A stretch of 64,000 nucleotides of DNA from Microcoleus sp. AS-A8 (lineage in GTDB: Bacteria > Cyanobacteriota > Cyanobacteriia > Cyanobacteriales > Coleofasciculaceae): NCBI GenBank assembly GCA_039962225.1, contig JAMPKV010000011.1, forward strand, positions 1 through 64,000, read 5' to 3'. Positions 1 to 64,000 of this stretch are shown here, one piece after another. The position numbers were made by a program, and so were the translations under genes. The notes below the pieces were generated by a model. It ran no database searches. It was not told the DNA's origin and saw only the letters and a program-made list of their open reading frames with translations. How positions within the stretch are numbered: position 1 is the first letter of the stretch; every line of letters begins with the position of its first letter.

Positions 1-696
1 CCTCTATTTTCTTTTCTCCTCTTTTTACCGCTGCAACGGCTTTTGAGCGTAAATCGTAACTATAAGGTGCAGGCATAACTATTGAACGCTAGCTATTACT
101 GCATCTTATCATGCTTTTGTCCTAACCCTAGCGCGTAGCGCTATAATAAGCTGTGGCGCAACTTCTAGAGGGTCAGTTTTCTAATCATCAAAACCTTGAT
201 TTTCGTTGGTGATGAGCGCCCAAATAGCCATTTTTCGTCACAGGCTGGATTACTGAACCGACGCTCTAGGCAAGGCATTCGTGGGGGAAAGGCGATCATG
301 TTCGCTCCATCTGCTTTTTCCCGCACCCTCTTGTCCTGAAAGTATGCCTTTATACCAATCCCCTAAATGCTTGATATAGATGAAGCTCAGACGCTACCCT
401 AAGGAAAATATTGATGGCGGAATTCAGTTTTCAAGCGATGGCTGCACTACAGGTCGGAGCAGAGCATTTAGCTAACCCAATATAGCTGATCTAAGATTGA
501 TGCAATCTTTATTGCAGAAGAGAAAAAAATGACGAGCGAGGAGGCTATTTCACGCCTATGCCTAGATATGGCTATGCTAGGTATCCTCTTACTTTGATCA
601 GATTCGTTCTTCAGGACGAATTTCAGAAATTGTGGCACTTAGAGCTGAAAGCGATTAGCATAGTTCTGCAAGATTGGTAGATCTGTACGTAAAACT
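1..696. other. Non-coding leader region upstream of the uxs gene
   Basis: No convincing gene is seen on either strand. The only structure noted is a short inverted repeat at 602-621 (ATTCGT / ACGAAT, 8-nt loop), about 75 bases before the uxs start. Any 5' regulatory region of uxs would lie here; no clear promoter consensus could be assigned. Confidence 0.5.
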
Positions 697-1653
697 ATGA
701 GAATTCTGGTTACAGGCGGTGCCGGTTTCATTGGTTCCCATCTGATTGATCGCCTAATGGCAGAGGGGCATGATGTTATTTGCTTAGATAACTTCTATAC
801 CGGCCACAAGCGCAATATCCTGAAATGGCTAGGTAACCCATACTTTGAACTGATTCGCCACGACATCACCGAACCGATTCGGTTAGAAGTAGACCAAATT
901 TACCACCTCGCTTGTCCAGCTTCGCCAGTTCACTACCAATACAATCCCGTTAAGACCATCAAAACCAATGTCATGGGCACTCTGCACATGCTAGGGTTAG
1001 CCAAACGGGTAAAGGCAAGATTCTTATTAGCATCTACGTCTGAAGTGTACGGCGATCCGGAAGTACATCCTCAATCAGAAGATTACAGGGGAAACGTTAA
1101 TACGATTGGTATTCGTAGCTGTTACGACGAGGGTAAGCGAGTCGCGGAAACCCTCGCCTTTGACTATCATCGGCAAAATAATGTACAAATTCGCGTAGCT
1201 CGAATTTTTAACACTTATGGGCCTCGTATGCTCGAAAATGATGGTCGGGTTGTCAGCAACTTCGTGGTGCAATCCCTCAGAGGTCAACCTTTAACCGTGT
1301 ATGGAGATGGTTCACAAACCCGTAGCTTCTGCTATGTCTCTGACTTAGTAGACGGACTGATGCGGTTGATGAATGGTGAGCATACCGGACCGATTAATTT
1401 AGGGAATCCCGGCGAATACACAATTCTGGAACTCGCTCAGGCGGTGCAGAAGATGGTGAATCCGGATGCTGAAATTATCTTTAAATCTCTTCCGCAGGAT
1501 GACCCGCGCCGCCGTCGCCCCGACATTACGAAAGCCCAGACTTTGCTCAATTGGCAACCTACGGTACCCTTACAAGAAGGGTTAAAACTGACAGTGGAAG
1601 ATTTTCAAAATCGTATAGCCTCTGCTGACGAATATCGCTTAGCTTCCATTTAA
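697..1653 (+). CDS. uxs: UDP-glucuronate decarboxylase (UDP-xylose synthase), SDR family
   Basis: Predicted to convert UDP-glucuronate to UDP-xylose in the cytosol. At 318 residues it is a complete extended short-chain dehydrogenase: the N-terminal NAD-binding glycine motif is GGAGFIG (residues 7-13), the catalytic Tyr/Lys pair is Y143 and K147 in SCYDEGKR, and [10 protein letters not shown] is characteristic of the UXS/RmlB-like group. In this family [23 protein letters not shown]-type sequence is the usual signature; here a few positions differ (R for W, T for P, I for P) without touching catalytic residues. The next gene on the same strand encodes UDP-glucose dehydrogenase, which makes the substrate, so the two form a short UDP-sugar pathway with the order reversed. 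No strong ribosome-binding site precedes the ATG. Confidence 0.93.
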
Positions 1654-1847
1654 GCAATCAACAGAATCTCAGGGTGCCGAAAAAGGATACAAAACTTAAC
1701 TTAGATTGAGCAATCCCGTGCCAAATACTACTAGTAGAGGCTTGAGAGGAATGGGTTGTTATACCTCTAGACCTCGTGTATTAGTCTTGAGATCTTCAAA
1801 GAGCTGATCTTCCCTAACTCCTATTTGTATTAGCCAGGAGCAAGAAT

Positions 1848-3242
1848 ATGCGTGTTTGTGTGATTGGGACTGGATATGTCGGTTTGGTGACGGGTGCTTG
1901 CTTAGCGCACATTGGGCACCAGGTCATCTGCGTGGACAATAATGAAGAAAAAGTCAAGTTAATGAAGTCGGGACACTCGCCCATCTACGAGCCTGGACTG
2001 TCAGAAATTATGCAGGAGGCCAGCCATTCTGGGAATCTGGAGTTTACATCAGATCTAGCAGCGGGTGTGGCTCATGGGGAAATTTTGTTTATTGCTGTAG
2101 GAACACCTGCCCTAGCGAACGGTGAAAGCGATACGCGTTATGTCGAAGCCGTAGCACGCGGCATTGGTTCCCATCTTGACGGCGGCTATAAGGTAATTGT
2201 CAATAAGTCAACCGTACCGATTGGCTCTGGTGATTGGGTGCGGATGATTGTGCTCGATGGTGTTGCAGAACGTCAGACAGCTTTGGTGACTGCGGGTGGG
2301 GGTGTTTCTGGAGAAGAAGCCCTATCACAAAGTGGCACCCAGTTTGATGTGGTGAGTAATCCAGAGTTTTTGCGGGAAGGCTCTGCTATTTACGACACAT
2401 TTAACCCAGACCGAATTGTTCTGGGGAGTACGAGTAATCGGGCGATCGCTATGATGAAGGAACTCTATGCTCCGATCACCGAGCGCCAGTTTGCAGAAGA
2501 CAAATCTCTGCCTCCAGTGCCGGTGTTAGTGACAGACATTAGCTCGGCGGAGATGGTTAAATACGCGGCGAATGCCTTTTTGGCTACCAAAATTAGCTTT
2601 ATTAATGAAGTTGCCAATATTTGCGATCGCGTCGGTGCTGATGTCACTCAAGTTGCCAAAGGCATTGGTTTAGACTCGCGGATTGGGAGTAAATTTTTGC
2701 AAGCCGGCATTGGCTGGGGTGGATCTTGTTTCCCCAAGGATGTCTCTGCACTGATTCATACCGCCGATGATTATGGCTATGAAGCTCAACTTCTCAAAGC
2801 GGCTGTTAGTGTTAATGAGCGTCAGCGCTTGATTTCCGTAGAAAAACTTCAGCAAGAACTAAAAATCCTCAAGGGGAAAACCATTGGACTACTCGGCTTA
2901 ACCTTTAAGCCCGATACTGATGATTTGCGCGATGCCCCGGCACTCAATCTGATTGAGCAACTCAACCGATTGGGCGCAAAAGTCAAGGCTTACGACCCCA
3001 TTATTTCCCAAACTGGAATGCGTCACGGGCTATCGGGCGTAATTGTGGAAACCGATCCAGAGCGACTCGCAGACAGTTGCGATGCTTTAGTCCTCGTCAC
3101 TGACTGGGAACAGTTCCGCAAGCTGGACTATACCAAGATGGCGAAGCTAATGAACAATCCGGTGATGATTGATGGTCGTAACTTCCTAGACCGGGAAATG
3201 TTAGAACGTGCCGGTTTCCACTTCCGAGGAATTGGTCGATAG
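1848..3242 (+). CDS. ugd: UDP-glucose 6-dehydrogenase
   Basis: Oxidises UDP-glucose to UDP-glucuronate with two NAD+. The 464-residue length fits the UDP-glucose/GDP-mannose dehydrogenase family. Visible features are the N-terminal dinucleotide-binding motif GTGYVG (7-12), EFLREGSAIYD near 173-183, the catalytic cysteine C294 in GGSCFPKD, and a C-terminal UDP-binding domain starting near GLTFKPDTDDLRDAPA. Residues 130-170 carry a family-typical variable insertion. An AGGAG ribosome-binding site lies about eight bases before the ATG. It follows uxs after 194 bases and probably supplies its substrate; UDP-glucuronate also serves capsule and sheath synthesis. Confidence 0.95.
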   Translation: MRVCVIGTGYVGLVTGACLAHIGHQVICVDNNEEKVKLMKSGHSPIYEPGLSEIMQEASHSGNLEFTSDLAAGVAHGEILFIAVGTPALANGESDTRYVEAVARGIGSHLDGGYKVIVNKSTVPIGSGDWVRMIVLDGVAERQTALVTAGGGVSGEEALSQSGTQFDVVSNPEFLREGSAIYDTFNPDRIVLGSTSNRAIAMMKELYAPITERQFAEDKSLPPVPVLVTDISSAEMVKYAANAFLATKISFINEVANICDRVGADVTQVAKGIGLDSRIGSKFLQAGIGWGGSCFPKDVSALIHTADDYGYEAQLLKAAVSVNERQRLISVEKLQQELKILKGKTIGLLGLTFKPDTDDLRDAPALNLIEQLNRLGAKVKAYDPIISQTGMRHGLSGVIVETDPERLADSCDALVLVTDWEQFRKLDYTKMAKLMNNPVMIDGRNFLDREMLERAGFHFRGIGR

Positions 3243-3399
3243 AAGAGTTGAACGTTGAAATTTGTGAGCGTATCTGTTGCCGTTCGCGTTAACGAGGCGA
3301 GATGCCCTACTGTTCCAAGCACCAGGAGAAGACTAAGTTGATAGGTTCCAAATTCATCGGTGATAACTTGAGCTTCCAAACCTTCAAGTTGTCACCTTC

Positions 3400-3422
3400 T
3401 AAGCGGGGCTAAGCCCCGCTTA
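3400..3422 (+). terminator. Hairpin, probable terminator between ugd and msrA
   Basis: A perfect 10-bp stem (TAAGCGGGGC / GCCCCGCTTA) with a 3-base loop, followed on the plus strand by a T-rich tract, so it could end ugd transcription. It overlaps the last codons and stop of the convergent msrA gene, and may serve both strands. Confidence 0.6.
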
Positions 3423-3891
3423 GGCGTTCTTCTTTTTTCTCGAAATACTGCTGATGTTCCTCGGTGGCTAAATAATATTCCTTCGCAGGCTTAATCTCCG
3501 TCACGATATCTTTGTCAAACTTGCCAGACATTTGCAGCTTCTGTTTTGAGCGTTTCGCTGCTTCCTCCTGCTGAGGATTGTGGAAAAAGATGACGGATCG
3601 ATATTGTTCCCCTCGGTCTGGACCTTGACGGTTTAAGGATGTGGGGTCGTGGATATTCCAAAACATATCAAGAAGCTGATCATAGCTCACTTGATTGGGG
3701 TCATATTCGACCTGTGCAACTTCCGCATGGCCTGTGATTCTCGACACAACATCGAGATAGCAAGGGTTTGGAAAATGCCCTCCCATGTACCCCACAGAAG
3801 TTAATGTTATTCCTTGAACTTTCCGAAACGCTGCCTCCACACCCCAAAAACAACCCGCTCCAAATGTTGCCTTTTCCATTGGTGTATTCAC
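3409..3891 (-). CDS. msrA: Peptide-methionine (S)-S-oxide reductase
   Basis: Repairs oxidised proteins by reducing methionine-S-sulfoxide. The signature GCFWG with catalytic C14 is near the N terminus, followed by VGYMGG, TGHAEVAQVEYDP and EHQQYFEK, all standard for MsrA; 160 residues is on the short side but complete. Two in-frame ATG codons exist (residues 1 and 5); either leaves the active site intact. The last codons coincide with a strong hairpin, which may have extended the C terminus (RLSGA) beyond the conserved domain. It is divergently arranged with the GH8 gene downstream of its promoter and convergent with ugd. Confidence 0.95.
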   Translation of the reverse strand: MNTPMEKATFGAGCFWGVEAAFRKVQGITLTSVGYMGGHFPNPCYLDVVSRITGHAEVAQVEYDPNQVSYDQLLDMFWNIHDPTSLNRQGPDRGEQYRSVIFFHNPQQEEAAKRSKQKLQMSGKFDKDIVTEIKPAKEYYLATEEHQQYFEKKEERLSGA

Positions 3892-4183
3892 TCCAATTTA
3901 GAGCAGTTCTCTAATTCCCTATTATTAGCTGAATTTCATCAGCTCACTAGCCGCTACAAACTCACCTTTGATCGAACCCTTCACCCTATTGCTCGATAGT
4001 TGTGTGCGTGTGGCGGTGGAGCAATGAAGCGAATCGTCAATTAAACTTAAAAAAATCCGGATTACATAAAAAACTGAGCGTCTTAAGTATATCAGGTTGT
4101 TGTTAAGTCGCCAAACACCCATGCCTTTGTTAAAGTGGCGACAGGGTGCAGGGAAAACAGTAACTACTTAAACCACATGGGCA

Positions 4184-5533
4184 ATGAACCCAATGCTCCC
4201 TCAATTTACTGAAATTGTCTCTCTCAATCCGCGTCAGCGGTGTTTGAGAGCGGTTACAGCCGTCGCACTTTTGCTCAGTCTAGCTGGCTGTACTTCCGGC
4301 TCTTCCAAGGGACAACCGGAAACGCCACAACCAACTTCATCCGATTCCTGGGAGTCACCAGAGCCAACACCAACGCTCAAGTTACCAACACCCACGCTGC
4401 CTGGGTTGAGGAATGCGCCATCTTTGCCAAAATCAACGGCCAACCGGGAGCTACTCGAAGACAGCTGGGACATTTATCGGCAACAATTCATTCAAGTTGA
4501 TGGGCGAGTCATCGATTATGAAGATAGCGATCGCTCTACATCTGAAGGACAAGCTTATGCTATGCTGCGAGCTGTTCTGATTGATGACCCAACCACGTTC
4601 GCTCTCTCCTTAGACTGGGCGGAAAAAAACCTCCACCGACTTTCTGAAACAGGCACTCATCGCGACCAACTTTGGGCGTGGAAGTGGGGACAGGCTCAAC
4701 CCGGAAAATGGGGGCCAATTGACAAAAATTTTGCCAGTGATGCGGATATTGATGCAATTACGGCTCTCATCCTGGCTTCACGCCGCTGGAATCAACCAGA
4801 ATACCTGAAGTTAGCACGCCGCAAGCTGCGAGATTTGTGGTACTTCTCCACGATTGAGGTGCCGGGAGGTAAACGCTATCTCCTACCAGGACCGGCAGAA
4901 GCCTTTGCGCCCACACCCACTACTATCTATCTCAATCCTTCTTATTTTGCCCCTTATGCTTTTCGTCTCTTTGCCCAGGTTGACAAAGAGCACGATTGGA
5001 TGAGTTTGGTTAAAAGTAGCTACGAGGCACTCGAACAGTCGTCCAAGGTTTCCGCTGTTGGCTTACCCAGTGACTGGATTGCCCTAGACACCCAAACCGG
5101 GAAGTACCAGCCGGTACCGCCTCAGAGCAAGCTTCAGAGCGTGTATAGTTTTGATGCCTATCGAGTTTGGTGGCGAGTGGCTTGGGATGCGGCTTGGTTT
5201 AACGCTCCCGAAGCTCAAAAATATTTAAGCACAGCGACCAAACACCTAGAGAAACAATGGGGTGAGCAAAAGCGCCTGAATGCTCGGATTGACCTCCAGG
5301 GAAAACCGACTGTGAACTACGAGGCGACATCCCAATACGCGATGCTAATACCCGCCTTTCGGTTAACCAACCCCGATTTAGCCCAGCAGTTAGTTAAGGA
5401 TAAACTCTTACCCCAATATAAACAGGGGATTTGGGATGACGAATCTGCTTACTACACCCAGAATTTGGCCTGGATAGGGCTACTTCCTCCCAATGTCCTT
5501 AGCCCTCAACTTCTACAACCTCAGTCGAAGTGA
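4184..5533 (+). CDS. Glycoside hydrolase family 8 lipoprotein (endoglucanase-like)
   Basis: Predicted endo-beta-1,4-glucanase or related glycanase acting at the cell surface. The N terminus has a hydrophobic stretch ending in the lipobox LAGC with C36, then a Ser/Thr/Pro-rich spacer (about 37-85), then a GH8 (alpha/alpha)6-barrel domain. The family's general acid is seen as E121 in TSEGQAYAM, and the aspartate-rich motif ASDADIDAITALILAS (184-199) carries the base and substrate-binding residues. Length (449 aa) equals a BcsZ-type enzyme plus lipoprotein leader. BcsZ enzymes usually sit in cellulose synthase operons; none is visible here, so the natural glucan is unknown. It is followed 93 bases later by an anchored SGNH hydrolase on the same strand, a likely partner. 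Confidence 0.88.
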   Translation: MNPMLPQFTEIVSLNPRQRCLRAVTAVALLLSLAGCTSGSSKGQPETPQPTSSDSWESPEPTPTLKLPTPTLPGLRNAPSLPKSTANRELLEDSWDIYRQQFIQVDGRVIDYEDSDRSTSEGQAYAMLRAVLIDDPTTFALSLDWAEKNLHRLSETGTHRDQLWAWKWGQAQPGKWGPIDKNFASDADIDAITALILASRRWNQPEYLKLARRKLRDLWYFSTIEVPGGKRYLLPGPAEAFAPTPTTIYLNPSYFAPYAFRLFAQVDKEHDWMSLVKSSYEALEQSSKVSAVGLPSDWIALDTQTGKYQPVPPQSKLQSVYSFDAYRVWWRVAWDAAWFNAPEAQKYLSTATKHLEKQWGEQKRLNARIDLQGKPTVNYEATSQYAMLIPAFRLTNPDLAQQLVKDKLLPQYKQGIWDDESAYYTQNLAWIGLLPPNVLSPQLLQPQSK

Positions 5534-5559
5534 CATCCTAACCCGCTAATCGAAATAAA

Positions 5560-5591
5560 TTGAAGGTTGAAGGCTTGAAGGTTTGAAGGTC
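5560..5591. repeat. Heptamer repeat TTGAAGG
   Basis: About four imperfect tandem copies of TTGAAGG lie in the gap between the GH8 and SGNH genes. A related degenerate tract lies between groEL and groES. Such short tandem heptamers are common in filamentous cyanobacteria and have no assigned function. Confidence 0.7.
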
Positions 5592-5626
5592 AGTAATACC
5601 AATTCTCTAGGAAGTATTACCCATCT

Positions 5627-7096
5627 ATGAAATCTACCATCCGTCAATTCAGGCGTCGGCATTGGTTGAAGCTATGCCTATCTTTCGTTGTCCTAATCTT
5701 GGTTGTGCTGTGCGTTCCGATGTTGAGAGCATTAGACAAAACGGCAGACTATCCACCACCTGCACCCGCGAAAGATGACTCCTATTTTGGTGCGAAAATC
5801 CAGCGAACTATGACGCTGTTGGCAACCAGCACTCCCAAGCATCGCCATCGGGTACGGATTCTTTTCTACGGTCAATCGATTACGAAACAGGATTGGTGGC
5901 TTGAGGTAGCGAAGGACTTGAGGCAACGCTTTCCTGACGCGGATTTGCAAATCGAGAATCGTGCGATTGGGGGATTCGCATCTCCTTTGCTAATCCATCC
6001 CGCTGAACATGACCTATACCCCTTCTATCCGGATCTTTTGATCTTCCATGTCTATGGGCCAGAGCCGGAATATGAGTCAATTATCGCCAACGTGCGCCGC
6101 CGCACAACCAGCGAAATTGCAATTCACTCCGACCACATCACTTGGCTACCCACGGGCACGTTTTTGGATAACGAAGAAAAGCTCAATGCCTATCAGTGGC
6201 ACGACTCTCATTCCACTGAATGGTTGCCCCAGATAGCGCAAAAGTATGACGGTGAATTAATCGAGATTCGTGAACCTTGGAAACAATACTTAAAAGATAA
6301 TTGGTTGAAACCGAAAGATTTGCTCTCGGACGACATCCACTTAAATGATCACGGCAATTTTCTGCTAGGAAGTCTCGTCAAGCGACAACTACGCTACAAC
6401 CCAAAATTTCCCAGCAACTCCTGGAAAGATTTGGTGAAAACTTATGTTGTTGGCAAAGATGTGAAGTGGAAAAATGGCAAGCTTGTTTTAGAGTTTGAGG
6501 GGAATCGGGTAGATGCTATTGCTGCCAAAGCCACTGATCGCAAATCCCACCGAGGGCGGATTTTAATTGATGGCAAACCACCCTCCCAATTTCCTGAACT
6601 GTATACCCTTACGCGTCCGAGTGAAGCGATTAGTGTGGATTGGCCAGCCATCATACAAGTCTCTTGGGAAAAACCACTGATTATTGAAGATTGGACGGCG
6701 CGAATTACTGAAATTAACCAAGATTCTAGCCAATTTCAATTTGAAGTCAGAGGCTCTAAGACTGGGTTCGATGGCAGTGGTGTGAGCGATCGCAAGTTTG
6801 TGTCTAAATCCGGTCGAGTCGTGATCGAACCGGATCACTGGTGGTTGAAAAATGCCTATGAATACTCTCGTCAGCCGATTCCAAAAGGCTTTGAGATTAA
6901 GTGGCAAGTTTTACCGATGTTTGTGGATGAATATGTTGTACCCAAGGTTGAAGACTCAAGCCAAGAGTATCTTTCAACGTTGGCACAGAATTTGAGCAAT
7001 GCTAAACATACGCTGGAAATTATCCCCAATGAAAAGGGGATTTTGCCGATTCAATCTATTCGCGTGTACCGACCTCCACTTCTAACTGAAGAGTGA
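5627..7096 (+). CDS. Membrane-anchored SGNH/GDSL-type hydrolase
   Basis: Probable carbohydrate esterase or acyl hydrolase facing the periplasm. Residues 1-14 are strongly basic and 15-36 hydrophobic, giving a signal anchor. The SGNH blocks are visible: nucleophile S84 in FYGQSITKQ, NRAIGG (111-116) as block II, and the catalytic Asp/His pair D235 and H238 in SDDIHLNDHG. The remainder (about 255-489) is a beta-rich C-terminal region with no domain I recognise. The preceding gene on the same strand is a surface GH8 enzyme, which suggests joint action on an acylated polysaccharide. It converges with the next gene, whose stop lies only 19 bases away. Confidence 0.75.
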   Translation: MKSTIRQFRRRHWLKLCLSFVVLILVVLCVPMLRALDKTADYPPPAPAKDDSYFGAKIQRTMTLLATSTPKHRHRVRILFYGQSITKQDWWLEVAKDLRQRFPDADLQIENRAIGGFASPLLIHPAEHDLYPFYPDLLIFHVYGPEPEYESIIANVRRRTTSEIAIHSDHITWLPTGTFLDNEEKLNAYQWHDSHSTEWLPQIAQKYDGELIEIREPWKQYLKDNWLKPKDLLSDDIHLNDHGNFLLGSLVKRQLRYNPKFPSNSWKDLVKTYVVGKDVKWKNGKLVLEFEGNRVDAIAAKATDRKSHRGRILIDGKPPSQFPELYTLTRPSEAISVDWPAIIQVSWEKPLIIEDWTARITEINQDSSQFQFEVRGSKTGFDGSGVSDRKFVSKSGRVVIEPDHWWLKNAYEYSRQPIPKGFEIKWQVLPMFVDEYVVPKVEDSSQEYLSTLAQNLSNAKHTLEIIPNEKGILPIQSIRVYRPPLLTEE

Positions 7097-7115
7097 AGGA
7101 TGAAAATTTCATCGG

Positions 7116-8396
7116 TTAGGTAATGGGAATAGCGATCGCAAACTCCGTTCCCTCTCCCAACACCGAATGACAAGTCAAACGACCGCCATGAATTTCTTCC
7201 ACGATCTGACGGCTAATGGATAACCCTAATCCTGTTCCTTGCCCGACGGCTTTGGTTGTAAATAATTGGTCAAAGATTCTCGACTCCACGTCTTTTGGCA
7301 TCCCGGTGCCATTGTCTTTAATCTTAATCACGACACTTTGATGATCATCACTCAGTTGAGTTTGAATCGTGATGGTATTAGGCTGCTCAGTGATTTCAGC
7401 AAAGGTAAGACTCTCATTTGAGCCTTCACAAGCATCGATCGCGTTTGCTAAAATATTCATAAATACCTGATTCAGTTGACCCAAATAGCATGGAACTAAA
7501 GGAATTTCGCCATAGTCTTTAATGACTTCAATTTCGGGACGGGTATTGTTACCTTTCAATCGATGTTGTAATATCATCAAGGTACTATCAATTCCCTCAT
7601 GAATGTTGGCTGATACTTGAGAGTCTGTATCTCCACGCGAAAAATTTCGCAGGGAGTTACTAATATGAACGAGGCGGCTGGTACTTTCTGTCATTATAGA
7701 AAGCATCCTAGGTAAGCGTTGTAAAAAATAATCTAATTTGATATTTTTCGCATGTTGCTCAATCTCTAAGCCTGGATCAGGAATTTTTTCTTGATAGAGG
7801 TGGATATGATTAATTAAATTTGCGACTCCCTCACTGGATAGCTCGGTATAGCCAGAAATACAGGTCAGTGGATTATTGATTTCGTGGGCAATACCGGCGA
7901 CTAACTGACCAAGAACCGCCATTTTTTCATGCTGGATGAGTTGAAGCTGGGTCTGTTGCAACTGATTCAGAGTTTCTCTAACTTCTTTAACATCCTTCAG
8001 GGTTTTGTTGATAGTAATCGCTAAATCTTCAAAATTTATCGGCTTGGTGATGAAGTCAACAGCACCACAATTCATGGCGGTTCTAATATTTTTCATATCA
8101 CCATAGGCGGAAATCACCACAGCCTTAAGCGTCTCATCGATTTCGCGTAGTTTATGGAGCAAGGTGAGACCATCCATCTCTGGCATATTGATATCCGTCA
8201 ACACCATGTCGATTTGGTGCTCACTTTTCAGTTTCTCTAACGCTTCTTTACCATTGTGGACAAATATCAACTCAAATTCTTTAGCAATGATCTTCTTCCT
8301 CAATCGCTGTTTAATTAGGCGCTCTAACTCTAATTCATCATCGACAATTAAGATTCTGGCTGGTGTCACGTCGCTTGGCTCTTGATCAAAACTCAC
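7116..8396 (-). CDS. Receiver-histidine kinase (REC-HisKA-HATPase)
   Basis: A two-component protein with the receiver at the N terminus: acidic pair D19/D20, phosphoacceptor D68 in LTDINMPEMDG and K118 in ITKPI. A short coiled linker (130-165) leads to HisKA with H171 in AGIAHEINNPL, followed by an HATPase domain whose N box (NQVFMNILANAIDAC) and G boxes (DNGTGMP, GTGLGLS) are intact. Soluble, with no membrane segment. It lies 116 bases downstream of the giant kinase on the same strand, so the receiver could accept phosphate from that protein's C-terminal histidine kinase and pass it on. Output partner unknown. Confidence 0.93.
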   Translation of the reverse strand: MSFDQEPSDVTPARILIVDDELELERLIKQRLRKKIIAKEFELIFVHNGKEALEKLKSEHQIDMVLTDINMPEMDGLTLLHKLREIDETLKAVVISAYGDMKNIRTAMNCGAVDFITKPINFEDLAITINKTLKDVKEVRETLNQLQQTQLQLIQHEKMAVLGQLVAGIAHEINNPLTCISGYTELSSEGVANLINHIHLYQEKIPDPGLEIEQHAKNIKLDYFLQRLPRMLSIMTESTSRLVHISNSLRNFSRGDTDSQVSANIHEGIDSTLMILQHRLKGNNTRPEIEVIKDYGEIPLVPCYLGQLNQVFMNILANAIDACEGSNESLTFAEITEQPNTITIQTQLSDDHQSVVIKIKDNGTGMPKDVESRIFDQLFTTKAVGQGTGLGLSISRQIVEEIHGGRLTCHSVLGEGTEFAIAIPIT

Positions 8397-8512
8397 ATAA
8401 ACCTCCGGGCACTCTGGAAGCTCACCTCTAGAAGAAGTGGGAGGAAAAACGACCTACCACTGTATGTTATAGACCAGATATCATAGCGATCGCTTGAGGA
8501 AGCGTCTCCGGC

Positions 8513-11500
8513 TCAAACGGATAAAGACCTCGGCAAAGTGATGATAAACTCCGTATAAGCTCCTGGTTCGGTATTCACTTTCAAGGTGCCGCCATGTTGC
8601 CCCACAATAATCTCATGAGTCAGTGACAATCCCAATCCCGTGCCTTCTCCTGTCGGCTTGGTGGTAAAGAAGGGATGGAAGATTTTCTCGCTAAGTTCTG
8701 GCGGAATTCCTATACCATTATCGCGGATACGGATTTCTACAGCCTCCCCTAGAGGTTCGGTTTTGACCCAAAGCGTGGGAATAAAGACTTCCCCCTCGTG
8801 AGACAAGTTCCCTTGTGGGTTGTTACCCTGCTGTTGTTGCTCCTGTTTCTGCTTGGCTTGGACAGCATAGCAAGCATTATCGATCAGGTTGATAAAAGCG
8901 CGGCTAAGGTCGCCGGATACCACTTCCCATTGACCGATAGAGTCGTCATAGTCTTTACAAATCACTACATTAAATTGACTATCGTTCGCACGTTTGCTGT
9001 GATACGCTAACTGCACCGCTTGGTCAAGCAAAGCATTGAGGTCAGTGGGTTGGTGTTGACCGCTATCCGTGCGTGCGTGCTGCATCATACTGTGAATAAT
9101 ACCCTCGGCACGTTGACCATGCTGATGAATGGCGGCAGCATTATCTCGAATGTCGATTAACATCTGTTTAATGTAATCCAAGGTGTCTGCTTCGAGATGT
9201 TCTGCTTGGTTGTCCATTTCTGCAAGCAGTTCCTCTGTTAACTCCACCGAACCTTCGGCATAATTGTTGACGAAATTGAGCGGATTTCTGATTTCATGCG
9301 CCACCCCAGCGGTTAAAGCACCCAGAGAGGAGAGTTTTTCTTTGGCAATAATCTGCCTTTGCGCCGCTTTTAAGGCGGCAGTTCTCTGTTCGACTTTCTC
9401 TTCTAGGGTGTGGGAATACTCTTCAAGTTGCTGGTTGGCTTGTTCTAAATCGTGATTGAGATGGGACAGTTCATTGAGAAACTTTTCTCGTTCTGCTTCT
9501 GCCTGTTTACGTTCTGTGATATCTGTAAAAGCAGCGATCGCGTAAGCAATATTGCCCTCTTCGTCATAGATGGGCGTTCCCAACACTTCTATGGGAATAG
9601 TCTTATCAGGGTGGCGTATTTCCATATCATCAACTTTCACCGTTCGCCCTTGCAAGGCTTGAGAGATCGCTGCGCGATCGCTGGGGTAAAATTGATTAGT
9701 TCCAGCGAGATAGGCTTGATAAACTTCTGGTAATTGCTCGACTGTGAGTGCATCGACGACGCCTTGACCGAGAATCTGTTGTGCAATTTGATTGGTATAG
9801 TAGGGCTGACCTTGCCTATCGGTGACAAACACGCCCGCTGGCATCGCATCGAGGAATTGCCTCATGCGGCTCTCACTTTCGCGGACTTGAGCGTAGAGTT
9901 GAGCATTAACAATTGCGATCGCGACTTGTGAAACTAAGACTTCTAATACTTTTACCCTCTCTTGAGTAAAAGCCGCCACTGCCAAATTATTTTCTAGGTA
10001 AATAATGCCTTGCAGCTTGGATTGATAAACAATCGGTAAACAAAGGATTGATTTGGGTTGAGAGTTTTGAATATAGGAATCTGCATTAAACGGTTCGGCA
10101 ATCGTTGCGTCGTTTAAGACAAGATTTTTTTTGCTCCTCAAGACATAGTTGGCAACCGAGAGAGGTAAATCCTGGCTTGTCTCAACCGGAATCGATTGTA
10201 AAACCATCACTACTTCATCGGTTGTCTTACCCGTGGCTTCGATGTAGAGTTGGTCATTTTTGAGCAGCAGCAGTACAACTTTTTGAGCAGCGGCGTTTTC
10301 CAACAAAATCTTGATTAATTTATTCAACAACTTTTCCAGGACAATTTCACTGGTAATGACTTGAGAAAATTTGATAAAACTCGCTAAGTCTAAGAAATTG
10401 CTAAAGCTGCCGTTACTGGTACTGCTTGTCGTGGTGTGAGTGACCTGATGTTTGGGGATGTCTGTGTTATGAGTTTGCGATACTAGAAAAGGATATTTGG
10501 ATTCTAAGCCTTGAACTTTAGCGATCGCTCCCCAGCGAAAATAAGCATAGTAGGCTTCAGTCAGATAAGTTTGGGCAACCTTCTCTCGACCCCAAGCGAG
10601 ATAAAATTCGGCTGCCAGTTCATTCGCTAGCGCTTCTTCCTGAATGTATCCCTGTTCTCTGGCACCTTGAATGGCGCGATCATAATATTCCATCGCTTCG
10701 ATTTTTTGCTCTAGAACTCTCGCTTTTTCAGCTTCTACCAAGTAGTATTTATGCTGGAAATTGCAGGGAGCATGTAACGCCCAGTTCTGCATAATTTCTT
10801 GATGGGTATCCACTAGGCGGAGAGATTGTTGTTGCTCGTTCGCACTGACAATGGAATAGTTAGCTAGAAGAGCCAGAGAATGATAAAAATTATGCTCAGC
10901 CACATAGAGTGTACCAATGACGGCATCCAGATAGGGTGTCCCTAGCTCGGCTTGAAGCTGCGCGATCGCATAATCTTTAAACAAATAGCAGAGCATTAGT
11001 TTGAGCAGGTAAAAGCAAAAAATAATCATCCTGTAGTTTGCTTTTATCAGCAGTGGGAACATCGTCTCTTCACTAAAACTTTCCCCTGTTAAAATGCATG
11101 AATTATTAGCTCTATTAGCTAAATTCAAGGCAGCTTGCCGACCCACTTTCAGGTAAAAAATACCGAATTCCTGTTTCAGCGTCTCCAGTAACTCCTCATA
11201 AGACGCACTCTTTTGAGCTACAACATCCAGATTTTCCCCACTAAAAAGTAGGTACATCGTATATTCGGCACTGCCATAACCCATATATTCAGCATTACCC
11301 GTTTCTAACCCCGTTTGAAATGCCGTTAGGAAATTTTTCATCGCTTCCCGAAGGGGTTCTTTCCAGGGTTGAATATGACTAGCAAAGACTTTGTGGACTT
11401 GGCACCTAATCGGATCGGAGGGAAATTGCTCTAACACGTTCAAAGACAATCGCCCAAATTCATACCCCGACTCAATATCATCCAATGCACCACATAGGAG

Positions 11501-14500
11501 CAAACCGTAGAGACAATACCCATAAGCTGAGGAGGCGGCATTACCATACTTAACCGATAAACTGACCAGTGATAATATTACCGGAAACAACAATTCTGGT
11601 TTTTCAAAGTAAACTGGCGGGATGAGAGTCACTAAGATACGTGTTGCTGCCAGCTTGACAACATCATTCATCTTAGGCAAAGTTGCCAAATCAGCAATTT
11701 GGCTCGTCTCAAACCTTAATTGTGAGCGTAACTGTTCTGATATTTGACGAATACCTTCTGAGTCTTTGGATAGCGGATTTCCTAACAGCGCTAGAATTTC
11801 CAATCCTGTATCGATGGCTGCCATAAAATCGCCTTGGCTGGTATAAAACTGAATTTTCTTTTCATAAATTTTGACTTGATCAAAGACTGTCTTTGCCTGT
11901 TTTATGGCAATATCAATTAAAGCTTTAGATTGTTGATAGTTTGTGTTTAAGTATTCGACTTCCACCGCTTCAACATAAAGAGCCAGCGTTAAATCATACT
12001 GATGAGTCCAGCTATCGGCGGAAAGCAGTCCAATCCCTACCTTTAAATACTTAAGGGAAGGTTCGTATGCCGTTGCTGCCTTTGCTTTGAGAGCGGCGAT
12101 TAAATTAAGTTGAGCTAGCTTGACTTTTTCTGCGGGTTCAAAAATCAACTCAACACCAATGTTTAGTTGGTTAACAACTTCAAAGATATTTTCTTCAATT
12201 CTCGATTCCGGAATACCTTGAAGTAGCAATTTACCGATTTTTAGATGGGTTTCTCGTTTTGAAGATTCGGGAATCAGAGAATAAGCCGCTTGCTGCACTC
12301 GGTCATGTAAGAATTTGTAACTGACTTCAGCAATTGTAGATTGTATATTTTGGATTTTGGATGGTAAGCTATCCTCTGTTTTACTCGAATATTCAGTTCC
12401 ATTCTCACCACTTTCTACTTCGTATTCCTCAAACACAATGGGAATTTTATACGATTCACTCAACGGCAGAATTAATCCCGCTTGTAAAGCGGCATAGAGT
12501 TCAGTAGCCGTTGCATTAGGAGAATGTTCACTGACAATTGACAATACATCTAAAGTAAATTTGTCCCCGACGCAAGCCGCTAATTTCAAAACTTCGACGG
12601 TTGCTTCTGGCAGGTTTTGTATTCTTCTGGCGACGAGTTGCACCACAGTCTGTTCAGCAATGCTAATGGACTGAATCTCCTCTAAGCTCCATTGCCAAGA
12701 GGCGGTATTAAAATCAAATCTTAATAGATTTTCTTGATAAAGAGTATGAAGGAATTGAGTTAAGAAAAATGGATTACCTTTCGTTACCGCCCAACTCAAT
12801 TCTGCTAACTGTTTTACTCTTTCCTTCAGAGGGTGTAAGAGACCTGTTAAATCTACATTTTCTTCAATAGAATCATTGAATGTATCGGTAATTAATTGAG
12901 TAACGTCAGCTAAGTCAAGAGGTTGCAGAACCATATTATTCACCACTGTTCCTGCCTGTTGAATCTCCTCTACGGTCTGAATCAAAGGATGGGTAGGACT
13001 AACTTCATTATCTCGATAAGCACCGATCAATAGTAAATATTTACTATCTGAGTCAGTGAGCAGTAATTGCATTAACTTTAAAGTAGCTGAATCACTCCAT
13101 TGCAAATCGTCTAAAAAGATAACTAAAGGATGCTGCTTTTGAGTAAAAACCTGAATAAATTTTTTAAATACTCGATTAAAACGAGTTTGTGATGCTGTTG
13201 CCCCCAGTTGGGGGACTGTTGGCTGTTTGCCGATAATTAATTCTATTTCTGGAATCACATCGATAATCACTTGCCCATTTGACCCAACAGCCGTTAAAAT
13301 TTTGTTGCGCCAGTCTTGTAATTTGGCCTCACTTTCCGTCAGCAATTGGCGCATCAATGACCCAATCGCTTGAGTCAGTGATGCATAGGGAATATTCCGC
13401 TTAAATTGGTCAAACTTTCCAGCAATAAAGTAACCGCGTTGGCGGGTAATAGGTTTATTCACTTCATTGACAACAGCCGATTTTCCAATACCAGAGTAGC
13501 CACTAACGAGCATCAACTCAGTTTTGGATTTGGAAATTGGGATTTTGGATGCTTCTTTATCCTGTGTTTTTCCTCTAAAAACTCGCTCAAAAGCAGCTAA
13601 TAATTGATTGACTTGGGTTTCTCGACCATATAATTTTTGGGGAATTAATAACTGGCTTAAAATATCTAAGCGTCCTGGACTAAAATTAGTAATTTCTATT
13701 GGCTTGGTGAAGGGATTGATACAAAATTCAAAATCCGCTAATAGTCCCGCTGCACTTTGATATCTGTCTTCCGCATTTTTGCTCATCAACTTCATCACAA
13801 TTGCTGAGATTGCTGAAGGAATTTCTGGATTTAATTGCGGTATCGGTGTGGGGGATTGGGCAATATGGCTATAAACAATCTCTAACGGATCATGGCTCTG
13901 AAACGGCAATTGACCCGTGAGCATTTCATATAAAGTAACACCCAAAGAATAGAAATCTGTCCGATAGTCTAGGGTGCGATTCATCCTCCCTGTTTGTTCG
14001 GGAGACATATAAGCGAGAGTCCCTTCTACCGAATTGGGATTATTGAAAACAGGGTTTTCTTTAGACAGGCGTGAGGCAATCCCAAAATCATTTAATTTAA
14101 CAATTTGTTCCTGAAAGTTGATGATGATATTACTGGGTTTAATGTCTTTATGAATAATCTGATTTTGATGCAGATAATCTAAAGCTTGAGTGAGTTGAAT
14201 GGCAATTCTCAGGCAAGTCGTAAGAGAGAGTTTTTTGGTTTGCAAATGTTGAGCGAGGGAATGACCGCCAAAGTCTTCTAGGAGTAGTGCTAGATGATGG
14301 TTAAAGGTTTCGAGACTTAAAACTTTGACAATATTAGAATGGTCTAAATTTTGCCGTATTTGATATTCGTGCTTGAGGTGGGTAATGGCTTTAAGGCTAG
14401 GATACTTGGCTTTGAGGAGTTTGAGGATTGTTGTCTCTTGGTGAGAGGGTATCTGTCCTCGATAGATAATTGTTTCGGCACTTTCGTGCAGAGTGGAGAT

Positions 14501-14527
14501 GATTTGGTATTGAGATAAGATATTCAT
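8513..14527 (-). CDS. Giant Ser/Thr kinase - AAA-like ATPase - GAF - PAS - histidine kinase
   Basis: A 2004-residue multidomain sensor. Order: Ser/Thr kinase (1-270, K36, catalytic loop IHKDIKPSN with D128, DFG 147-149); NTPase of the PknB-linked AAA type with Walker A GYSGIGKS (343-350) and Walker B LVIFLDDLQW; a long helical, TPR-like middle (about 750-1330); GAF domain; PAS domain (VFVTDRQGQP onwards); then HisKA with AGVAHEIRNPLNF and HATPase with DNGIGIPP and GTGLGLS. Cyanobacteria are known to carry such dual kinases, some linked to heterocyst or stress control. Short heptamer-repeat insertions seem to have been absorbed in coding regions (SKIPISKSK near 328, and another near 725). The start ATG gives a complete kinase N lobe. 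Probably operates with the downstream receiver-kinase. Confidence 0.93.
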   Translation of the reverse strand: MNILSQYQIISTLHESAETIIYRGQIPSHQETTILKLLKAKYPSLKAITHLKHEYQIRQNLDHSNIVKVLSLETFNHHLALLLEDFGGHSLAQHLQTKKLSLTTCLRIAIQLTQALDYLHQNQIIHKDIKPSNIIINFQEQIVKLNDFGIASRLSKENPVFNNPNSVEGTLAYMSPEQTGRMNRTLDYRTDFYSLGVTLYEMLTGQLPFQSHDPLEIVYSHIAQSPTPIPQLNPEIPSAISAIVMKLMSKNAEDRYQSAAGLLADFEFCINPFTKPIEITNFSPGRLDILSQLLIPQKLYGRETQVNQLLAAFERVFRGKTQDKEASKIPISKSKTELMLVSGYSGIGKSAVVNEVNKPITRQRGYFIAGKFDQFKRNIPYASLTQAIGSLMRQLLTESEAKLQDWRNKILTAVGSNGQVIIDVIPEIELIIGKQPTVPQLGATASQTRFNRVFKKFIQVFTQKQHPLVIFLDDLQWSDSATLKLMQLLLTDSDSKYLLLIGAYRDNEVSPTHPLIQTVEEIQQAGTVVNNMVLQPLDLADVTQLITDTFNDSIEENVDLTGLLHPLKERVKQLAELSWAVTKGNPFFLTQFLHTLYQENLLRFDFNTASWQWSLEEIQSISIAEQTVVQLVARRIQNLPEATVEVLKLAACVGDKFTLDVLSIVSEHSPNATATELYAALQAGLILPLSESYKIPIVFEEYEVESGENGTEYSSKTEDSLPSKIQNIQSTIAEVSYKFLHDRVQQAAYSLIPESSKRETHLKIGKLLLQGIPESRIEENIFEVVNQLNIGVELIFEPAEKVKLAQLNLIAALKAKAATAYEPSLKYLKVGIGLLSADSWTHQYDLTLALYVEAVEVEYLNTNYQQSKALIDIAIKQAKTVFDQVKIYEKKIQFYTSQGDFMAAIDTGLEILALLGNPLSKDSEGIRQISEQLRSQLRFETSQIADLATLPKMNDVVKLAATRILVTLIPPVYFEKPELLFPVILSLVSLSVKYGNAASSAYGYCLYGLLLCGALDDIESGYEFGRLSLNVLEQFPSDPIRCQVHKVFASHIQPWKEPLREAMKNFLTAFQTGLETGNAEYMGYGSAEYTMYLLFSGENLDVVAQKSASYEELLETLKQEFGIFYLKVGRQAALNLANRANNSCILTGESFSEETMFPLLIKANYRMIIFCFYLLKLMLCYLFKDYAIAQLQAELGTPYLDAVIGTLYVAEHNFYHSLALLANYSIVSANEQQQSLRLVDTHQEIMQNWALHAPCNFQHKYYLVEAEKARVLEQKIEAMEYYDRAIQGAREQGYIQEEALANELAAEFYLAWGREKVAQTYLTEAYYAYFRWGAIAKVQGLESKYPFLVSQTHNTDIPKHQVTHTTTSSTSNGSFSNFLDLASFIKFSQVITSEIVLEKLLNKLIKILLENAAAQKVVLLLLKNDQLYIEATGKTTDEVVMVLQSIPVETSQDLPLSVANYVLRSKKNLVLNDATIAEPFNADSYIQNSQPKSILCLPIVYQSKLQGIIYLENNLAVAAFTQERVKVLEVLVSQVAIAIVNAQLYAQVRESESRMRQFLDAMPAGVFVTDRQGQPYYTNQIAQQILGQGVVDALTVEQLPEVYQAYLAGTNQFYPSDRAAISQALQGRTVKVDDMEIRHPDKTIPIEVLGTPIYDEEGNIAYAIAAFTDITERKQAEAEREKFLNELSHLNHDLEQANQQLEEYSHTLEEKVEQRTAALKAAQRQIIAKEKLSSLGALTAGVAHEIRNPLNFVNNYAEGSVELTEELLAEMDNQAEHLEADTLDYIKQMLIDIRDNAAAIHQHGQRAEGIIHSMMQHARTDSGQHQPTDLNALLDQAVQLAYHSKRANDSQFNVVICKDYDDSIGQWEVVSGDLSRAFINLIDNACYAVQAKQKQEQQQQGNNPQGNLSHEGEVFIPTLWVKTEPLGEAVEIRIRDNGIGIPPELSEKIFHPFFTTKPTGEGTGLGLSLTHEIIVGQHGGTLKVNTEPGAYTEFIITLPRSLSV

Positions 14528-15205
14528 CTGGAAGTGCTTCTAGGAGTGAAAACTCTATCTTGACGCAGATTCACATCTTCACTGGGAAGCTGATGCGGTT
14601 ACGGAAAAGCGGCGACGAGCGATCGCGCTTCCAGGTTGTTGGGTGAACTGGAGTAAAATCGCTTTTGATAAATTCTTCCTCACCCAGATACGCCTGGGGT
14701 CTATCAGTGCCTTGGTTCGTGCGTTGGGGATTGCGATCGCTCAGTCTGTCATTCGTTAAACCGATTGAGATCGAACAGTGCATCACTCAGGAGTGCTGAA
14801 CCGAAAAGACTACAGCTCTCTTCTTTTGGAAGGTTTGAATTTTTAGGAGCTAAGTGCTTATCCTATAAGGAATATAGGCTTTCTCACCCTTGTTGATACA
14901 GCTTTAGTGTCATCCCACTTAACAACTCTGACCTCTATTAACATTAATATAATTATTGAGTTATATAGTATTCCCTTCTCTAGGGGGTGCAGATTAGTTT
15001 TTTTATAGCTGTCGCCATAAAGGGTAGGACAGATTTAACTGCTGAAACGACCACGTACCAGTAAGAAACCTTCTGCCCTCTGTCCTCACTAAAGCTCTGG
15101 TCTGCCTTCTGCCTTCTGCCTTTTGCTATATATGTAATGAGGTGATAGGAAAAGAGTAAATTGCTTCACCTTCCCATCACCCCATTTAACTAGCGAGCAA
15201 TGAAG
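14528..15205. other. Non-coding interval between the giant kinase and the GH5-CBM2 gene
   Basis: About 680 bases. Holds the promoter side of the kinase gene (minus strand) and the 3' end side of the GH5 gene. A heptamer tract lies at 15101-15126. A 71-codon open frame on the minus strand at 14571-14786 has no recognisable features and is not called. Confidence 0.5.
15101..15126. repeat. Heptamer repeat TTCTGCC
   Basis: Three tandem TTCTGCC-like units, preceded by degenerate copies from 15070. The same motif reappears at 33842-33870, where it encodes the C terminus of galE. Confidence 0.75.
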
Positions 15206-17065
15206 TTATCGCTGCGAGACAGAGAATTGCTGAGGTTGGTAATCAGACCCAATCTTGTTGGCACAAAATCCTAAATCTCGGCTTTGTCCAGGTTCAATCA
15301 CCCGACCCCAATCCAAGGGAGTGACGACATACTGCGAACCTTGGGGTTGGAAATTACCATTCCAACTATTATTAATGGAAGCCTGATTCATTTGGAAGGT
15401 CAGTTGCCAATCCTGAACCGGTGTACTGCCCGTATTAGTCACCATCATGCCCATACAAAATCCACTTTGCCAATCCGCTTGCAGGTTAGAGGACACCTTT
15501 AGCTGCCCTTGACCTGTTGTTACAACAGGCTGAGTCGGTTGCGGACTGGGAGAAGGATTGGTCACAACCGGGCTAGAACTCGGTTGAGGACTGGGAGAAG
15601 GATTGGTCACAACCGGACTAGAAGTCGGTTGAGGCGTCGGAGTTTGGGTGATGATGGGATTACTGGTTGTAGATGGGCCAAAACCGTTTGCCACCACCAG
15701 TCCTTGGAGCAGTTCTTGTTTGGCAGTCTGAACAGATTGCCAGTCATCTTGCAGGATTCCCCCGGTATCCGCACTGTTTGGATTCCAACTCCAGTAAGTG
15801 AAGCTCAAATCTTTTTGACGGATGTAATCAACGAGTTTGCGTTGCCAAATGCCCTCTTTGGAACTCGTATCGACTTGCCGTCCCCCAAACTCTCCAATCA
15901 AAATCGGTGCAGTGCCTTTGGTTGCAATATAGTTCCATCCCGTTTCCCAACGGCTTTCCAGATTGTTGGGGAAACTGGGTTCGTTAAACCAAGGCTGATT
16001 ATAGACACCAGCGCCATACTCGTGGGGAGAATAAACCAGCTTATTGGATTTAGACAAGCGCACGGGGAATTTCTCGACGCCCTCTAAATTGGCACCCATC
16101 CAATGAGCGGCTAGTTTTTGACCGGGGACGTTCTTCTCGACACCTTCGACAACAATCAGCCAATTCGGGTTGATGGCGAGAATTGCATTCCCAGCGCGTT
16201 CGGCTGCCAATCGCCAGTCTGTTTCTTGATTGTTGGTACCCCAGCTAGCGCGACCATGAGGTTCATTTTTCAGGTCTGCCCCGATGATGTTGGGGTAGTT
16301 TTTGTAACGGGTTGCCAACATCTTCCAGGTGTCGATCCAGTCGGCTTCCGTGAACCCATCACCGTACCACAACTCCGGAATGCGTTGGTCGTTGAGTCGG
16401 TGAGAGTCTAACAGAACTAATAGTCCTAGCCGATTGGACTCTTGAATTACAGCATCCATTACCTCTAGGGGCGATTTCCCCTGAAGTTCCTGATTGCTGC
16501 CCAATTCGTAGTTAATACCCTGTACATCTTGCGATCGCAGAGATTGCACGGAGTAAGGAAGGCGAATCAGGTTATAGCCTAAGCTTTTAATCTGCGCCAA
16601 CATCTCCTTATAGTCTCGGCTCGACAAACCGTCAGGCGCATGTAACTCGGTCTCAATGCCAAACCAGTTCACACCTCTGAGTAAAACAGGTCGCCCTGAC
16701 GCATCGACGATTTTAGAGCTACTGGTCGAGAGGGGTAGCTTAATGGTCATCGCAGAGGCCGCATCCACACGGCTTGGAGAAGACCAGCCCAATCCAATCA
16801 GGGACATTAACACAACGGCTAACCCAAGACCCATGAGTCCTGGATAGGTTCTCATACCGTTCCCTCTGGATCTAGGGGGATAGGGTGAGCCATTTTTAGG
16901 ACGTTGTCGGTGGGGCGGGTTGACGGCTGTCGCCCTATAGCGAGTTGTTTGCCGCGACGCGACAGGGCGTTGGCGTTGACCTCCCAAGCGGCGGAATGCG
17001 GTTAGTAGACTCGCTAATGCAACATGGGCAACACGCGAGATTGGGTACAGAGAAAATCTAGACAT
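15206..17065 (-). CDS. Secreted GH5 cellulase with C-terminal CBM2
   Basis: Predicted extracellular endo-beta-1,4-glucanase. A basic N-terminal region (1-70) precedes a hydrophobic segment (74-95) that reads as a signal peptide. The GH5 barrel spans about 105-460, with acid/base E268 in DLKNEPHG and nucleophile E392 in LIGEFGG. A Pro/Ser/Thr linker (about 465-516) contains two near-identical copies of a PTSSPVVTNPSPSPQ-type unit, followed by a family 2 cellulose-binding module (517-619) with conserved Trp and two Cys. The start is uncertain: an internal ATG at 16855 (residue 71) is preceded by AGAGGG at good spacing and gives a cleaner signal peptide, while the 17065 ATG has no visible ribosome-binding site. 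Confidence 0.9.
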   Translation of the reverse strand: MSRFSLYPISRVAHVALASLLTAFRRLGGQRQRPVASRQTTRYRATAVNPPHRQRPKNGSPYPPRSRGNGMRTYPGLMGLGLAVVLMSLIGLGWSSPSRVDAASAMTIKLPLSTSSSKIVDASGRPVLLRGVNWFGIETELHAPDGLSSRDYKEMLAQIKSLGYNLIRLPYSVQSLRSQDVQGINYELGSNQELQGKSPLEVMDAVIQESNRLGLLVLLDSHRLNDQRIPELWYGDGFTEADWIDTWKMLATRYKNYPNIIGADLKNEPHGRASWGTNNQETDWRLAAERAGNAILAINPNWLIVVEGVEKNVPGQKLAAHWMGANLEGVEKFPVRLSKSNKLVYSPHEYGAGVYNQPWFNEPSFPNNLESRWETGWNYIATKGTAPILIGEFGGRQVDTSSKEGIWQRKLVDYIRQKDLSFTYWSWNPNSADTGGILQDDWQSVQTAKQELLQGLVVANGFGPSTTSNPIITQTPTPQPTSSPVVTNPSPSPQPSSSPVVTNPSPSPQPTQPVVTTGQGQLKVSSNLQADWQSGFCMGMMVTNTGSTPVQDWQLTFQMNQASINNSWNGNFQPQGSQYVVTPLDWGRVIEPGQSRDLGFCANKIGSDYQPQQFSVSQR

Positions 17066-17387
17066 TTTTAGTGAAAAGTGAAGCAGTTGACTGGGTCAAA
17101 ACGAGAGAACAGAAGTTAACTCAACGCATGACTGGCTAAATGTTTTTAGCTTTTGCTGTCTGCCACCCTGCTTACATTGACAACATTTAGCGGGTATTGT
17201 TTCCCATCATGCCGTCGGATTACAGCAAAAATATTATTCTATTTCGAGGATAGCAAGCCTATTTAATTACTCCGAAAATTCAATGGTTTTCGTGGATTTG
17301 CGCTTGCCAATTAATTCTCTGGAAAGACAATATATAGTGTTTCGTCAGACTGGGCGATCGCAAACAAATCCTGATCGATTCGCGCCT

Positions 17388-18173
17388 CTATTTGGGGCGA
17401 AGTGTTGCTGTGAGTGTTACCCAAGGAGCGATCGCAAGTTGCTTGTGCATGGTTTGCTCGTCGTTGGCTTTCTGGGTTAAAGTCCGTCCCTCAAACACCA
17501 CTGTCACCGGATCAGACTGGAAACACCACGGATCTACCCACAACTGAGTTGGGTCATCATTAATAGGTATCAAGGTTAAAGTTGTTTCTCCCGTTGCCGA
17601 TGGAACTTGCTCAATCTGCTTTGGTGCGGTTACGCCCATACAAATTGCCAAGGACAAGGCATCTAGGGTCGCGACGAGTCGTTGATTGTGAGCGATCGCT
17701 TCTGGCGTAACATACGATTCATAAGCCGAATCGTCAGCTAATTGGTTAATCAAATGCCGTTGGAATTCTTTCTCCTGCTGCAAAAAGGCTTCGACAACTC
17801 TTGTCGATTCCGGTGACTTTTTCCAGTGGGTAAAGCGTTCATACAATCCTGTTCCATGCAGCGAAACTAGCAGTGCGGCATACCGCCCCATCGGCATTAC
17901 CAGGTGTTTTGCCCCTGCCCATAGTTTTGTATGGACTTCCGGTGCGACTTCCAGGAAACTGTGAGGGTAGCCCGTGTCAGGATTAAGGGTGGGAGCCGAT
18001 TCCCACGGTAGCCAACCAATGTCATGTTGTTCAGCCCCCAAGCAAACGGCTTCATAGGGAGTAACCGAGCCAAACATCTCGTTACCCCAGACTTGAGCCA
18101 TTTGTCCAGAAACCCAGGCATGGGTAGGTTGAGTAATACAAATCCGATTTTCACCGATGGTGCGGTACAACAT
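17388..18173 (-). CDS. DUF3891 family protein
   Basis: Uncharacterised but recognisable family: RICITQPTHAWVSGQMA near the N terminus, then EQHDIGW with a conserved Asp/His pair, and a central SLHGTGLYERF. The HD-like spacing of His and Asp suggests a metal-dependent fold, which is inference. I chose the ATG at 18173 because family members begin one or two residues before the R(I)CITQPxHAW motif; the longer frame starts at 18206. No operon partner: the gene is divergent from the small conserved gene at 18282. Confidence 0.8.
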   Translation of the reverse strand: MLYRTIGENRICITQPTHAWVSGQMAQVWGNEMFGSVTPYEAVCLGAEQHDIGWLPWESAPTLNPDTGYPHSFLEVAPEVHTKLWAGAKHLVMPMGRYAALLVSLHGTGLYERFTHWKKSPESTRVVEAFLQQEKEFQRHLINQLADDSAYESYVTPEAIAHNQRLVATLDALSLAICMGVTAPKQIEQVPSATGETTLTLIPINDDPTQLWVDPWCFQSDPVTVVFEGRTLTQKANDEQTMHKQLAIAPWVTLTATLRPK

Positions 18174-18281
18174 GACTGCCCCTGTTTGCACAATCCTTAT
18201 GTTCAAACACTAGACCGCAGAAAGGGCAAATGCCTTCATTCTAGGGGTTAGGATTTTAGGGTAGGGCGTTCTGATGGAAGT

Positions 18282-18548
18282 ATGGCAAAGCAGGAACATC
18301 CCCTCACGGGAGTTGCACTCATTAAGGAAGTCTGTCGGCGGATTCGGGTTGCCCGTAGCTACTGGGATGCTCACAATAACGCTGCCTGTCGGGGGGAGCG
18401 AGAGCGTGCTTTAGCGCTTTACAATACGCTGACGAAAGAACAAAAAGACCAGATTCCGCAGCAGTTGCGGGTGTGGTTGCGCTATCGCAGTGAAAAGTAC
18501 TTTGGGGCACACCGAACGCCGCCTAAGTCGAAACGAAAGTCGAAATAG
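18282..18548 (+). CDS. Small conserved basic protein of unknown function
   Basis: An 88-residue soluble protein with strong coding character: GGAAG ribosome-binding site before the ATG, helical pattern (LIKEVCRRIRVARSYWDAHNN), a KEQKDQIPQQLRVWLRYRSEKYFG segment and a Lys/Arg-rich tail (PPKSKRKSK). It resembles short hypothetical proteins seen widely in cyanobacteria, but I cannot name a function. The basic tail could bind nucleic acid; this is speculation. Confidence 0.75.
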   Translation: MAKQEHPLTGVALIKEVCRRIRVARSYWDAHNNAACRGERERALALYNTLTKEQKDQIPQQLRVWLRYRSEKYFGAHRTPPKSKRKSK

Positions 18549-18676
18549 GATTGTGGGGAAAGTGCGATCGCTGATTATTCAAAATATTTAGAAAAACTCT
18601 TGAATCTTGAGATTAATTAGAGTATTTCACAGTCCTAAGGTGACAACCAACATAACCGACAATCATCTTTCTTTGT

Positions 18677-18811
18677 TCATTTGGAACCGGTGCTATTAAG
18701 ACCAGAAAGCAGGGTTAAGGCGATCGCTAGTCCAGCAGTCGCTATAGCAATTTGAGCCGGAGCGATTCCCCGTTTCTGGGCTAACTCAACCAGGCGGTCG
18801 CAAAGCTCTCT
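18677..18811 (-). pseudogene. Possible 3' remnant of a gene
   Basis: An open frame of 44 codons with no ATG/GTG start that reads as protein: LVELAQKRGIAPAQIAIATA followed by a hydrophobic stretch and a polar tail. The phrase resembles the C-terminal part of aldo/keto reductases (ELA..RG..PAQIAIAW), but the rest does not fit. It is bounded upstream by an in-frame TGA. It may be a decayed 3' end or a short real protein with an unusual start. Confidence 0.3.
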
Positions 18812-18980
18812 TCAAATCTACCCTACCCTTCTCCGAACCCATTCGGGGAACGGGAACAACTTCGTCGAACGAGCGTCAGCGCAGAGCGCGCCCTTTTTGG
18901 TATTCTTACTCACTCTTCTTATTTACTGTAATTGAATTTATAAATTTTCATTAAAAAATTCCAGAATTAGTTTTTTAAAA

Positions 18981-19079
18981 ATGACAGATCAAATTTTTGT
19001 TGTTACAAATTTAGATGAGCTATGTCAAATCAAGATTGACATCAATACCGACTATTTAGATTTTTCTAAAAAGGATTAA
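18981..19079 (+). CDS. Short ORF (32 codons) abutting the GH5 gene
   Basis: ATG at 18981, stop three bases before the GH5 start; the GH5 ribosome-binding site (AAGGA) lies inside its last codons, so the two could be translationally coupled. The predicted peptide (DELCQIKIDINTDYLDF in its middle) is acidic and matches nothing I know. No ribosome-binding site of its own. May be chance. Confidence 0.22.
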   Translation: MTDQIFVVTNLDELCQIKIDINTDYLDFSKKD

Positions 19080-19082
19080 TAG

Positions 19083-20090
19083 ATGATAAAGCAATTCCCG
19101 AAAATTAATTTGATTTTTATACTATTTTTATTAATCGGTCTGCTAATTCCATGTTCTTTACATGCAGCCCCTCCAAGATTTTATGTCCAGGGTCGTTATC
19201 TTTATACCCCAAATGGAGAAAAAGTTATCTTACGTGGGGTAAATAGGATGGCTGTATGGGCGGAGCCAACAGGCAACTTAACGCTACCTGAAATTGAAAA
19301 AACAGGGGCTAATGTTGTAAGAATCATGTGGTCGATGGGAAAATCCGCAGAAGAATTTGATGAAATCGTCAGGAGAACCGTTAAACTTGGCATGATTCCG
19401 ATGATTGAAATTCATGATGCCACAGGAGATTGGAGTAAACTTCCGGAGGTAATCGATTACTGGACTAATCCAGCTACAACCAGTGTTATCAAGCGTCATG
19501 AAAAATATTTGTTAGTCAATATTGCCAATGAGGCGGGAGCAGATGTTTCGGATGAAGAGTTCAAAAAAGTCTATAAATCAGCAGTTACTCGGATGAGGGC
19601 AGTAGGTATACGTGTTCCTTTATTTATCGATGCATCAGGTTGGGGCAGGAATGCAGAACAGCTTCTTAATACAGGCCCTTGGTTGCAACAGCAAGACCCT
19701 GACCACAATTTAATGTTTTCAGTTCACTGGTGGCACAGCGATAATAACACACAAAGAATAACAACAGCTTTAGAAAAATCTGTGGCTTTAAACCTGCCTT
19801 TCATTGTTGGAGAATTTGCCCATAAAGAAGTGGGCTGTAAAGGAAATATTGCCTATAAACATATTCTGAAAGAGGGTCAGCGCTTAGGTATAGGATGGAT
19901 GGCTTGGGAATGGGGAGGTGAGCCGCATAATGCAGATTGCCGTGAAATGGATATGACGCCTACTGGGCTGTTTAAGGATTTAGAAAAGTGGGGGAAAGAG
20001 GTATCTCTAACCGATCCAAACAGCATCAAAAATACTTCGGTTCGCCCTCAATATATTCTCAAGATGGCAAGGAGTTTGAATTTCCGATAG
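19083..20090 (+). CDS. Secreted GH5 family glycosidase (beta-mannanase/cellulase-like)
   Basis: A 335-residue enzyme with a signal peptide (hydrophobic 9-24, cleavage near LHA-AP at 28). The GH5 fold is supported by ILRGVNR (49-55), acid/base E150 in LVNIANEAG, a conserved HWW (215-217) and nucleophile E244 in FIVGEFAHK. The IANE and VGEFAH forms resemble GH5 beta-mannanases more than classic cellulases, so substrate is open. The gene is clearly more AT-rich than its surroundings and lacks GCGATCGC sites, suggesting different history from the neighbouring GH5-CBM2 gene. AAGGA precedes the ATG by about eight bases. It ends convergently with groEL. Confidence 0.87.
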   Translation: MIKQFPKINLIFILFLLIGLLIPCSLHAAPPRFYVQGRYLYTPNGEKVILRGVNRMAVWAEPTGNLTLPEIEKTGANVVRIMWSMGKSAEEFDEIVRRTVKLGMIPMIEIHDATGDWSKLPEVIDYWTNPATTSVIKRHEKYLLVNIANEAGADVSDEEFKKVYKSAVTRMRAVGIRVPLFIDASGWGRNAEQLLNTGPWLQQQDPDHNLMFSVHWWHSDNNTQRITTALEKSVALNLPFIVGEFAHKEVGCKGNIAYKHILKEGQRLGIGWMAWEWGGEPHNADCREMDMTPTGLFKDLEKWGKEVSLTDPNSIKNTSVRPQYILKMARSLNFR

Positions 20091-20197
20091 AACAGAATGC
20101 TGGTATAGCAATCCTTGTAGGAGTTGCAAATATTCCAACTGAGAACTGCTATAGGACTTTGGACAAAAAAGAACTTATTCGCCAGCAGGTTTACCCA

Positions 20198-20239
20198 ATA
20201 AAAACAAAAAACAGCCACCTCCATCAGGAAGTAGCTGTT
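20198..20239 (-). terminator. Rho-independent terminator of groES-groEL
   Basis: Read on the minus strand: a 13-bp stem with two G-U pairs and a TGAT loop (20210-20239), followed directly by a run of six T, a G and five T. This is a textbook intrinsic terminator about 40 bases after the groEL stop. Confidence 0.9.
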
Positions 20240-20248
20240 GTAACCCGT

Positions 20249-20267
20249 GGGTGGGCTTTGCCCACCC
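20249..20267. repeat. Hairpin GGGTGGGC-TTT-GCCCACCC
   Basis: A perfect 8-bp stem with a 3-base loop lying between the groEL stop and its intrinsic terminator. GC-rich hairpins of this type are scattered in cyanobacterial intergenic regions; it may protect the transcript 3' end. Confidence 0.6.
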
Positions 20268-20276
20268 AACCAGAAA

Positions 20277-21929
<1,653 letters not shown>

Positions 21930-21942
21930 TCAGTCAGTAAAG

Positions 21943-21984
21943 AGTTTGAAGGTTTAAAGGTTGAAGATTTAAGATTGAAGGTTG
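21943..21984. repeat. Degenerate TTGAAGG-type heptamers between groEL and groES
   Basis: Tandem imperfect copies (TTGAAGG, TTTAAAGG, TTGAAGA, TTTAAGA) lie in the short groES-groEL spacer. They would be transcribed within the operon message. Confidence 0.65.
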
Positions 21985-22023
21985 ACACTTACAACTTGCC
22001 AACTTTACAACTTGCTCTCGTTA

Positions 22024-22335
22024 TTAACTAACGACGGCAAGGATGTCCTTTTCCGACAGCAAGACGTACTCTTCTGTACCCAGTTTGATGTCGGTACCCG
22101 CGTACTTAGAATAGAGAACCTTGTCGCCGATTTTCACTTCAGGTTCGCCACGACTGCCATCATCGTTACGCTTTCCAGGGCCGACAGCCACAATTTCACC
22201 GACTTGAGGCTTTTCTTTCGCGTTATCGGGTAACAAAATGCCCCCAGCGGTTTTTTCTTCAGCGGCGCTAACCTTGACGAAAACGCGATCGCCTAACGGC
22301 TTAACAGTGGAAACACTTAGAGATACAGCTGCCAT
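22024..22335 (-). CDS. groES: Co-chaperonin GroES (10 kDa)
   Basis: Lid of the GroEL complex. 103 residues with the typical [12 protein letters not shown] start, [14 protein letters not shown] mobile-loop region and [12 protein letters not shown] near the C-terminal half. First gene of the groES-groEL operon; a CIRCE operator lies 41 bases upstream of its start codon, so it should be repressed by HrcA and induced by heat. Confidence 0.98.
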
Positions 22336-22375
22336 ATATATAAATCTCTCCCGATCTAGATTCTTTTGAACTGAG

Positions 22376-22402
22376 TTAGCACTCTCAGCTCCTGAGTGCT
22401 AA
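22376..22402 (-). promoter_or_regulatory. CIRCE operator (HrcA site) of groESL
   Basis: Perfect match to the CIRCE consensus TTAGCACTC-N9-GAGTGCTAA, located between the groES start and the upstream intergenic region. HrcA binds this inverted repeat and represses chaperonin genes until heat stress. Confidence 0.97.
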
Positions 22403-22763
22403 TTTACTCAACTAATGTATGTGAGCGCAACAAACTTTCCTGTACGGGTTCCCGAACTTATCGATTCATGATGACTCAAACCCTTGCCTGGAAAGCTTTA
22501 GGCAGAAATCTATAAAAAAGCTATGTATTGAAGCCGTAACGAGCAATTCCCACCAAAGCTAAGTAAAAATACTCAATTGGTGAAGAGTTCAAGACTGATT
22601 GTGACCCAAGTCTATTGTGATTGCCTATAACATCAGGGGTAGCCACGTTAGAAGCGTCGGCTTAACACTAGCTAATCACGCTATGGATGAGAATAGATAG
22701 AGTATTAGTCGCGGCGCTTGGGCGTCTTGAAGTGAAATCATTCGCGAAAACAACTCCGTAGAA
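22403..22763. other. Intergenic region between groES promoter and ferredoxin-like gene
   Basis: About 360 bases between divergent genes. Apart from the adjacent CIRCE element, no operator, repeat or small gene could be supported. Confidence 0.5.
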
Positions 22764-23327
22764 ATGCCAGCGAACCAAACTGATCACAATCCACCAGAAT
22801 TATCTAATCCTGAACTCTCAATCCGCAATGAGGTTTTAGCAAAAAACGCTTTAGCCGCTAATATCCAAAGTTTAGGCATCAATCAAATTCAGCGGCACGT
22901 TTTTCTGTGTGCCGACCAGACTAAACCTAAATGCTGTGCCAAACAAATCAGTCTAGAATCCTGGGAGTACCTGAAAAATCGCCTGAAAGAGCTAAACCTT
23001 GACCAACCAACCGAAGCTCAACCCAGTTGTATCTTCCGCACCAAAGCTAACTGTCTGCGAGTGTGTGCAGTAGGCCCAATTCTGGTGGTTTATCCGGACG
23101 GTGTCTGGTATCGCAACGCTACCCCAGAAGTCATCGAACGGATTATTCAGGAGCATCTCATCGGCAACAAAGTTGTCGAAGAATATGCCATTGCGACTCA
23201 TCCCTTACCAGAACCTGTCCCACCCGCTACAAGCAGTTCCGAAGAGAACGCCCCGTCACAGAACAACTTGCCACAGCTGATGACGGCTACCCAGAGTTTG
23301 GAGTTAAAAGGCTTAAGTATTGAGTAA
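22764..23327 (+). CDS. Thioredoxin-like [2Fe-2S] ferredoxin domain protein
   Basis: Probable electron-transfer protein. After a 40-residue polar N terminus, residues 44-140 match the thioredoxin-fold ferredoxin family: C49 (HVFLCAD), C57/C58 (KPKCC), and the second pair C97 and C101 in [10 protein letters not shown], followed by [11 protein letters not shown] and a helix ending in IIQEHL, all hallmarks. The C-terminal 40 residues are Pro/Ser-rich and probably disordered. The substrate or redox partner is not evident. It stands alone on the plus strand. Confidence 0.85.
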
Positions 23328-23403
23328 ATTGACGAAATAGCCTGGAACAATTTGATACCCAAGGAATTTCGCATTGGTGTAGCATAATGATTAGCAAAGC
23401 TTT

Positions 23404-23422
23404 CTAGCACCTTGGGTGCTGG
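23404..23422. repeat. Hairpin AGCACC-TTG-GGTGCT
   Basis: A 6-bp perfect stem with 3-base loop, about 80 bases after the ferredoxin-like gene. No T-run follows, so a terminator role is uncertain. Confidence 0.4.
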
Positions 23423-23612
23423 TCGAACAGCAATGGCACAAAACTCAGCTCCATCGCCTTACAGGCCACTTCTGTGCCTCAGCCAGTGTGGGAACAGAGT
23501 TTCTCCCGGCACGAGTTGGTCGTAGTCGGTTGTAGCGTCTAGACCAATCTGCGGATCATTACAGAAGGCGTTATTACCCATCTCAGCAATCCGGCATGAC
23601 GAGTGTCACAAC

Positions 23613-24260
23613 ATGAAAGATAACGGTGTCAGAGATAACAAGCGACTATTGCTGATTGATGACGACCCCAATCTCATCTTGTTAGTCAAAGACTACCTGG
23701 AATTCCGGGGCTATGAAGTCATCACCGCTGAAAATGGTCGAGAAGCGCTGGAGGTTTTAGACCAGGACGTGCCTGATTTGATCATTTGTGACGTCATGAT
23801 GCCAGAGATGGACGGCTATGCCCTCGTAGAGCATGTTAGGGAAGACCCTCGCACCAACTGGATTCCAGTCTTATTTCTTTCCGCCAAGGGTCAAAGTCAA
23901 GACAAGGTCAAGGGTCTCAACAAAGGTGCAGATGTCTACATGGTGAAGCCCTTTGAACCGGAAGAATTGGTCGCGCAGGTGGAATCCTCCCTGAAACAAG
24001 CCAATCGTTTGATTCATCATTCTGGTACAGGAGCAGAGGCCGGATCAACAATTCAGGTTCCCTTTGATGTTGAGTTAACGCCAACCGAATTGAAAGTGGT
24101 GCAGTTCGTAGCCAGGGGTATGGCGAATCGAGAAATTGCTGAGCAGATGAATGTGAGCCAGCGCACCATTGAAAGTCATGTTTCTAACATGCTGGGTAAG
24201 ACAGGTCTTCATAACCGCACGGAATTGGCACGCTGGGCGATTGAGCGTTGCATGGCTTAG
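23613..24260 (+). CDS. NarL/FixJ-type response regulator
   Basis: DNA-binding response regulator of 215 residues. The receiver holds the acidic pair D16/D17, phosphoacceptor D60 in IICDVMMPEMDG and K112 in MVKPF; the C-terminal LuxR-type helix-turn-helix is LTPTELKVVQFVARGMANREIAEQMNVSQRTIESHVSNM-like in content (about 150-205). No kinase is adjacent, so the cognate sensor must lie elsewhere. Downstream DUF3370 starts 73 bases after its stop on the same strand and may share transcription. Confidence 0.94.
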   Translation: MKDNGVRDNKRLLLIDDDPNLILLVKDYLEFRGYEVITAENGREALEVLDQDVPDLIICDVMMPEMDGYALVEHVREDPRTNWIPVLFLSAKGQSQDKVKGLNKGADVYMVKPFEPEELVAQVESSLKQANRLIHHSGTGAEAGSTIQVPFDVELTPTELKVVQFVARGMANREIAEQMNVSQRTIESHVSNMLGKTGLHNRTELARWAIERCMA

Positions 24261-24333
24261 CTCCAGCCGCAAGTGTGAAGATTGCAGGTGTTGTATCGTA
24301 GTGTCTTTGCGAGTCACCCACAGCTATCCATCT

Positions 24334-25704
24334 ATGCTGCCGTTTTTGCCCATTTTTACCCAGACTCAAGCTGCTTCGACGCCAATCCCTACACCTGCAC
24401 CCCAGGTAGAAATCGTGCAACCCCAACCCGTGCGAATACTTCCTGGAAAACTAGATACTGTCCCGGTATTCAATAGCAACAGTCCTGAACTGGTACAAAA
24501 AGAAGGCATTTTACTCTCCACCTTTCCCCCTGATGGCAAAAGCACCCCCAGTGCTCACTTAAATTTTCCTTTTAAGAGACGCTTTGATATCTTTGCCCAC
24601 CATATTGCTAAACCCCCGACACCCGAAGATTTGCGGACTCTTTATCTGGGGATTATTGTGTACAATCCGGGGCGTAAGTCCGTCAATGTCGATATCTTGC
24701 AAGCGGCAAGTTACTTGAGTCAACCGGATGCGCCGTTTATTGAGTTGCCGTCTTTTGTAGAGAATCCTACGGGTACTGTTTATGCCGGTCCTGGCAGTCG
24801 TGTCATGAATGATATCCTGCGTGGACAACGGCAAGTCGGGTTTCCTTCCCGGTTGGTGATTCCCCCCCGGCAAAGCCGCATGTTGCTGAATCTACCCATT
24901 CCTGTGCGGACGTTGGAACCTCCATTGAATGGTCGTTCCACCTTGATGCGGTTGCACAGTGGCGGGTCAGTGTACGCTGCCAGTCTCGCCCGCTATGCCC
25001 CTGTTGATGCACAGGGTAACGAGCGTCCTCCTACCTTGGAAGAATGGCAGACGTTACTGGATACAGGTGAACTAGCAGGGCCACGCGATCGCATTCCGAC
25101 GCCTCCTGATGCCACCACCGAGCGAATCATCTATGGTCGTGTTGCCGGTGTGGCTCAAGGTTCTCAATGGCAAGTCAAGTTGGTGGATCGTCCTCATGCT
25201 CAATATTTAAGTATCCCCGCGCCTGGACAAGCCTTTTCCTACGGGCTGAGTACCCTCCCTGGCGGCAAATTGGGCACAGGTCAAAGCCAGAGTGCGAGAA
25301 TGCTGGTACGTTATCCAGATACGGCTTACTTTGCTCATGGGAACTATGGGGTGCAATATAGCCTAACTTTGCCCCTGATGAATCCTACTCGGAATACTCA
25401 AATCGTCACTCTGGCGCTTCAGACACCGATTAAACAAGATGAACTTCAGGGAGGGTTGCGCTTTTTAGAACCACCCAGCAACCAGGTTTTTTTTCGGGGT
25501 ACTGTTCAAGTCCGCTATACTGAAGATACTGGATTGCCCCAGAATCGTTATGTACATTTGATCCAACGGCGCGGTCAACAAGGGGAACCCTTAGTAACCC
25601 TGAAGATGCCTCCTTCTGCTCAACGTTTAGTCCAAGTAGACTTCCTTTATCCTCCAGACGCTTCTCCACCGCAGGTTTTGACGGTGAGGACGTTAGAACA
25701 ATAA
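24334..25704 (+). CDS. DUF3370 family protein (cyanobacterial)
   Basis: Uncharacterised 456-residue protein. After a Pro-rich N terminus (20-40) comes an all-beta-looking body with the family phrases VYAGPGSRVMNDILRGQ, FPSRLVIPPRQSRMLLNLPIPV and GNYGVQYSLTLPL. It has no clear signal peptide (a short hydrophobic MLPFLPIF start only) although the family is thought to be exported; this is inference. I use the ATG at 24334 because the longer frame from 24169 runs inside the preceding response regulator and its extra residues are not family-like. Confidence 0.82.
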   Translation: MLPFLPIFTQTQAASTPIPTPAPQVEIVQPQPVRILPGKLDTVPVFNSNSPELVQKEGILLSTFPPDGKSTPSAHLNFPFKRRFDIFAHHIAKPPTPEDLRTLYLGIIVYNPGRKSVNVDILQAASYLSQPDAPFIELPSFVENPTGTVYAGPGSRVMNDILRGQRQVGFPSRLVIPPRQSRMLLNLPIPVRTLEPPLNGRSTLMRLHSGGSVYAASLARYAPVDAQGNERPPTLEEWQTLLDTGELAGPRDRIPTPPDATTERIIYGRVAGVAQGSQWQVKLVDRPHAQYLSIPAPGQAFSYGLSTLPGGKLGTGQSQSARMLVRYPDTAYFAHGNYGVQYSLTLPLMNPTRNTQIVTLALQTPIKQDELQGGLRFLEPPSNQVFFRGTVQVRYTEDTGLPQNRYVHLIQRRGQQGEPLVTLKMPPSAQRLVQVDFLYPPDASPPQVLTVRTLEQ

Positions 25705-26033
25705 CCTATCTGTGTGGGGCATCGAGTGACTTGATCGCCTAACCGCCGTTTAATAAAATTTAACCTGCAAAGGGTTGACAAAAAGTAGTAGGCAGAAGCT
25801 CGGCTGCACTCTTTTTGCGTGTGTGTAAGGTTTTCACGAAATTAGTACAGAGTAAGTGGCTAGCCCTTGGTGATGAGCCACAGAGAGTTAATTGTGAAGT
25901 GCCCTGATCAACCTAAAAGAAGTAAAGCACAAGCTTTATAAAGCTGTAAAAGTTTTGTAAATCAACCGATGGCAATGGTTAAACCGAGATTCTTGTGGGT
26001 ACTCTAGATATATAACCTAGGATAGATGTCTGT
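25705..26033. other. Non-coding interval upstream of the GH2 gene
   Basis: About 330 bases. No gene, strong hairpin or operator was recognised; the promoter for the GH2 gene should lie in the right part. Confidence 0.5.
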
Positions 26034-28016
26034 ATGCACTCGTTGGGTAAGCAGCTGGAAAATTGCTATGAATTGGCCTGCGATCCCGCTACCAGGGGTA
26101 ATTCTTGCCAGTCCGATACCGCATATCCGCGTCCACAGTTGCGGCGTGACCACTGGATTTGTCTCAATGGTTCGTGGAAGTTTCTATTTGACGACGCTGG
26201 GCAATTTGTTCAACCCAGTGATATCTCTGAGTGGACTCATAGCATTGAAGTTCCCTTTGCTCCAGAATCCGCTAAAAGTGGAATCGGCGACACGGGTTTT
26301 CACCCCAACTGCTGGTATCAGCGCGAATTTGACTTACCCAAGGGTGAGGAGCGGGTGCTACTCCATTTCGGGGCTGTAGACTATCGTGCTCGTGTTTGGG
26401 TCAACGGTCAATTTATGGCTGACCATGAAGGCGGACACACCCCGTTCAGCATCGACATCACACCTGTGTTGAATGAAAACGGAGTACAGAGGGTAACCGT
26501 CTGGGCGCAAGATGACCCCTTCGATCTGGCTAAACCACGTGGTAAGCAGGATTGGCAGCTAGAGCCACATAGTATATGGTATCCACGCACTAGCGGCATT
26601 TGGCAAACGGTTTGGGCTGAGGTTGTCCCTACCACCTATATTGATCGCATCCGTTGGACGCCGCACTTCGAGCGGTGGGAGATTGGCTTTGAAGCCTTTG
26701 TCGCGGGTAAGCAGTACGATGGTCTACAAGTGAAGGTCAAACTGACAGCCCATTGTCATTTGCTGGTGAACGATACCTACGAGGTAATCAACGGGGAAAT
26801 TCACCGACGCATTGCCCTGTCTGACCCGGGTATCGACGACTACCGCAACGAATTGCTCTGGAGTCCTGAGAAGCCAACCCTAATCGATGCGGAAATTCAA
26901 CTGTGGTACGAGGGCAAACTGCTGGATGAAGTGAAGTCCTATACAGCAATGCGGACAGTGGCGATTCAGCGCGATCGCTTCATGCTCAATGGGCGTCCCT
27001 ACTATTTACGCTTAGTTCTAGACCAAGGCTACTGGCCCGACACCCTGATGACGGCACCCTCTGATGAGGCGTTGCGGCGCGATGTCGAGTTAGTCAAGAG
27101 CATGGGCTTCAACGGCGTCCGCAAGCACCAAAAAATTGAAGACCCTCGGTTCTTGTATTGGGCAGATGTGCTGGGCTTGATGGTTTGGGAAGAGATGCCA
27201 AGTGCCTATCGCTTCACGCCCAAAGCTGTGGAACGAATTACAAAAGAGTGGACTGAGGTGATCAATCGGGATGCCAGCCACCCCTGTATCGTGGTGTGGG
27301 TGCCGTTCAATGAATCCTGGGGCGTTCCTGATTTAACAGCGACAGACGCTCATCAGCACTGCGTCCAAGCGCTTTATCATTTGACCAAAACTTTAGACCC
27401 GACTCGTCCAGTCATCGGCAATGACGGCTGGGAGAGCGCAGCCACTGACATTTTGGCTATCCATGACTACGATAATAAGCCAACTCGGCTGTTCAAGCGT
27501 TATGGGCCAGAAGTCAAGTTATCAGATTTGTTTGATCGCCAACGTCCGGGAGGGCGTGTTCTCACCCTTGATGGTCATCCTCATAACGGGCAGCCGATCA
27601 TGCTCACGGAGTTTGGTGGCATTGCTTATGCCGCTCCTGAAGAGCCTGATGCTCATAAGATCTGGGGATATGTGCGGTCGTCGAATGTCTCCGAGTTGGA
27701 AATTCGGTATACAGCGCTACTCAGCGTGGTTAACAAAGTCGAACTGTTCAGCGGATTTTGTTACACCCAGTTAACCGATACTTACCAGGAAGCCAATGGT
27801 CTATTGTATGCAGACCGCACGCCGAAGTTTCCGCTGGAAGCGATCGCCTATGCCACTCTAGGCAGGGGCGAGGAGGAAGAGGAAGACGCTATGCTCTCTA
27901 GCAGCAAAGCGAAATGGTCCCCAGAGGAAAATGTATTCCCAGCGGTTAAACCCGGATGGGCGTCCAATGACTCTATACAGCAGATACCCCATTGCGGAAG
28001 GCATCCAGCCTCCTAG
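26034..28016 (+). CDS. Glycoside hydrolase family 2 (beta-galactosidase/beta-glucuronidase type)
   Basis: Intracellular retaining glycosidase of 660 residues; no signal peptide. Domain order is the jelly-roll sugar-binding domain (LNGSWKF... [10 protein letters not shown], 44-200), an immunoglobulin-like domain (200-305), and the TIM barrel with acid/base E427 in VPFNESWG and nucleophile E526 in MLTEFGG. The substrate may be a beta-galactoside, since a galT fragment overlaps its 3' end, but glucuronidase or mannosidase activity cannot be excluded. The last 40 residues overlap galT and look unlike GH2, so the original stop may have been lost. Confidence 0.9.
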
Positions 28017-28278
28017 TCCTGGTCATGAGCCAATTCAGGCCAATCCACACCTGCGCTGGCATCCCTTGCCAGGTGAATGGATGGCTTACGCCAGTCATCA
28101 TCAGGGGCGGACGTTTAGGCCGTCCCCTGAATACAACCCACTGGTAGCTGGAATGTTTGCTCATGATGCCCTGCCACAAGCAAAAGCTAAGGAGTTGCGG
28201 GCGGTATCGTTAATTCTTGAAGGGGGGGATCGAAAATGTAGCAGCCAAATCAAGAAATGCTATGAATCCATTAAATGA
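27967..28278 (+). pseudogene. galT: Truncated galactose-1-phosphate uridylyltransferase (5' stump)
   Basis: The first 58 or so residues (from [12 protein letters not shown] to [18 protein letters not shown]) are clearly the N terminus of a GalT of the kind that acts in the Leloir pathway. After NPL the sequence no longer resembles GalT and stops within about 45 residues, so the nucleotide-binding and catalytic His-Pro-His regions are missing. An internal deletion joining galT to DNA upstream of the M24 gene is the simplest explanation. The frame overlaps the 3' end of the GH2 gene by 50 bases. Unlikely to be functional. Confidence 0.75.
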
Positions 28279-29362
28279 AGAAGTCTCCCGCAAACTGGAG
28301 TTAATCCGGAATGCCCTAACTGAAACTGGAGCCACAGGTGTTCGCCTGAAGGGAACAGACTGGTTTGCTTGGGCAACGGCTGGCGCTTCCAATACCGTGT
28401 TGCTCACGGCTGAAACCGGAGTGGCAGAAGTGTTGGTAACGCTTCGAGATGCCTGGGTATTGACGGATGAAATTGAAGCCCAGCGTTTAGAAGATGAGGA
28501 ACTTTCGGCGGACTTTAAGCTGCACGTTAGCCCTTGGGCTGAGGCTGCGGCGCGTGAGTCTTTTATGCGAGAGGTGACGAATGAAGGGAAAGTGATCAGC
28601 GATCGCCCCATCCCTCATATCGAGAAGCGATTACCCGCGTCTCTACAACAGCATAAACGGGTAATGATGTCAAGTGAGCTAGATCGATATCGCGAAGTCG
28701 GACGTAAGGCGAGTGAAGCGATGACGGAGGTACTCTCAAAAGCTCAACCGACCTGGACAGAATATCAGCTTGCGGGTGCAGGTGCCGAGGCATTGTGGGC
28801 AAGAGGGTTGCATCCGGCGGTGACTTTGGTGGCTGGCGAGAGGCGTTTGCCGCTTTACCGTCATGCTACCGCGACTGGGGAAGCGATCGGACGCGTCGCG
28901 ATGATGGTATTTTGCGCTAGGGGATATGGTTTGTTTGCAAATCTTACCCGTTTTGTGAGTTTTGGTGCCCTTGGGGATGAACACACCCAATTGCACAGCC
29001 ACGTCCGAGAAATTGAATCCCAAGTGCTGAATTTGTGCAAACCTGGAACATCTCTGGACGCAGTTTATCACGCCCTAAATCAGGCTTATGAACAGCACGG
29101 ATTTCCCCATGCAATCCAGGAACATCACCAGGGAGGCACAACAGGATATTTAGCACGAGAAATTGTGGCAACTCCTACTACGACTGACAGTTTAGTCGAG
29201 GGCATTCCTATGGCTTGGAATCCAAGTTTACCGGGAGCAAAGGTTGAAGATACTTTTGTGATTCTCCAGGATGGAAAGTTGGAAAATCTCACTTTCGATC
29301 CCAATTGGCCAAGTGTTGAGATAGAAGGACGGTTGCGTCCTGTGCCTTTGGAGGTTGGATAA
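28262..29362 (+). CDS. M24 (pita-bread) family protein, probably non-catalytic
   Basis: Related to Xaa-Pro aminopeptidases: an N-terminal creatinase-like domain (about 1-135) and a C-terminal pita-bread domain with VARYR-like helix, [14 protein letters not shown] and [11 protein letters not shown]. In active enzymes the metal is held by two Asp, a His and two Glu; here the Asp positions read [14 protein letters not shown], so both Asp appear replaced, arguing for lost or altered activity. In several bacteria this sub-type sits near galactose genes, matching the galT stump upstream. Start chosen at ATG 28262; a TTG 45 bases upstream overlaps the galT frame. Confidence 0.8.
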
Positions 29363-29393
29363 TAATTGTTACCCTGACGAAGAGAATTCGCAT

Positions 29394-29792
29394 TTAGACA
29401 GGGCAAAGGCGGTGCAGGAGATTCATCAACTGTTCTCCATCTTCCAGGTAAGTCAGGTACTCACTTTCGCCCACCTTAACATCCTTACCTTCCATATCCT
29501 CGCCGTACCGCTCAGCCATAACGACAATCGGCGTGCGGCTAGGGAGTTCAGCACCTTGACGGATGTGCCGCCCCATGTTCAAGACATCGTCTATCGGCAG
29601 ATCGACCTGGTTGATCAAAATCAAGTTAGGGCGATCGCCCATACCACGCGCTAGGGCGATCGCGTCTTCTTCTTCTAGCGCCACAACTACGCAGTAGCCT
29701 CGGCGGTGAAGGTTATACTTCAGCATCGGGCGCGTGTCGTCATCCAGTTCGATCATCAGGATTGTCGGCGGCGCATCTGTTTTCTGGCTCAT
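29394..29792 (-). CDS. Degenerate receiver-domain protein
   Basis: A stand-alone CheY-like fold (132 aa): first strand ILMIELDDD with the acidic cluster D17-D19, but the phosphoacceptor Asp is replaced by N61 (LILINQVDLP) and the conserved Lys by Y115 (YLTYLED). It therefore should not be phosphorylated in the usual way and may act as a protein-interaction module. It is the last of five co-directional genes that include two Crp-type regulators and another altered receiver. ATG start with moderate upstream signal. Confidence 0.8.
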   Translation of the reverse strand: MSQKTDAPPTILMIELDDDTRPMLKYNLHRRGYCVVVALEEEDAIALARGMGDRPNLILINQVDLPIDDVLNMGRHIRQGAELPSRTPIVVMAERYGEDMEGKDVKVGESEYLTYLEDGEQLMNLLHRLCPV

Positions 29793-29948
29793 GAGTTCCC
29801 CGTTTGCTTGTCTATAGAACTGTTACTCGCAGACTGAGGTGAAGAGAGATATTACAGCCTGACGAGACTTAGCCTGTCGCACTCAGATGGGGAGCCTCGG
29901 CTTGGTGCTTCACTTTCTGCCGCACTAGTGAAGGTGAGAACGCTCCCG

Positions 29949-30659
29949 TCAGCCATCTCTGTCCTTTGCTCCGAGCAAGCGATCATATTCCTCTCTAATA
30001 ACCCTGAAACACTCGCAGGAAAAAGATTCCAGCCCCTGTTGATCGATGATCTGGACGTGGCCTCGGTGGTACCGGATCAGATTCTTCTCCTGAAGCTTTT
30101 GGGCGGCTTGGGTGACACCAGCGCGGCGCACGCCCAGCATGTGACCGAGGAACTCCTGGGTAAGCTTAAGGTCATCTGAGTTAATGCGGTCTTGGGATTC
30201 GAGCAGCCAGCGTGCCAAGCGTTGGTCTAAAACGTGGAGGCTGTTGCAGCCTGTGGTCTGCGAGATTTGGGCGATCAGGGCTTGTGTGTAGCGCAGCAGC
30301 ACGTCACGCAGATCCTTATTGCGATCGAACTCCTCCAGCAACGGCTGTGCCTCTACCTGGATTGCGCTGCCTGCTATTTGTATGATGTATTCCGTCTGTG
30401 TAGTCTCCCTTCCGCCCATGAAGGCATTGACGCCGACCACTTCACGGTTGCCGACCATACCCGCCTCAGCCGTGGAGCCGTCATTCATGGTGACTGTGAT
30501 CGAGATCAGGCAATCGATGGGGAAATAGAGATTCTTGATCGTCTCGCCCGGATGGTGGAGTATGGTGCCCTGTTTCAGCGAGACTCGCTTCAGGTTGGGG
30601 GCAAGCTTTTTGTATAGCTCACGGGGCAGGGCGGCAAGCAGGCGGTTTTCAGTAACCAT
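29949..30659 (-). CDS. Crp/Fnr-family transcription regulator
   Basis: 236 residues. N-terminal cyclic-nucleotide-binding-like beta-barrel (about 15-130: GTILHHPGETIKNLYFPIDCLISI), a dimerisation helix (KDLRDVLLRYTQALIAQ), and a C-terminal winged helix (TQEFLGHMLGVRRAGVTQAAQKLQ). The canonical cAMP-contacting residues are not evident, so the ligand, if any, is unknown. Similar single-domain regulators are abundant in cyanobacteria. Lies in the 29.4-32.9 kb regulatory cassette; 157 bases separate it from the degenerate receiver. Confidence 0.9.
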   Translation of the reverse strand: MVTENRLLAALPRELYKKLAPNLKRVSLKQGTILHHPGETIKNLYFPIDCLISITVTMNDGSTAEAGMVGNREVVGVNAFMGGRETTQTEYIIQIAGSAIQVEAQPLLEEFDRNKDLRDVLLRYTQALIAQISQTTGCNSLHVLDQRLARWLLESQDRINSDDLKLTQEFLGHMLGVRRAGVTQAAQKLQEKNLIRYHRGHVQIIDQQGLESFSCECFRVIREEYDRLLGAKDRDG

Positions 30660-30703
30660 GTGGAAAAGTGTTAGAAGTCGTATACCCGTAATTAGACCTC
30701 TTA

Positions 30704-30734
30704 CCAGCGATTTTTGCTACGCAAAAATCGCTGG
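30704..30734. repeat. Perfect 14-bp stem-loop in the Crp/coiled-coil gap
   Basis: CCAGCGATTTTTGC and its exact complement separated by TAC. It lies between the coiled-coil gene stop and the crp-like gene start on the minus strand, so it could terminate or attenuate the cassette transcript. No T-run follows outside the stem on that strand. Confidence 0.75.
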
Positions 30735-30767
30735 ACCAAACCTCATTGCAGCCCTTGTGCAAAAAGT

Positions 30768-31298
30768 CTATTTTTGCCATGTATCACTAGGTCTCAACTC
30801 CAAGCCCATGCGCTCCAACTCCTGGACAGCCTGACGCATCTCATCGATCACAAGTTGCTGCTCATAGGTGGACTGACGGACGTCTTCAGCGGCTTGTCGT
30901 AGCATCTCGGCTACCACCCGCGCTTCTTCAGTTGCCTGCCGCAATTTCTCAGCAGCTTGCCGCGCTTGCTCTGCGGCTTGCCGCGATTTCTCAGCAGCTT
31001 GCCGCGCTTGCTCTGCGGCTTGGTACGAATTGTCAGTAGAGATACGCAACTGCTCGGACACGCGACGCTGCTCCTCGGATTCTTGACGCTCAGCCTCAGC
31101 GCTGACTCGAAGTTCTTCGTTAATTAGCCTTTGCTCCTCAGCGGCGGCCCAACTGACTACTAATTCAAGCTGTTGCTGAGTTACTAGATGGCGTTGCCTC
31201 TGTGCTTGCTTCCGCTGTTTCTCGGCAGCTTGGCGCTGTTTCTTAGGTTTGCCATCATCGATGGAATACGGGTAAGTGTTCAATCGCTGGTTGATCAC
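30768..31298 (-). CDS. Heptad-repeat coiled-coil protein
   Basis: 176 residues, nearly all predicted helix and highly charged. From about residue 92 it has seven consecutive heptads of the form RQAAEQA/RQAAEKS, preceded by looser EQ-rich helices (residues 20-90). No catalytic or membrane motif. Start codon is GTG with a GGAG ribosome-binding site five bases upstream. A 42-bp DNA unit is duplicated in tandem inside it (30939-31022), so heptad number may vary between strains. Position within a regulator cassette suggests a scaffold or oligomerising partner, which is inference. Confidence 0.75.
   Translation of the reverse strand: MINQRLNTYPYSIDDGKPKKQRQAAEKQRKQAQRQRHLVTQQQLELVVSWAAAEEQRLINEELRVSAEAERQESEEQRRVSEQLRISTDNSYQAAEQARQAAEKSRQAAEQARQAAEKLRQATEEARVVAEMLRQAAEDVRQSTYEQQLVIDEMRQAVQELERMGLELRPSDTWQK
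30939..31022. repeat. Tandem 42-bp duplication inside the coiled-coil gene
   Basis: Two adjacent 42-bp units (30939-30980 and 30981-31022) differ at only a few positions; each encodes 14 residues, two heptads. In-frame expansion by replication slippage is the likely origin. Confidence 0.8.
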
Positions 31299-31345
31299 AG
31301 TTTCTCCATAAGTACGCTTGTCTCATCCCATAACTCATTGCTCTC

Positions 31346-32506
31346 CTATCCCTTCAAAATCAGGTGATGCTGGGAGTCTAAGCTCAGCTTCTTTTGCAGT
31401 TGCAGTTGAGTCAGCAACCGAGTAATGCTGACTCGGGTTGTACAGCAGGCAGTGGCAAGCTCTTCATGCGTTAGACGAACACTCAGCCGAGTACCATTCG
31501 CTACAGGTTGCCCAATTTCCTGTTTCAACAACTCTAATAAACTGTACAGGCGGTCTGGAACTCGTGTTTGTCCGTAAACCGCTAGCAGCGATTCCGTTTG
31601 TTTGAGTCGTTTGCTAATTTGGGGTAAAAGGCGCTGCTTGAGTTCAGGAGAGTTCGCAAACTCGCTCAAGGGAATGCACCATAGCTGAGTATCGGCGAGG
31701 GCTGTTGCCTCATAGAGTGGCAGGGCAGTCAGCGTCGAACTAAAGGGGGCTGAGGGACCGGCTAACCCAATTAACACCTCTTGACCGCTAGGAGAAAATG
31801 TTGTGAGCTTCACCAGTCCCGAACGAACCTGCCAAATTACCTGAGGGTTTAAAGGCACGATTTCCCCCTTGTGATAGAGGTGCACAGGGTAACCCTCAGT
31901 GGCCTTGCTCTCTGCCTGTTCTGGTGCTTCGACCGCATGGCAATCGCTGGGGTGGCGCAACAGCCAACGCAGGGTCAGCGGTTGGTTGGCTTCCGCAGAG
32001 TTGACCTCTACAAGTAGAGTGACATTAAACACCGTACCTTCATAGGGCTGCAAGCGAACCTGCCACTTGTGTTTCCACTGTCTTTGCTGGAGTTGCTGCA
32101 ACTGGGTCTGAAACTGTTGGCGAATTTCATGAGTGACGAAAGACGTTAGTGACCGACCAATCAGCAACGATTGCGAGAGGTTAAGCAACTTGGCAGCCGC
32201 CGAATTAGCTTCCTGAATCGTGCCTGCTGCATCTGTGAGCAGGCAAGCATCGGGGATAAACTCCAACAACGCTTGGTAGCGCTGCTGCAAGGCTTCCATA
32301 GTCTGGTCAGCCAATAATAACCGTTGATTCTGCTGCTGTAGCATCTCGGCAGCTACCTCAAGTCGCTCAGATGCAATACCGAGTTCTTTCAGGGCTGATG
32401 GCAGTAAAGTCGGTGGCAGTGAAGAGGATGTGTTAATTCCTTGATACAGCTTGGCTAAGCGATTAGACATCGCTTCGACCTGTTGAGTAAAGACAGTGGC
32501 ATTCAT
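31346..32506 (-). CDS. PAS-domain Crp-type transcription regulator
   Basis: 386 residues. A short coiled coil (about 30-75) leads to a PAS domain (FIPDACLLTDAAGTIQEANSAA), then a cNMP-like barrel (VHLYHKGEIVPL...) and a winged helix (LTHEELATACCTTRVSITRLLTQLQ). PAS joined to a Crp output is unusual: Crp proteins normally sense through the barrel alone. Start chosen at ATG 32506; the longer frame uses a TTG inside the upstream receiver gene. Only 14 bases separate it from that receiver gene, so the pair is almost certainly co-transcribed. Confidence 0.85.
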   Translation of the reverse strand: MNATVFTQQVEAMSNRLAKLYQGINTSSSLPPTLLPSALKELGIASERLEVAAEMLQQQNQRLLLADQTMEALQQRYQALLEFIPDACLLTDAAGTIQEANSAAAKLLNLSQSLLIGRSLTSFVTHEIRQQFQTQLQQLQQRQWKHKWQVRLQPYEGTVFNVTLLVEVNSAEANQPLTLRWLLRHPSDCHAVEAPEQAESKATEGYPVHLYHKGEIVPLNPQVIWQVRSGLVKLTTFSPSGQEVLIGLAGPSAPFSSTLTALPLYEATALADTQLWCIPLSEFANSPELKQRLLPQISKRLKQTESLLAVYGQTRVPDRLYSLLELLKQEIGQPVANGTRLSVRLTHEELATACCTTRVSITRLLTQLQLQKKLSLDSQHHLILKG

Positions 32507-32520
32507 GTTGTAGGTACTTA

Positions 32521-32925
32521 TTAAACGTGTTGAGTTAGGCAAGTAACTGTTGTGATTAACTTGTTGATATCAAACGGTTTAGGTAAGTGCTCCTCAAAGC
32601 CGACCGATAGACCGTGGGCGCGATCGCCTTTTCTGGCGTATGTTGTCAGAGGAATTGCTGGAATCTGGACTTGCTTTTGCATCTTAAGGGTTTTCACTTT
32701 GTGCATCAGCGAGTAGCCATCTTCCTTGGGCAACCGAATTTCACTGATTAAAAGGTCTAGTTTAAGTTGTTTCAGGATTTTTATAGCTTCATCTGTCGAT
32801 GTTGCTGCGATCATCTCGACGCCATACTCTTCCAACAACAGGGTCAGCAGATATCGAGAATCAGGGTCACTCTCAACAACGAGGACTTGCAGCTCATCGA
32901 GCGATAAAGATTGATAACACACCAT
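32521..32925 (-). CDS. Receiver protein with Glu at the phosphorylation site
   Basis: 134 residues, single receiver domain: acidic residues E18/D20 in VVESD, then LLISEIRLPKEDG where E62 occupies the place of the phosphoacceptor Asp, while T95 and K116 (LPKPFD) are kept. Glu here often mimics the phosphorylated state, so the protein may be constitutively active. Start set at ATG 32925, giving a standard receiver; an open frame extends to 33156 but the extra 77 residues are not domain-like. First gene of the cassette, directly ahead of the PAS-Crp regulator. Confidence 0.78.
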   Translation of the reverse strand: MVCYQSLSLDELQVLVVESDPDSRYLLTLLLEEYGVEMIAATSTDEAIKILKQLKLDLLISEIRLPKEDGYSLMHKVKTLKMQKQVQIPAIPLTTYARKGDRAHGLSVGFEEHLPKPFDINKLITTVTCLTQHV

Positions 32926-33379
32926 CCTTGAGATACTTTGTCCATATGCAAAGAGCACTGCCAAATTAAGCAGACTGCATTTGCCTACGGTTTTGTGTAT
33001 AGACAAATGCCAGCAATTGTTAATTGCATGATTAGGCTCTTTAGTCAATAGACTGGAAGTTCTGAAGATAGAGCTAGTTAAAGAACAGCAACCAGTAACA
33101 GGCAAGGGTTGAGAGCCTAATTGCCAACTTTCATTCAGGTTAATTCCAACCCGCATCGAGATTCAGTACGGTTTGGTACTGAAGCAACCTATTCATGCTA
33201 ACGGCAAAATACAGCCCCGCAACCGCTGAATACGCAATCCGTTTCGATAACTCTCTTATTCCCTAAATGAGGAGTGGGAGAGTGGGAGAGGGGGGGAGTG
33301 GGGGAGTGGGGGAGTGGGGGAGAGTGGGGAAGATATTGTTTAGACGTTTAAAAAAGGGGTCTATAAGTCGGATTTGGTA
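32926..33379. other. Intergenic region with G-rich minisatellite
   Basis: About 450 bases between the receiver gene (minus strand) and the cupin gene. Contains a purine-rich tandem repeat (33271-33330). No gene supported; the promoter of the regulatory cassette should lie at 32926-33150. Confidence 0.5.
33271..33330. repeat. G-rich tandem repeat (GGGGGAGT units)
   Basis: Around 60 bases built from AGTGGGGG-like units. On the plus strand it could form G-quadruplexes. Such tracts recur in filamentous cyanobacterial genomes. Confidence 0.8.
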
Positions 33380-33754
33380 TTACCCAGGAATTTCTCGGCT
33401 ATCTTCTGGCTTCGAGGGCCATCGGACAGTCAGAACAGTAGAATCTTCTTCAGCAGACCAATAATGAGGCACCCCCGGCAGCCAGAGAACATAATCGCCT
33501 TCACGAGACATTAGGAACTCTTGCTCCGGGAATTGAAGGCGAAATCGTCCCTTAATGAGGATGGAAAGTGTGGTTGCTTCAATGTTCGTGGCCCACTGGG
33601 TTCTGCCGTCTCCAGCTTGATGGACACCCCATTTCACTTCTAGAAGGGGGGTGGAACGAGGGTCATCGCTTGGAGTAATAAAGTGACCGAGGAACCAACC
33701 CCATCGATTCGCACCTTCAACACTGGCGTTTCCAGAAACAACTTTAGGCGGCAT
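33380..33754 (-). CDS. Small cupin-fold protein
   Basis: 124 residues with a single beta-barrel pattern: W-GVHQAGDG, LSILIKGRFRLQFPE, GDYVLWLPGVPHYW and a final SAEEDSTVLTVRWPS. The PGVPHYW motif resembles the metal-binding end of cupins, but the full cupin His/Glu set is not evident. Homologues have sometimes been mislabelled as signal peptidase in databases; there is no Ser/Lys peptidase motif here. Function unknown; separate from galE by 82 bases. Confidence 0.7.
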   Translation of the reverse strand: MPPKVVSGNASVEGANRWGWFLGHFITPSDDPRSTPLLEVKWGVHQAGDGRTQWATNIEATTLSILIKGRFRLQFPEQEFLMSREGDYVLWLPGVPHYWSAEEDSTVLTVRWPSKPEDSREIPG

Positions 33755-33836
33755 TAGCTAATTTGTTCCTAAGGGAGAGCAACTCATACCAAATCTGCAT
33801 TAATAACCCCTTTTTGCCCTATGTCTTTTGTTCTTT

Positions 33837-34937
33837 TTACCTGGTGCCCTCTGCCTTCTGCCTAGTGCCTGTTGTTCCCTCATCTGGAAGTTCCGGGATT
33901 TCCCGTGAAAAGGAAGATCCATGCCGCTGCTGATGCCACTGCCATGCATGAGTTACGATATCCTTGATCTTGGGGTATTGAGGATGCCAACCCAAAACTT
34001 TTCTGGCTTTGTCGCTACTGCCCACTAAGACAGGTGGGTCGCCCGGTCGGCGATCGCATTCTACGATGTTGATGGCTTTTCCCGTGACTTCCTGGGTCGT
34101 TTCTATCACTTCTCGCACAGAAAAGCCACTACCATTTCCTAGATTAAATACCTCACTATCTCCCTGTTTAACTAAGTACTCTAGACCTAAAACATGGGCT
34201 TGAGCCAAGTCGGTGACGTGAATATAATCCCGGATACAAGTGCCGTCTCTGGTAGCATAATCGGTACCAAAAATAGATACGGATTCCCGTTTACCCAAAG
34301 CCGCTAAAAGTACCAGTGGAATCAGGTGAGTTTCAGGCGTGTGGTCTTCACCCAGCAAGCCAGTTGGGTCCGCCCCTGCGGCGTTAAAGTAGCGGAAACA
34401 CACAGACTTTAAACCGTAGGCTTGATCAAAATCAGACAACATTCGCTCCACCATCCACTTGGTAGTTGCATAGGGGCTGATGGGGTCTTGAGGGTGGTCT
34501 TCTACCAGGGGAATCGTCTTTGGTACCCCATAAAGAGCGCAAGTAGAAGAAAATACAAACTTATTAATAGAAGCGGCCACCATTGCTTCTAAAAGCGTCA
34601 GGGTACCTGCGACATTGTTGCGGTAATATTTGGCGGGATCGGTGACAGATTCACCGACGGCAATAAAAGCCGCAAAATGCATCACCGCCGTAATATTGTG
34701 TGTTGTAAATAGTTGGTCGAGAAGGGCGCGATCGCTAATATCACCCACAATCAACTTAACCTTCAACACCTGTTCCACAAGTTCTCGATGGCCGTAGGAC
34801 AGATTATCCAGAACGATTACCTCGTAACCTGCCTGAATCAGAGCTAATACAGCGTGGGAGCCAATGTATCCGGCCCCCCCTGTTACTAAAATGGTAGATT
34901 TTCCCTGAGACACGTTTACTTCTTCCTCCTCGAACAT
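33837..34937 (-). CDS. galE: UDP-glucose 4-epimerase
   Basis: Interconverts UDP-glucose and UDP-galactose. SDR fold with VTGGAGYIGSH at the N terminus, catalytic Ser in SSTCALYG, the Tyr/Lys pair in YATTK and the substrate region RYFNAAGADPTGLLGEDH, all diagnostic. The C-terminal tail (TGTRQKAEGTR) is encoded by TTCTGCC-type heptamers and extends the normal end by about ten residues. The start codon follows the stop of the GH1-RmlD gene immediately, so translation is probably coupled. It can feed UDP-galactose to the Glf-type mutase encoded 3 kb upstream. Confidence 0.95.
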   Translation of the reverse strand: MFEEEEVNVSQGKSTILVTGGAGYIGSHAVLALIQAGYEVIVLDNLSYGHRELVEQVLKVKLIVGDISDRALLDQLFTTHNITAVMHFAAFIAVGESVTDPAKYYRNNVAGTLTLLEAMVAASINKFVFSSTCALYGVPKTIPLVEDHPQDPISPYATTKWMVERMLSDFDQAYGLKSVCFRYFNAAGADPTGLLGEDHTPETHLIPLVLLAALGKRESVSIFGTDYATRDGTCIRDYIHVTDLAQAHVLGLEYLVKQGDSEVFNLGNGSGFSVREVIETTQEVTGKAINIVECDRRPGDPPVLVGSSDKARKVLGWHPQYPKIKDIVTHAWQWHQQRHGSSFSREIPELPDEGTTGTRQKAEGTR

Positions 34938-37196
34938 CTAAACTTTTTGGCGCTCATCGAAATATCGGGCCATGGCATGATCCAGGCTGGGGAGTAGTAC
35001 ACCACGCTCGCTACCGAGAACGCTGTACGTTGGACGGGGAGCGGTAAGACCAAGTTCTCGTGTAGGACGAGCTTCAACACCAGATGCATCAACACCAGCC
35101 ATAGAAGCAGCCAGCCGCGCCAACTGGGCCCACGCGATCGCGCTATTATTAGCCAAGTGCCACAAGCCGCACTCGCCGTCAATTAACAGATCTAGACTAG
35201 CATTCACCAAATCCGGCACATAGGTAGGCGAAATCACAGAATCGTCTGCGGCTATAAACCGATGCCCAGCCGCCAACTGGCGTAGTGCAATGGTAACAAA
35301 ATTGTACTCATCCCACGGCCCGAAGAATGCACTCGTGCGGATTACTAGCGATGATGGATAAGCCTTTAAAACCCTCGCCTCCGCCAGAGCTTTGCTGCGA
35401 CCATACACATTAAGAGGTGCAACTGCGTTGCTTTCTACATAAGGGTTGGCACCAGTCCCATCAAATACAAGGTCTGATGAGAAGGTGAGCAGCGCCACTC
35501 CCCGATGAGCACAACTTTGCGCGAGGATAGCAGGCCCCTCAGCGTTTACACGCAGGCAGATGTCAGGTTCGCGCTCCGCATCATCCACACGAACGTACCC
35601 TGCCGCGTTCACAATCGCCCATGGATTTAATTGAGTAAGAGCCGTATCAACGGAAGCGGGGTTAGTAATATCCATTTCTGAGCGAGTCAGCAGGTGGTAT
35701 GGGATACCTCGGACGTCACACACACGGGCAAAGGCTTTGCCCAGAGTCCCTCTCGCTCCAATGATTACCAGGGGACGTACTGATTTGGGAGTGTGGATGG
35801 TGGATGGTGGATGAGCTAGAGATTGAGAATCATCTTGCCTAGTCCCTAGTCGCCAGTCCTCAGTCTCGAAACCTAAATCCTTTGGGCGACAACTGACTGA
35901 TGGGTAGAGCAGTCGCTCAGGTCGGTGCCACCAGCCTGGTGTCTCAAGTAACGGGTGATCGGACTCGTACCTAGTGGCTAAATCCCTTACCATCCGGGCA
36001 ATTGCTGTGGGTCGGGGTCGTGGGCCACGCAGGTCGAACACCCCTGGCTCGTAGTAACCCTCAGCGCGAGTTACCAGACTATTCCAGTTGTAGGCACCGA
36101 GGAGAGACCAAGCCGTCACCGCCCGCACATCCACGCCCTCGTGCCGCAACCAAACCGCCCCATCCCAAACTTCCTTCAACCAGCGCAGTTGCTCTTCACG
36201 GGTGCAGCCGAGGTGTACCTCAGTTATAGCCAACGGCAGCCCGTAGCGCTCCCATGTTTCTTTCAGGAGTACACGGGTTCCGGCTGTCCCCTCAGCACAG
36301 ACACGTACTGCTTCTACGTCTGCGTATTTGTGTATACCATTGCCGCCATGAGAGCAAGCTGGATAGTTCTCTGTGTGTTCATCTAGGAAGCGTTCACTCG
36401 TGAGGTAGTGGTTAATTCCAAGCACGTCTGGTGGGCAAGGATTGTCCAAAAACCACTGTAGTTCGGCTTCATCCACACCCAAGTCGCACAGGTGATTCCA
36501 TATTATGCTAGAGCGATGCAGGCGACCGCACAGCAAATCGAAGCTCAACCAGCGGCGCTCATTCTCAAACTCTGCCTGATATGCGAGAAGCGGTGTGCTA
36601 TGGGTTTTACCCAAGTCCTCCGTCTGCACCAGTTGCGCGGCAGGGTTTACCTCACGAATTGCCCGCATCGCAACCACAGTGGCGCGGCACTCCGTAAGCA
36701 AGGCACGAGCGAAGGTTAACCCATCCCGTCCGTGAGGATACCAATGACCGTACAGTCCGCTGAAACGTGCCGTCGTCAGTGGCTCGTTGACAGGTGTGTA
36801 ATTTTCTACCCACGGATAACGCTCTGCAACCGCACGGGCGAACTCAGCAAGTTTCTCAGGAAAGGCTGGATCGATGAGGCTGGTATGGCGAGGGCCGCTG
36901 CCGTGGTGAACTAGACCCACGATGGGACGAATACCGAGTTCACGCAAACGCCCAAGCCGCTCATCTGCCCATGACCAGTCAGCACTCATCTTACCGTTGG
37001 GTGCAGTCCGCTCCCACAGTACGGGGTAGCGAATGCTACGCACACCCAATTCTGCAAATAAGTCGAGGTCATCTATGCGGGAGGCATGACCGTTTAGCTC
37101 CAGCTGGTCGAAATATTGGTCGCCGACGCGATTAACGGTGCATTCGACTCCAGCCCACACCTCTAGGGGTGAGATAGTAATTGGCTCTCTCTTCAT
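34938..37196 (-). CDS. GH1 glycosidase - RmlD-like reductase fusion
   Basis: A 752-residue two-enzyme polypeptide. Residues 1-435 form a GH1-like barrel with acid/base E138 in TPVNEPL and nucleophile E326 in LAITEVHLG. A variable linker (about 440-474), encoded partly by heptamer repeats, leads to an SDR domain (475-750) like dTDP-4-dehydrorhamnose reductase: GARGTLG (480-486), SSDLVFDG, Tyr/Lys in YGRSK and a TSAFFGPWDEYNF segment. Fusing a glycosidase to a nucleotide-sugar reductase is odd; the role may be in assembling or recycling a deoxysugar-containing glycan. No signal peptide. It overlaps nothing upstream and its TAG directly abuts the galE ATG. Confidence 0.88.
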   Translation of the reverse strand: MKREPITISPLEVWAGVECTVNRVGDQYFDQLELNGHASRIDDLDLFAELGVRSIRYPVLWERTAPNGKMSADWSWADERLGRLRELGIRPIVGLVHHGSGPRHTSLIDPAFPEKLAEFARAVAERYPWVENYTPVNEPLTTARFSGLYGHWYPHGRDGLTFARALLTECRATVVAMRAIREVNPAAQLVQTEDLGKTHSTPLLAYQAEFENERRWLSFDLLCGRLHRSSIIWNHLCDLGVDEAELQWFLDNPCPPDVLGINHYLTSERFLDEHTENYPACSHGGNGIHKYADVEAVRVCAEGTAGTRVLLKETWERYGLPLAITEVHLGCTREEQLRWLKEVWDGAVWLRHEGVDVRAVTAWSLLGAYNWNSLVTRAEGYYEPGVFDLRGPRPRPTAIARMVRDLATRYESDHPLLETPGWWHRPERLLYPSVSCRPKDLGFETEDWRLGTRQDDSQSLAHPPSTIHTPKSVRPLVIIGARGTLGKAFARVCDVRGIPYHLLTRSEMDITNPASVDTALTQLNPWAIVNAAGYVRVDDAEREPDICLRVNAEGPAILAQSCAHRGVALLTFSSDLVFDGTGANPYVESNAVAPLNVYGRSKALAEARVLKAYPSSLVIRTSAFFGPWDEYNFVTIALRQLAAGHRFIAADDSVISPTYVPDLVNASLDLLIDGECGLWHLANNSAIAWAQLARLAASMAGVDASGVEARPTRELGLTAPRPTYSVLGSERGVLLPSLDHAMARYFDERQKV

Positions 37197-37268
37197 TAGA
37201 TTAGTGTCCTGCTACAGGGCTGCCATAATAGTGAATGGGTATAGATGCACCCTGTGATAATTCAAGGC

Positions 37269-37729
37269 TCAAGCAAATTCTTTGATCAAAAGGAAAACCC
37301 AGGCTCCGATGAAGAGTAACGACACGAGAATAGGAGGCAACCCCCTAACCAACGTATAAAAAACGTGTCTTTCATCGCAGGAAAATGCTCAATTGTGTCG
37401 TCTTTGAAATAGCTCTCGAATGACTCACACAATTCAGCTATAGAGTATATGGCGTTAATAACGCTGGCATAAATAATAAGGCTTAATATCAGCGCCAGGG
37501 CAGGAAGAAGCCAAATAAGACAACATGGCAAATCGCCATACCTTGGGCTTTTTGGTTCTGGCGGTGAGTTCAGCATGAGCGCATCAGCACTAACCAGAAA
37601 AGGCTGTGAGAAGATAAGCCAAATTACTCTTTGATTGAGCAAGTTTTCTTCGTCATCAATTCGTTTGCGGATAATGCGGTAAAGTTCAGCGGCAGATGTT
37701 GGCTTTGGCAGGATGGTAGCTTCAGGCAT
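37269..37729 (-). pseudogene. Membrane protein gene with apparent frameshift
   Basis: The annotated frame (37286-37729) encodes a helical N terminus (RIIRKRIDDEENLLNQR), then hydrophobic segments near 30-50 and 70-95, but its last 20 residues look random. Shifting frame at the six-A tract 37358-37363 (T run on the coding strand) restores a typical membrane helix, LPPILVSLLFIGAWVFLLI, ending at a stop at 37269. One missing base would explain this, either a real mutation or an assembly error. The intact protein would have three membrane helices; family unknown to me. Confidence 0.6.
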
Positions 37730-37974
37730 AGAAACTTTTCGGAAAAAAGCTCTAGATAGAGGTGAGATATTACTGAATGAGGAAACCGGACTTGTAGGAG
37801 GAGAAGCAATACTTCTGGGTTAGTAATGTTCAATTTTGAGAGCGTCCCCAACCTCCTGGTATGAGTTCCGGTTTACAAAGAGGGGCTTTGTTTCCTCGTT
37901 TTTCAGAGAGTTTTCCTGGGGCTGAAATAACTTGGAACGGGAGCCTTTGTTCCCCCTGTTAGAGCCTCCCCTGC

Positions 37975-37992
37975 CCCCCTGTTTAAAGGGGG
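37975..37992. repeat. Hairpin CCCCCT-GTTTAA-AGGGGG
   Basis: A 6-bp stem in the region downstream of the glf fusion gene (minus strand). C- and G-rich hairpins of this kind are dispersed in cyanobacterial intergenic DNA; it may act as a transcript end. Confidence 0.5.
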
Positions 37993-38073
37993 AAGCACAG
38001 GATAGGATACTTCGTTGTTATTTGACGGGGACTAGGGGGGCTCGAACCTTCGTGTGTGAGCTTTTATCGCTTC

Positions 38074-40671
38074 CTACGAACGTCCTCCCACAGCTTCCGC
38101 TCGCTGTTTGGTGCTAATTTGTTTGTAAACAGTGAGTGCTTGAGCCACGCATTGATCCATGTTGTAGTACTTGTAGGTCGCCAATCGGCCCACGAAATGT
38201 ACTCCCGGCGTTGCATCGGCTAGCGCCTTGTATTTCTTGTAAATCTCGGCGTTCTCTGGACGTGGCACGGGATAGTAAGGGTCGCCCTCGGCACGCGGGA
38301 ACTCGTAAACGATGCTAGTTTTGGCGTGTTCCTGTCCCGTCAGGTATTTGAACTCCGTGATGCGGGTGTAGAGCTGCTCGTTGGGGTAGTTCACGACTGG
38401 TGCTGACTGAAACACCGGCTTGTTGTGGGTCTCGTGCTTGAACTCCAGCGAGCGATACGGCAGCTTCCCGTAGCGAAGCTCGAAGAATTCATCGACGGGG
38501 CCGCTGTAGACCATCTCGCGGCAGGGAATTGCCTTCTGGATTTCACGGTAATCTGTGTTGAGCATCACCTTGATGTTCGGGTGGTTCAACATGTTCTCGA
38601 ACATCCGCGTGAAGCCATGCAGTGGCATTGCCTGGTATGTATCGGTGAAATAGCGATCGTCGCGGTTGGTGCGGGTGGGGATGCGGGCGATGACGGATTT
38701 ATCGAGTTCAGATGGGTCGAGTCCCCATTGCTTGCGGGTGTAGTTACGGAAGAATTTCTCGTAGAGTTCCCGCCCTACCTTGCTCACAACAACATCTTCT
38801 GAAGTGCGGATGTGCTCCTTGGGTTCAGCCAGCGACGCCAAGAACTCTTCAACCTGGAACGAGGTGAGTTTCAGTCCGTAGAGTTTGTTGATGGTGTCGA
38901 GGTTAATGGGAATGGGAAGGAGTTGCCCGTCTACACTGGCAAGGACGCGGTGTTCGTAGGAGCGCCACTCGGTAAAGCGGGAGAGGTACTCAAAGACGTC
39001 CCGTGAGTTGGTATGGAAGATGTGGGGGCCGTATTTGTGGACGAGGACGCCTGAATTGTCGTAATGATCGTAAGCGTTGCCGCCGATGTGGTTACGCTTA
39101 TCCACAACCAGAACTTTCTTACCCAATTGAGTGGCAATGCGTTCAGCGATGACGCTGCCAGAGAAGCCTGCCCCAACAACTAGGTAATCGAAAACGAAGT
39201 CTCTCGTAACGATACTAGGGGGTTCGTTGAGGTCTATCACTTCCCGGATTTTTCCGTTTGTGGAAGACGACTGACTAGCGATGAGCCTTTCATGCCGCGT
39301 TCCTAACGCCGACTCAATCAGTTGCATCATCGAACTCCAAGTGCGATCCCAAGAAATCTGCTCTAGGAAAGTATCAACGCGAGCGAGCCATCCTGATGCT
39401 TGAGTATCGTCACGCATCGCCGTTTCAGCGGCAGCGACAAACTCTGCAACCGTGTCTGCAATCCGCACCAAGTGTTCCTGCCCGTAGGGACGAACCACAT
39501 CCCGAATCGAGGTAGAGACAACTGGCTTGCCTGCGGCAAGGTACTCTGGCGTTTTGGTGGGGCTAATAAAGCGGGTTGACTCGTTGCGTGCAAACGGCAG
39601 CATCGCCAAGTCCCAGCCAGCCAGATAGGAAGGCAGCTCTTTATAGTCTTTACCACCCAAATAATGGATGTTCTCGCGGCGCGGTAGGCTGGCTGGGTCG
39701 ATTTTGACAACTGGCCCAATCATCACCAGATGCCAGTCGGGTCGAGTGTCGGCAATTCCTTCCAGCAGTGCGATATCCATCCGTTCGTCTATCACCCCAT
39801 AAAATCCAAGGCGCGGATGGGGAATGTTTGCTTGGTCTGCGGGGTCTTCTTGATTGGTTCTCGCCTGTGCAAAGTGTCCCACCTCTACACTACTGGGAAA
39901 TGCATAGACGTTCTCGTGCTGGTTGCGCTTGGCTTCGTAAAGGCTCTGTCCCCCTGTGAATACGATATCTGCACGACGGAATAGTTCAGCCTCGCACTCT
40001 TTTAAAATAGGGGACGCTCCCTTAAAAGCAGATAGCTCATCCATGCAATCGTACACAACTGCCATCGGTTCTAAGTGGCGGGTAAAAGCCAGAGCCATTG
40101 GTGTGTAGTACCAAAAGATGTACTTGTGGATTTTATGTTCTGTAAAAAAATTATCCAGCAGTACCTGCTGAGCCACACTTACCTTCTGCTCACTCAGACC
40201 TTCTTGTAGATGGGGAACCACTACCCAGACTCCACTCTCGTGTCTGGTCACATCCAACCAGCCAACCCCCTCTATCCCTCCAGAATTTTGCGGCGCTACG
40301 GGGGAGTCAGGGCTAAAAATTGGCTCTTCGATAAAAAATACCCGCTGTCCTTGGGCAAAGCGGGTTAAAAGATGTTGGGGTCTTTGGAATACGAAATTCC
40401 AACGCAAATGGGACAAGCAAACTAGGTCGGGTACTCCTGTAGAGCCATCGCCACCTAGAAAGTCTTTGTTAGATAAGTGTAGAAATGAGGATTCTTGCGT
40501 TTCTGCATTAGATGTACGTCTAGATGATCTAGCGCTTGACAAGATACTACCCTTCAAACTACTGGACTTGTTTTGCAGTGATCGTTTTTGTTCACCCATA
40601 TTTTCGGAGGCAATATTACTGAGATTGTTGTTCTTCGTTTTGTTTTTATTTTGGGACATATACTGCCTCAT
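38074..40671 (-). CDS. glf: Glycosyltransferase - UDP-galactopyranose mutase fusion
   Basis: 865 residues. A disordered, Ser/Lys-rich N terminus (1-75) precedes a GT-B type glycosyltransferase (about 78-450; FVFQRPQHLLTRFAQGQ, a family-typical region PEYLAAGKPVVST). Residues 485-855 form the flavoenzyme UDP-galactopyranose mutase: FAD motif VVGAGFSGSV, DKRNHIGGNAYD, KYGPHIFHT and RNYTRKQWG. The mutase makes UDP-galactofuranose, which the fused transferase could attach directly. galE, 3 kb away on the same strand, supplies UDP-galactose. A start at the fifth codon (second Met) is also possible. Confidence 0.92.
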   Translation of the reverse strand: MRQYMSQNKNKTKNNNLSNIASENMGEQKRSLQNKSSSLKGSILSSARSSRRTSNAETQESSFLHLSNKDFLGGDGSTGVPDLVCLSHLRWNFVFQRPQHLLTRFAQGQRVFFIEEPIFSPDSPVAPQNSGGIEGVGWLDVTRHESGVWVVVPHLQEGLSEQKVSVAQQVLLDNFFTEHKIHKYIFWYYTPMALAFTRHLEPMAVVYDCMDELSAFKGASPILKECEAELFRRADIVFTGGQSLYEAKRNQHENVYAFPSSVEVGHFAQARTNQEDPADQANIPHPRLGFYGVIDERMDIALLEGIADTRPDWHLVMIGPVVKIDPASLPRRENIHYLGGKDYKELPSYLAGWDLAMLPFARNESTRFISPTKTPEYLAAGKPVVSTSIRDVVRPYGQEHLVRIADTVAEFVAAAETAMRDDTQASGWLARVDTFLEQISWDRTWSSMMQLIESALGTRHERLIASQSSSTNGKIREVIDLNEPPSIVTRDFVFDYLVVGAGFSGSVIAERIATQLGKKVLVVDKRNHIGGNAYDHYDNSGVLVHKYGPHIFHTNSRDVFEYLSRFTEWRSYEHRVLASVDGQLLPIPINLDTINKLYGLKLTSFQVEEFLASLAEPKEHIRTSEDVVVSKVGRELYEKFFRNYTRKQWGLDPSELDKSVIARIPTRTNRDDRYFTDTYQAMPLHGFTRMFENMLNHPNIKVMLNTDYREIQKAIPCREMVYSGPVDEFFELRYGKLPYRSLEFKHETHNKPVFQSAPVVNYPNEQLYTRITEFKYLTGQEHAKTSIVYEFPRAEGDPYYPVPRPENAEIYKKYKALADATPGVHFVGRLATYKYYNMDQCVAQALTVYKQISTKQRAEAVGGRS

Positions 40672-41422
40672 CCTTGATTGTTTTAAAATTGATTGCTTAA
40701 GAGTAATTGTGCGCTGCCAAAGGCAGATAATACCTAGGGAAAAGTCTTCATTTAATCCTTATGAGTGACGAATAGTTTCAACGCAAAAACAAGAATAATT
40801 ATTGATTTCAGTACGTTAGGTCAAGAAGAGACACCGTCACGACCTAAATAATTGTTCTTGCTTTTACCTCATGAAAACTTCCATAGCTATTTGCCTTTAT
40901 TCAAATCAGCGCCGTCGCTTACCAAACAATAGCGGGTACTCTTTAACCTTCCGTCTATCCCAGGAATAAAAATGTTTATGTCTTAAGACTCAGGTTATGT
41001 TAAGTGGGAGTGTGTTTATAAATACAGTCACGCTTAACACCCAAATTCCAATGAATAATTTCATTTTCATTGAATCTAACAACAGCTTCTAGGGCGCAGT
41101 GGGTGAATTATTAATGAATGTCAGCAAACCGCTTCTTTGTAGTGATGATTACAGAAGAACTTAATGGAAACTCCATCCTTGAGTTAGACGGTGGAGAAAA
41201 CTCGATGAGTTACTTTGCTTACTAAGGACAATCATGAAGCTTTAGTATATCCATAGTAAAGTTTCTAAAGTGCCAGGAAAACAGCAATTCTTTTATCTCG
41301 ATTCACTCCTGTTTGTTTGACAAGTTCATCGCGGTTGTTGTCTTCTGTCTAGAAAATTTCTAGGTTCCACTTTAAGTATCTAACAAAATCTCGAAAATAG
41401 CAGAAATCAAGAAGTAATAATT
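40672..41422. other. Non-coding interval upstream of the glf fusion
   Basis: About 750 bases. Two imperfect inverted repeats were noticed (TGTTAAG / CTTAACA arms near 40996-41037; CTAGAAA-A-TTTCTAG at 41349-41363). No gene over 20 codons with coding character was found. Confidence 0.5.
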
Positions 41423-41644
41423 ATGTGTGAAATTTTAGATGTAGGTATGTATGACTACGAGTATTTACAGCTCCTTGCTCAAGGTAGAAACCCAGTTCAA
41501 GAAAAAATTTGCGAGCGGAACCTCATCCGTGCTGGAGTTTCCCCAGAGGATGCTCATCAGGTAGCACCGTTATTTAAAAAGCCGAAGTGTTCGCCTGAAG
41601 AAGAAATTCTAGTTAGAAGGATTTGGATGCAGGTACTGGGTTAA
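41423..41644 (+). CDS. Small acidic-basic protein of unknown function
   Basis: 73 residues with protein-like composition: MYDYEYLQLLAQGRNPVQEKICE at the start and SPEEEILVRRIWMQVLG at the end, suggesting two amphipathic helices around a central RAGVSPEDAHQVA. An AAGAAG sequence lies about nine bases before the ATG. I do not recognise the family. It is followed by a 47-codon ORF and ycf51 on the same strand. Confidence 0.55.
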   Translation: MCEILDVGMYDYEYLQLLAQGRNPVQEKICERNLIRAGVSPEDAHQVAPLFKKPKCSPEEEILVRRIWMQVLG

Positions 41645-41677
41645 TCAGCTACTTCAATTTAACGAAAAAGTGAGTAA

Positions 41678-41821
41678 ATGAGTTGTTTATTGAGAGTTAA
41701 TATAGATAAATTGGCTGAAGCGGTCGCCACAGTTCCTCAGATGGAGCTGACCCATCAACAAATCAGCAATTTGACGGTTCAATATCATTCAGGGAAGATG
41801 AAAAGGAAAATGAACAGGTAA
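41678..41821 (+). CDS. Very short ORF (47 aa) before ycf51
   Basis: Starts 33 bases after the previous small gene and ends 19 bases before ycf51. Composition is plausible (LLRVNIDKLAEAVATVPQ, then a basic tail RKMKRNR-like), but there is no clear ribosome-binding site and no recognised family. Could be a small protein or chance. Confidence 0.3.
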   Translation: MSCLLRVNIDKLAEAVATVPQMELTHQQISNLTVQYHSGKMKRKMNR

Positions 41822-41840
41822 CGATCAACTTCTTTTCCTT

Positions 41841-42362
41841 ATGGTCAACAACGCTGATTTTCATAGCTTTACCCAATGGTCAGCTATTCTGACCGTAGTC
41901 TGCGGTGCCCTGGCGACACTGGCTTTTATTTTCAAATGGGGCATCCGGTTTCGCCTCGTGGGAGTTACCAGCTTTATGGGAGTTCTCACAGGGAGTTTCT
42001 TTGCCTTGGGACTGGTACCTTTTACCCACACTGCGATTCCAGGTGCTGTCCCTTTTAAAAGGGTGTATGACAATGGCGGGAATCTAACGGTGATTACTGT
42101 CCCTTCGCAAATCACCGAAACTGAATTGGAAGCGACTCTCCGCCAAGCCGCAAGTGACTTATTTTCTTACGGACGCTTGGGTGGCGGGGCAGATAACCAG
42201 TTAACGGTTCGGGCGCGTACTATTATTCATCCAAAACCCGGTGTTTCTAAGCCACTATTTTTGGGGCAGGTGAAGCGATCGCTGGCTACCCGCGATGATG
42301 AACAAATGGCGATTGATATCGACCCCGAAAGCTTTGCCCAACTGCCAAAACCCAGCGCCTAA
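41841..42362 (+). CDS. ycf51: Ycf51 family membrane protein
   Basis: 173 residues. Two membrane segments lie near 16-32 and 38-58 (LTVVCGALATLAFIF and FMGVLTGSFFALGLV), followed by a soluble domain with VPFKRVYDNGGNLTVITVPSQ and GQVKRSLATRDDEQMAI. Ycf51 is a conserved plastid/cyanobacterial family of unknown function, probably thylakoid-associated. It is on the plus strand, upstream of an alcohol dehydrogenase gene. Confidence 0.88.
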   Translation: MVNNADFHSFTQWSAILTVVCGALATLAFIFKWGIRFRLVGVTSFMGVLTGSFFALGLVPFTHTAIPGAVPFKRVYDNGGNLTVITVPSQITETELEATLRQAASDLFSYGRLGGGADNQLTVRARTIIHPKPGVSKPLFLGQVKRSLATRDDEQMAIDIDPESFAQLPKPSA

Positions 42363-42555
42363 GGGATTTCCAGATAGGACATGTCCTGGTATGGGCGGGT
42401 TCACACCAGCCCTCAGCAAGTGTCAGTCCAAATCTGCCAAGTTGAGCAATTGACTGTTTTGATAGTATTATGGTCAACTCGTCAAGATCTCAATTACGAT
42501 CTCCCACCAACGGGATGATAGGCCGATCTACTCAACTGACTTTTCTGCTACAGGC

Positions 42556-43710
42556 ATGAACCAAGCCCCTACTTCATTACTGTCCTTATCGGTTGCACCC
42601 GCTCAAGTGTTGCGGGGTAACCAAGCACTGGAACAATCTGGAGATGCGATCGCACGTCTGGGGAAGCGTCCCTTAGTCGTGGGAGGCGATCGCACCCTAG
42701 CTTCTCTCACCTCAAAACTAAAACCTGTCCTAGAACAACAGCAACTCAGCTATTCCTCAGCCTCCTACAGTCCTGATTGCTCTGAAGCTTCTTTATCCGC
42801 ACTCAAAGAAGCTGCCGCCTCCCATCAAGCGGATTTGATTATTGGGATTGGTGGCGGAAAAGCCTTAGACACCGCCAAACTCTTAGCCTATCAGTGCCAG
42901 TTACCTATTGTGACAATTCCGACATCGGGTGCCACCTGTGCGGCTTGGACGGCTTTATCCAATATCTATTCCGACGAAGGCGCATTCCTCTATGATGTGC
43001 CTCTTAACCACTGCCCAGACTTATTAATCCTCGATTACAACCTGATTCAGACGGCACCACAACGCACCTTAGTTGCCGGGATTGGTGATGCCTTAGCCAA
43101 GTGGTATGAAGCGTCTGTCAGTAGCGCTAGTTCACCCGTTACCCTAATTATTGCCGCTGTCCAACAGGCCAGAGTTTTGCGTGATATCCTGTTTCAAAAA
43201 TCAGCAGATGCCCTGAAAGAACCAGGCAGTGAAGCTTGGCGAGAAGTGGTGGATGCTACGGTTTTACTCGCAGGTGTGATTGGCGGTTTGGGGGGTGCCC
43301 AGTGTCGGACTGTTGCCGCCCATGCTGTTCACAATGGCTTGACACATCTTCCCTCTGCCCACGATGCCTTACATGGTGAGAAAGTTGCCTATGGAATTCT
43401 CGTGCAGTTGCGTTTAGAAGAAATGCTTCAGGGTAACCAATTAGCCGCATCTGCACGGCAACAACTGCTGAAATTTTACGCCGAAATTGGTTTACCTCAA
43501 ACGCTGGAAGATTTGGGGTTAGGAAACATCACCTTGGCAGAGTTACGGAAAGCGGCTGAAATTGCCTGTAATCCTAATTCCGACATTCATCGCCTACCCT
43601 TTGAGGTAGTGCCGGATCAGCTCATGGCGGCGATGGTTTCTACAACAACGCCAGTGGATAAAAGTCGCAGCCCGTTGGGTATGACGGTAGCTGTCACTGA
43701 CTCTCAGTAA
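42556..43710 (+). CDS. Iron-type alcohol/glycerol dehydrogenase family protein
   Basis: NAD(P)-dependent oxidoreductase, 384 residues, no signal. The nucleotide loop GIGGGKALDTAK is followed by the metal-binding set: an Asp in GIGDALAKW and two His in HAVHNGLTH and HGEKVAYG, arranged as in glycerol dehydrogenase. The substrate in cyanobacteria is not established. The last codon and stop sit at the start of a dispersed repeat (43705-43765), so the stop codon is repeat-derived. Confidence 0.88.
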   Translation: MNQAPTSLLSLSVAPAQVLRGNQALEQSGDAIARLGKRPLVVGGDRTLASLTSKLKPVLEQQQLSYSSASYSPDCSEASLSALKEAAASHQADLIIGIGGGKALDTAKLLAYQCQLPIVTIPTSGATCAAWTALSNIYSDEGAFLYDVPLNHCPDLLILDYNLIQTAPQRTLVAGIGDALAKWYEASVSSASSPVTLIIAAVQQARVLRDILFQKSADALKEPGSEAWREVVDATVLLAGVIGGLGGAQCRTVAAHAVHNGLTHLPSAHDALHGEKVAYGILVQLRLEEMLQGNQLAASARQQLLKFYAEIGLPQTLEDLGLGNITLAELRKAAEIACNPNSDIHRLPFEVVPDQLMAAMVSTTTPVDKSRSPLGMTVAVTDSQ

Positions 43711-43765
43711 GCCTCCGCACCCGCCAAGAAATCAATTTCTTGGCTCACAGCTCAAGTCCATTAAA
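43705..43765 (+). repeat. Truncated copy of a multi-hairpin dispersed repeat
   Basis: Matches 57104-57164 with six differences over 61 bases. It includes a 22-nt near-perfect palindrome (43723-43744) and the left arm of the second hairpin, then similarity ends. It begins in the last codons of the alcohol dehydrogenase gene. Confidence 0.85.
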
Positions 43766-43874
43766 GGGGAAGTTAGGAGCATTGATCAGGCATGATGAAA
43801 ATTATCACCGTGCCAGGTTAATTGAGGAACGATACCTTTATAATTTTTAAGTTTAGGAAAAGCCTGGTTTTCTG

Positions 43875-45086
43875 ATGAAGTTAGATTGGATTACCCCAGC
43901 CCAGCGTGTGAGTGCCCTGCCTGCCTACGTGTTTGCTCGTTTAGACGAGCTGAAAGCGCGTGCCCGTGAGCAGGGACTTGATTTAATAGACTTAGGGATG
44001 GGTAATCCCGATGGCCCAGCACCTCAGCCGGTGATTGAAGCGGCGATCGCAGCCCTGCAAAATCCCGCCAATCACGGCTATCCTCCCTTTGAAGGCACTG
44101 CCAGTTTTCGCCGTGCGATCGCCAATTGGTACCGTCGTCGCTATGATGTTGAACTCGATCCCGATAGCGAAGCCTTACCCCTGTTGGGTTCCAAAGAAGG
44201 TCTGACTCACCTTGCCCTAGCTTACGTCAATCCAGGTGACTTGGTTTTAGTCCCCAGTCCCGCTTATCCGGCTCACTTCCGGGGGCCGTTGATTGCTGGC
44301 GGTACTCTGCACAGCTTGATTCTAAAACCAGAAAACGACTGGATTATCGATTTAGGAGCCATTCCCGACGAAGTTGCCCAACGCGCCAAAATTCTCTATT
44401 TCAACTATCCCAGTAATCCCACTGCCGCCACCGCGCCGCGTGAATTTTTTAAAGATATTGTGGCTTTTGCCCGTAAGCACGAAATCTTACTGGTTCATGA
44501 TTTGTGCTACGCCGAACTCGCCTTTGATGGCTATCAGCCCACTAGCTTGCTCGAAATTCCCGGTGCCAAGGAAATTGGCGTCGAGTTTCATACGTTATCA
44601 AAAACCTACAATATGGCGGGTTGGCGCGTTGGTTTTGTGGTCGGAAATCGCCATGTTATTCAAGGCTTGCGAACCTTAAAAACCAATTTGGACTATGGTA
44701 TTTTTGCGGCGTTGCAAACGGCTGCCGAAACCGCCTTACAGCTACCGGATGTTTATGTCAGTGAAGTCCAAGCGCGTTACCGTCGCCGCCGCGATTTTCT
44801 GATTGAAGGGTTAGGCGAGTTGGGGTGGACGATTCCCAAAACGAAAGCAACGATGTATCTGTGGGTGCCTTGTACCCCAGGGATGAGTTCAACCGACTTT
44901 GCCCTCAACGTGTTGCAGCAAACGGGTGTTGTTGTCACGCCGGGGAATGCCTTTGGAGTAGCGGGTGAGGGGTACGTGCGGATTAGTTTGATTGCCGAGT
45001 GCGATCGCTTAGCCGAAGTTCTGCGCCGATTTAAGCAATCTGGAATCTACTATCAGCCGGAAGCACTCCTGAAGGCTGAAGGATAA
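43875..45086 (+). CDS. Class I PLP aminotransferase (aspartate/LL-diaminopimelate type)
   Basis: 403 residues. The PLP lysine is in SKTYNMAGWR; other landmarks are LGMGNPDGPAP near the N terminus, GSKEGLTHLALAYVNPGD and NYPSNPTAATAPREF, plus the phosphate-binding Arg in YVRISLIAE. Cyanobacterial members are usually annotated as aspartate aminotransferase or LL-diaminopimelate aminotransferase; the exact amino donor cannot be read from sequence. Downstream a hairpin at 45149-45179 may end its transcript. Confidence 0.92.
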   Translation: MKLDWITPAQRVSALPAYVFARLDELKARAREQGLDLIDLGMGNPDGPAPQPVIEAAIAALQNPANHGYPPFEGTASFRRAIANWYRRRYDVELDPDSEALPLLGSKEGLTHLALAYVNPGDLVLVPSPAYPAHFRGPLIAGGTLHSLILKPENDWIIDLGAIPDEVAQRAKILYFNYPSNPTAATAPREFFKDIVAFARKHEILLVHDLCYAELAFDGYQPTSLLEIPGAKEIGVEFHTLSKTYNMAGWRVGFVVGNRHVIQGLRTLKTNLDYGIFAALQTAAETALQLPDVYVSEVQARYRRRRDFLIEGLGELGWTIPKTKATMYLWVPCTPGMSSTDFALNVLQQTGVVVTPGNAFGVAGEGYVRISLIAECDRLAEVLRRFKQSGIYYQPEALLKAEG

Positions 45087-45148
45087 ACTCCTTGCATAAG
45101 TAGCAGAGATATAGAAGCCATGCTCAACGCTAGTTGAGGCGAACAGGC

Positions 45149-45179
45149 TTGGAGAATTGAACGAGCGCTCGCTCTCCAA
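45149..45179 (+). terminator. Possible terminator hairpin after the aminotransferase gene
   Basis: TTGGAGA and TCTCCAA arms enclose an internal CGAGCGCTCG palindrome, making a branched hairpin about 60 bases after the stop. No long T-run follows, so this is tentative. Confidence 0.4.
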
Positions 45180-45377
45180 TCAATCAAACTAAAATCTACA
45201 GTAACTCCCTACAAGATTAGGGAATTCTTCAGTATGCTCAACCCAATATCCTTCACTGACGCTTTCGCTAATCTTGCCCAACTCTGTGACGAAGTAGTTG
45301 CCGATTAGCTTAATACTCAAGCGATCGCTCCCAAAATCCAGAACGAGCGATCGCCACCCATCCCCCCTCAAATAACG

Positions 45378-46157
45378 CTACGGATTACTCTCCGGTAACT
45401 CAAGAGTACTCTGCACCGGTTCAGCCGTCGTATCAATCGTCTTCACCGTATCATCCGCTTGAATACCGTCTTGCTCTTTGGCTTTCACCTCTTCCAGTTT
45501 GTCTTTAGCAATATTGGTTACCTTCTCAGCTTTGTCTTTAACTTGTTCTTGAAGGTTTTGAACACCGCGCTTGAGTGCCTGCCAATCCTCATGAGTTTTC
45601 TTATAGTCTTCCATGAGAAAATCTGCCGTCTGAGAAATTCTTTGATTGAATCCCTCAGCATATTGTTGAGGATCTTGAGCGATCGCATCGGGAACAATCA
45701 CCCGTTTACTACCAACACTCGCGATTGCTGTAGCAGGGAGCAAGTAAATCCCATCGAGAACCCCACGCCAGCCGTTAGATGTAAATAGATAGCTGGCGAC
45801 AGTACCGGTTTGAGGCAAAAATAGATAGTCAACGATCTTGCCTGCTTTGTTGCCCGCATCCGTCCATAGCTCATGACCGATTAAAGCAACCGCACCCTCC
45901 GGCTTCTCTGGAGCGATCGCCTCTGAATCAACATTCACTAAAATGCTATCGTTGCCAATCGCCTCGATTTGCGTCCAAGGAAACGAGCGTTTTTTATTGC
46001 CGAGGAATCCTGATTTGCACGTCAAACCCACAACATGATGCGATTGAGGATTTAACCACAGTTGCTCAACACGCCCAACTTCTTCCGCTGTGCGGCGATC
46101 TAGAACCAGTCGATTGAGTACCTCACTCTGCTTAACGCTCTGTGGTTGTGTGTTCAT
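45378..46157 (-). CDS. PRC-barrel domain protein
   Basis: 259 residues with two PRC-barrel domains: residues 10-75 (VLDRRTAEEVGRVEQLWLNPQSHHVVGL) and 95-170 (IGHELWTDAGNKAGKIVDYLFLP), followed by a charged, helical C-terminal region (170-259) resembling stress-protein tails (KDKAEKVTNIAKDKLEEVK). PRC barrels in cyanobacteria accompany photosynthetic or stress-related processes; the partner is unknown. Soluble, minus strand, no operon. Confidence 0.85.
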   Translation of the reverse strand: MNTQPQSVKQSEVLNRLVLDRRTAEEVGRVEQLWLNPQSHHVVGLTCKSGFLGNKKRSFPWTQIEAIGNDSILVNVDSEAIAPEKPEGAVALIGHELWTDAGNKAGKIVDYLFLPQTGTVASYLFTSNGWRGVLDGIYLLPATAIASVGSKRVIVPDAIAQDPQQYAEGFNQRISQTADFLMEDYKKTHEDWQALKRGVQNLQEQVKDKAEKVTNIAKDKLEEVKAKEQDGIQADDTVKTIDTTAEPVQSTLELPESNP

Positions 46158-46571
46158 AGATAAACTCCTTAGCCATGCATCTAGTATGCAATCTGCATTG
46201 GCTTTCCAGTCGGAACAGGAAGGCGCTGTGATTTTTCTTCGCGATTGCCCTCAAATTTCCTCATTTTCAGGATGAGAGAACTGGAAGAACGAGAACGCTA
46301 GAGAATTCAAAGCCTCTCAAGAGCATCACAGAGGTTGAGAGAGAGCCTGTAAAAACTAAGCTAGGGGTTAAGGAAGTGGGGGTTGATGTGTAGCGAAACA
46401 CAAGCGAAATGGCCTCAGTTTAAAAGAACACGCCAAAAATGATTCAGGAAGTCATCCTCCTACCCTTTATATCATTAATGGGTAGGAGAGTTCCCACAAA
46501 ATTACCACCTATGTAAATCAAATGACTGTACTAGGGGAAGTTTTGCTGACAATCGTCTTTTAACTTTTGTC
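46158..46571. other. Non-coding interval with a long hairpin
   Basis: About 410 bases. A 9-bp perfect stem with a 14-base loop (46457-46488) lies 84 bases beyond the stop of the 116-aa gene on the minus strand; it may be that gene's transcript end. Nothing else was recognised. Confidence 0.5.
46457..46488. repeat. Stem-loop CTCCTACCC / GGGTAGGAG
   Basis: Perfect 9-bp stem around a 14-base AT-rich loop, downstream of the gene at 46572-46922. No T-run on either side. Confidence 0.6.
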
Positions 46572-46922
46572 TCAAATATTTTTATCGAGTAGAGTCTCAA
46601 ACTCCGCCTTTAATGAGCCGATATCAGCAACTCTTGCCACTAACAAATTATCACGACCTGCATCACATAACCGTGTTTTCCAATACCGAATCGGTTCCGA
46701 GTGGTTGACCCAGAATTGAATCACTGTGTCCACGACCTCATCCATGTTCCAACCTTGTTTGGGGGGTACAGTCTCGATCGATTCCAGGAAAGCGTCAAGC
46801 TTACATTCATAGCTTCCCAAGTATTCAATTCCTGCGGTTAGAGGTTTTTGGACAAAATTTTGTTGATGATTGAAAAAATCGAGGACAGGAGAAATTCCTA
46901 AGATTTCAAATGTATATTTCAC
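46572..46922 (-). CDS. Unknown 116-aa protein behind tandem CIRCE operators
   Basis: Start is GTG with GAGGGG about nine bases upstream. The predicted protein is soluble, mixed alpha/beta (LGISPVLDFFNHQQNF, then WNMDEVVDTVIQFWVNHSEPIRYWKTRLCDAG and a closing LKAEFETLLDKNI helix). No known family or motif recognised. Two CIRCE-like sites lie about 120-180 bases upstream on the same transcript side, so it is probably heat-induced through HrcA. This makes it a candidate chaperone-associated or proteostasis factor; function otherwise unknown. Confidence 0.7.
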   Translation of the reverse strand: MKYTFEILGISPVLDFFNHQQNFVQKPLTAGIEYLGSYECKLDAFLESIETVPPKQGWNMDEVVDTVIQFWVNHSEPIRYWKTRLCDAGRDNLLVARVADIGSLKAEFETLLDKNI

Positions 46923-47044
46923 TACTATACCCCTCTTTTTTGGTAAGCTCTACAAAAGATTGAACCTATTATGCTCAGTGGATGTTTCCTTAACATCTAA
47001 CTCAAGTTCAGGTCTTTTGTAAACCATTAGGAGGAATTTTTTTG

Positions 47045-47071
47045 TTAGCACTCTGAACGCTAAAGTGCTAA
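47045..47071 (-). promoter_or_regulatory. CIRCE-like operator, copy A
   Basis: TTAGCACTC-N9-AAGTGCTAA: 17 of 18 consensus positions, only the first base of the right arm differs from GAGTGCTAA. Spacer is exactly nine bases. Nearest downstream gene in this orientation is the 116-aa unknown. Confidence 0.85.
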
Positions 47072-47078
47072 CTATAAA

Positions 47079-47105
47079 TTAGCAATCTAAGGATTCAAGT
47101 GCTAA
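47079..47105 (-). promoter_or_regulatory. CIRCE-like operator, copy B
   Basis: TTAGCAATC-N9-AAGTGCTAA: 16 of 18 consensus positions with exact spacing. Centre-to-centre distance from copy A is 34 bp. With copy A it would allow two HrcA dimers to bind side by side. Confidence 0.75.
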
Positions 47106-47195
47106 TTAAGAACGATTCTTTTTGACCCCCATTAGTCCTCCCTGAGCCAGCAGAAAAACTAATTTTTTCTTTCATTTATACCTACCAAACAATAG

Positions 47196-47216
47196 AGGCA
47201 CGATCTGATCGTGCCT
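47196..47216. repeat. Inverted repeat downstream of the cytochrome gene
   Basis: Perfect 10-bp arms around a single T. The stem would need the inner bases to open. It lies 70 bases past the cytochrome stop on the minus strand and may help end that transcript. Confidence 0.5.
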
Positions 47217-47285
47217 GACAAATTCCGTATTGAATCTCAAGAAAAACTGCTCTTAGCCAAATACAGACAAGGGTGATTTTAATCC

Positions 47286-48014
47286 CTAAGGTGAGTTTTC
47301 CCAATCTGGCGTAAGACGACGGTAGTTATATTGAGCTGCACCCGGATGACAGATCACACAGCTTGCAGGCTTCACCGTTTGAGAGAACTTCACTCGTGGA
47401 TGCAGCGCTTTGAAATAAGGAGATTCTGAAATCCGATAGGGAAGCGGTTTTTTGGCCTCCTCTGGACGCGAATACGCCCGTATGTAGTCCCACATCGTGA
47501 TTAGCACGGGACCGATCAACGGCTTTAATTGCTGACCAAAATGCTGCTCTGGCTCTAAAAGCAGACGACGCCAAGTTTCTGAAGGCAAAACTTCGGGAGG
47601 GAGAGGAACGTGGCAACTGGCACAGTTTTCTAAGTAAAGTTCTTTCCCAAGCTGATAGCGAGGCGTAACGGGGTCTACGGTACCCGTCTCTTCAGCTGTC
47701 CCCTGAGCGATGAGATTGGGTTGGGCAGGGATTCCCAGCGAGATCTCCGCTTGTTGCGGTGCGATTTGTGCGATCACCGCTTGAGGGCTGCCAAATGCGA
47801 TCGCCATTCCCCACCCCAAGGAGATACTCCACACGAGCAGCAAAAACAACAACACGATAGGGGAACGCCCTCGCTGATACCCTTTGGGTTGAGACTTGAC
47901 GGATTTAATTTTCTCAAACCTCCTACTAGCAAGGCTGGGAAAATCCCAAATCCAAAATCTAAAATCCAAAATGGTATTACGTCCTCGAATTCTAGACCTC
48001 ACACGCTTGGGCAT
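47286..48014 (-). CDS. Membrane-anchored dihaem cytochrome c
   Basis: Two haem-binding CxxCH motifs: CASCH in the middle and CVICH near the C terminus, 242 residues from the chosen ATG at 48014. A hydrophobic segment (about 53-75) anchors or exports the protein; the region before it includes ILDFRFWIWDF, which is encoded by AAATCCA-type heptamer repeats and is probably not original. Dihaem proteins of this size are known in cyanobacteria (DHC family), with unsettled role in electron transfer. The gene overlaps nothing at this start; the longer frame would overlap moxR by 58 bases. Confidence 0.85.
   Translation of the reverse strand: MPKRVRSRIRGRNTILDFRFWIWDFPSLASRRFEKIKSVKSQPKGYQRGRSPIVLLFLLLVWSISLGWGMAIAFGSPQAVIAQIAPQQAEISLGIPAQPNLIAQGTAEETGTVDPVTPRYQLGKELYLENCASCHVPLPPEVLPSETWRRLLLEPEQHFGQQLKPLIGPVLITMWDYIRAYSRPEEAKKPLPYRISESPYFKALHPRVKFSQTVKPASCVICHPGAAQYNYRRLTPDWENSP
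47938..47974. repeat. AAATCCA-type heptamer tract inside the cytochrome gene
   Basis: Consecutive heptamers (AAATCCC, AAATCCA, AAATCTA, AAATCCA) encode part of the N-terminal leader of the cytochrome. The tract keeps the reading frame open. Confidence 0.75.
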
Positions 48015-48030
48015 AATCAAAGAAACAATT

Positions 48031-48939
48031 TTAAGGAATAGGCACCGATCGCAGCAACTGCTCCACAATCGGCTTCGCTCGACGCCCACCTGCCGGAATC
48101 AGACGATGGGCAAGCACATAAGGTGCTAGGAACTTCACATCATCTGGAATCACATAGTCTCGACCTTCCAAGAAAGCCAATGCCTGAGCCGTTCGCTGCA
48201 AAGCAACAGTACCACGAGGACTCACCCCCAATGTCACGTCTTCCGAGGAGCGTGTCGCTCGGACTAAGTTAACAATATATTGTTGCAACGACTTATCCAT
48301 TTTCATTTGATGGCAAAGACGGCGTAACTCCAGAACATCTTCTGCGGAGATACAGGTGCCCAGTTCCGAAACCCTCATCCCCTCCTGATGCCGTTCCAGC
48401 ATCTGGAGTTCTTCATCTTCCGTAGGATAGCCTAAGCTCAAAGACAGCATGAAGCGATCCATTTGGGCTTCTGGCAAAGGGAAAGTTCCTTGATACTCAA
48501 TCGGGTTTTGGGTGGCAATCACAAAAAACGGCTTGGGTACAGGACGCGAAACACCATCCACCGTTACCTGTTGCTCCTCCATCACCTCTAATAAGGCGGA
48601 CTGGGTGCGGGGGGTCGCCCGATTAATTTCATCCGCCAGCAGCACATTAGCAAACACGGGGCCAGGGAGAAATTCAAACTCTCCACTGCGCTGATTCCAA
48701 ATATTGGTTCCCGTAATATCAGTGGGCAGAAGGTCGGGTGTACATTGAATCCGCTGAAACCGTCCCGCGATGGAACGAGCTAGGGATTTAGCCAGAAGTG
48801 TTTTCCCAACCCCAGGAACATCTTCTAACAAGGCATGACCGCCCGCTAGTAGCGCCACCAGTACCAGTCGAATAGCCTGTGCTTTGCCGACAATGGTATG
48901 ACCCAGATTTTCTGTTAGCTGCTCAATCTGTTGTCTCAT
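48031..48939 (-). CDS. MoxR-family AAA+ ATPase
   Basis: 302 residues. Walker A in EDVPGVGKTLLA (GVGKT 43-47), Walker B LLADEINRATPRTQSALLEVMEE, sensor and lid region SPRGTVALQRTAQALAF. MoxR ATPases mature metalloenzymes or activate von Willebrand-domain proteins; such a partner is not present nearby, but the next gene downstream encodes the dihaem cytochrome, 16 bases from this stop, so co-transcription is likely. Confidence 0.93.
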   Translation of the reverse strand: MRQQIEQLTENLGHTIVGKAQAIRLVLVALLAGGHALLEDVPGVGKTLLAKSLARSIAGRFQRIQCTPDLLPTDITGTNIWNQRSGEFEFLPGPVFANVLLADEINRATPRTQSALLEVMEEQQVTVDGVSRPVPKPFFVIATQNPIEYQGTFPLPEAQMDRFMLSLSLGYPTEDEELQMLERHQEGMRVSELGTCISAEDVLELRRLCHQMKMDKSLQQYIVNLVRATRSSEDVTLGVSPRGTVALQRTAQALAFLEGRDYVIPDDVKFLAPYVLAHRLIPAGGRRAKPIVEQLLRSVPIP

Positions 48940-48994
48940 GACAGGTAGATACCCCCCACAGCCCTATTTTCCTTTTTCAACACAGCCTCAGCTT

Positions 48995-50041
48995 CTAGTC
49001 CCGACACCCTAACACGGCTCTTGCGGCCTCACAGTCTACCTGAATTTGCCGCTTGAGGTCTTCTAGGGACGCAAATTTTTGTTCAGGTCGCAAAAACTGC
49101 TCCAAACTTACCGTTAAGGTCTGACCATACAGATCTCCTGACCAATCTAACAGGTGAACCTCGACGGTTACACCAATGCCACTGACCGTGGGGCGGTGCC
49201 CAATATTCATGACAGCGCAGGGGGACGAGGCAAGGGAGGGCAAGGTAGGGTGATGAACTCGCACACAATAAACGCCATGCTTGGGCAAAAACTTTTCCGG
49301 AGGGAGTTGAAGATTAGCGGTGGGAAATCCTAGCTTTCGGCCCAATTGTTGTCCTTTGACGACAACGCCCGTCAGGGTATAAGGGCGTCCCAGTCGGAGG
49401 TTGGCTTTCGAGATATCACCCTCTTGTAAAGATTGGCGAATACTTGAACTACTAATACGTTCTCCCTGACACATTTGTAGCGACACAATGCTCACCTCAA
49501 CACCATAGGACGATGCGATCGCTTGCAGCTCATAGGCCGTCCCCGCACGGCGATGCCCGAAGTGAAAATCTTCTCCCACACTCACATGGGTCGCTTGCAA
49601 CCGCTGGATTAAAATCTTTTCCACAAATTCTTGCGGACTCAAGGAAGCGAGTTCGCGCTCAAAGGGCAACAGAACAAGCTGTTCCACACCCAGAAGACTG
49701 AGTTGTTGAACTTTTTCTGACCTTGTGGTCAACAGTTTCCAGCTTTGACCGGAAAAAAATTCACGGGGATGAGGATTAAACGTCGCTACCGTGCTGTAAG
49801 TATGACCTTTCCCCAGCCGGATTGGGTGTTCAACATTCTCTTTATGGTTGGGTAATCTCAACCCTTCAATCCGACCTTGACCCTCTCCCAAGGGTGGCGT
49901 CATGGCAATGGATTGAGCCGCCCCAGAGGGATGCAAAATCGGTTGAATAACTTGACTGTGCCCTCGGTGAACGCCATCAAAGTTCCCTAGGGCAACAGCA
50001 GTTGGAGTTAAAACAGTAGCGAAAGACGAAGTAACCCACAC
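48995..50041 (-). CDS. ribF: Bifunctional riboflavin kinase/FAD synthetase
   Basis: Makes FMN and FAD. N-terminal adenylyltransferase domain with ALGNFDGVHRGH (nucleotide-binding) and VGEDFHFGHRRAG; C-terminal flavokinase domain with TGVVVKGQQLGRKLGFPTANL. The start region (1-90) carries an insertion after GHSQVIQPILHP (about 35 residues, MTPPLGEGQGRIEGLRLP...), which is unusual between the two halves of the nucleotide motif; it probably forms a surface loop. 348 residues. Confidence 0.93.
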   Translation of the reverse strand: MWVTSSFATVLTPTAVALGNFDGVHRGHSQVIQPILHPSGAAQSIAMTPPLGEGQGRIEGLRLPNHKENVEHPIRLGKGHTYSTVATFNPHPREFFSGQSWKLLTTRSEKVQQLSLLGVEQLVLLPFERELASLSPQEFVEKILIQRLQATHVSVGEDFHFGHRRAGTAYELQAIASSYGVEVSIVSLQMCQGERISSSSIRQSLQEGDISKANLRLGRPYTLTGVVVKGQQLGRKLGFPTANLQLPPEKFLPKHGVYCVRVHHPTLPSLASSPCAVMNIGHRPTVSGIGVTVEVHLLDWSGDLYGQTLTVSLEQFLRPEQKFASLEDLKRQIQVDCEAARAVLGCRD

Positions 50042-50275
50042 GCTTTACATTTTTACACAATTAAGGGATTAGTGGCTAGTCGTTTACAAGAGGACGCACG
50101 ACTGCGCCAGGATTATTGCTTAACGGCTAACCAGCAATGCAACCGACTACTATACTTTGGATAATTGACCCAAGCAATGGCTTAAAGCCCTTCAATTGTT
50201 CTGACGAGCCTCAATCCCTGCACAGGCTTTTTCCCTATCTCAAAGCGTATGACGACTCATCGCTCTGAAATAGCA

Positions 50276-51175
50276 TTAAACAGTGAGTTTGGCTTCTTCA
50301 ACCACAACGAGATTTTCTGTGGCAGTGTCCACTAAATGTAGGGTCTGACCTTCGCGGGCCATAAGGGTATTGGGAAACTGCTGAGAGGCTTGTTCTCCGA
50401 CATGATCCAGAAAATCATCATTATGCAGCGGGTCATGGTGAAAAATGACCAATTTTTTCACATTGGCGGCTTTGGCAACTTTGACGGCTTCCTGCCAGGT
50501 TGAATGACCCCAACCGACTTTACTCGATGCCTTCGAGTGGTATTCTTCATCGGTGTAGGTCGCATCGTAAATCATCACATCGGCATTCCGCGCCAACTGG
50601 AGGACGTTTTTATCGAGAGTGTCTGGGAAATGTTCCGTATCTGTAATGTAAGCCGCCGAGTAACCTCGCCAGTTAACTCGGTAGCCTACAGCTTCTCCGG
50701 GATGGTTTAATAGCGCATTTTCAACCCTAATTTCCCCAATCTCAACCATCTCCCCAAGTTCTAAGTCATTGAACTTCAAATCGGCCTGCATGATTCGTAT
50801 GGGAACGGGAAAATTAGGGTGAAGCATCTGATCCGTGAGACGCTTCTCAATCGTTGCCCCATTGGGTGCGGGTGCGCCATAGATATGAAAACAATTGCCT
50901 TTGATAAAAGCAGGTATAAAGAAAGGAACTCCCTGAATATGATCCCAGTGGGAGTGGGTGAAAAACATATGAGCTTCTACAGGCATTTGCGAGAGCATTG
51001 ACTGCCCCAAAACTCGCAAACCCGTGCCCCCATCAAAAATTAGACGCTTACCACCCACTCGCATCTCGATGCAAGGCGTGTTGCCTCCATAGCGGACAGT
51101 CTCCGGCCCTGGACAGGCGATACTTCCTCTGACGCCCCAAAACTGAATTGTGAATAAGTTTTGCGTACTAGACAT
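50276..51175 (-). CDS. Metallo-beta-lactamase fold hydrolase
   Basis: 299 residues. Start QFWGVRGSIACPGPETVRYGGNT resembles the cyclic-nucleotide phosphodiesterase/PhnP branch; the metal site is HSHWDH, with further ligands in MIYDATYTDEEY and VIFHHDPLHND. Likely a phosphodiesterase or nuclease of unknown substrate. Stands alone on the minus strand. Confidence 0.85.
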   Translation of the reverse strand: MSSTQNLFTIQFWGVRGSIACPGPETVRYGGNTPCIEMRVGGKRLIFDGGTGLRVLGQSMLSQMPVEAHMFFTHSHWDHIQGVPFFIPAFIKGNCFHIYGAPAPNGATIEKRLTDQMLHPNFPVPIRIMQADLKFNDLELGEMVEIGEIRVENALLNHPGEAVGYRVNWRGYSAAYITDTEHFPDTLDKNVLQLARNADVMIYDATYTDEEYHSKASSKVGWGHSTWQEAVKVAKAANVKKLVIFHHDPLHNDDFLDHVGEQASQQFPNTLMAREGQTLHLVDTATENLVVVEEAKLTV

Positions 51176-52153
51176 AATTTTTCCTTGCAGGCTTCTTCAG
51201 GCAGTTCATCAGTAAGTTTTACCAGGTTATTTAGGTTGTGCCGGAGCGGGAATGTCTGTTTTCGTTTATCCTCTCAAGCTCCATCTAGGTTTTAGTAAAG
51301 TTTGACGGAGTTGACAAGCCCTGTTTGGCTGAGGGTCGCCATTTGCTCGAAATGAACATTTCAAACAACTGAGCCAAGAGAAGTTTTCACCCTGATCACT
51401 GATTTCGTGACGCGTACCGCTCATAAATGCTAGTAAGCGTCAGTGGAGCCAGAACACACTCCCTCGGTCGTCTTAGCTCAGCAAGACTGATCAGCGTCTA
51501 ACCTGCGAATATTAAACAACCAGCGTCTTACATTTAAGTTTTTTTTGAATTTGCTCATAGCGCAGTGTTGCAAAATTAGCTGATCCAATCAACGGAAATA
51601 TCCCCCTAGGGGGGATATCTACAATCCTATTCTACGAAGGTTTCCTCTCGCAATTTTCACGCGTAATGCCAATCCTTTCGTGAAGTACACTGCTTACCAA
51701 GTAGGACTCCCGGTATACCTGCCCTTGTCAAAAGATTAACAGTTTTGACTCAACCCTGTCTTGCTCTTGATGCAACAAAACCTTGTGATTATGATCACTT
51801 TGCATAGAGAGTGTTTCGTTAGCAACCCCTCGGCTTGAATTGATTTTAGTTGATGGGTCATTCAGACTTACAAACAACCAGCAAAGAATGGCGTTCCGGT
51901 TTAGCAACATCCTTGGACTCTTAAGCCATGACAACTTCTAGTTAACCCATAGAAGCCAGATAGATTGGCGACCCTTAGAACTATCTTAAGGAGATGCGAC
52001 CCATCAAATTCCAACGGGACGATCAAACGGATTCCCAGTATATGCTTATACATTTATCATAATCAACCTGTGCGGGAATGACCTACTTCGTTATTTTTTG
52101 CGACGGGCAGCGAGCTAAAATTTAAGAAATATTAATTAATACTTGAGGCTATT
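51176..52153. other. Long non-coding interval
   Basis: About 980 bases. A striking palindrome (51598-51618) is the main feature. A 68-codon minus-strand open frame at 51728-51934 has no coding character and is not called. The right part should hold the grxC promoter. Confidence 0.5.
51598..51618. promoter_or_regulatory. Palindrome ATATCCCCC-TAG-GGGGGATAT
   Basis: A perfect 9-bp inverted repeat with a 3-base centre. C-tract/G-tract palindromes like this are typical of CsoR/RcnR-type metal-sensor operators, though no such regulator is seen in the window. It may also be a hairpin at the end of a transcript. Confidence 0.4.
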
Positions 52154-52429
52154 ATGGAAGCCAACGTGGAAATCTACACTTGGAGTCGTTGCCCCTTCTG
52201 CATCCGTGCTAAGGCTTTATTAAAGCAAAAAGGTGTGAATTTCACCGAGTATTGTATCGATGGGGATGAGGTGGCACGCGCCAAAATGGCTGTGCGAGCC
52301 AATGGACGCCGCTCATTGCCGCAGATTTTCATTAAAGACCAACACATTGGCGGTTGCGATGATATTTACGATTTGGAATTTCAAGGTAAATTAGATCTCC
52401 TGTTAAAGGGAGACGCTGCCGCTAGCTGA
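52154..52429 (+). CDS. grxC: Glutaredoxin 3
   Basis: Dithiol glutaredoxin, 91 residues: active site CPFC near residue 14, GRRSLPQIFI with the cis-Pro, and GGCDDIYDLE. Reduces disulfides using glutathione. The next gene on the same strand is gshB; this pair is conserved in cyanobacteria. TTGAGG precedes the ATG. Confidence 0.95.
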   Translation: MEANVEIYTWSRCPFCIRAKALLKQKGVNFTEYCIDGDEVARAKMAVRANGRRSLPQIFIKDQHIGGCDDIYDLEFQGKLDLLLKGDAAAS

Positions 52430-52705
52430 CAAACCCAATCCGCGTGACCCATTCTCCTGGGAAGTCGCACAGCTTGCTGTTCTAACTTCTCACTCGCTCT
52501 CTATCTCAATGAAAAGAGCGCTAATTGTGATGACTAAAAAGAAGGGAAGGCGTGAAGTGGATTCCTCCCAAAACATGGTAGCCTTTGCAGGGTGAGCTGA
52601 AATTCCACAAGCTACTGTCAATACTGCAAGTGCAATTGGCAGGAGGAGACAGTCCCTGGAAGAAACACCCGATGCATTTGTCCGACGAGTTAAAGGATTT
52701 CTGGC

Positions 52706-53680
52706 GTGAAATTTGCGTTCATCATTGACCCGCTCTCAAAGCTCGACCCCGGTCATGATACCAGTGTGGCGCTTATGGAAGCCGCACAAGAATTAGGTCA
52801 CGAAGTTTGGGCCACTCAGGCTGAAAAGTTGAGTGTGGTGAATAGTCAGGCATGGGCGCTGTTGGAGGAGGTAAAACTGACGCCAGTGGAACTGGTGGAA
52901 GGGCGATGGCTGGTTAGTGAAGACTGGTACACGTCTGGAGGCGGGGTTTGGCGATCGCTACAGGAAATGGATGCGGTATTCATGCGGACAGACCCACCGG
53001 TGACGGTTCCTTATCTGTATGCTACCTACATTCTGGACTATATCAACCCTGAAAAAACGCTGGTGATTAATTCACCGTCGGGAATACGGGCGGCGAATGA
53101 AAAAATGTACGCCCTTCAGTTTAAGGACGTGATTCCAGAAACCATTGTCAGCCAAGATAAGGCAGTTATCCGCAAATTTGTTGAGGACAAAGGGGCGGCA
53201 GTTCTCAAACCCTTGGGTGGCAAAGCGGGTGAAGGAATTTTATTTCTAGAACCGGGCGATCGCAATTTTAACTCCCTGATCGAAGTCAGTACCAAACAGG
53301 GGCGTGAACCTGTGATGGTGCAAACTTACCTCCCAGAAGCCAAAGAGGGAGATAAACGAATTATCTTGCTCAATGGCGAACCCATTGGTGCCGTCAATCG
53401 CATTCCCACCGGCAACGAATTTCGCGGCAACATGGCAGTCGGCGGTAGAGTTGCAGTCACGGAGATTACCCCGCAAGAGGAGAAAATCTGCGCCACAGTT
53501 GGGCCAAAGCTACGACAGGATGGTTTATATTTTGTCGGTATTGACGTGATTGGCGGGTATCTCACCGAAGTTAATGTCACCAGTCCCACCGGCATCCGTG
53601 AAATTGATCGCCTCAATAACGTGCAGTTGGCAAAACAGGTGATTGAGTGGGTAGAGGGGGCGAAAAGGGGTAATGGATGA
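52706..53680 (+). CDS. gshB: Glutathione synthetase
   Basis: ATP-grasp enzyme joining gamma-glutamylcysteine and glycine. 324 residues, GTG start. Features: FIIDPL and D.PGHDTSVALM near the start, FMRTDPPVT, NSPSGIRAANEKMYAL, VLKPLGGKAGEGI (ATP-grasp loop), and GIDVIGGYLTEVNVTSPTG. Lies 276 bases after grxC on the same strand; the gap contains no gene. Confidence 0.96.
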   Translation: MKFAFIIDPLSKLDPGHDTSVALMEAAQELGHEVWATQAEKLSVVNSQAWALLEEVKLTPVELVEGRWLVSEDWYTSGGGVWRSLQEMDAVFMRTDPPVTVPYLYATYILDYINPEKTLVINSPSGIRAANEKMYALQFKDVIPETIVSQDKAVIRKFVEDKGAAVLKPLGGKAGEGILFLEPGDRNFNSLIEVSTKQGREPVMVQTYLPEAKEGDKRIILLNGEPIGAVNRIPTGNEFRGNMAVGGRVAVTEITPQEEKICATVGPKLRQDGLYFVGIDVIGGYLTEVNVTSPTGIREIDRLNNVQLAKQVIEWVEGAKRGNG

Positions 53681-53722
53681 TGGGGATGCCTTCCAGAGCC
53701 TCCCAATGCTTGTAGAAATCTC

Positions 53723-53755
53723 ATTTTATTGTGGGGTGGGCATCCTGCCCGCGCC
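53723..53755. repeat. Dispersed hairpin repeat, copy 1
   Basis: Contains GTGGGGTGGGCATCCTGCCC; a related sequence occurs at 62887-62918. GGGCA-TCC-TGCCC forms a small hairpin. Shared context TTTTATTGTGGG suggests a mobile or amplified intergenic element. Confidence 0.55.
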
Positions 53756-53975
53756 CTATACAGGGTCGGTGAGATGAGAAGATGACACTCAATCCGACTC
53801 TATAAACCGCCTTTATTTCGTGATTCTCTCTGGTTCTCTACTCTGCGAACTCTGCGTCTGGAGTGGTTCGTACAAAAAAGGGGTAGTCAACCCACATTTG
53901 CGATGAGATGGGCAGGCGAGACAGCTACCCCACAAGAATCAAAGCTTAGGGAACAGGAATTTACTGGACTTAATT

Positions 53976-55304
53976 TCACAGCGTAAATTCAGCGAACTCA
54001 CTATTTTCATCCACATCAGGATTTTTGCCGACACGAGTGGGCTGAAAATTAGAACCATGAATTAATTCTTTGAATGTAATTTGTGAGTTTTGTTGGAGAA
54101 TATTCAGAACACTGATGAAGTCCCGTACAACTTCACGCGGCGTTGAGAGTTTATCTGCCCCTAAACGGTTAACAACCTCTTGTTTAAATTCCTCAATTTC
54201 ACGCGCCGAGAGAGCTTTCTTGATGTTGTAGTGGATAGCATGAACCTCAGCTAAGCGCTGTAAAAGCTGGGAAAGTTCTTCTGAAGTCAATGGTTCTAGT
54301 TGGATGACAGGTGCAGAAGTATCTTGCAAACCCTCCTTGAGAAAACGACTTTTGGCTAAGCGAGTCCTCCACGCTTCATCACTGTGCAGTCCCCGGCGGG
54401 AATCTTCCAAAAACTGAGGCGTTCCCCCAATGAGGATGCCAAGATGTTCTGCTTTACCCTGCATCGCATCGTTAAACATAGCTAGCAGCTTGTCATAATT
54501 GCTCTGGCGGGAAGCGGTATGAGTGATTTTGTACAAATGAATCGCTTCATCTAGCAGCACTAATAATCCTTTGTAGCCGATATCGGAAACAAACCGGGCA
54601 AACAGCTTGATGTAGTCATACCAGGTATCATCATCAATAATGACTCGCACGCCTAAGGCTGATTTGGCTTCCGTTTTGGTGGAAAATTCTCCCCGCAACC
54701 AACGTAGTGCAGCATCCTTCTTATCGTTGTTGTCCTCGCGGTAGCCTTGCCAATAGGCAATGATCACATTGGCAAAGTCAAAGCCATGCACTAAGCCTTC
54801 TAGGTTATCGACGACTTCTCGAATTTTTAGTTCAACTTGGTCGTCAAAGCCTTCATCGCCAGAACGCTTGCTGCTTTGTTGGGTAACTTGGCTAAGAATA
54901 GAGCTAATCCATTTTTCCAGAATTAGTGCGATCGCGCCACCATTCGGATTGGTTCGCGTGGCAATATTTCCCATCAATTCTCGATAGGTTGCTACCCCAT
55001 GATTCTTGCTTCCGGCAAGGCGGCGTTCTGGGGATAAATCCGCATCCGCAACCACAAAACCTTGCTCCATTGCCTGGTTGCGAATCAGTTGGAGCAAAAA
55101 GCTTTTCCCTGAACCATAACGCCCGACAATAAAGCGGAAGGCGGCACCCCCTTCGCCGATATTTGCCAAATCTTGAGCAAGGGCGGTAATTTCCTTTTCT
55201 CTGCCCACCGCAATATGTTCTAAGCCCACTCTTGGTACAACACCGGCTGCCAAGGCATTAATCAGGGCAGTTGAGACTCGTTTCGGAATTTTCTGCATGA
55301 TCAC
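53976..55304 (-). CDS. DUF2791 family P-loop ATPase (BrxD-like)
   Basis: 442 residues. Walker A GRYGSGKS (61-68), Walker B LLVLLDE (247-253), then a helical lid. The family (DUF2791) includes the BREX phage-defence ATPase BrxD, but BREX genes are absent here; stand-alone versions occur with TerB-type proteins and helicases. The neighbouring genes are a small protein transcribed divergently and a coiled-coil membrane protein with a TerB-C-like end. Role could be in a stress or anti-phage module; not proven. Two Met codons at the start. Confidence 0.85.
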   Translation of the reverse strand: MIMQKIPKRVSTALINALAAGVVPRVGLEHIAVGREKEITALAQDLANIGEGGAAFRFIVGRYGSGKSFLLQLIRNQAMEQGFVVADADLSPERRLAGSKNHGVATYRELMGNIATRTNPNGGAIALILEKWISSILSQVTQQSSKRSGDEGFDDQVELKIREVVDNLEGLVHGFDFANVIIAYWQGYREDNNDKKDAALRWLRGEFSTKTEAKSALGVRVIIDDDTWYDYIKLFARFVSDIGYKGLLVLLDEAIHLYKITHTASRQSNYDKLLAMFNDAMQGKAEHLGILIGGTPQFLEDSRRGLHSDEAWRTRLAKSRFLKEGLQDTSAPVIQLEPLTSEELSQLLQRLAEVHAIHYNIKKALSAREIEEFKQEVVNRLGADKLSTPREVVRDFISVLNILQQNSQITFKELIHGSNFQPTRVGKNPDVDENSEFAEFTL

Positions 55305-55371
55305 TCATCAAGCTACTGGCTTTCCCAATCTATCTATGTTGGCTTAAACTCGATAAAAAGGGGGTCAAGTC

Positions 55372-55632
55372 ATGGTACAGCAACCCAGGCAGGAAAAACC
55401 GCTTTATAGCTGCGTTATTGCGATTGAGAGTGTTACAGGGAATCCGGATGAGGAACTGATGACTTTTGGTGCCTCGGCGGAGGAAGTGCAACGCCAAGCC
55501 GAGCAATTGTTGGTAAAAGACTACGGTTGCAATGACGAAATAATCCGCCAATTGATGCAGCAGGCGAAAGTTGAATCTTTATGTGCTTGGTGCTCCTCCA
55601 CTGAGAATCCCACTCGCCCCAGACAGGACTAA
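55372..55632 (+). CDS. Small conserved-looking protein in the DUF2791/TerB-C group
   Basis: 86 residues on the plus strand, divergent from the DUF2791 ATPase. Composition and pattern are protein-like (YSCVIAIESVTGNPDEELM, then FGASAEEVQRQAEQLL), with four Cys in the C-terminal half (CN, CAWC) that could bind metal. Its stop overlaps the stop of the convergent coiled-coil gene by two bases. I do not know its family. Confidence 0.6.
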   Translation: MVQQPRQEKPLYSCVIAIESVTGNPDEELMTFGASAEEVQRQAEQLLVKDYGCNDEIIRQLMQQAKVESLCAWCSSTENPTRPRQD

Positions 55633-57002
55633 GTTTTGGATTGAGGTGGCACAATAATTTCCCTACTAGAAGATGAAGTTGCAGGTTTATCGTTAATTGT
55701 ATCGCTGATATTAAAGGGCGCAGATTGAAGAGCTAATAGGTCTTTAAAATACAGAATTATTGGCTCCTTCAAGGTAATAGAATAATCCTCATGTATTTCT
55801 GGAATTAATACAACTGAACTACTCACAAACAGAGTATCTCCAAAGATATTCAGAGCCTTTTCATTAATAGAGTCAATTAATACTTCGGGCATGGTTGACT
55901 GTTCGTCAGCAATTCTTTTTAGAGTAGCTCTGTCTTGCTCTAGAATTGCCTTCAATGCCTTTTGTTCCTGATGGCTGAGTTGTTGAATGAATTCCAACCA
56001 CTCGTGCCATTCTTCAGGTAATATTTGAGAAATGACGCTATAAAAATCCAGGGTATAAATTGGAGATGGGGTGGTTTTCTGGGGTTCAAGCACTTGAATT
56101 TGAGTTTGCCAATGCTGAAACTCGGCTTCTAATTGCTGCTTGCGACTTTCTAAATTATTTAAGTCACGATCAAGTTTTTTCTGCTGCTTACGTTTTTCAG
56201 AAATTTGGCTCAGTAACTGATCGAGTTTAGCTTTACCCGCCATTAAGCTCACTTCGACTTGCTTTTGCTGTTCCTGCAAGGGTGCTAAAACTTGATTGAG
56301 TTGTTCCTGACGTTGCTGAAGAACCTGAATTTGGGTTTGTAAGTCGTAAGCTTCTCCTTCTAAATTTCGTTTTTGATTTTCTAAAGTAATTAAGTCGGGG
56401 TGTAGTTTTTCTTTTTGTTGCTTTTTATAAGAAATTTGTTTATGTAGCCGCTCAATTTCCTTCTTTAATTGATTAGTTTGAACTTCTGTTTGATTAAGCT
56501 GAAACGTTTTAGCCGAAATAGATTGCTCTAGTTCAATTTGTTGTCTTTCTAGCTGTTGAAGTTGAGTTTGTAGGGTATAAAACTCAGTCTCTTGTTGCTG
56601 TTTTTCTTTCTGAAAATCACTCAGTTCCCGATATAATTCGTTCCTTTGGATATGTAGGTCTGAAACTCGGTTGAGGAGCTGACTGCGTTCGCCTTGCAAG
56701 GCATTAATGCTAGCTTCTACTTCTTGTCTCGTCGCGGTTGCTGAAGCCAGAGATTCATAAAGTTGGTTTTCCTCTTCCAGAAGTTCTTGAATCTGGTTTT
56801 GTAGGGAGCCTCTGAGTAACTTTTCCTGATAAATTCGCCGTTTTTCAGCGATAGCCGCTCCGGCCAAAGTCCCAGGAACTGTAATGACACCCGTCAGTAG
56901 TGCTTTATTGATGTCTCGATTCACCAGCAGTCCCAGCAAAAAGCTGACACTGAAAGCAACTGAACCGAGCAGAATTCGATTGACTACCCTTATTGATTGC
57001 AT
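55629..57002 (-). CDS. Membrane coiled-coil protein with TerB-C-like C terminus
   Basis: 457 residues. Two hydrophobic segments (about 8-27 and 34-53) at the N terminus, a long coiled coil (65-310) rich in Gln/Leu/Glu, then a compact domain (about 330-430: WLEFIQQLSHQEQKALKAILEQD ... LIDSINEKALNIFGDTLF) that resembles the TerB C-terminal domain of stress/defence systems. The C-terminal tail is Ser/Pro-rich. It lies 324 bases upstream of the DUF2791 gene on the same strand with a plus-strand gene between. Function unknown. Confidence 0.75.
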   Translation of the reverse strand: MQSIRVVNRILLGSVAFSVSFLLGLLVNRDINKALLTGVITVPGTLAGAAIAEKRRIYQEKLLRGSLQNQIQELLEEENQLYESLASATATRQEVEASINALQGERSQLLNRVSDLHIQRNELYRELSDFQKEKQQQETEFYTLQTQLQQLERQQIELEQSISAKTFQLNQTEVQTNQLKKEIERLHKQISYKKQQKEKLHPDLITLENQKRNLEGEAYDLQTQIQVLQQRQEQLNQVLAPLQEQQKQVEVSLMAGKAKLDQLLSQISEKRKQQKKLDRDLNNLESRKQQLEAEFQHWQTQIQVLEPQKTTPSPIYTLDFYSVISQILPEEWHEWLEFIQQLSHQEQKALKAILEQDRATLKRIADEQSTMPEVLIDSINEKALNIFGDTLFVSSSVVLIPEIHEDYSITLKEPIILYFKDLLALQSAPFNISDTINDKPATSSSSREIIVPPQSKT

Positions 57003-57103
57003 CTTGCTTGTATTTGAACCCAGTCAATAGACGAACGAGGGAAATCGGTAATGGAGAAATGATCATTGATTGGAGTCTGTTTACTGACATCTTGCCCCTT
57101 TGT

Positions 57104-57236
57104 CAGTAAGCCTCCACACCCGCCAAGAAATTAATTTCTTGGCTTATAGCTCAAGTCCATTGAAATGGACTGAAACTCTTATCCAGTCGTATGAAGACGA
57201 CTTTATCTATGAGACAGTGGTTTTAACCACAGGCGG
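57104..57236 (+). repeat. Multi-hairpin structured repeat element
   Basis: Four successive inverted repeats: a perfect 22-nt palindrome (57122-57143); AGTCCATT-GA-AATGGACT (57154-57171); AGTCGT-ATGAAG-ACGACT (57185-57202); GTGGTT-TT-AACCAC (57217-57230); bracketed by CCGCC and GGCGG. A truncated relative occurs at 43705-43765. It lies between the coiled-coil gene and the DUF815 gene. Confidence 0.85.
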
Positions 57237-57294
57237 TTGTTGCAACTGATGCAAGATCTGAGTTTACCCATTACCCATTACCCACACATTAGTT

Positions 57295-58665
57295 TTAGTG
57301 ATGTGACTTTGAAAGAGCTAATTCGCCCTTTAGGAAGTCAATAAACTGCCGTGCCGTGCGTCCAGAACGCCCATTATGACGAGTCGCCCATTGCAAAGCA
57401 CTATACTCTAATTCATTATGGCTCAGAGCAATTTTGGATTGTTCGGCTAGGTGGTGGACTATCTTCAGATAGGTGTCTTGGTTGGCTGGCTCAAAGGTGA
57501 GGGTTAAGCCAAAGCGATCGCTAAACGACAACTTCTCCTGAAGTGTATCCCAAGCATGGACTTCATCACTATCGCGGGGACGGGGTCTATCCTCAAAGAA
57601 TTCCCGAATCAGATGTCGTCGATTAGAGGTAGCATAAACGACAACATTGGGCGGACGAGCGGTTACACTTCCTTCTAAAACAACTTTCAGGGCTTTAAAG
57701 GCGTCATCATCTTCCTCAAAGGAAAGGTCATCAACAAAAATAATAAATTTCTGAGGAATCGGACGCAATTGCTCTTGCAAAATTGACAAATCTTTTAGTT
57801 CAGATTTAGCGACTTCAATCAATCGCAAACCTCTTACAGCCAAACCATCGCCATTAGCTGAATCCTTATACTGATTTAACAATCCCTTGACTAACGAAGA
57901 CTTGCCCGTGCCGCGACTGCCGTAGAGCAAGATGTGGAGGGCAGGGTAACCCGCGAGTAAACATTCTGTATTCTTAAGTAAAGCGGCTTTCTGCGACTCA
58001 TAACCCGCCAGTTCCGTAAGCTGGATGGGATCAGGGCGAGCAATCCCTATTAACTGTCCTGACTGCCAGCGAAAGGCATGATACTGGGCGAATAGCCCTG
58101 TTCCAGATTGCTGGTAATAGGCCGCTAAAATCTCTACCGCATCTCCCCAGTCGTCTAACTGTTGCAGCTTTTCTCGAAAAGACGGCTCATGCAATGTCCC
58201 ACTACTTTGGTATACCCCGCTTGGCGTCCCCACATCCCCGTCATGATGCCATGCAATGGGGGCAACCGTTGGTTTGGCGGCGACTTGCACCCAACGGCTG
58301 AGTTGTTCACTGCTACACTGGTAAAGACTTTGCAAGACCTGCAAATCCTGCCGCACGGCGGCGATCAGGGCAGGAGGCAATTTCTCAAGGGGTGTCACCT
58401 GAGCTTGCTGGCTAAACGGATTATCGTCTCGGAGAATTTGTGTGACAAGGTAATCTTGCCAGCTTTGTTGACTCGCGGCTAAAGCTCTAAACCATCTGCC
58501 GTAAGCCTGGAGACACTTGAGTCCATCAGCATCGCTGTGCAGGAAGGCTTGCAATAAATTGGAGAAAGCTTGACCCACTTCTCCACTGAGGACAGATTGA
58601 TAAAGTAACAGTGACGCCGCTTGGCGTTGGAGCAGTTGAATTGAGGCAGTAGCGGGAGTAGCCAT
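57295..58665 (-). CDS. DUF815 family AAA-type ATPase
   Basis: 456 residues. N-terminal 200 residues are helical and lack known motifs; the ATPase domain (215-455) has Walker A GSRGTGKS (249-256), Walker B FIIFVDDLSF and arginine-finger region NRRHLIREFFEDRPRP. DUF815 proteins resemble DnaA/Hda-like ATPases but their roles are unknown. It follows the multi-hairpin repeat. Not obviously linked to the DUF2791 group, but close on the same strand. Confidence 0.88.
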   Translation of the reverse strand: MATPATASIQLLQRQAASLLLYQSVLSGEVGQAFSNLLQAFLHSDADGLKCLQAYGRWFRALAASQQSWQDYLVTQILRDDNPFSQQAQVTPLEKLPPALIAAVRQDLQVLQSLYQCSSEQLSRWVQVAAKPTVAPIAWHHDGDVGTPSGVYQSSGTLHEPSFREKLQQLDDWGDAVEILAAYYQQSGTGLFAQYHAFRWQSGQLIGIARPDPIQLTELAGYESQKAALLKNTECLLAGYPALHILLYGSRGTGKSSLVKGLLNQYKDSANGDGLAVRGLRLIEVAKSELKDLSILQEQLRPIPQKFIIFVDDLSFEEDDDAFKALKVVLEGSVTARPPNVVVYATSNRRHLIREFFEDRPRPRDSDEVHAWDTLQEKLSFSDRFGLTLTFEPANQDTYLKIVHHLAEQSKIALSHNELEYSALQWATRHNGRSGRTARQFIDFLKGELALSKSHH

Positions 58666-58994
58666 GCAGGAGCGATCGCTTCAGTCAAAACGTCATTGAA
58701 TTTTAGCCTCTACCCATCCTATCGAGGATATTACCCTCCCTTCCCTCCGATATCAAACAGGGGTTATGACCCATAGTGCTAAAAATCAAGCGGGTTGCTC
58801 TAGTTAGAGAAATCTTTACACTAAGACGCTCGATCATTTAGAACAAATGAAGTTTCCTTCGCAAGTCTTGTCATCCCTCCAGAGATTAGATTACGCTCAA
58901 TCAACAAGTCTTCGGAAACGCTGAGAGCAACTCATTGCTAAACCGAGTTAATTGTCAAATTACCAAAATTACGATTCATTTTGAAGGAGAACAA
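58666..58994. other. Non-coding interval before a small membrane protein
   Basis: About 330 bases between divergent genes. No repeat or operator recognised apart from the strong ribosome-binding site at 58985. Confidence 0.45.
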
Positions 58995-59153
58995 ATGACC
59001 AGCAACATTGCCAAAAACTTCGCCGCCGTAACTGTCGCTGGTACATTGTTGAGCTTCATCGTTGCTAGCACCGCTGTAGGCGTTGCCGTCATTTTAAACG
59101 TTACAGGCGTTCATGCGACGACGCACAGCGATGTGAATTCTGTGCAACGATAG
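58995..59153 (+). CDS. Small membrane/exported protein (52 aa)
   Basis: Start ATG at 58995 with AAGGAG eight bases upstream, one of the best ribosome-binding sites in the window. A single hydrophobic segment (about 8-34: FAAVTVAGTLLSFIVASTAV) precedes a short polar tail. The longer frame from 58935 lacks such a signal. Family unknown; could be a small membrane protein. Confidence 0.6.
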   Translation: MTSNIAKNFAAVTVAGTLLSFIVASTAVGVAVILNVTGVHATTHSDVNSVQR

Positions 59154-59178
59154 AAAACTTCGTTGTCCTTGAGGTGGT

Positions 59179-61284
59179 TTAAGCCGCCGTAACTAAGCCG
59201 CTGTGTTTAAGTAGAGGCTCAGTACTCGGTTCACGTCCCCGGAAGGATTGAAATACTTCCATCGGATGTAAACTCCCGCCGAGAGCCAACACAGTATCGC
59301 GGTATCGCTTGCCGGTAGTGGCGATCGCCTCCTCATTATCTAACCCCGCCTCCTCAAACGCTGCGAAGGCATCCGCACTCAAAACTTCAGCCCATTTATA
59401 ACTGTAATAACCCGCCGCATAACCTCCAGCAAAGATATGGCTAAACGCGCACAAAAAGGCGTCTTCAGGTAAGGGGGGCAAAATGGTCGTTGTCTGAGCA
59501 ATCCGCTTACGTACATCTCCCGGAGTTTCCTTGCCACCGGGCACATAGCGGTGATGCAGCTCTAAATCGACAAAACCAAAGTGCAGTTGTCGCAACATCA
59601 CACTGCCACTTCTGTAATGCCGTGCTGCCAGTAATTTTTGATAATAATGTTCTGGCAGCGGCTCACCTGTTTCATAGTGCCTTGCCATTCCCATCAACGT
59701 AGGCCGGTCATAGCACCAATTTTCCATAAACTGGCTGGGCAGTTCCACCGCATCCCATTCCACATTATTGATACCGGCGGCACCTGGATAATCGACCTGG
59801 GTGAGCATGTGTTGCAAGCCATGACCAAATTCGTGGAACAGCGTCTCCACTTCATTAAAGGTCATCAGACTGGGCTTACCATCTACCGGGGGAGTCTGAT
59901 TACAGATTAAATAGGCGACAGGTAAACGTGTGGTAGATATGCCATTATCAGGAATTTTGGCGCGACCAATGCACTCATCCATCCAAGCACCGCCCCGTTT
60001 TTCCTCAGGACGGCTGTAAGGATCTAGGTAAAAGTAAGCAATAGGAGTGTTTGTCTCGTCCGCAATTTGAAAATAATGTACATGTTTATGCCATACGGGA
60101 GCCTGCCCATCCGCTGCCGTAACAGTAACGCCAAACAGCCGCTTGACGAGGGAAAATAACCCATCGAGTACTTGGGGCAAAGGAAAGTAAGGGCGTAATT
60201 CTTCGGCACTAAAGGCAAACTTTTCTTCCCGTTGGCGTTCTGCCCAGAAGCTGATATCCCAGTGCTTCAAGTCTTTGGCTTCCTCGGCACCCTTAGACGC
60301 TGCAAACGCTTTCAACTCGTCTAAATCTTGAGCAGCCGCATCGTAACTGGCGCGACGCAATTCCTCTAGCAGTTTCTCAACCGCCTCAACATGAGGAGCC
60401 ATCTTACTGGCGAGGCTCAATTCGGCATAACTATTAAAGCCCACTAACTGTGCTTTTTCCTGACGCAGTTCTAAAATCCGCTCAATCAGTGGGTTATTAT
60501 CCAACTCACCCTGCGAGGCACGGCTGATAAAGGCTCTGTAGAGTTTTTCCCGTAAGTCGCGACGGGTGCTGTGTTCCATGACGGGGACATAACTGGGGTA
60601 ATCTAGAGTAATCCGCCAAGGGCCATTTTCCGTTGTTGCGCTCTCCTCTCCCGCTGCACGCGCCGTTTGAGCCGCCAAACTTAATAAGCTAGGCGGTAAG
60701 CCGTCCACTTCATCTTTGTGGCTTAGAGTCAAGCTAAAGGCTTTAGTGGCATCCAGCACATGGTTCGAGAATTTGGTGGAAAGTTCTGCGAGTTCGAGTT
60801 GAATTGCATTGAAACGATCTCGCTTTTCTCCTGTCAAACCCACACCGGAGAGTTCTGCCTGTCGGATTGCCGCTTCCACAATCCGCTGCTGAGCTGGCTG
60901 TAGGCTGTTCCAAGCCTCGCCTTCACGCAAAGCTTTGTACGCTTTGTAGAGAGACTGGCTTTGGTTTAGCTTGTTGACAAACTGTACAACATTAGGCTGC
61001 ACGGCTTCATAAGCCTCCCGCAGTTTGGGGCTATTCTTGACGCCCATCAAATGACCGACAATACCCCAACTCCAAGTCAGGCGTTCTGTCAAACGGTCTA
61101 GCGGTTCAACCAATCCGCTCCAAGTCGGTGTAACTCGATGCTCTAAGCTGGCTAGTTCCTCCTCTAATTGTGCCAACAGTTGCGTCATTGCAGGCACAAC
61201 ATGCTCTGGCTCAATCGCATCAAAAGGAGGTAACCCTTTTCCAATTAATAAAGGGTTATCAGTAACAGTTGCATTAGCAATCAT
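59179..61284 (-). CDS. prlC: M3 family oligopeptidase (PrlC/oligopeptidase A type)
   Basis: 701 residues, cytosolic zinc metallopeptidase that degrades short peptides, including signal-peptide remnants in E. coli. The HExxH site reads HEFGHGLQH, with the third ligand Glu 20-some residues on, and other family phrases (LRQLHFGFVDLELHHRY, YYSYKWAEVLSADAF) are intact. Ends 26 bases after the small membrane protein gene on the opposite strand. Confidence 0.95.
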   Translation of the reverse strand: MIANATVTDNPLLIGKGLPPFDAIEPEHVVPAMTQLLAQLEEELASLEHRVTPTWSGLVEPLDRLTERLTWSWGIVGHLMGVKNSPKLREAYEAVQPNVVQFVNKLNQSQSLYKAYKALREGEAWNSLQPAQQRIVEAAIRQAELSGVGLTGEKRDRFNAIQLELAELSTKFSNHVLDATKAFSLTLSHKDEVDGLPPSLLSLAAQTARAAGEESATTENGPWRITLDYPSYVPVMEHSTRRDLREKLYRAFISRASQGELDNNPLIERILELRQEKAQLVGFNSYAELSLASKMAPHVEAVEKLLEELRRASYDAAAQDLDELKAFAASKGAEEAKDLKHWDISFWAERQREEKFAFSAEELRPYFPLPQVLDGLFSLVKRLFGVTVTAADGQAPVWHKHVHYFQIADETNTPIAYFYLDPYSRPEEKRGGAWMDECIGRAKIPDNGISTTRLPVAYLICNQTPPVDGKPSLMTFNEVETLFHEFGHGLQHMLTQVDYPGAAGINNVEWDAVELPSQFMENWCYDRPTLMGMARHYETGEPLPEHYYQKLLAARHYRSGSVMLRQLHFGFVDLELHHRYVPGGKETPGDVRKRIAQTTTILPPLPEDAFLCAFSHIFAGGYAAGYYSYKWAEVLSADAFAAFEEAGLDNEEAIATTGKRYRDTVLALGGSLHPMEVFQSFRGREPSTEPLLKHSGLVTAA

Positions 61285-61576
61285 AACTAGTGGTTCGTTT
61301 CGGACGCTTGAAGTAAACTGCTTTAATTGTTGGGGCTATGTTAATACCTAGCAGTGATCCCTGTCTTTGGAAATGATGAAAAATTTAGTGTGATGACCAT
61401 TAGGGGTAGAGACAAAGGCATCCGTTGATCTCTAGCCTAAACCCTTACACTGTTTTGCGAATGACTGCCGATACCAGTATGCTTCTACTTAATTATCTGG
61501 AAAATTTATGGCGCGGCTGGGGGGGTAACCGTAATCCTTGAGGTGTGCTAACCCCCATAAAATCGAGTGTGGTTGC
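61285..61576. other. Intergenic region upstream of prlC
   Basis: About 290 bases between the HHL1-like gene's 3' end and the prlC start, both minus strand. Nothing further recognised. Confidence 0.4.
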
Positions 61577-62008
61577 TCAACGGCGCTGGAGCAGAGACGA
61601 AAAGCGCTCTTTGATACTGGTAACCGTTGTTTGAATTAAGTTAGCCGTTGTGGGTGTAGGACGAACCGCCACCTGAATAGGCTCATCCTTAAATTCCTTG
61701 AGTCGATGACCGTACTCTAAGTTGTTTTGGTGCTTACGCAGTTTCGGGAACAGGCGGAAAACCCCCTTGAGCAACTCCTGTTCTTGCTCAAACACGGCTT
61801 GGTTGATTTGATTACTCCGGTTCACAGCTATTGAACCGGCTGGCAACCACTGTTGCTGACCTTTAATCCGTACATAAATATTAAATTCTGGCACCCCGGA
61901 CTTTTTCATCTCGTCGTATTTCCGTGCTGCCGCCACCCGTTTGGCCTTACTTTTCTGGGCCGTCTTTTGCTTCGGCTGAACTTTCCCGAATCCAATTTGG
62001 GTCGTCAC
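61577..62008 (-). CDS. HHL1-like protein
   Basis: 143 residues. Basic N terminus (QPKQKTAQKSKAKRVAAARKYDEMKKSG) and a compact domain (EFNIYVRIKGQQQWLPAGSIAVNRSNQINQAV). Plants' HHL1 binds PSII and matters under high light; cyanobacterial relatives are probably thylakoid-linked. No membrane segment is obvious, so assignment rests on overall pattern. Confidence 0.62.
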   Translation of the reverse strand: MTTQIGFGKVQPKQKTAQKSKAKRVAAARKYDEMKKSGVPEFNIYVRIKGQQQWLPAGSIAVNRSNQINQAVFEQEQELLKGVFRLFPKLRKHQNNLEYGHRLKEFKDEPIQVAVRPTPTTANLIQTTVTSIKERFSSLLQRR

Positions 62009-62381
62009 AACGATTACTCCCTTACTTCCTTAACAAAAGTTTACACTATTTTCATATAACTTTTGCAGGATGCCCCCAATAGCTGGTCAATCTCAGCATC
62101 GTTGGATGGAGTTCAGATTGGGTTTAGTCGTTTTGGGGAATCAAATTTTAGAATCTTGCTTCATCGATTAATCCCTAGAGAAATAAAGTTTTTTGCCCTA
62201 GGGCTAAACCCAGTCGATACATGCTCTCCTCTGCAATTGAACCCCTACAATTAAAAAACAAGGTGGATTGCGGTAGCGGTATGACCCAATTACAGGCTGA
62301 GCCGAGAAGGCAATCCCAGAGCAATTAACATTTTTTAACAGGTTAGCTGAGTGGAAACCAATGTAGGGGACGGCTAAAGCG
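62009..62381. other. Non-coding interval with a long-range inverted repeat
   Basis: About 370 bases. TGGGTTTAG and its complement CTAAACCCA lie roughly 90 bases apart near 62118 and 62212. A 63-codon open frame here (62063-62254) lacks coding character. Confidence 0.4.
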
Positions 62382-62807
62382 ATGCATAAGCTTTCAGAAA
62401 CTGTATATTCGAGTTTATTTTGGTTAATTTCTGGGCTACTAGTTTGGCTGGTAATTCTACCTGTAGCATTAATGGGTTTACCGCTAATCATTGTGGGAAA
62501 AGTAGCAAGACAGGTTCTTTTTCAAATCCCTCAGTCCAATTTAGTCAACGAAAAAAGCCGCTCACCGATTCATCCTGAAAGCATACCGAATAAGGGTGTT
62601 CAGCCAATTTTGACAACATTCTTGCTAAAAACTCTCATTGAACTACCTGCGTTCTTAGCAGCCGTTTTGTCTTTACAACCCAAACGATTCCTAAAAGGTG
62701 AGCAGGTACAATCTCACCCACTTGAGATAAAATCCGCCAATTTACCAGGCGAACCCTCAACAGGAGTGATTGAAGTACCTACTGAAGGAAAAACAACGGG
62801 AACTTAG
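62382..62807 (+). CDS. Small membrane protein of unknown function
   Basis: 141 residues with an N-terminal membrane hairpin (residues about 10-45: LFWLISGLLVWLVILPVALMGLPLIIVGK) and a second hydrophobic helix (about 82-98), then a polar C terminus. AGGGGA lies about 11 bases before the ATG. No family recognised. Confidence 0.6.
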   Translation: MHKLSETVYSSLFWLISGLLVWLVILPVALMGLPLIIVGKVARQVLFQIPQSNLVNEKSRSPIHPESIPNKGVQPILTTFLLKTLIELPAFLAAVLSLQPKRFLKGEQVQSHPLEIKSANLPGEPSTGVIEVPTEGKTTGT

Positions 62808-62871
62808 CGATCGCAAATTTATTCCTCCTCAGGCTTCCGCTTAAGTAAGCTGTTGTGCATTTAAGAGAGGG

Positions 62872-62892
62872 ACTGAGGCTTCAGCCTTTTTA
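62872..62892 (+). terminator. Likely terminator downstream of the small membrane protein gene
   Basis: Short hairpin with arms CTGA/TCAG and neighbouring GGC/GCC, followed by five T. It is 65 bases past the stop at 62807. Confidence 0.45.
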
Positions 62893-62918
62893 TTGTGGGA
62901 TGGACATCCTGCTCGTCC
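62887..62918. repeat. Dispersed hairpin repeat, copy 2
   Basis: TTTTTATTGTGGGATGGACATCC-type sequence, related to 53723-53755 over about 28 bases. Confidence 0.5.
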
Positions 62919-63278
62919 AAGCTAAGCCATGTTTTATCCCGATTAGCTTATACCCAACTTCCTCTAAGCAGAAACTTATTTTCACTTAACCATTTTTCCG
63001 GCAATATTTAACGGGTTCGCCTTTAATATCTCATGAATGCAACCGCAAGAACTCACTGATCTAGGGAGAATAGCGTAAGCTCAATAAACCGTAATTCGAT
63101 ATACACACATCACAGACTAAAAATGTCAACCGCCGCCCAGTTTAGAGTTGGCATAAGTGATTCTGTGTTTTAGCTTTATTTTGAGCCACTCATCAGGAAA
63201 ATCGCGATGAGCTTTACCAACTCCCTCACTCAATGAATAAAATATTAAGAGAAGAATTGGTAAACCGAGGGAATCTCT

Positions 63279-63566
63279 ATGCTCAAAAGCGTGGTTGTAG
63301 CCTTGGTAAGTTTGGGGTTAGTGATACTAACGACTTTAGCGCTAGCTCCAGCGGACGCGGCTACGAGTAATTCAGAGACTTATATATGGAGCTTTGCCTC
63401 CTTAGATAGCAATCAACTCGTTTGTAAACAGGTGGTGATGCATCCAGAACGAGCATTACAGCGCCGCTCTTCCCAAGAGCAAGTTGTACAGATGACCTCT
63501 ATATCTAGAATGGTGAGCGATCGCTATTGTGCTAACTCCGCAAAGCCTTATGTAGCAGGCAGATGA
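63279..63566 (+). CDS. Small secreted protein
   Basis: 95 residues. Signal peptide (hydrophobic 6-22, cleavage near ADA-AT at 28) then a mature part of about 67 residues with two Cys that could form a disulfide. GAGGGA precedes the ATG. Family unknown. Confidence 0.65.
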   Translation: MLKSVVVALVSLGLVILTTLALAPADAATSNSETYIWSFASLDSNQLVCKQVVMHPERALQRRSSQEQVVQMTSISRMVSDRYCANSAKPYVAGR

Positions 63567-63597
63567 GCGAATAGGGATAGGGGTGGGAAGTCAATTC

Positions 63598-64000
63598 CTA
63601 TCCCCTCAAATTCTGCAAAAAGTGCCCAACTAGATAAAGAGAACCGCACAACACAATTAAACGTTTCGATGTCTCCGTGGGGTTAGAGGTTGCCGCCTCT
63701 AACCCTTTCTCTAAATCGGGATAGGTACGGCAATCAGCGAGTTGTGGACAAATACTTCGAGCTAAAACAGCTAGGGCATTGGGGTCGGCTGAGCTATGGT
63801 CAGGGACGGGTACGAGGTACAATTGGTCAGTCGCTCGCAGCAGAGCGTCGAAGATATCCGCGTGATCTTTCGTCGAGAGGATGCCCATCACCCAAGTGAT
63901 TGGCATGTTGAGAGTATCGACATACTGACGGAGAGCTTGGGCGGCGGCTGGATTGTGTGCACCGTCGATTAGGAGGCGATGATGGTGCCACGTTGTCCAC
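63598..64000 (-). CDS. folC: Dihydrofolate/folylpolyglutamate synthase, 3' part (cut by window edge)
   Basis: The C-terminal domain is visible: LLIDGAHNPAAAQALRQYVDTL, the family's hallmark, then WVMGILSTKDHADIF and CGSLYLVGHFL. The frame is open to the end of the window on the minus strand, so the ATP-binding N-terminal domain lies beyond 64000. Adds glutamate to folates. Confidence 0.92.
   Translation of the reverse strand, partial: WTTWHHHRLLIDGAHNPAAAQALRQYVDTLNMPITWVMGILSTKDHADIFDALLRATDQLYLVPVPDHSSADPNALAVLARSICPQLADCRTYPDLEKGLEAATSNPTETSKRLIVLCGSLYLVGHFLQNLRG

Follow-up and report, generated by a model that had tools for sequence, protein, structure and literature searches.

HrcA and CIRCE

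HrcA is a heat-shock repressor and CIRCE, a palindrome without direction, is its operator. Cyanobacterial HrcA controls groESL and groEL2 through CIRCE (PMC2662882, PMC5381637, PMC7760821 and PMC8400943, in excerpt), and the CIRCE-bearing cyanobacterial genes named in the portions of open-access papers that were found are chaperonin genes. In Synechocystis, transcription of groES has been found to begin at the first base of the CIRCE loop (PMC2662882, in excerpt). Arrays of a Synechocystis hrcA mutant show effects on genes that lack CIRCE and that lie outside the Hsp60 family (PMC7760821, in excerpt). In the delta-proteobacteria, groESL is the constant HrcA target, to which lineage-specific targets have been added: hrcA-grpE-dnaKJ, and rpoH in Geobacter sulfurreducens (PMC545781, in excerpt). 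The locus that is described here bears two CIRCE operators upstream of a gene of 116 codons that, judging from comparative sequence analysis, is probably a conserved, lineage-specific and non-chaperonin member of the HrcA/CIRCE regulon, kept under repression by HrcA until heat stress lifts it.

A CIRCE pair upstream of a 116-aa gene

The window (the entire stretch of DNA that was analysed, 64,000 nucleotides) was scanned with the operator pattern TTAGCACTC-N9-GAGTGCTAA, which has 18 arm positions, allowing at most 3 mismatches. Three matches were found; dinucleotide shuffles of the window have a mean of 0.03 matches and a maximum of 1, and none of 100 shuffles reaches 3. An earlier note on this DNA had described two inverted repeats with nine-base spacing, matching at 17 and 16 of the 18 positions, and a perfect CIRCE at the window's groES; scan and shuffles bear out the pair, and the scan also finds the perfect site at groES. 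The features of immediate concern are:

22376-22402, no strand assigned: perfect CIRCE of groES (0 mismatches), the window's reference site
46572-46922, minus strand: the 116-aa gene, with GTG start, putative HrcA target and member of an uncharacterised family (ORF listing, homologues)
47045-47071, no strand assigned: CIRCE operator nearer the 116-aa gene, 17 of 18 arm positions matching (1 mismatch)
47079-47105, no strand assigned: CIRCE operator farther from the 116-aa gene, 16 of 18 arm positions matching (2 mismatches)
47196-47216, minus strand: terminator-like hairpin of the upstream cytochrome-type gene (motif search)

The two operators of the pair start 34 bp apart, with a gap of 7 bp between them, and lie 123 and 157 bp from the start codon of the 116-aa gene; the CIRCE of groES (ORF 22024-22335, minus strand, named by eye) is closer to its gene, at 40 bp, a difference that counts against HrcA control of the 116-aa gene. 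The entire 7.75-Mb genome has only four CIRCE sites with 2 or fewer mismatches: that of groES, a perfect site upstream of a second groEL (at C28:57074; this ORF was also named by eye) and the pair. Two further CIRCE-like sites, with 3 mismatches each, are no more than chance would yield: at 3 or fewer mismatches the reversed pattern, as control, matches 5 times in this genome (and at 2 or fewer not at all). The genome has a single copy of hrcA, with one match above the PF01628 cut-off.

The 116-aa ORF, on the minus strand, is the gene whose start lies downstream of the pair. The earlier note had proposed this GTG-started ORF, and it is a real gene, as judged from its homologues, from the matching of starts (its GTG aligns with the ATG of the homologues) and from its differences from the closest relative (G001), whose distribution over the three codon positions (6/1/12) is that expected of a coding gene. 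Its upstream neighbour on the same strand is a cytochrome-type gene (dihaem cytochrome c match) that ends 180 bp from the CIRCE sites. On the downstream side 414 bp separate the 116-aa gene from the next one, which has a PRC-barrel match, and an operon is therefore unlikely. Downstream neighbours were also considered as a clue to function and dropped: the nearest downstream ORFs of the homologues belong to many different groups, the largest accounting for 11 loci.

CIRCE upstream of the homologues

Homologues of the 116-aa protein are found in 61 of 97 relatives and in 186 of the 388 genomes of the class (Cyanobacteriia); the family is Cyanobacteriia-wide. Upstream DNA was gathered for 155 homologue loci, of which 13 were removed as gene-DNA duplicates, and the 450 bp upstream of each of the remaining 142 homologues were searched for CIRCE. 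Fifty-eight of the 61 matching relatives are covered (G028, G070 and G088 were left out), and the 186 matching genomes of the class are sampled in part, mostly where the match was stronger (two genomes of f45 are included, and none of f34, whose matches are weak). A perfect site is present at 11 of the 142 loci; with 1 mismatch allowed the number rises to 34, with 2 to 51 and with 3 to 55. Since the loci are a chosen set, the figure of 51 in 142 should not be read as an unbiased estimate. (Among the relatives, a less selected sample, a CIRCE with 2 or fewer mismatches is present in 16 of 58.) The controls are empty or nearly so: the reversed pattern matches at none of the 142 loci at any threshold, the first 330 nt inside the genes hold no CIRCE at 2 or at 3 mismatches, and composition shuffles of the upstream DNA yield none at 3 or fewer. 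Over 97 whole genomes the reversed pattern matches a total of 7 times at 2 or fewer mismatches (summed over rows), and the 51 site-bearing loci are therefore beyond chance.

The sites are not evenly spread. In a well supported Nostocales-type clade of 38 rows, most of whose named members are records of Nostoc, Rivularia, Calothrix and Richelia, CIRCE is present in 35. Three Nostoc records (L038-L040) are named examples with perfect sites. Two of the exceptions in the clade, L043 and L101, carry 3-mismatch sites (L102, which is a DNA duplicate of L101, has 2 mismatches); the other, L095 in G429, has a perfect CIRCE at -1499, with a DDE transposase gene intervening. At this last locus (L192/L095) an 8-base overlap of the aligned flanks resembles a target-site duplication, and the insertion offers a natural test of a homologue deprived of its operator. 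Outside the clade CIRCE is scattered: at least one site is found under 16 of 45 family labels, coded and NCBI names overlapping so that these labels are not distinct families. When the presence or absence of CIRCE is mapped on a quickly built tree of the 142 proteins, 16 changes are required, against a mean of 42 for shuffled labels; well supported branches make at least 4 of the 16 unavoidable. Gain and loss of the site are not distinguishable on this tree, because the protein is short and many of the forks are unsettled. Three loci (L144, L167 and L168) have CIRCE-like sequences with 3 or 4 mismatches in a similar upstream place (-110 to -122); these are perhaps diverged HrcA sites.

The remaining 91 of the 142 loci, including those of the close relatives Moorena, Symploca and Symplocastrum, are without CIRCE at 2 or fewer mismatches, from which it follows that the proposed HrcA control is lineage-specific. 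The earlier note had suggested a search for the gene and its operators in other cyanobacteria, taking homologues without CIRCE as evidence against HrcA control; the search turns up loci of both kinds. The comparative pattern thereby marks lineages, with Nostoc relatives that have a perfect site set against Moorena and others that lack one, as natural controls.

Five places with extra CIRCE sites in relatives were looked at. One, in G002, precedes a second groES. In G083 a CIRCE-like site with 2 mismatches (L194, G083:C4:271234-271260) lies 275 bp from the start of an Hsp20-family gene, which is possibly a further HrcA target; this arrangement was seen in one genome only. No chaperone gene is evident beside the extra sites in G003 and G021. 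Those in G021 (L196 and L197, on C70 and C306) share one CIRCE-like sequence, 2 mismatches off consensus, and each lies close to a contig end.

Operators or relics

Between the window's genome (G000) and its closest relative, G001, none of the 36 arm positions of the pair has changed, non-consensus letters included, while 10 of the 25 positions of loops and spacer differ (by alignment, counted by eye; Fisher p 3.6e-5). The arms, unchanged amid diverged loops and spacer, argue against a decaying relic. It could still be supposed that HrcA control is a thing of the past here, the sites being relics or of too little strength, and that the gene now runs from a promoter nearer to it: the operators are 1 and 2 positions off the consensus, many homologues either never had the site or lost it, and a conserved block does lie nearer the gene (see below). 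Set against the constancy of the arms in G001 and the perfect sites that other genomes have kept (11 of 142), this reading is improbable. The earlier note's proposal of a new HrcA-regulon member is strongly supported by the recurrence of the site at 51 loci and by the conservation of the arms; it does not extend to the family as a whole, 91 loci being without the site.

Two or more sites are present at 11 of the 142 loci when 3 mismatches are allowed, and at 14 when 4 are. Their spacings are 24, 34, 43-45, 57 and 66 bp, with 91 bp in one locus. One homologue, L170 in G310, has three identical CIRCE-like sites upstream at exact 57-bp intervals, and this triple is a recent local duplication of the operator. 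The earlier note had raised cooperative or graded repression by paired sites; doubling of the operator does recur, but without a common spacing that would favour a single cooperative geometry.

Which transcript do the operators serve?

CIRCE being palindromic and directionless, the pair might act on something other than the 116-aa gene, either a divergent gene or a non-coding RNA of the plus strand, with the 116-aa gene as a bystander. An upstream ORF is listed for 49 of the 51 site-bearing loci (these ORFs were called mechanically, at 60 aa or more, and some may not be genes). At 18 of the 49 the closest ORF on the upstream side is divergent and belongs to one family, of which the member that was tested is an EamA transporter; here HrcA could act in both directions. 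Among the remaining 31 loci the upstream neighbours fall into 27 other groups, so that the 116-aa gene is the constant partner of CIRCE. In the window itself the upstream gene is on the same strand as the 116-aa gene, as already noted, and an Rfam search of 46500-47400 gives no match. The bystander role is improbable, and the 116-aa gene is the common target.

Two sequence elements have been considered in regard to where its transcription might start:

46962-47007, minus strand: conserved block nearer the gene, possible second promoter (common to nine CIRCE-less relatives, chosen by eye)
47071-47098, minus strand: weak promoter-like TTGAAT-N16-TATAGT between and within the operators (motif search)

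The second of these, which would put the start inside the nearer CIRCE, was demoted as a candidate promoter: promoter-like matches in the region are at chance level (3 found, 2.0 expected) and it is not conserved in G001. The first consists of ACTTnAGTnnGATG, followed further on by CATAAT or CATACT, and may be a second promoter outside HrcA control. HrcA may then add a heat-induced transcript to a basal transcript of the 116-aa gene. An RNA thermometer in the leader was also considered and found unsupported: the single fold has a z of -1.76, with 14 of 200 shuffles folding as well, and the consensus fold of 11 leader sequences has 0 pairs.

For HrcA-controlled expression of the 116-aa gene the following course of events is proposed. 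HrcA dimers would bind both CIRCE operators, and bound HrcA would block a promoter that overlaps or abuts them. Heat or misfolded protein would draw off GroEL, which keeps HrcA active, so that repression would be lifted and the 116-aa protein produced together with GroES and GroEL. At this gene we infer HrcA binding, repression, heat induction and the position of the promoter.

The 116-aa protein

The protein has a mass of 13.4 kDa and is acidic, with a computed pI of 4.8 (family median, 4.9). Among 56 family sequences Trp58 and Trp71 are invariant and Cys40 is nearly so. Searches of Pfam, NCBIfam, PHROGs and PADLOC give no match at E up to 1; specifically, none of the known chaperone and heat-shock families in Pfam and NCBIfam is matched at that limit. 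None of 71 pattern matches in viral contigs encodes a relative of the protein, and a plasmid search for relatives gave no match. Two AlphaFold2 runs on the same 17 sequences ended with mean pLDDT of 42.1 and 43.2; these models are unusable, because in fold searches models of such low confidence give meaningless matches.

The sole PDB profile match below E 0.01 is to the helix-turn-helix protein YbaQ (2eby), with E values of 3.5e-4 and 3.7e-4 over 63 positions of the family, and it would fit a DNA-binding regulator that relays HrcA's signal further down. Least probable of the alternatives, such a relay finds no backing in Pfam scans of 26 family members (no helix-turn-helix family among matches at E up to 10), in a YbaQ match that becomes no stronger when the profile is enlarged from 26 to 56 sequences, or in the structure models; the similarity to YbaQ is probably due to chance.

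The earlier note's suggestion of a chaperonin-linked factor is a guess, the protein offering neither a domain match nor a usable structure. A helper role in protein homeostasis can be read from its regulation alone, and only tentatively. It is rather unlikely that the family is an unrecognised partner of the cyanobacterial chaperonin system (an adaptor or modulator of GroEL1, GroEL2 or HrcA, for example) and, with that, that its HrcA control has a history of repeated gain, loss or reinforcement by additional operators as cyanobacteria evolved. What an uncharacterised conserved family under CIRCE does provide is a testable lead to a new component of the heat-stress response in photosynthetic bacteria.

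Comparison with known HrcA regulons

No naming of the 116-aa family as an HrcA target was found in the available portions of the open-access literature, a scope that is separate from subscription papers and regulon databases. The pair upstream of the 116-aa gene has the same operator sequence and the same nine-base spacing as the CIRCE of cyanobacterial groESL and groEL2. It differs from them in its target, which is not a chaperonin gene, and in its operators: there are two of them, they depart slightly from the consensus, and their distance from the start codon is greater. The closest likeness in the make-up of a regulon is to the extended HrcA regulons of the delta-proteobacteria, where lineage-specific additions also accompany a constant groESL. 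The delta-proteobacterial additions are known heat-shock genes, however, whereas the addition here is an uncharacterised cyanobacterial family. What is new is the target family; the logic of its regulation is classical.
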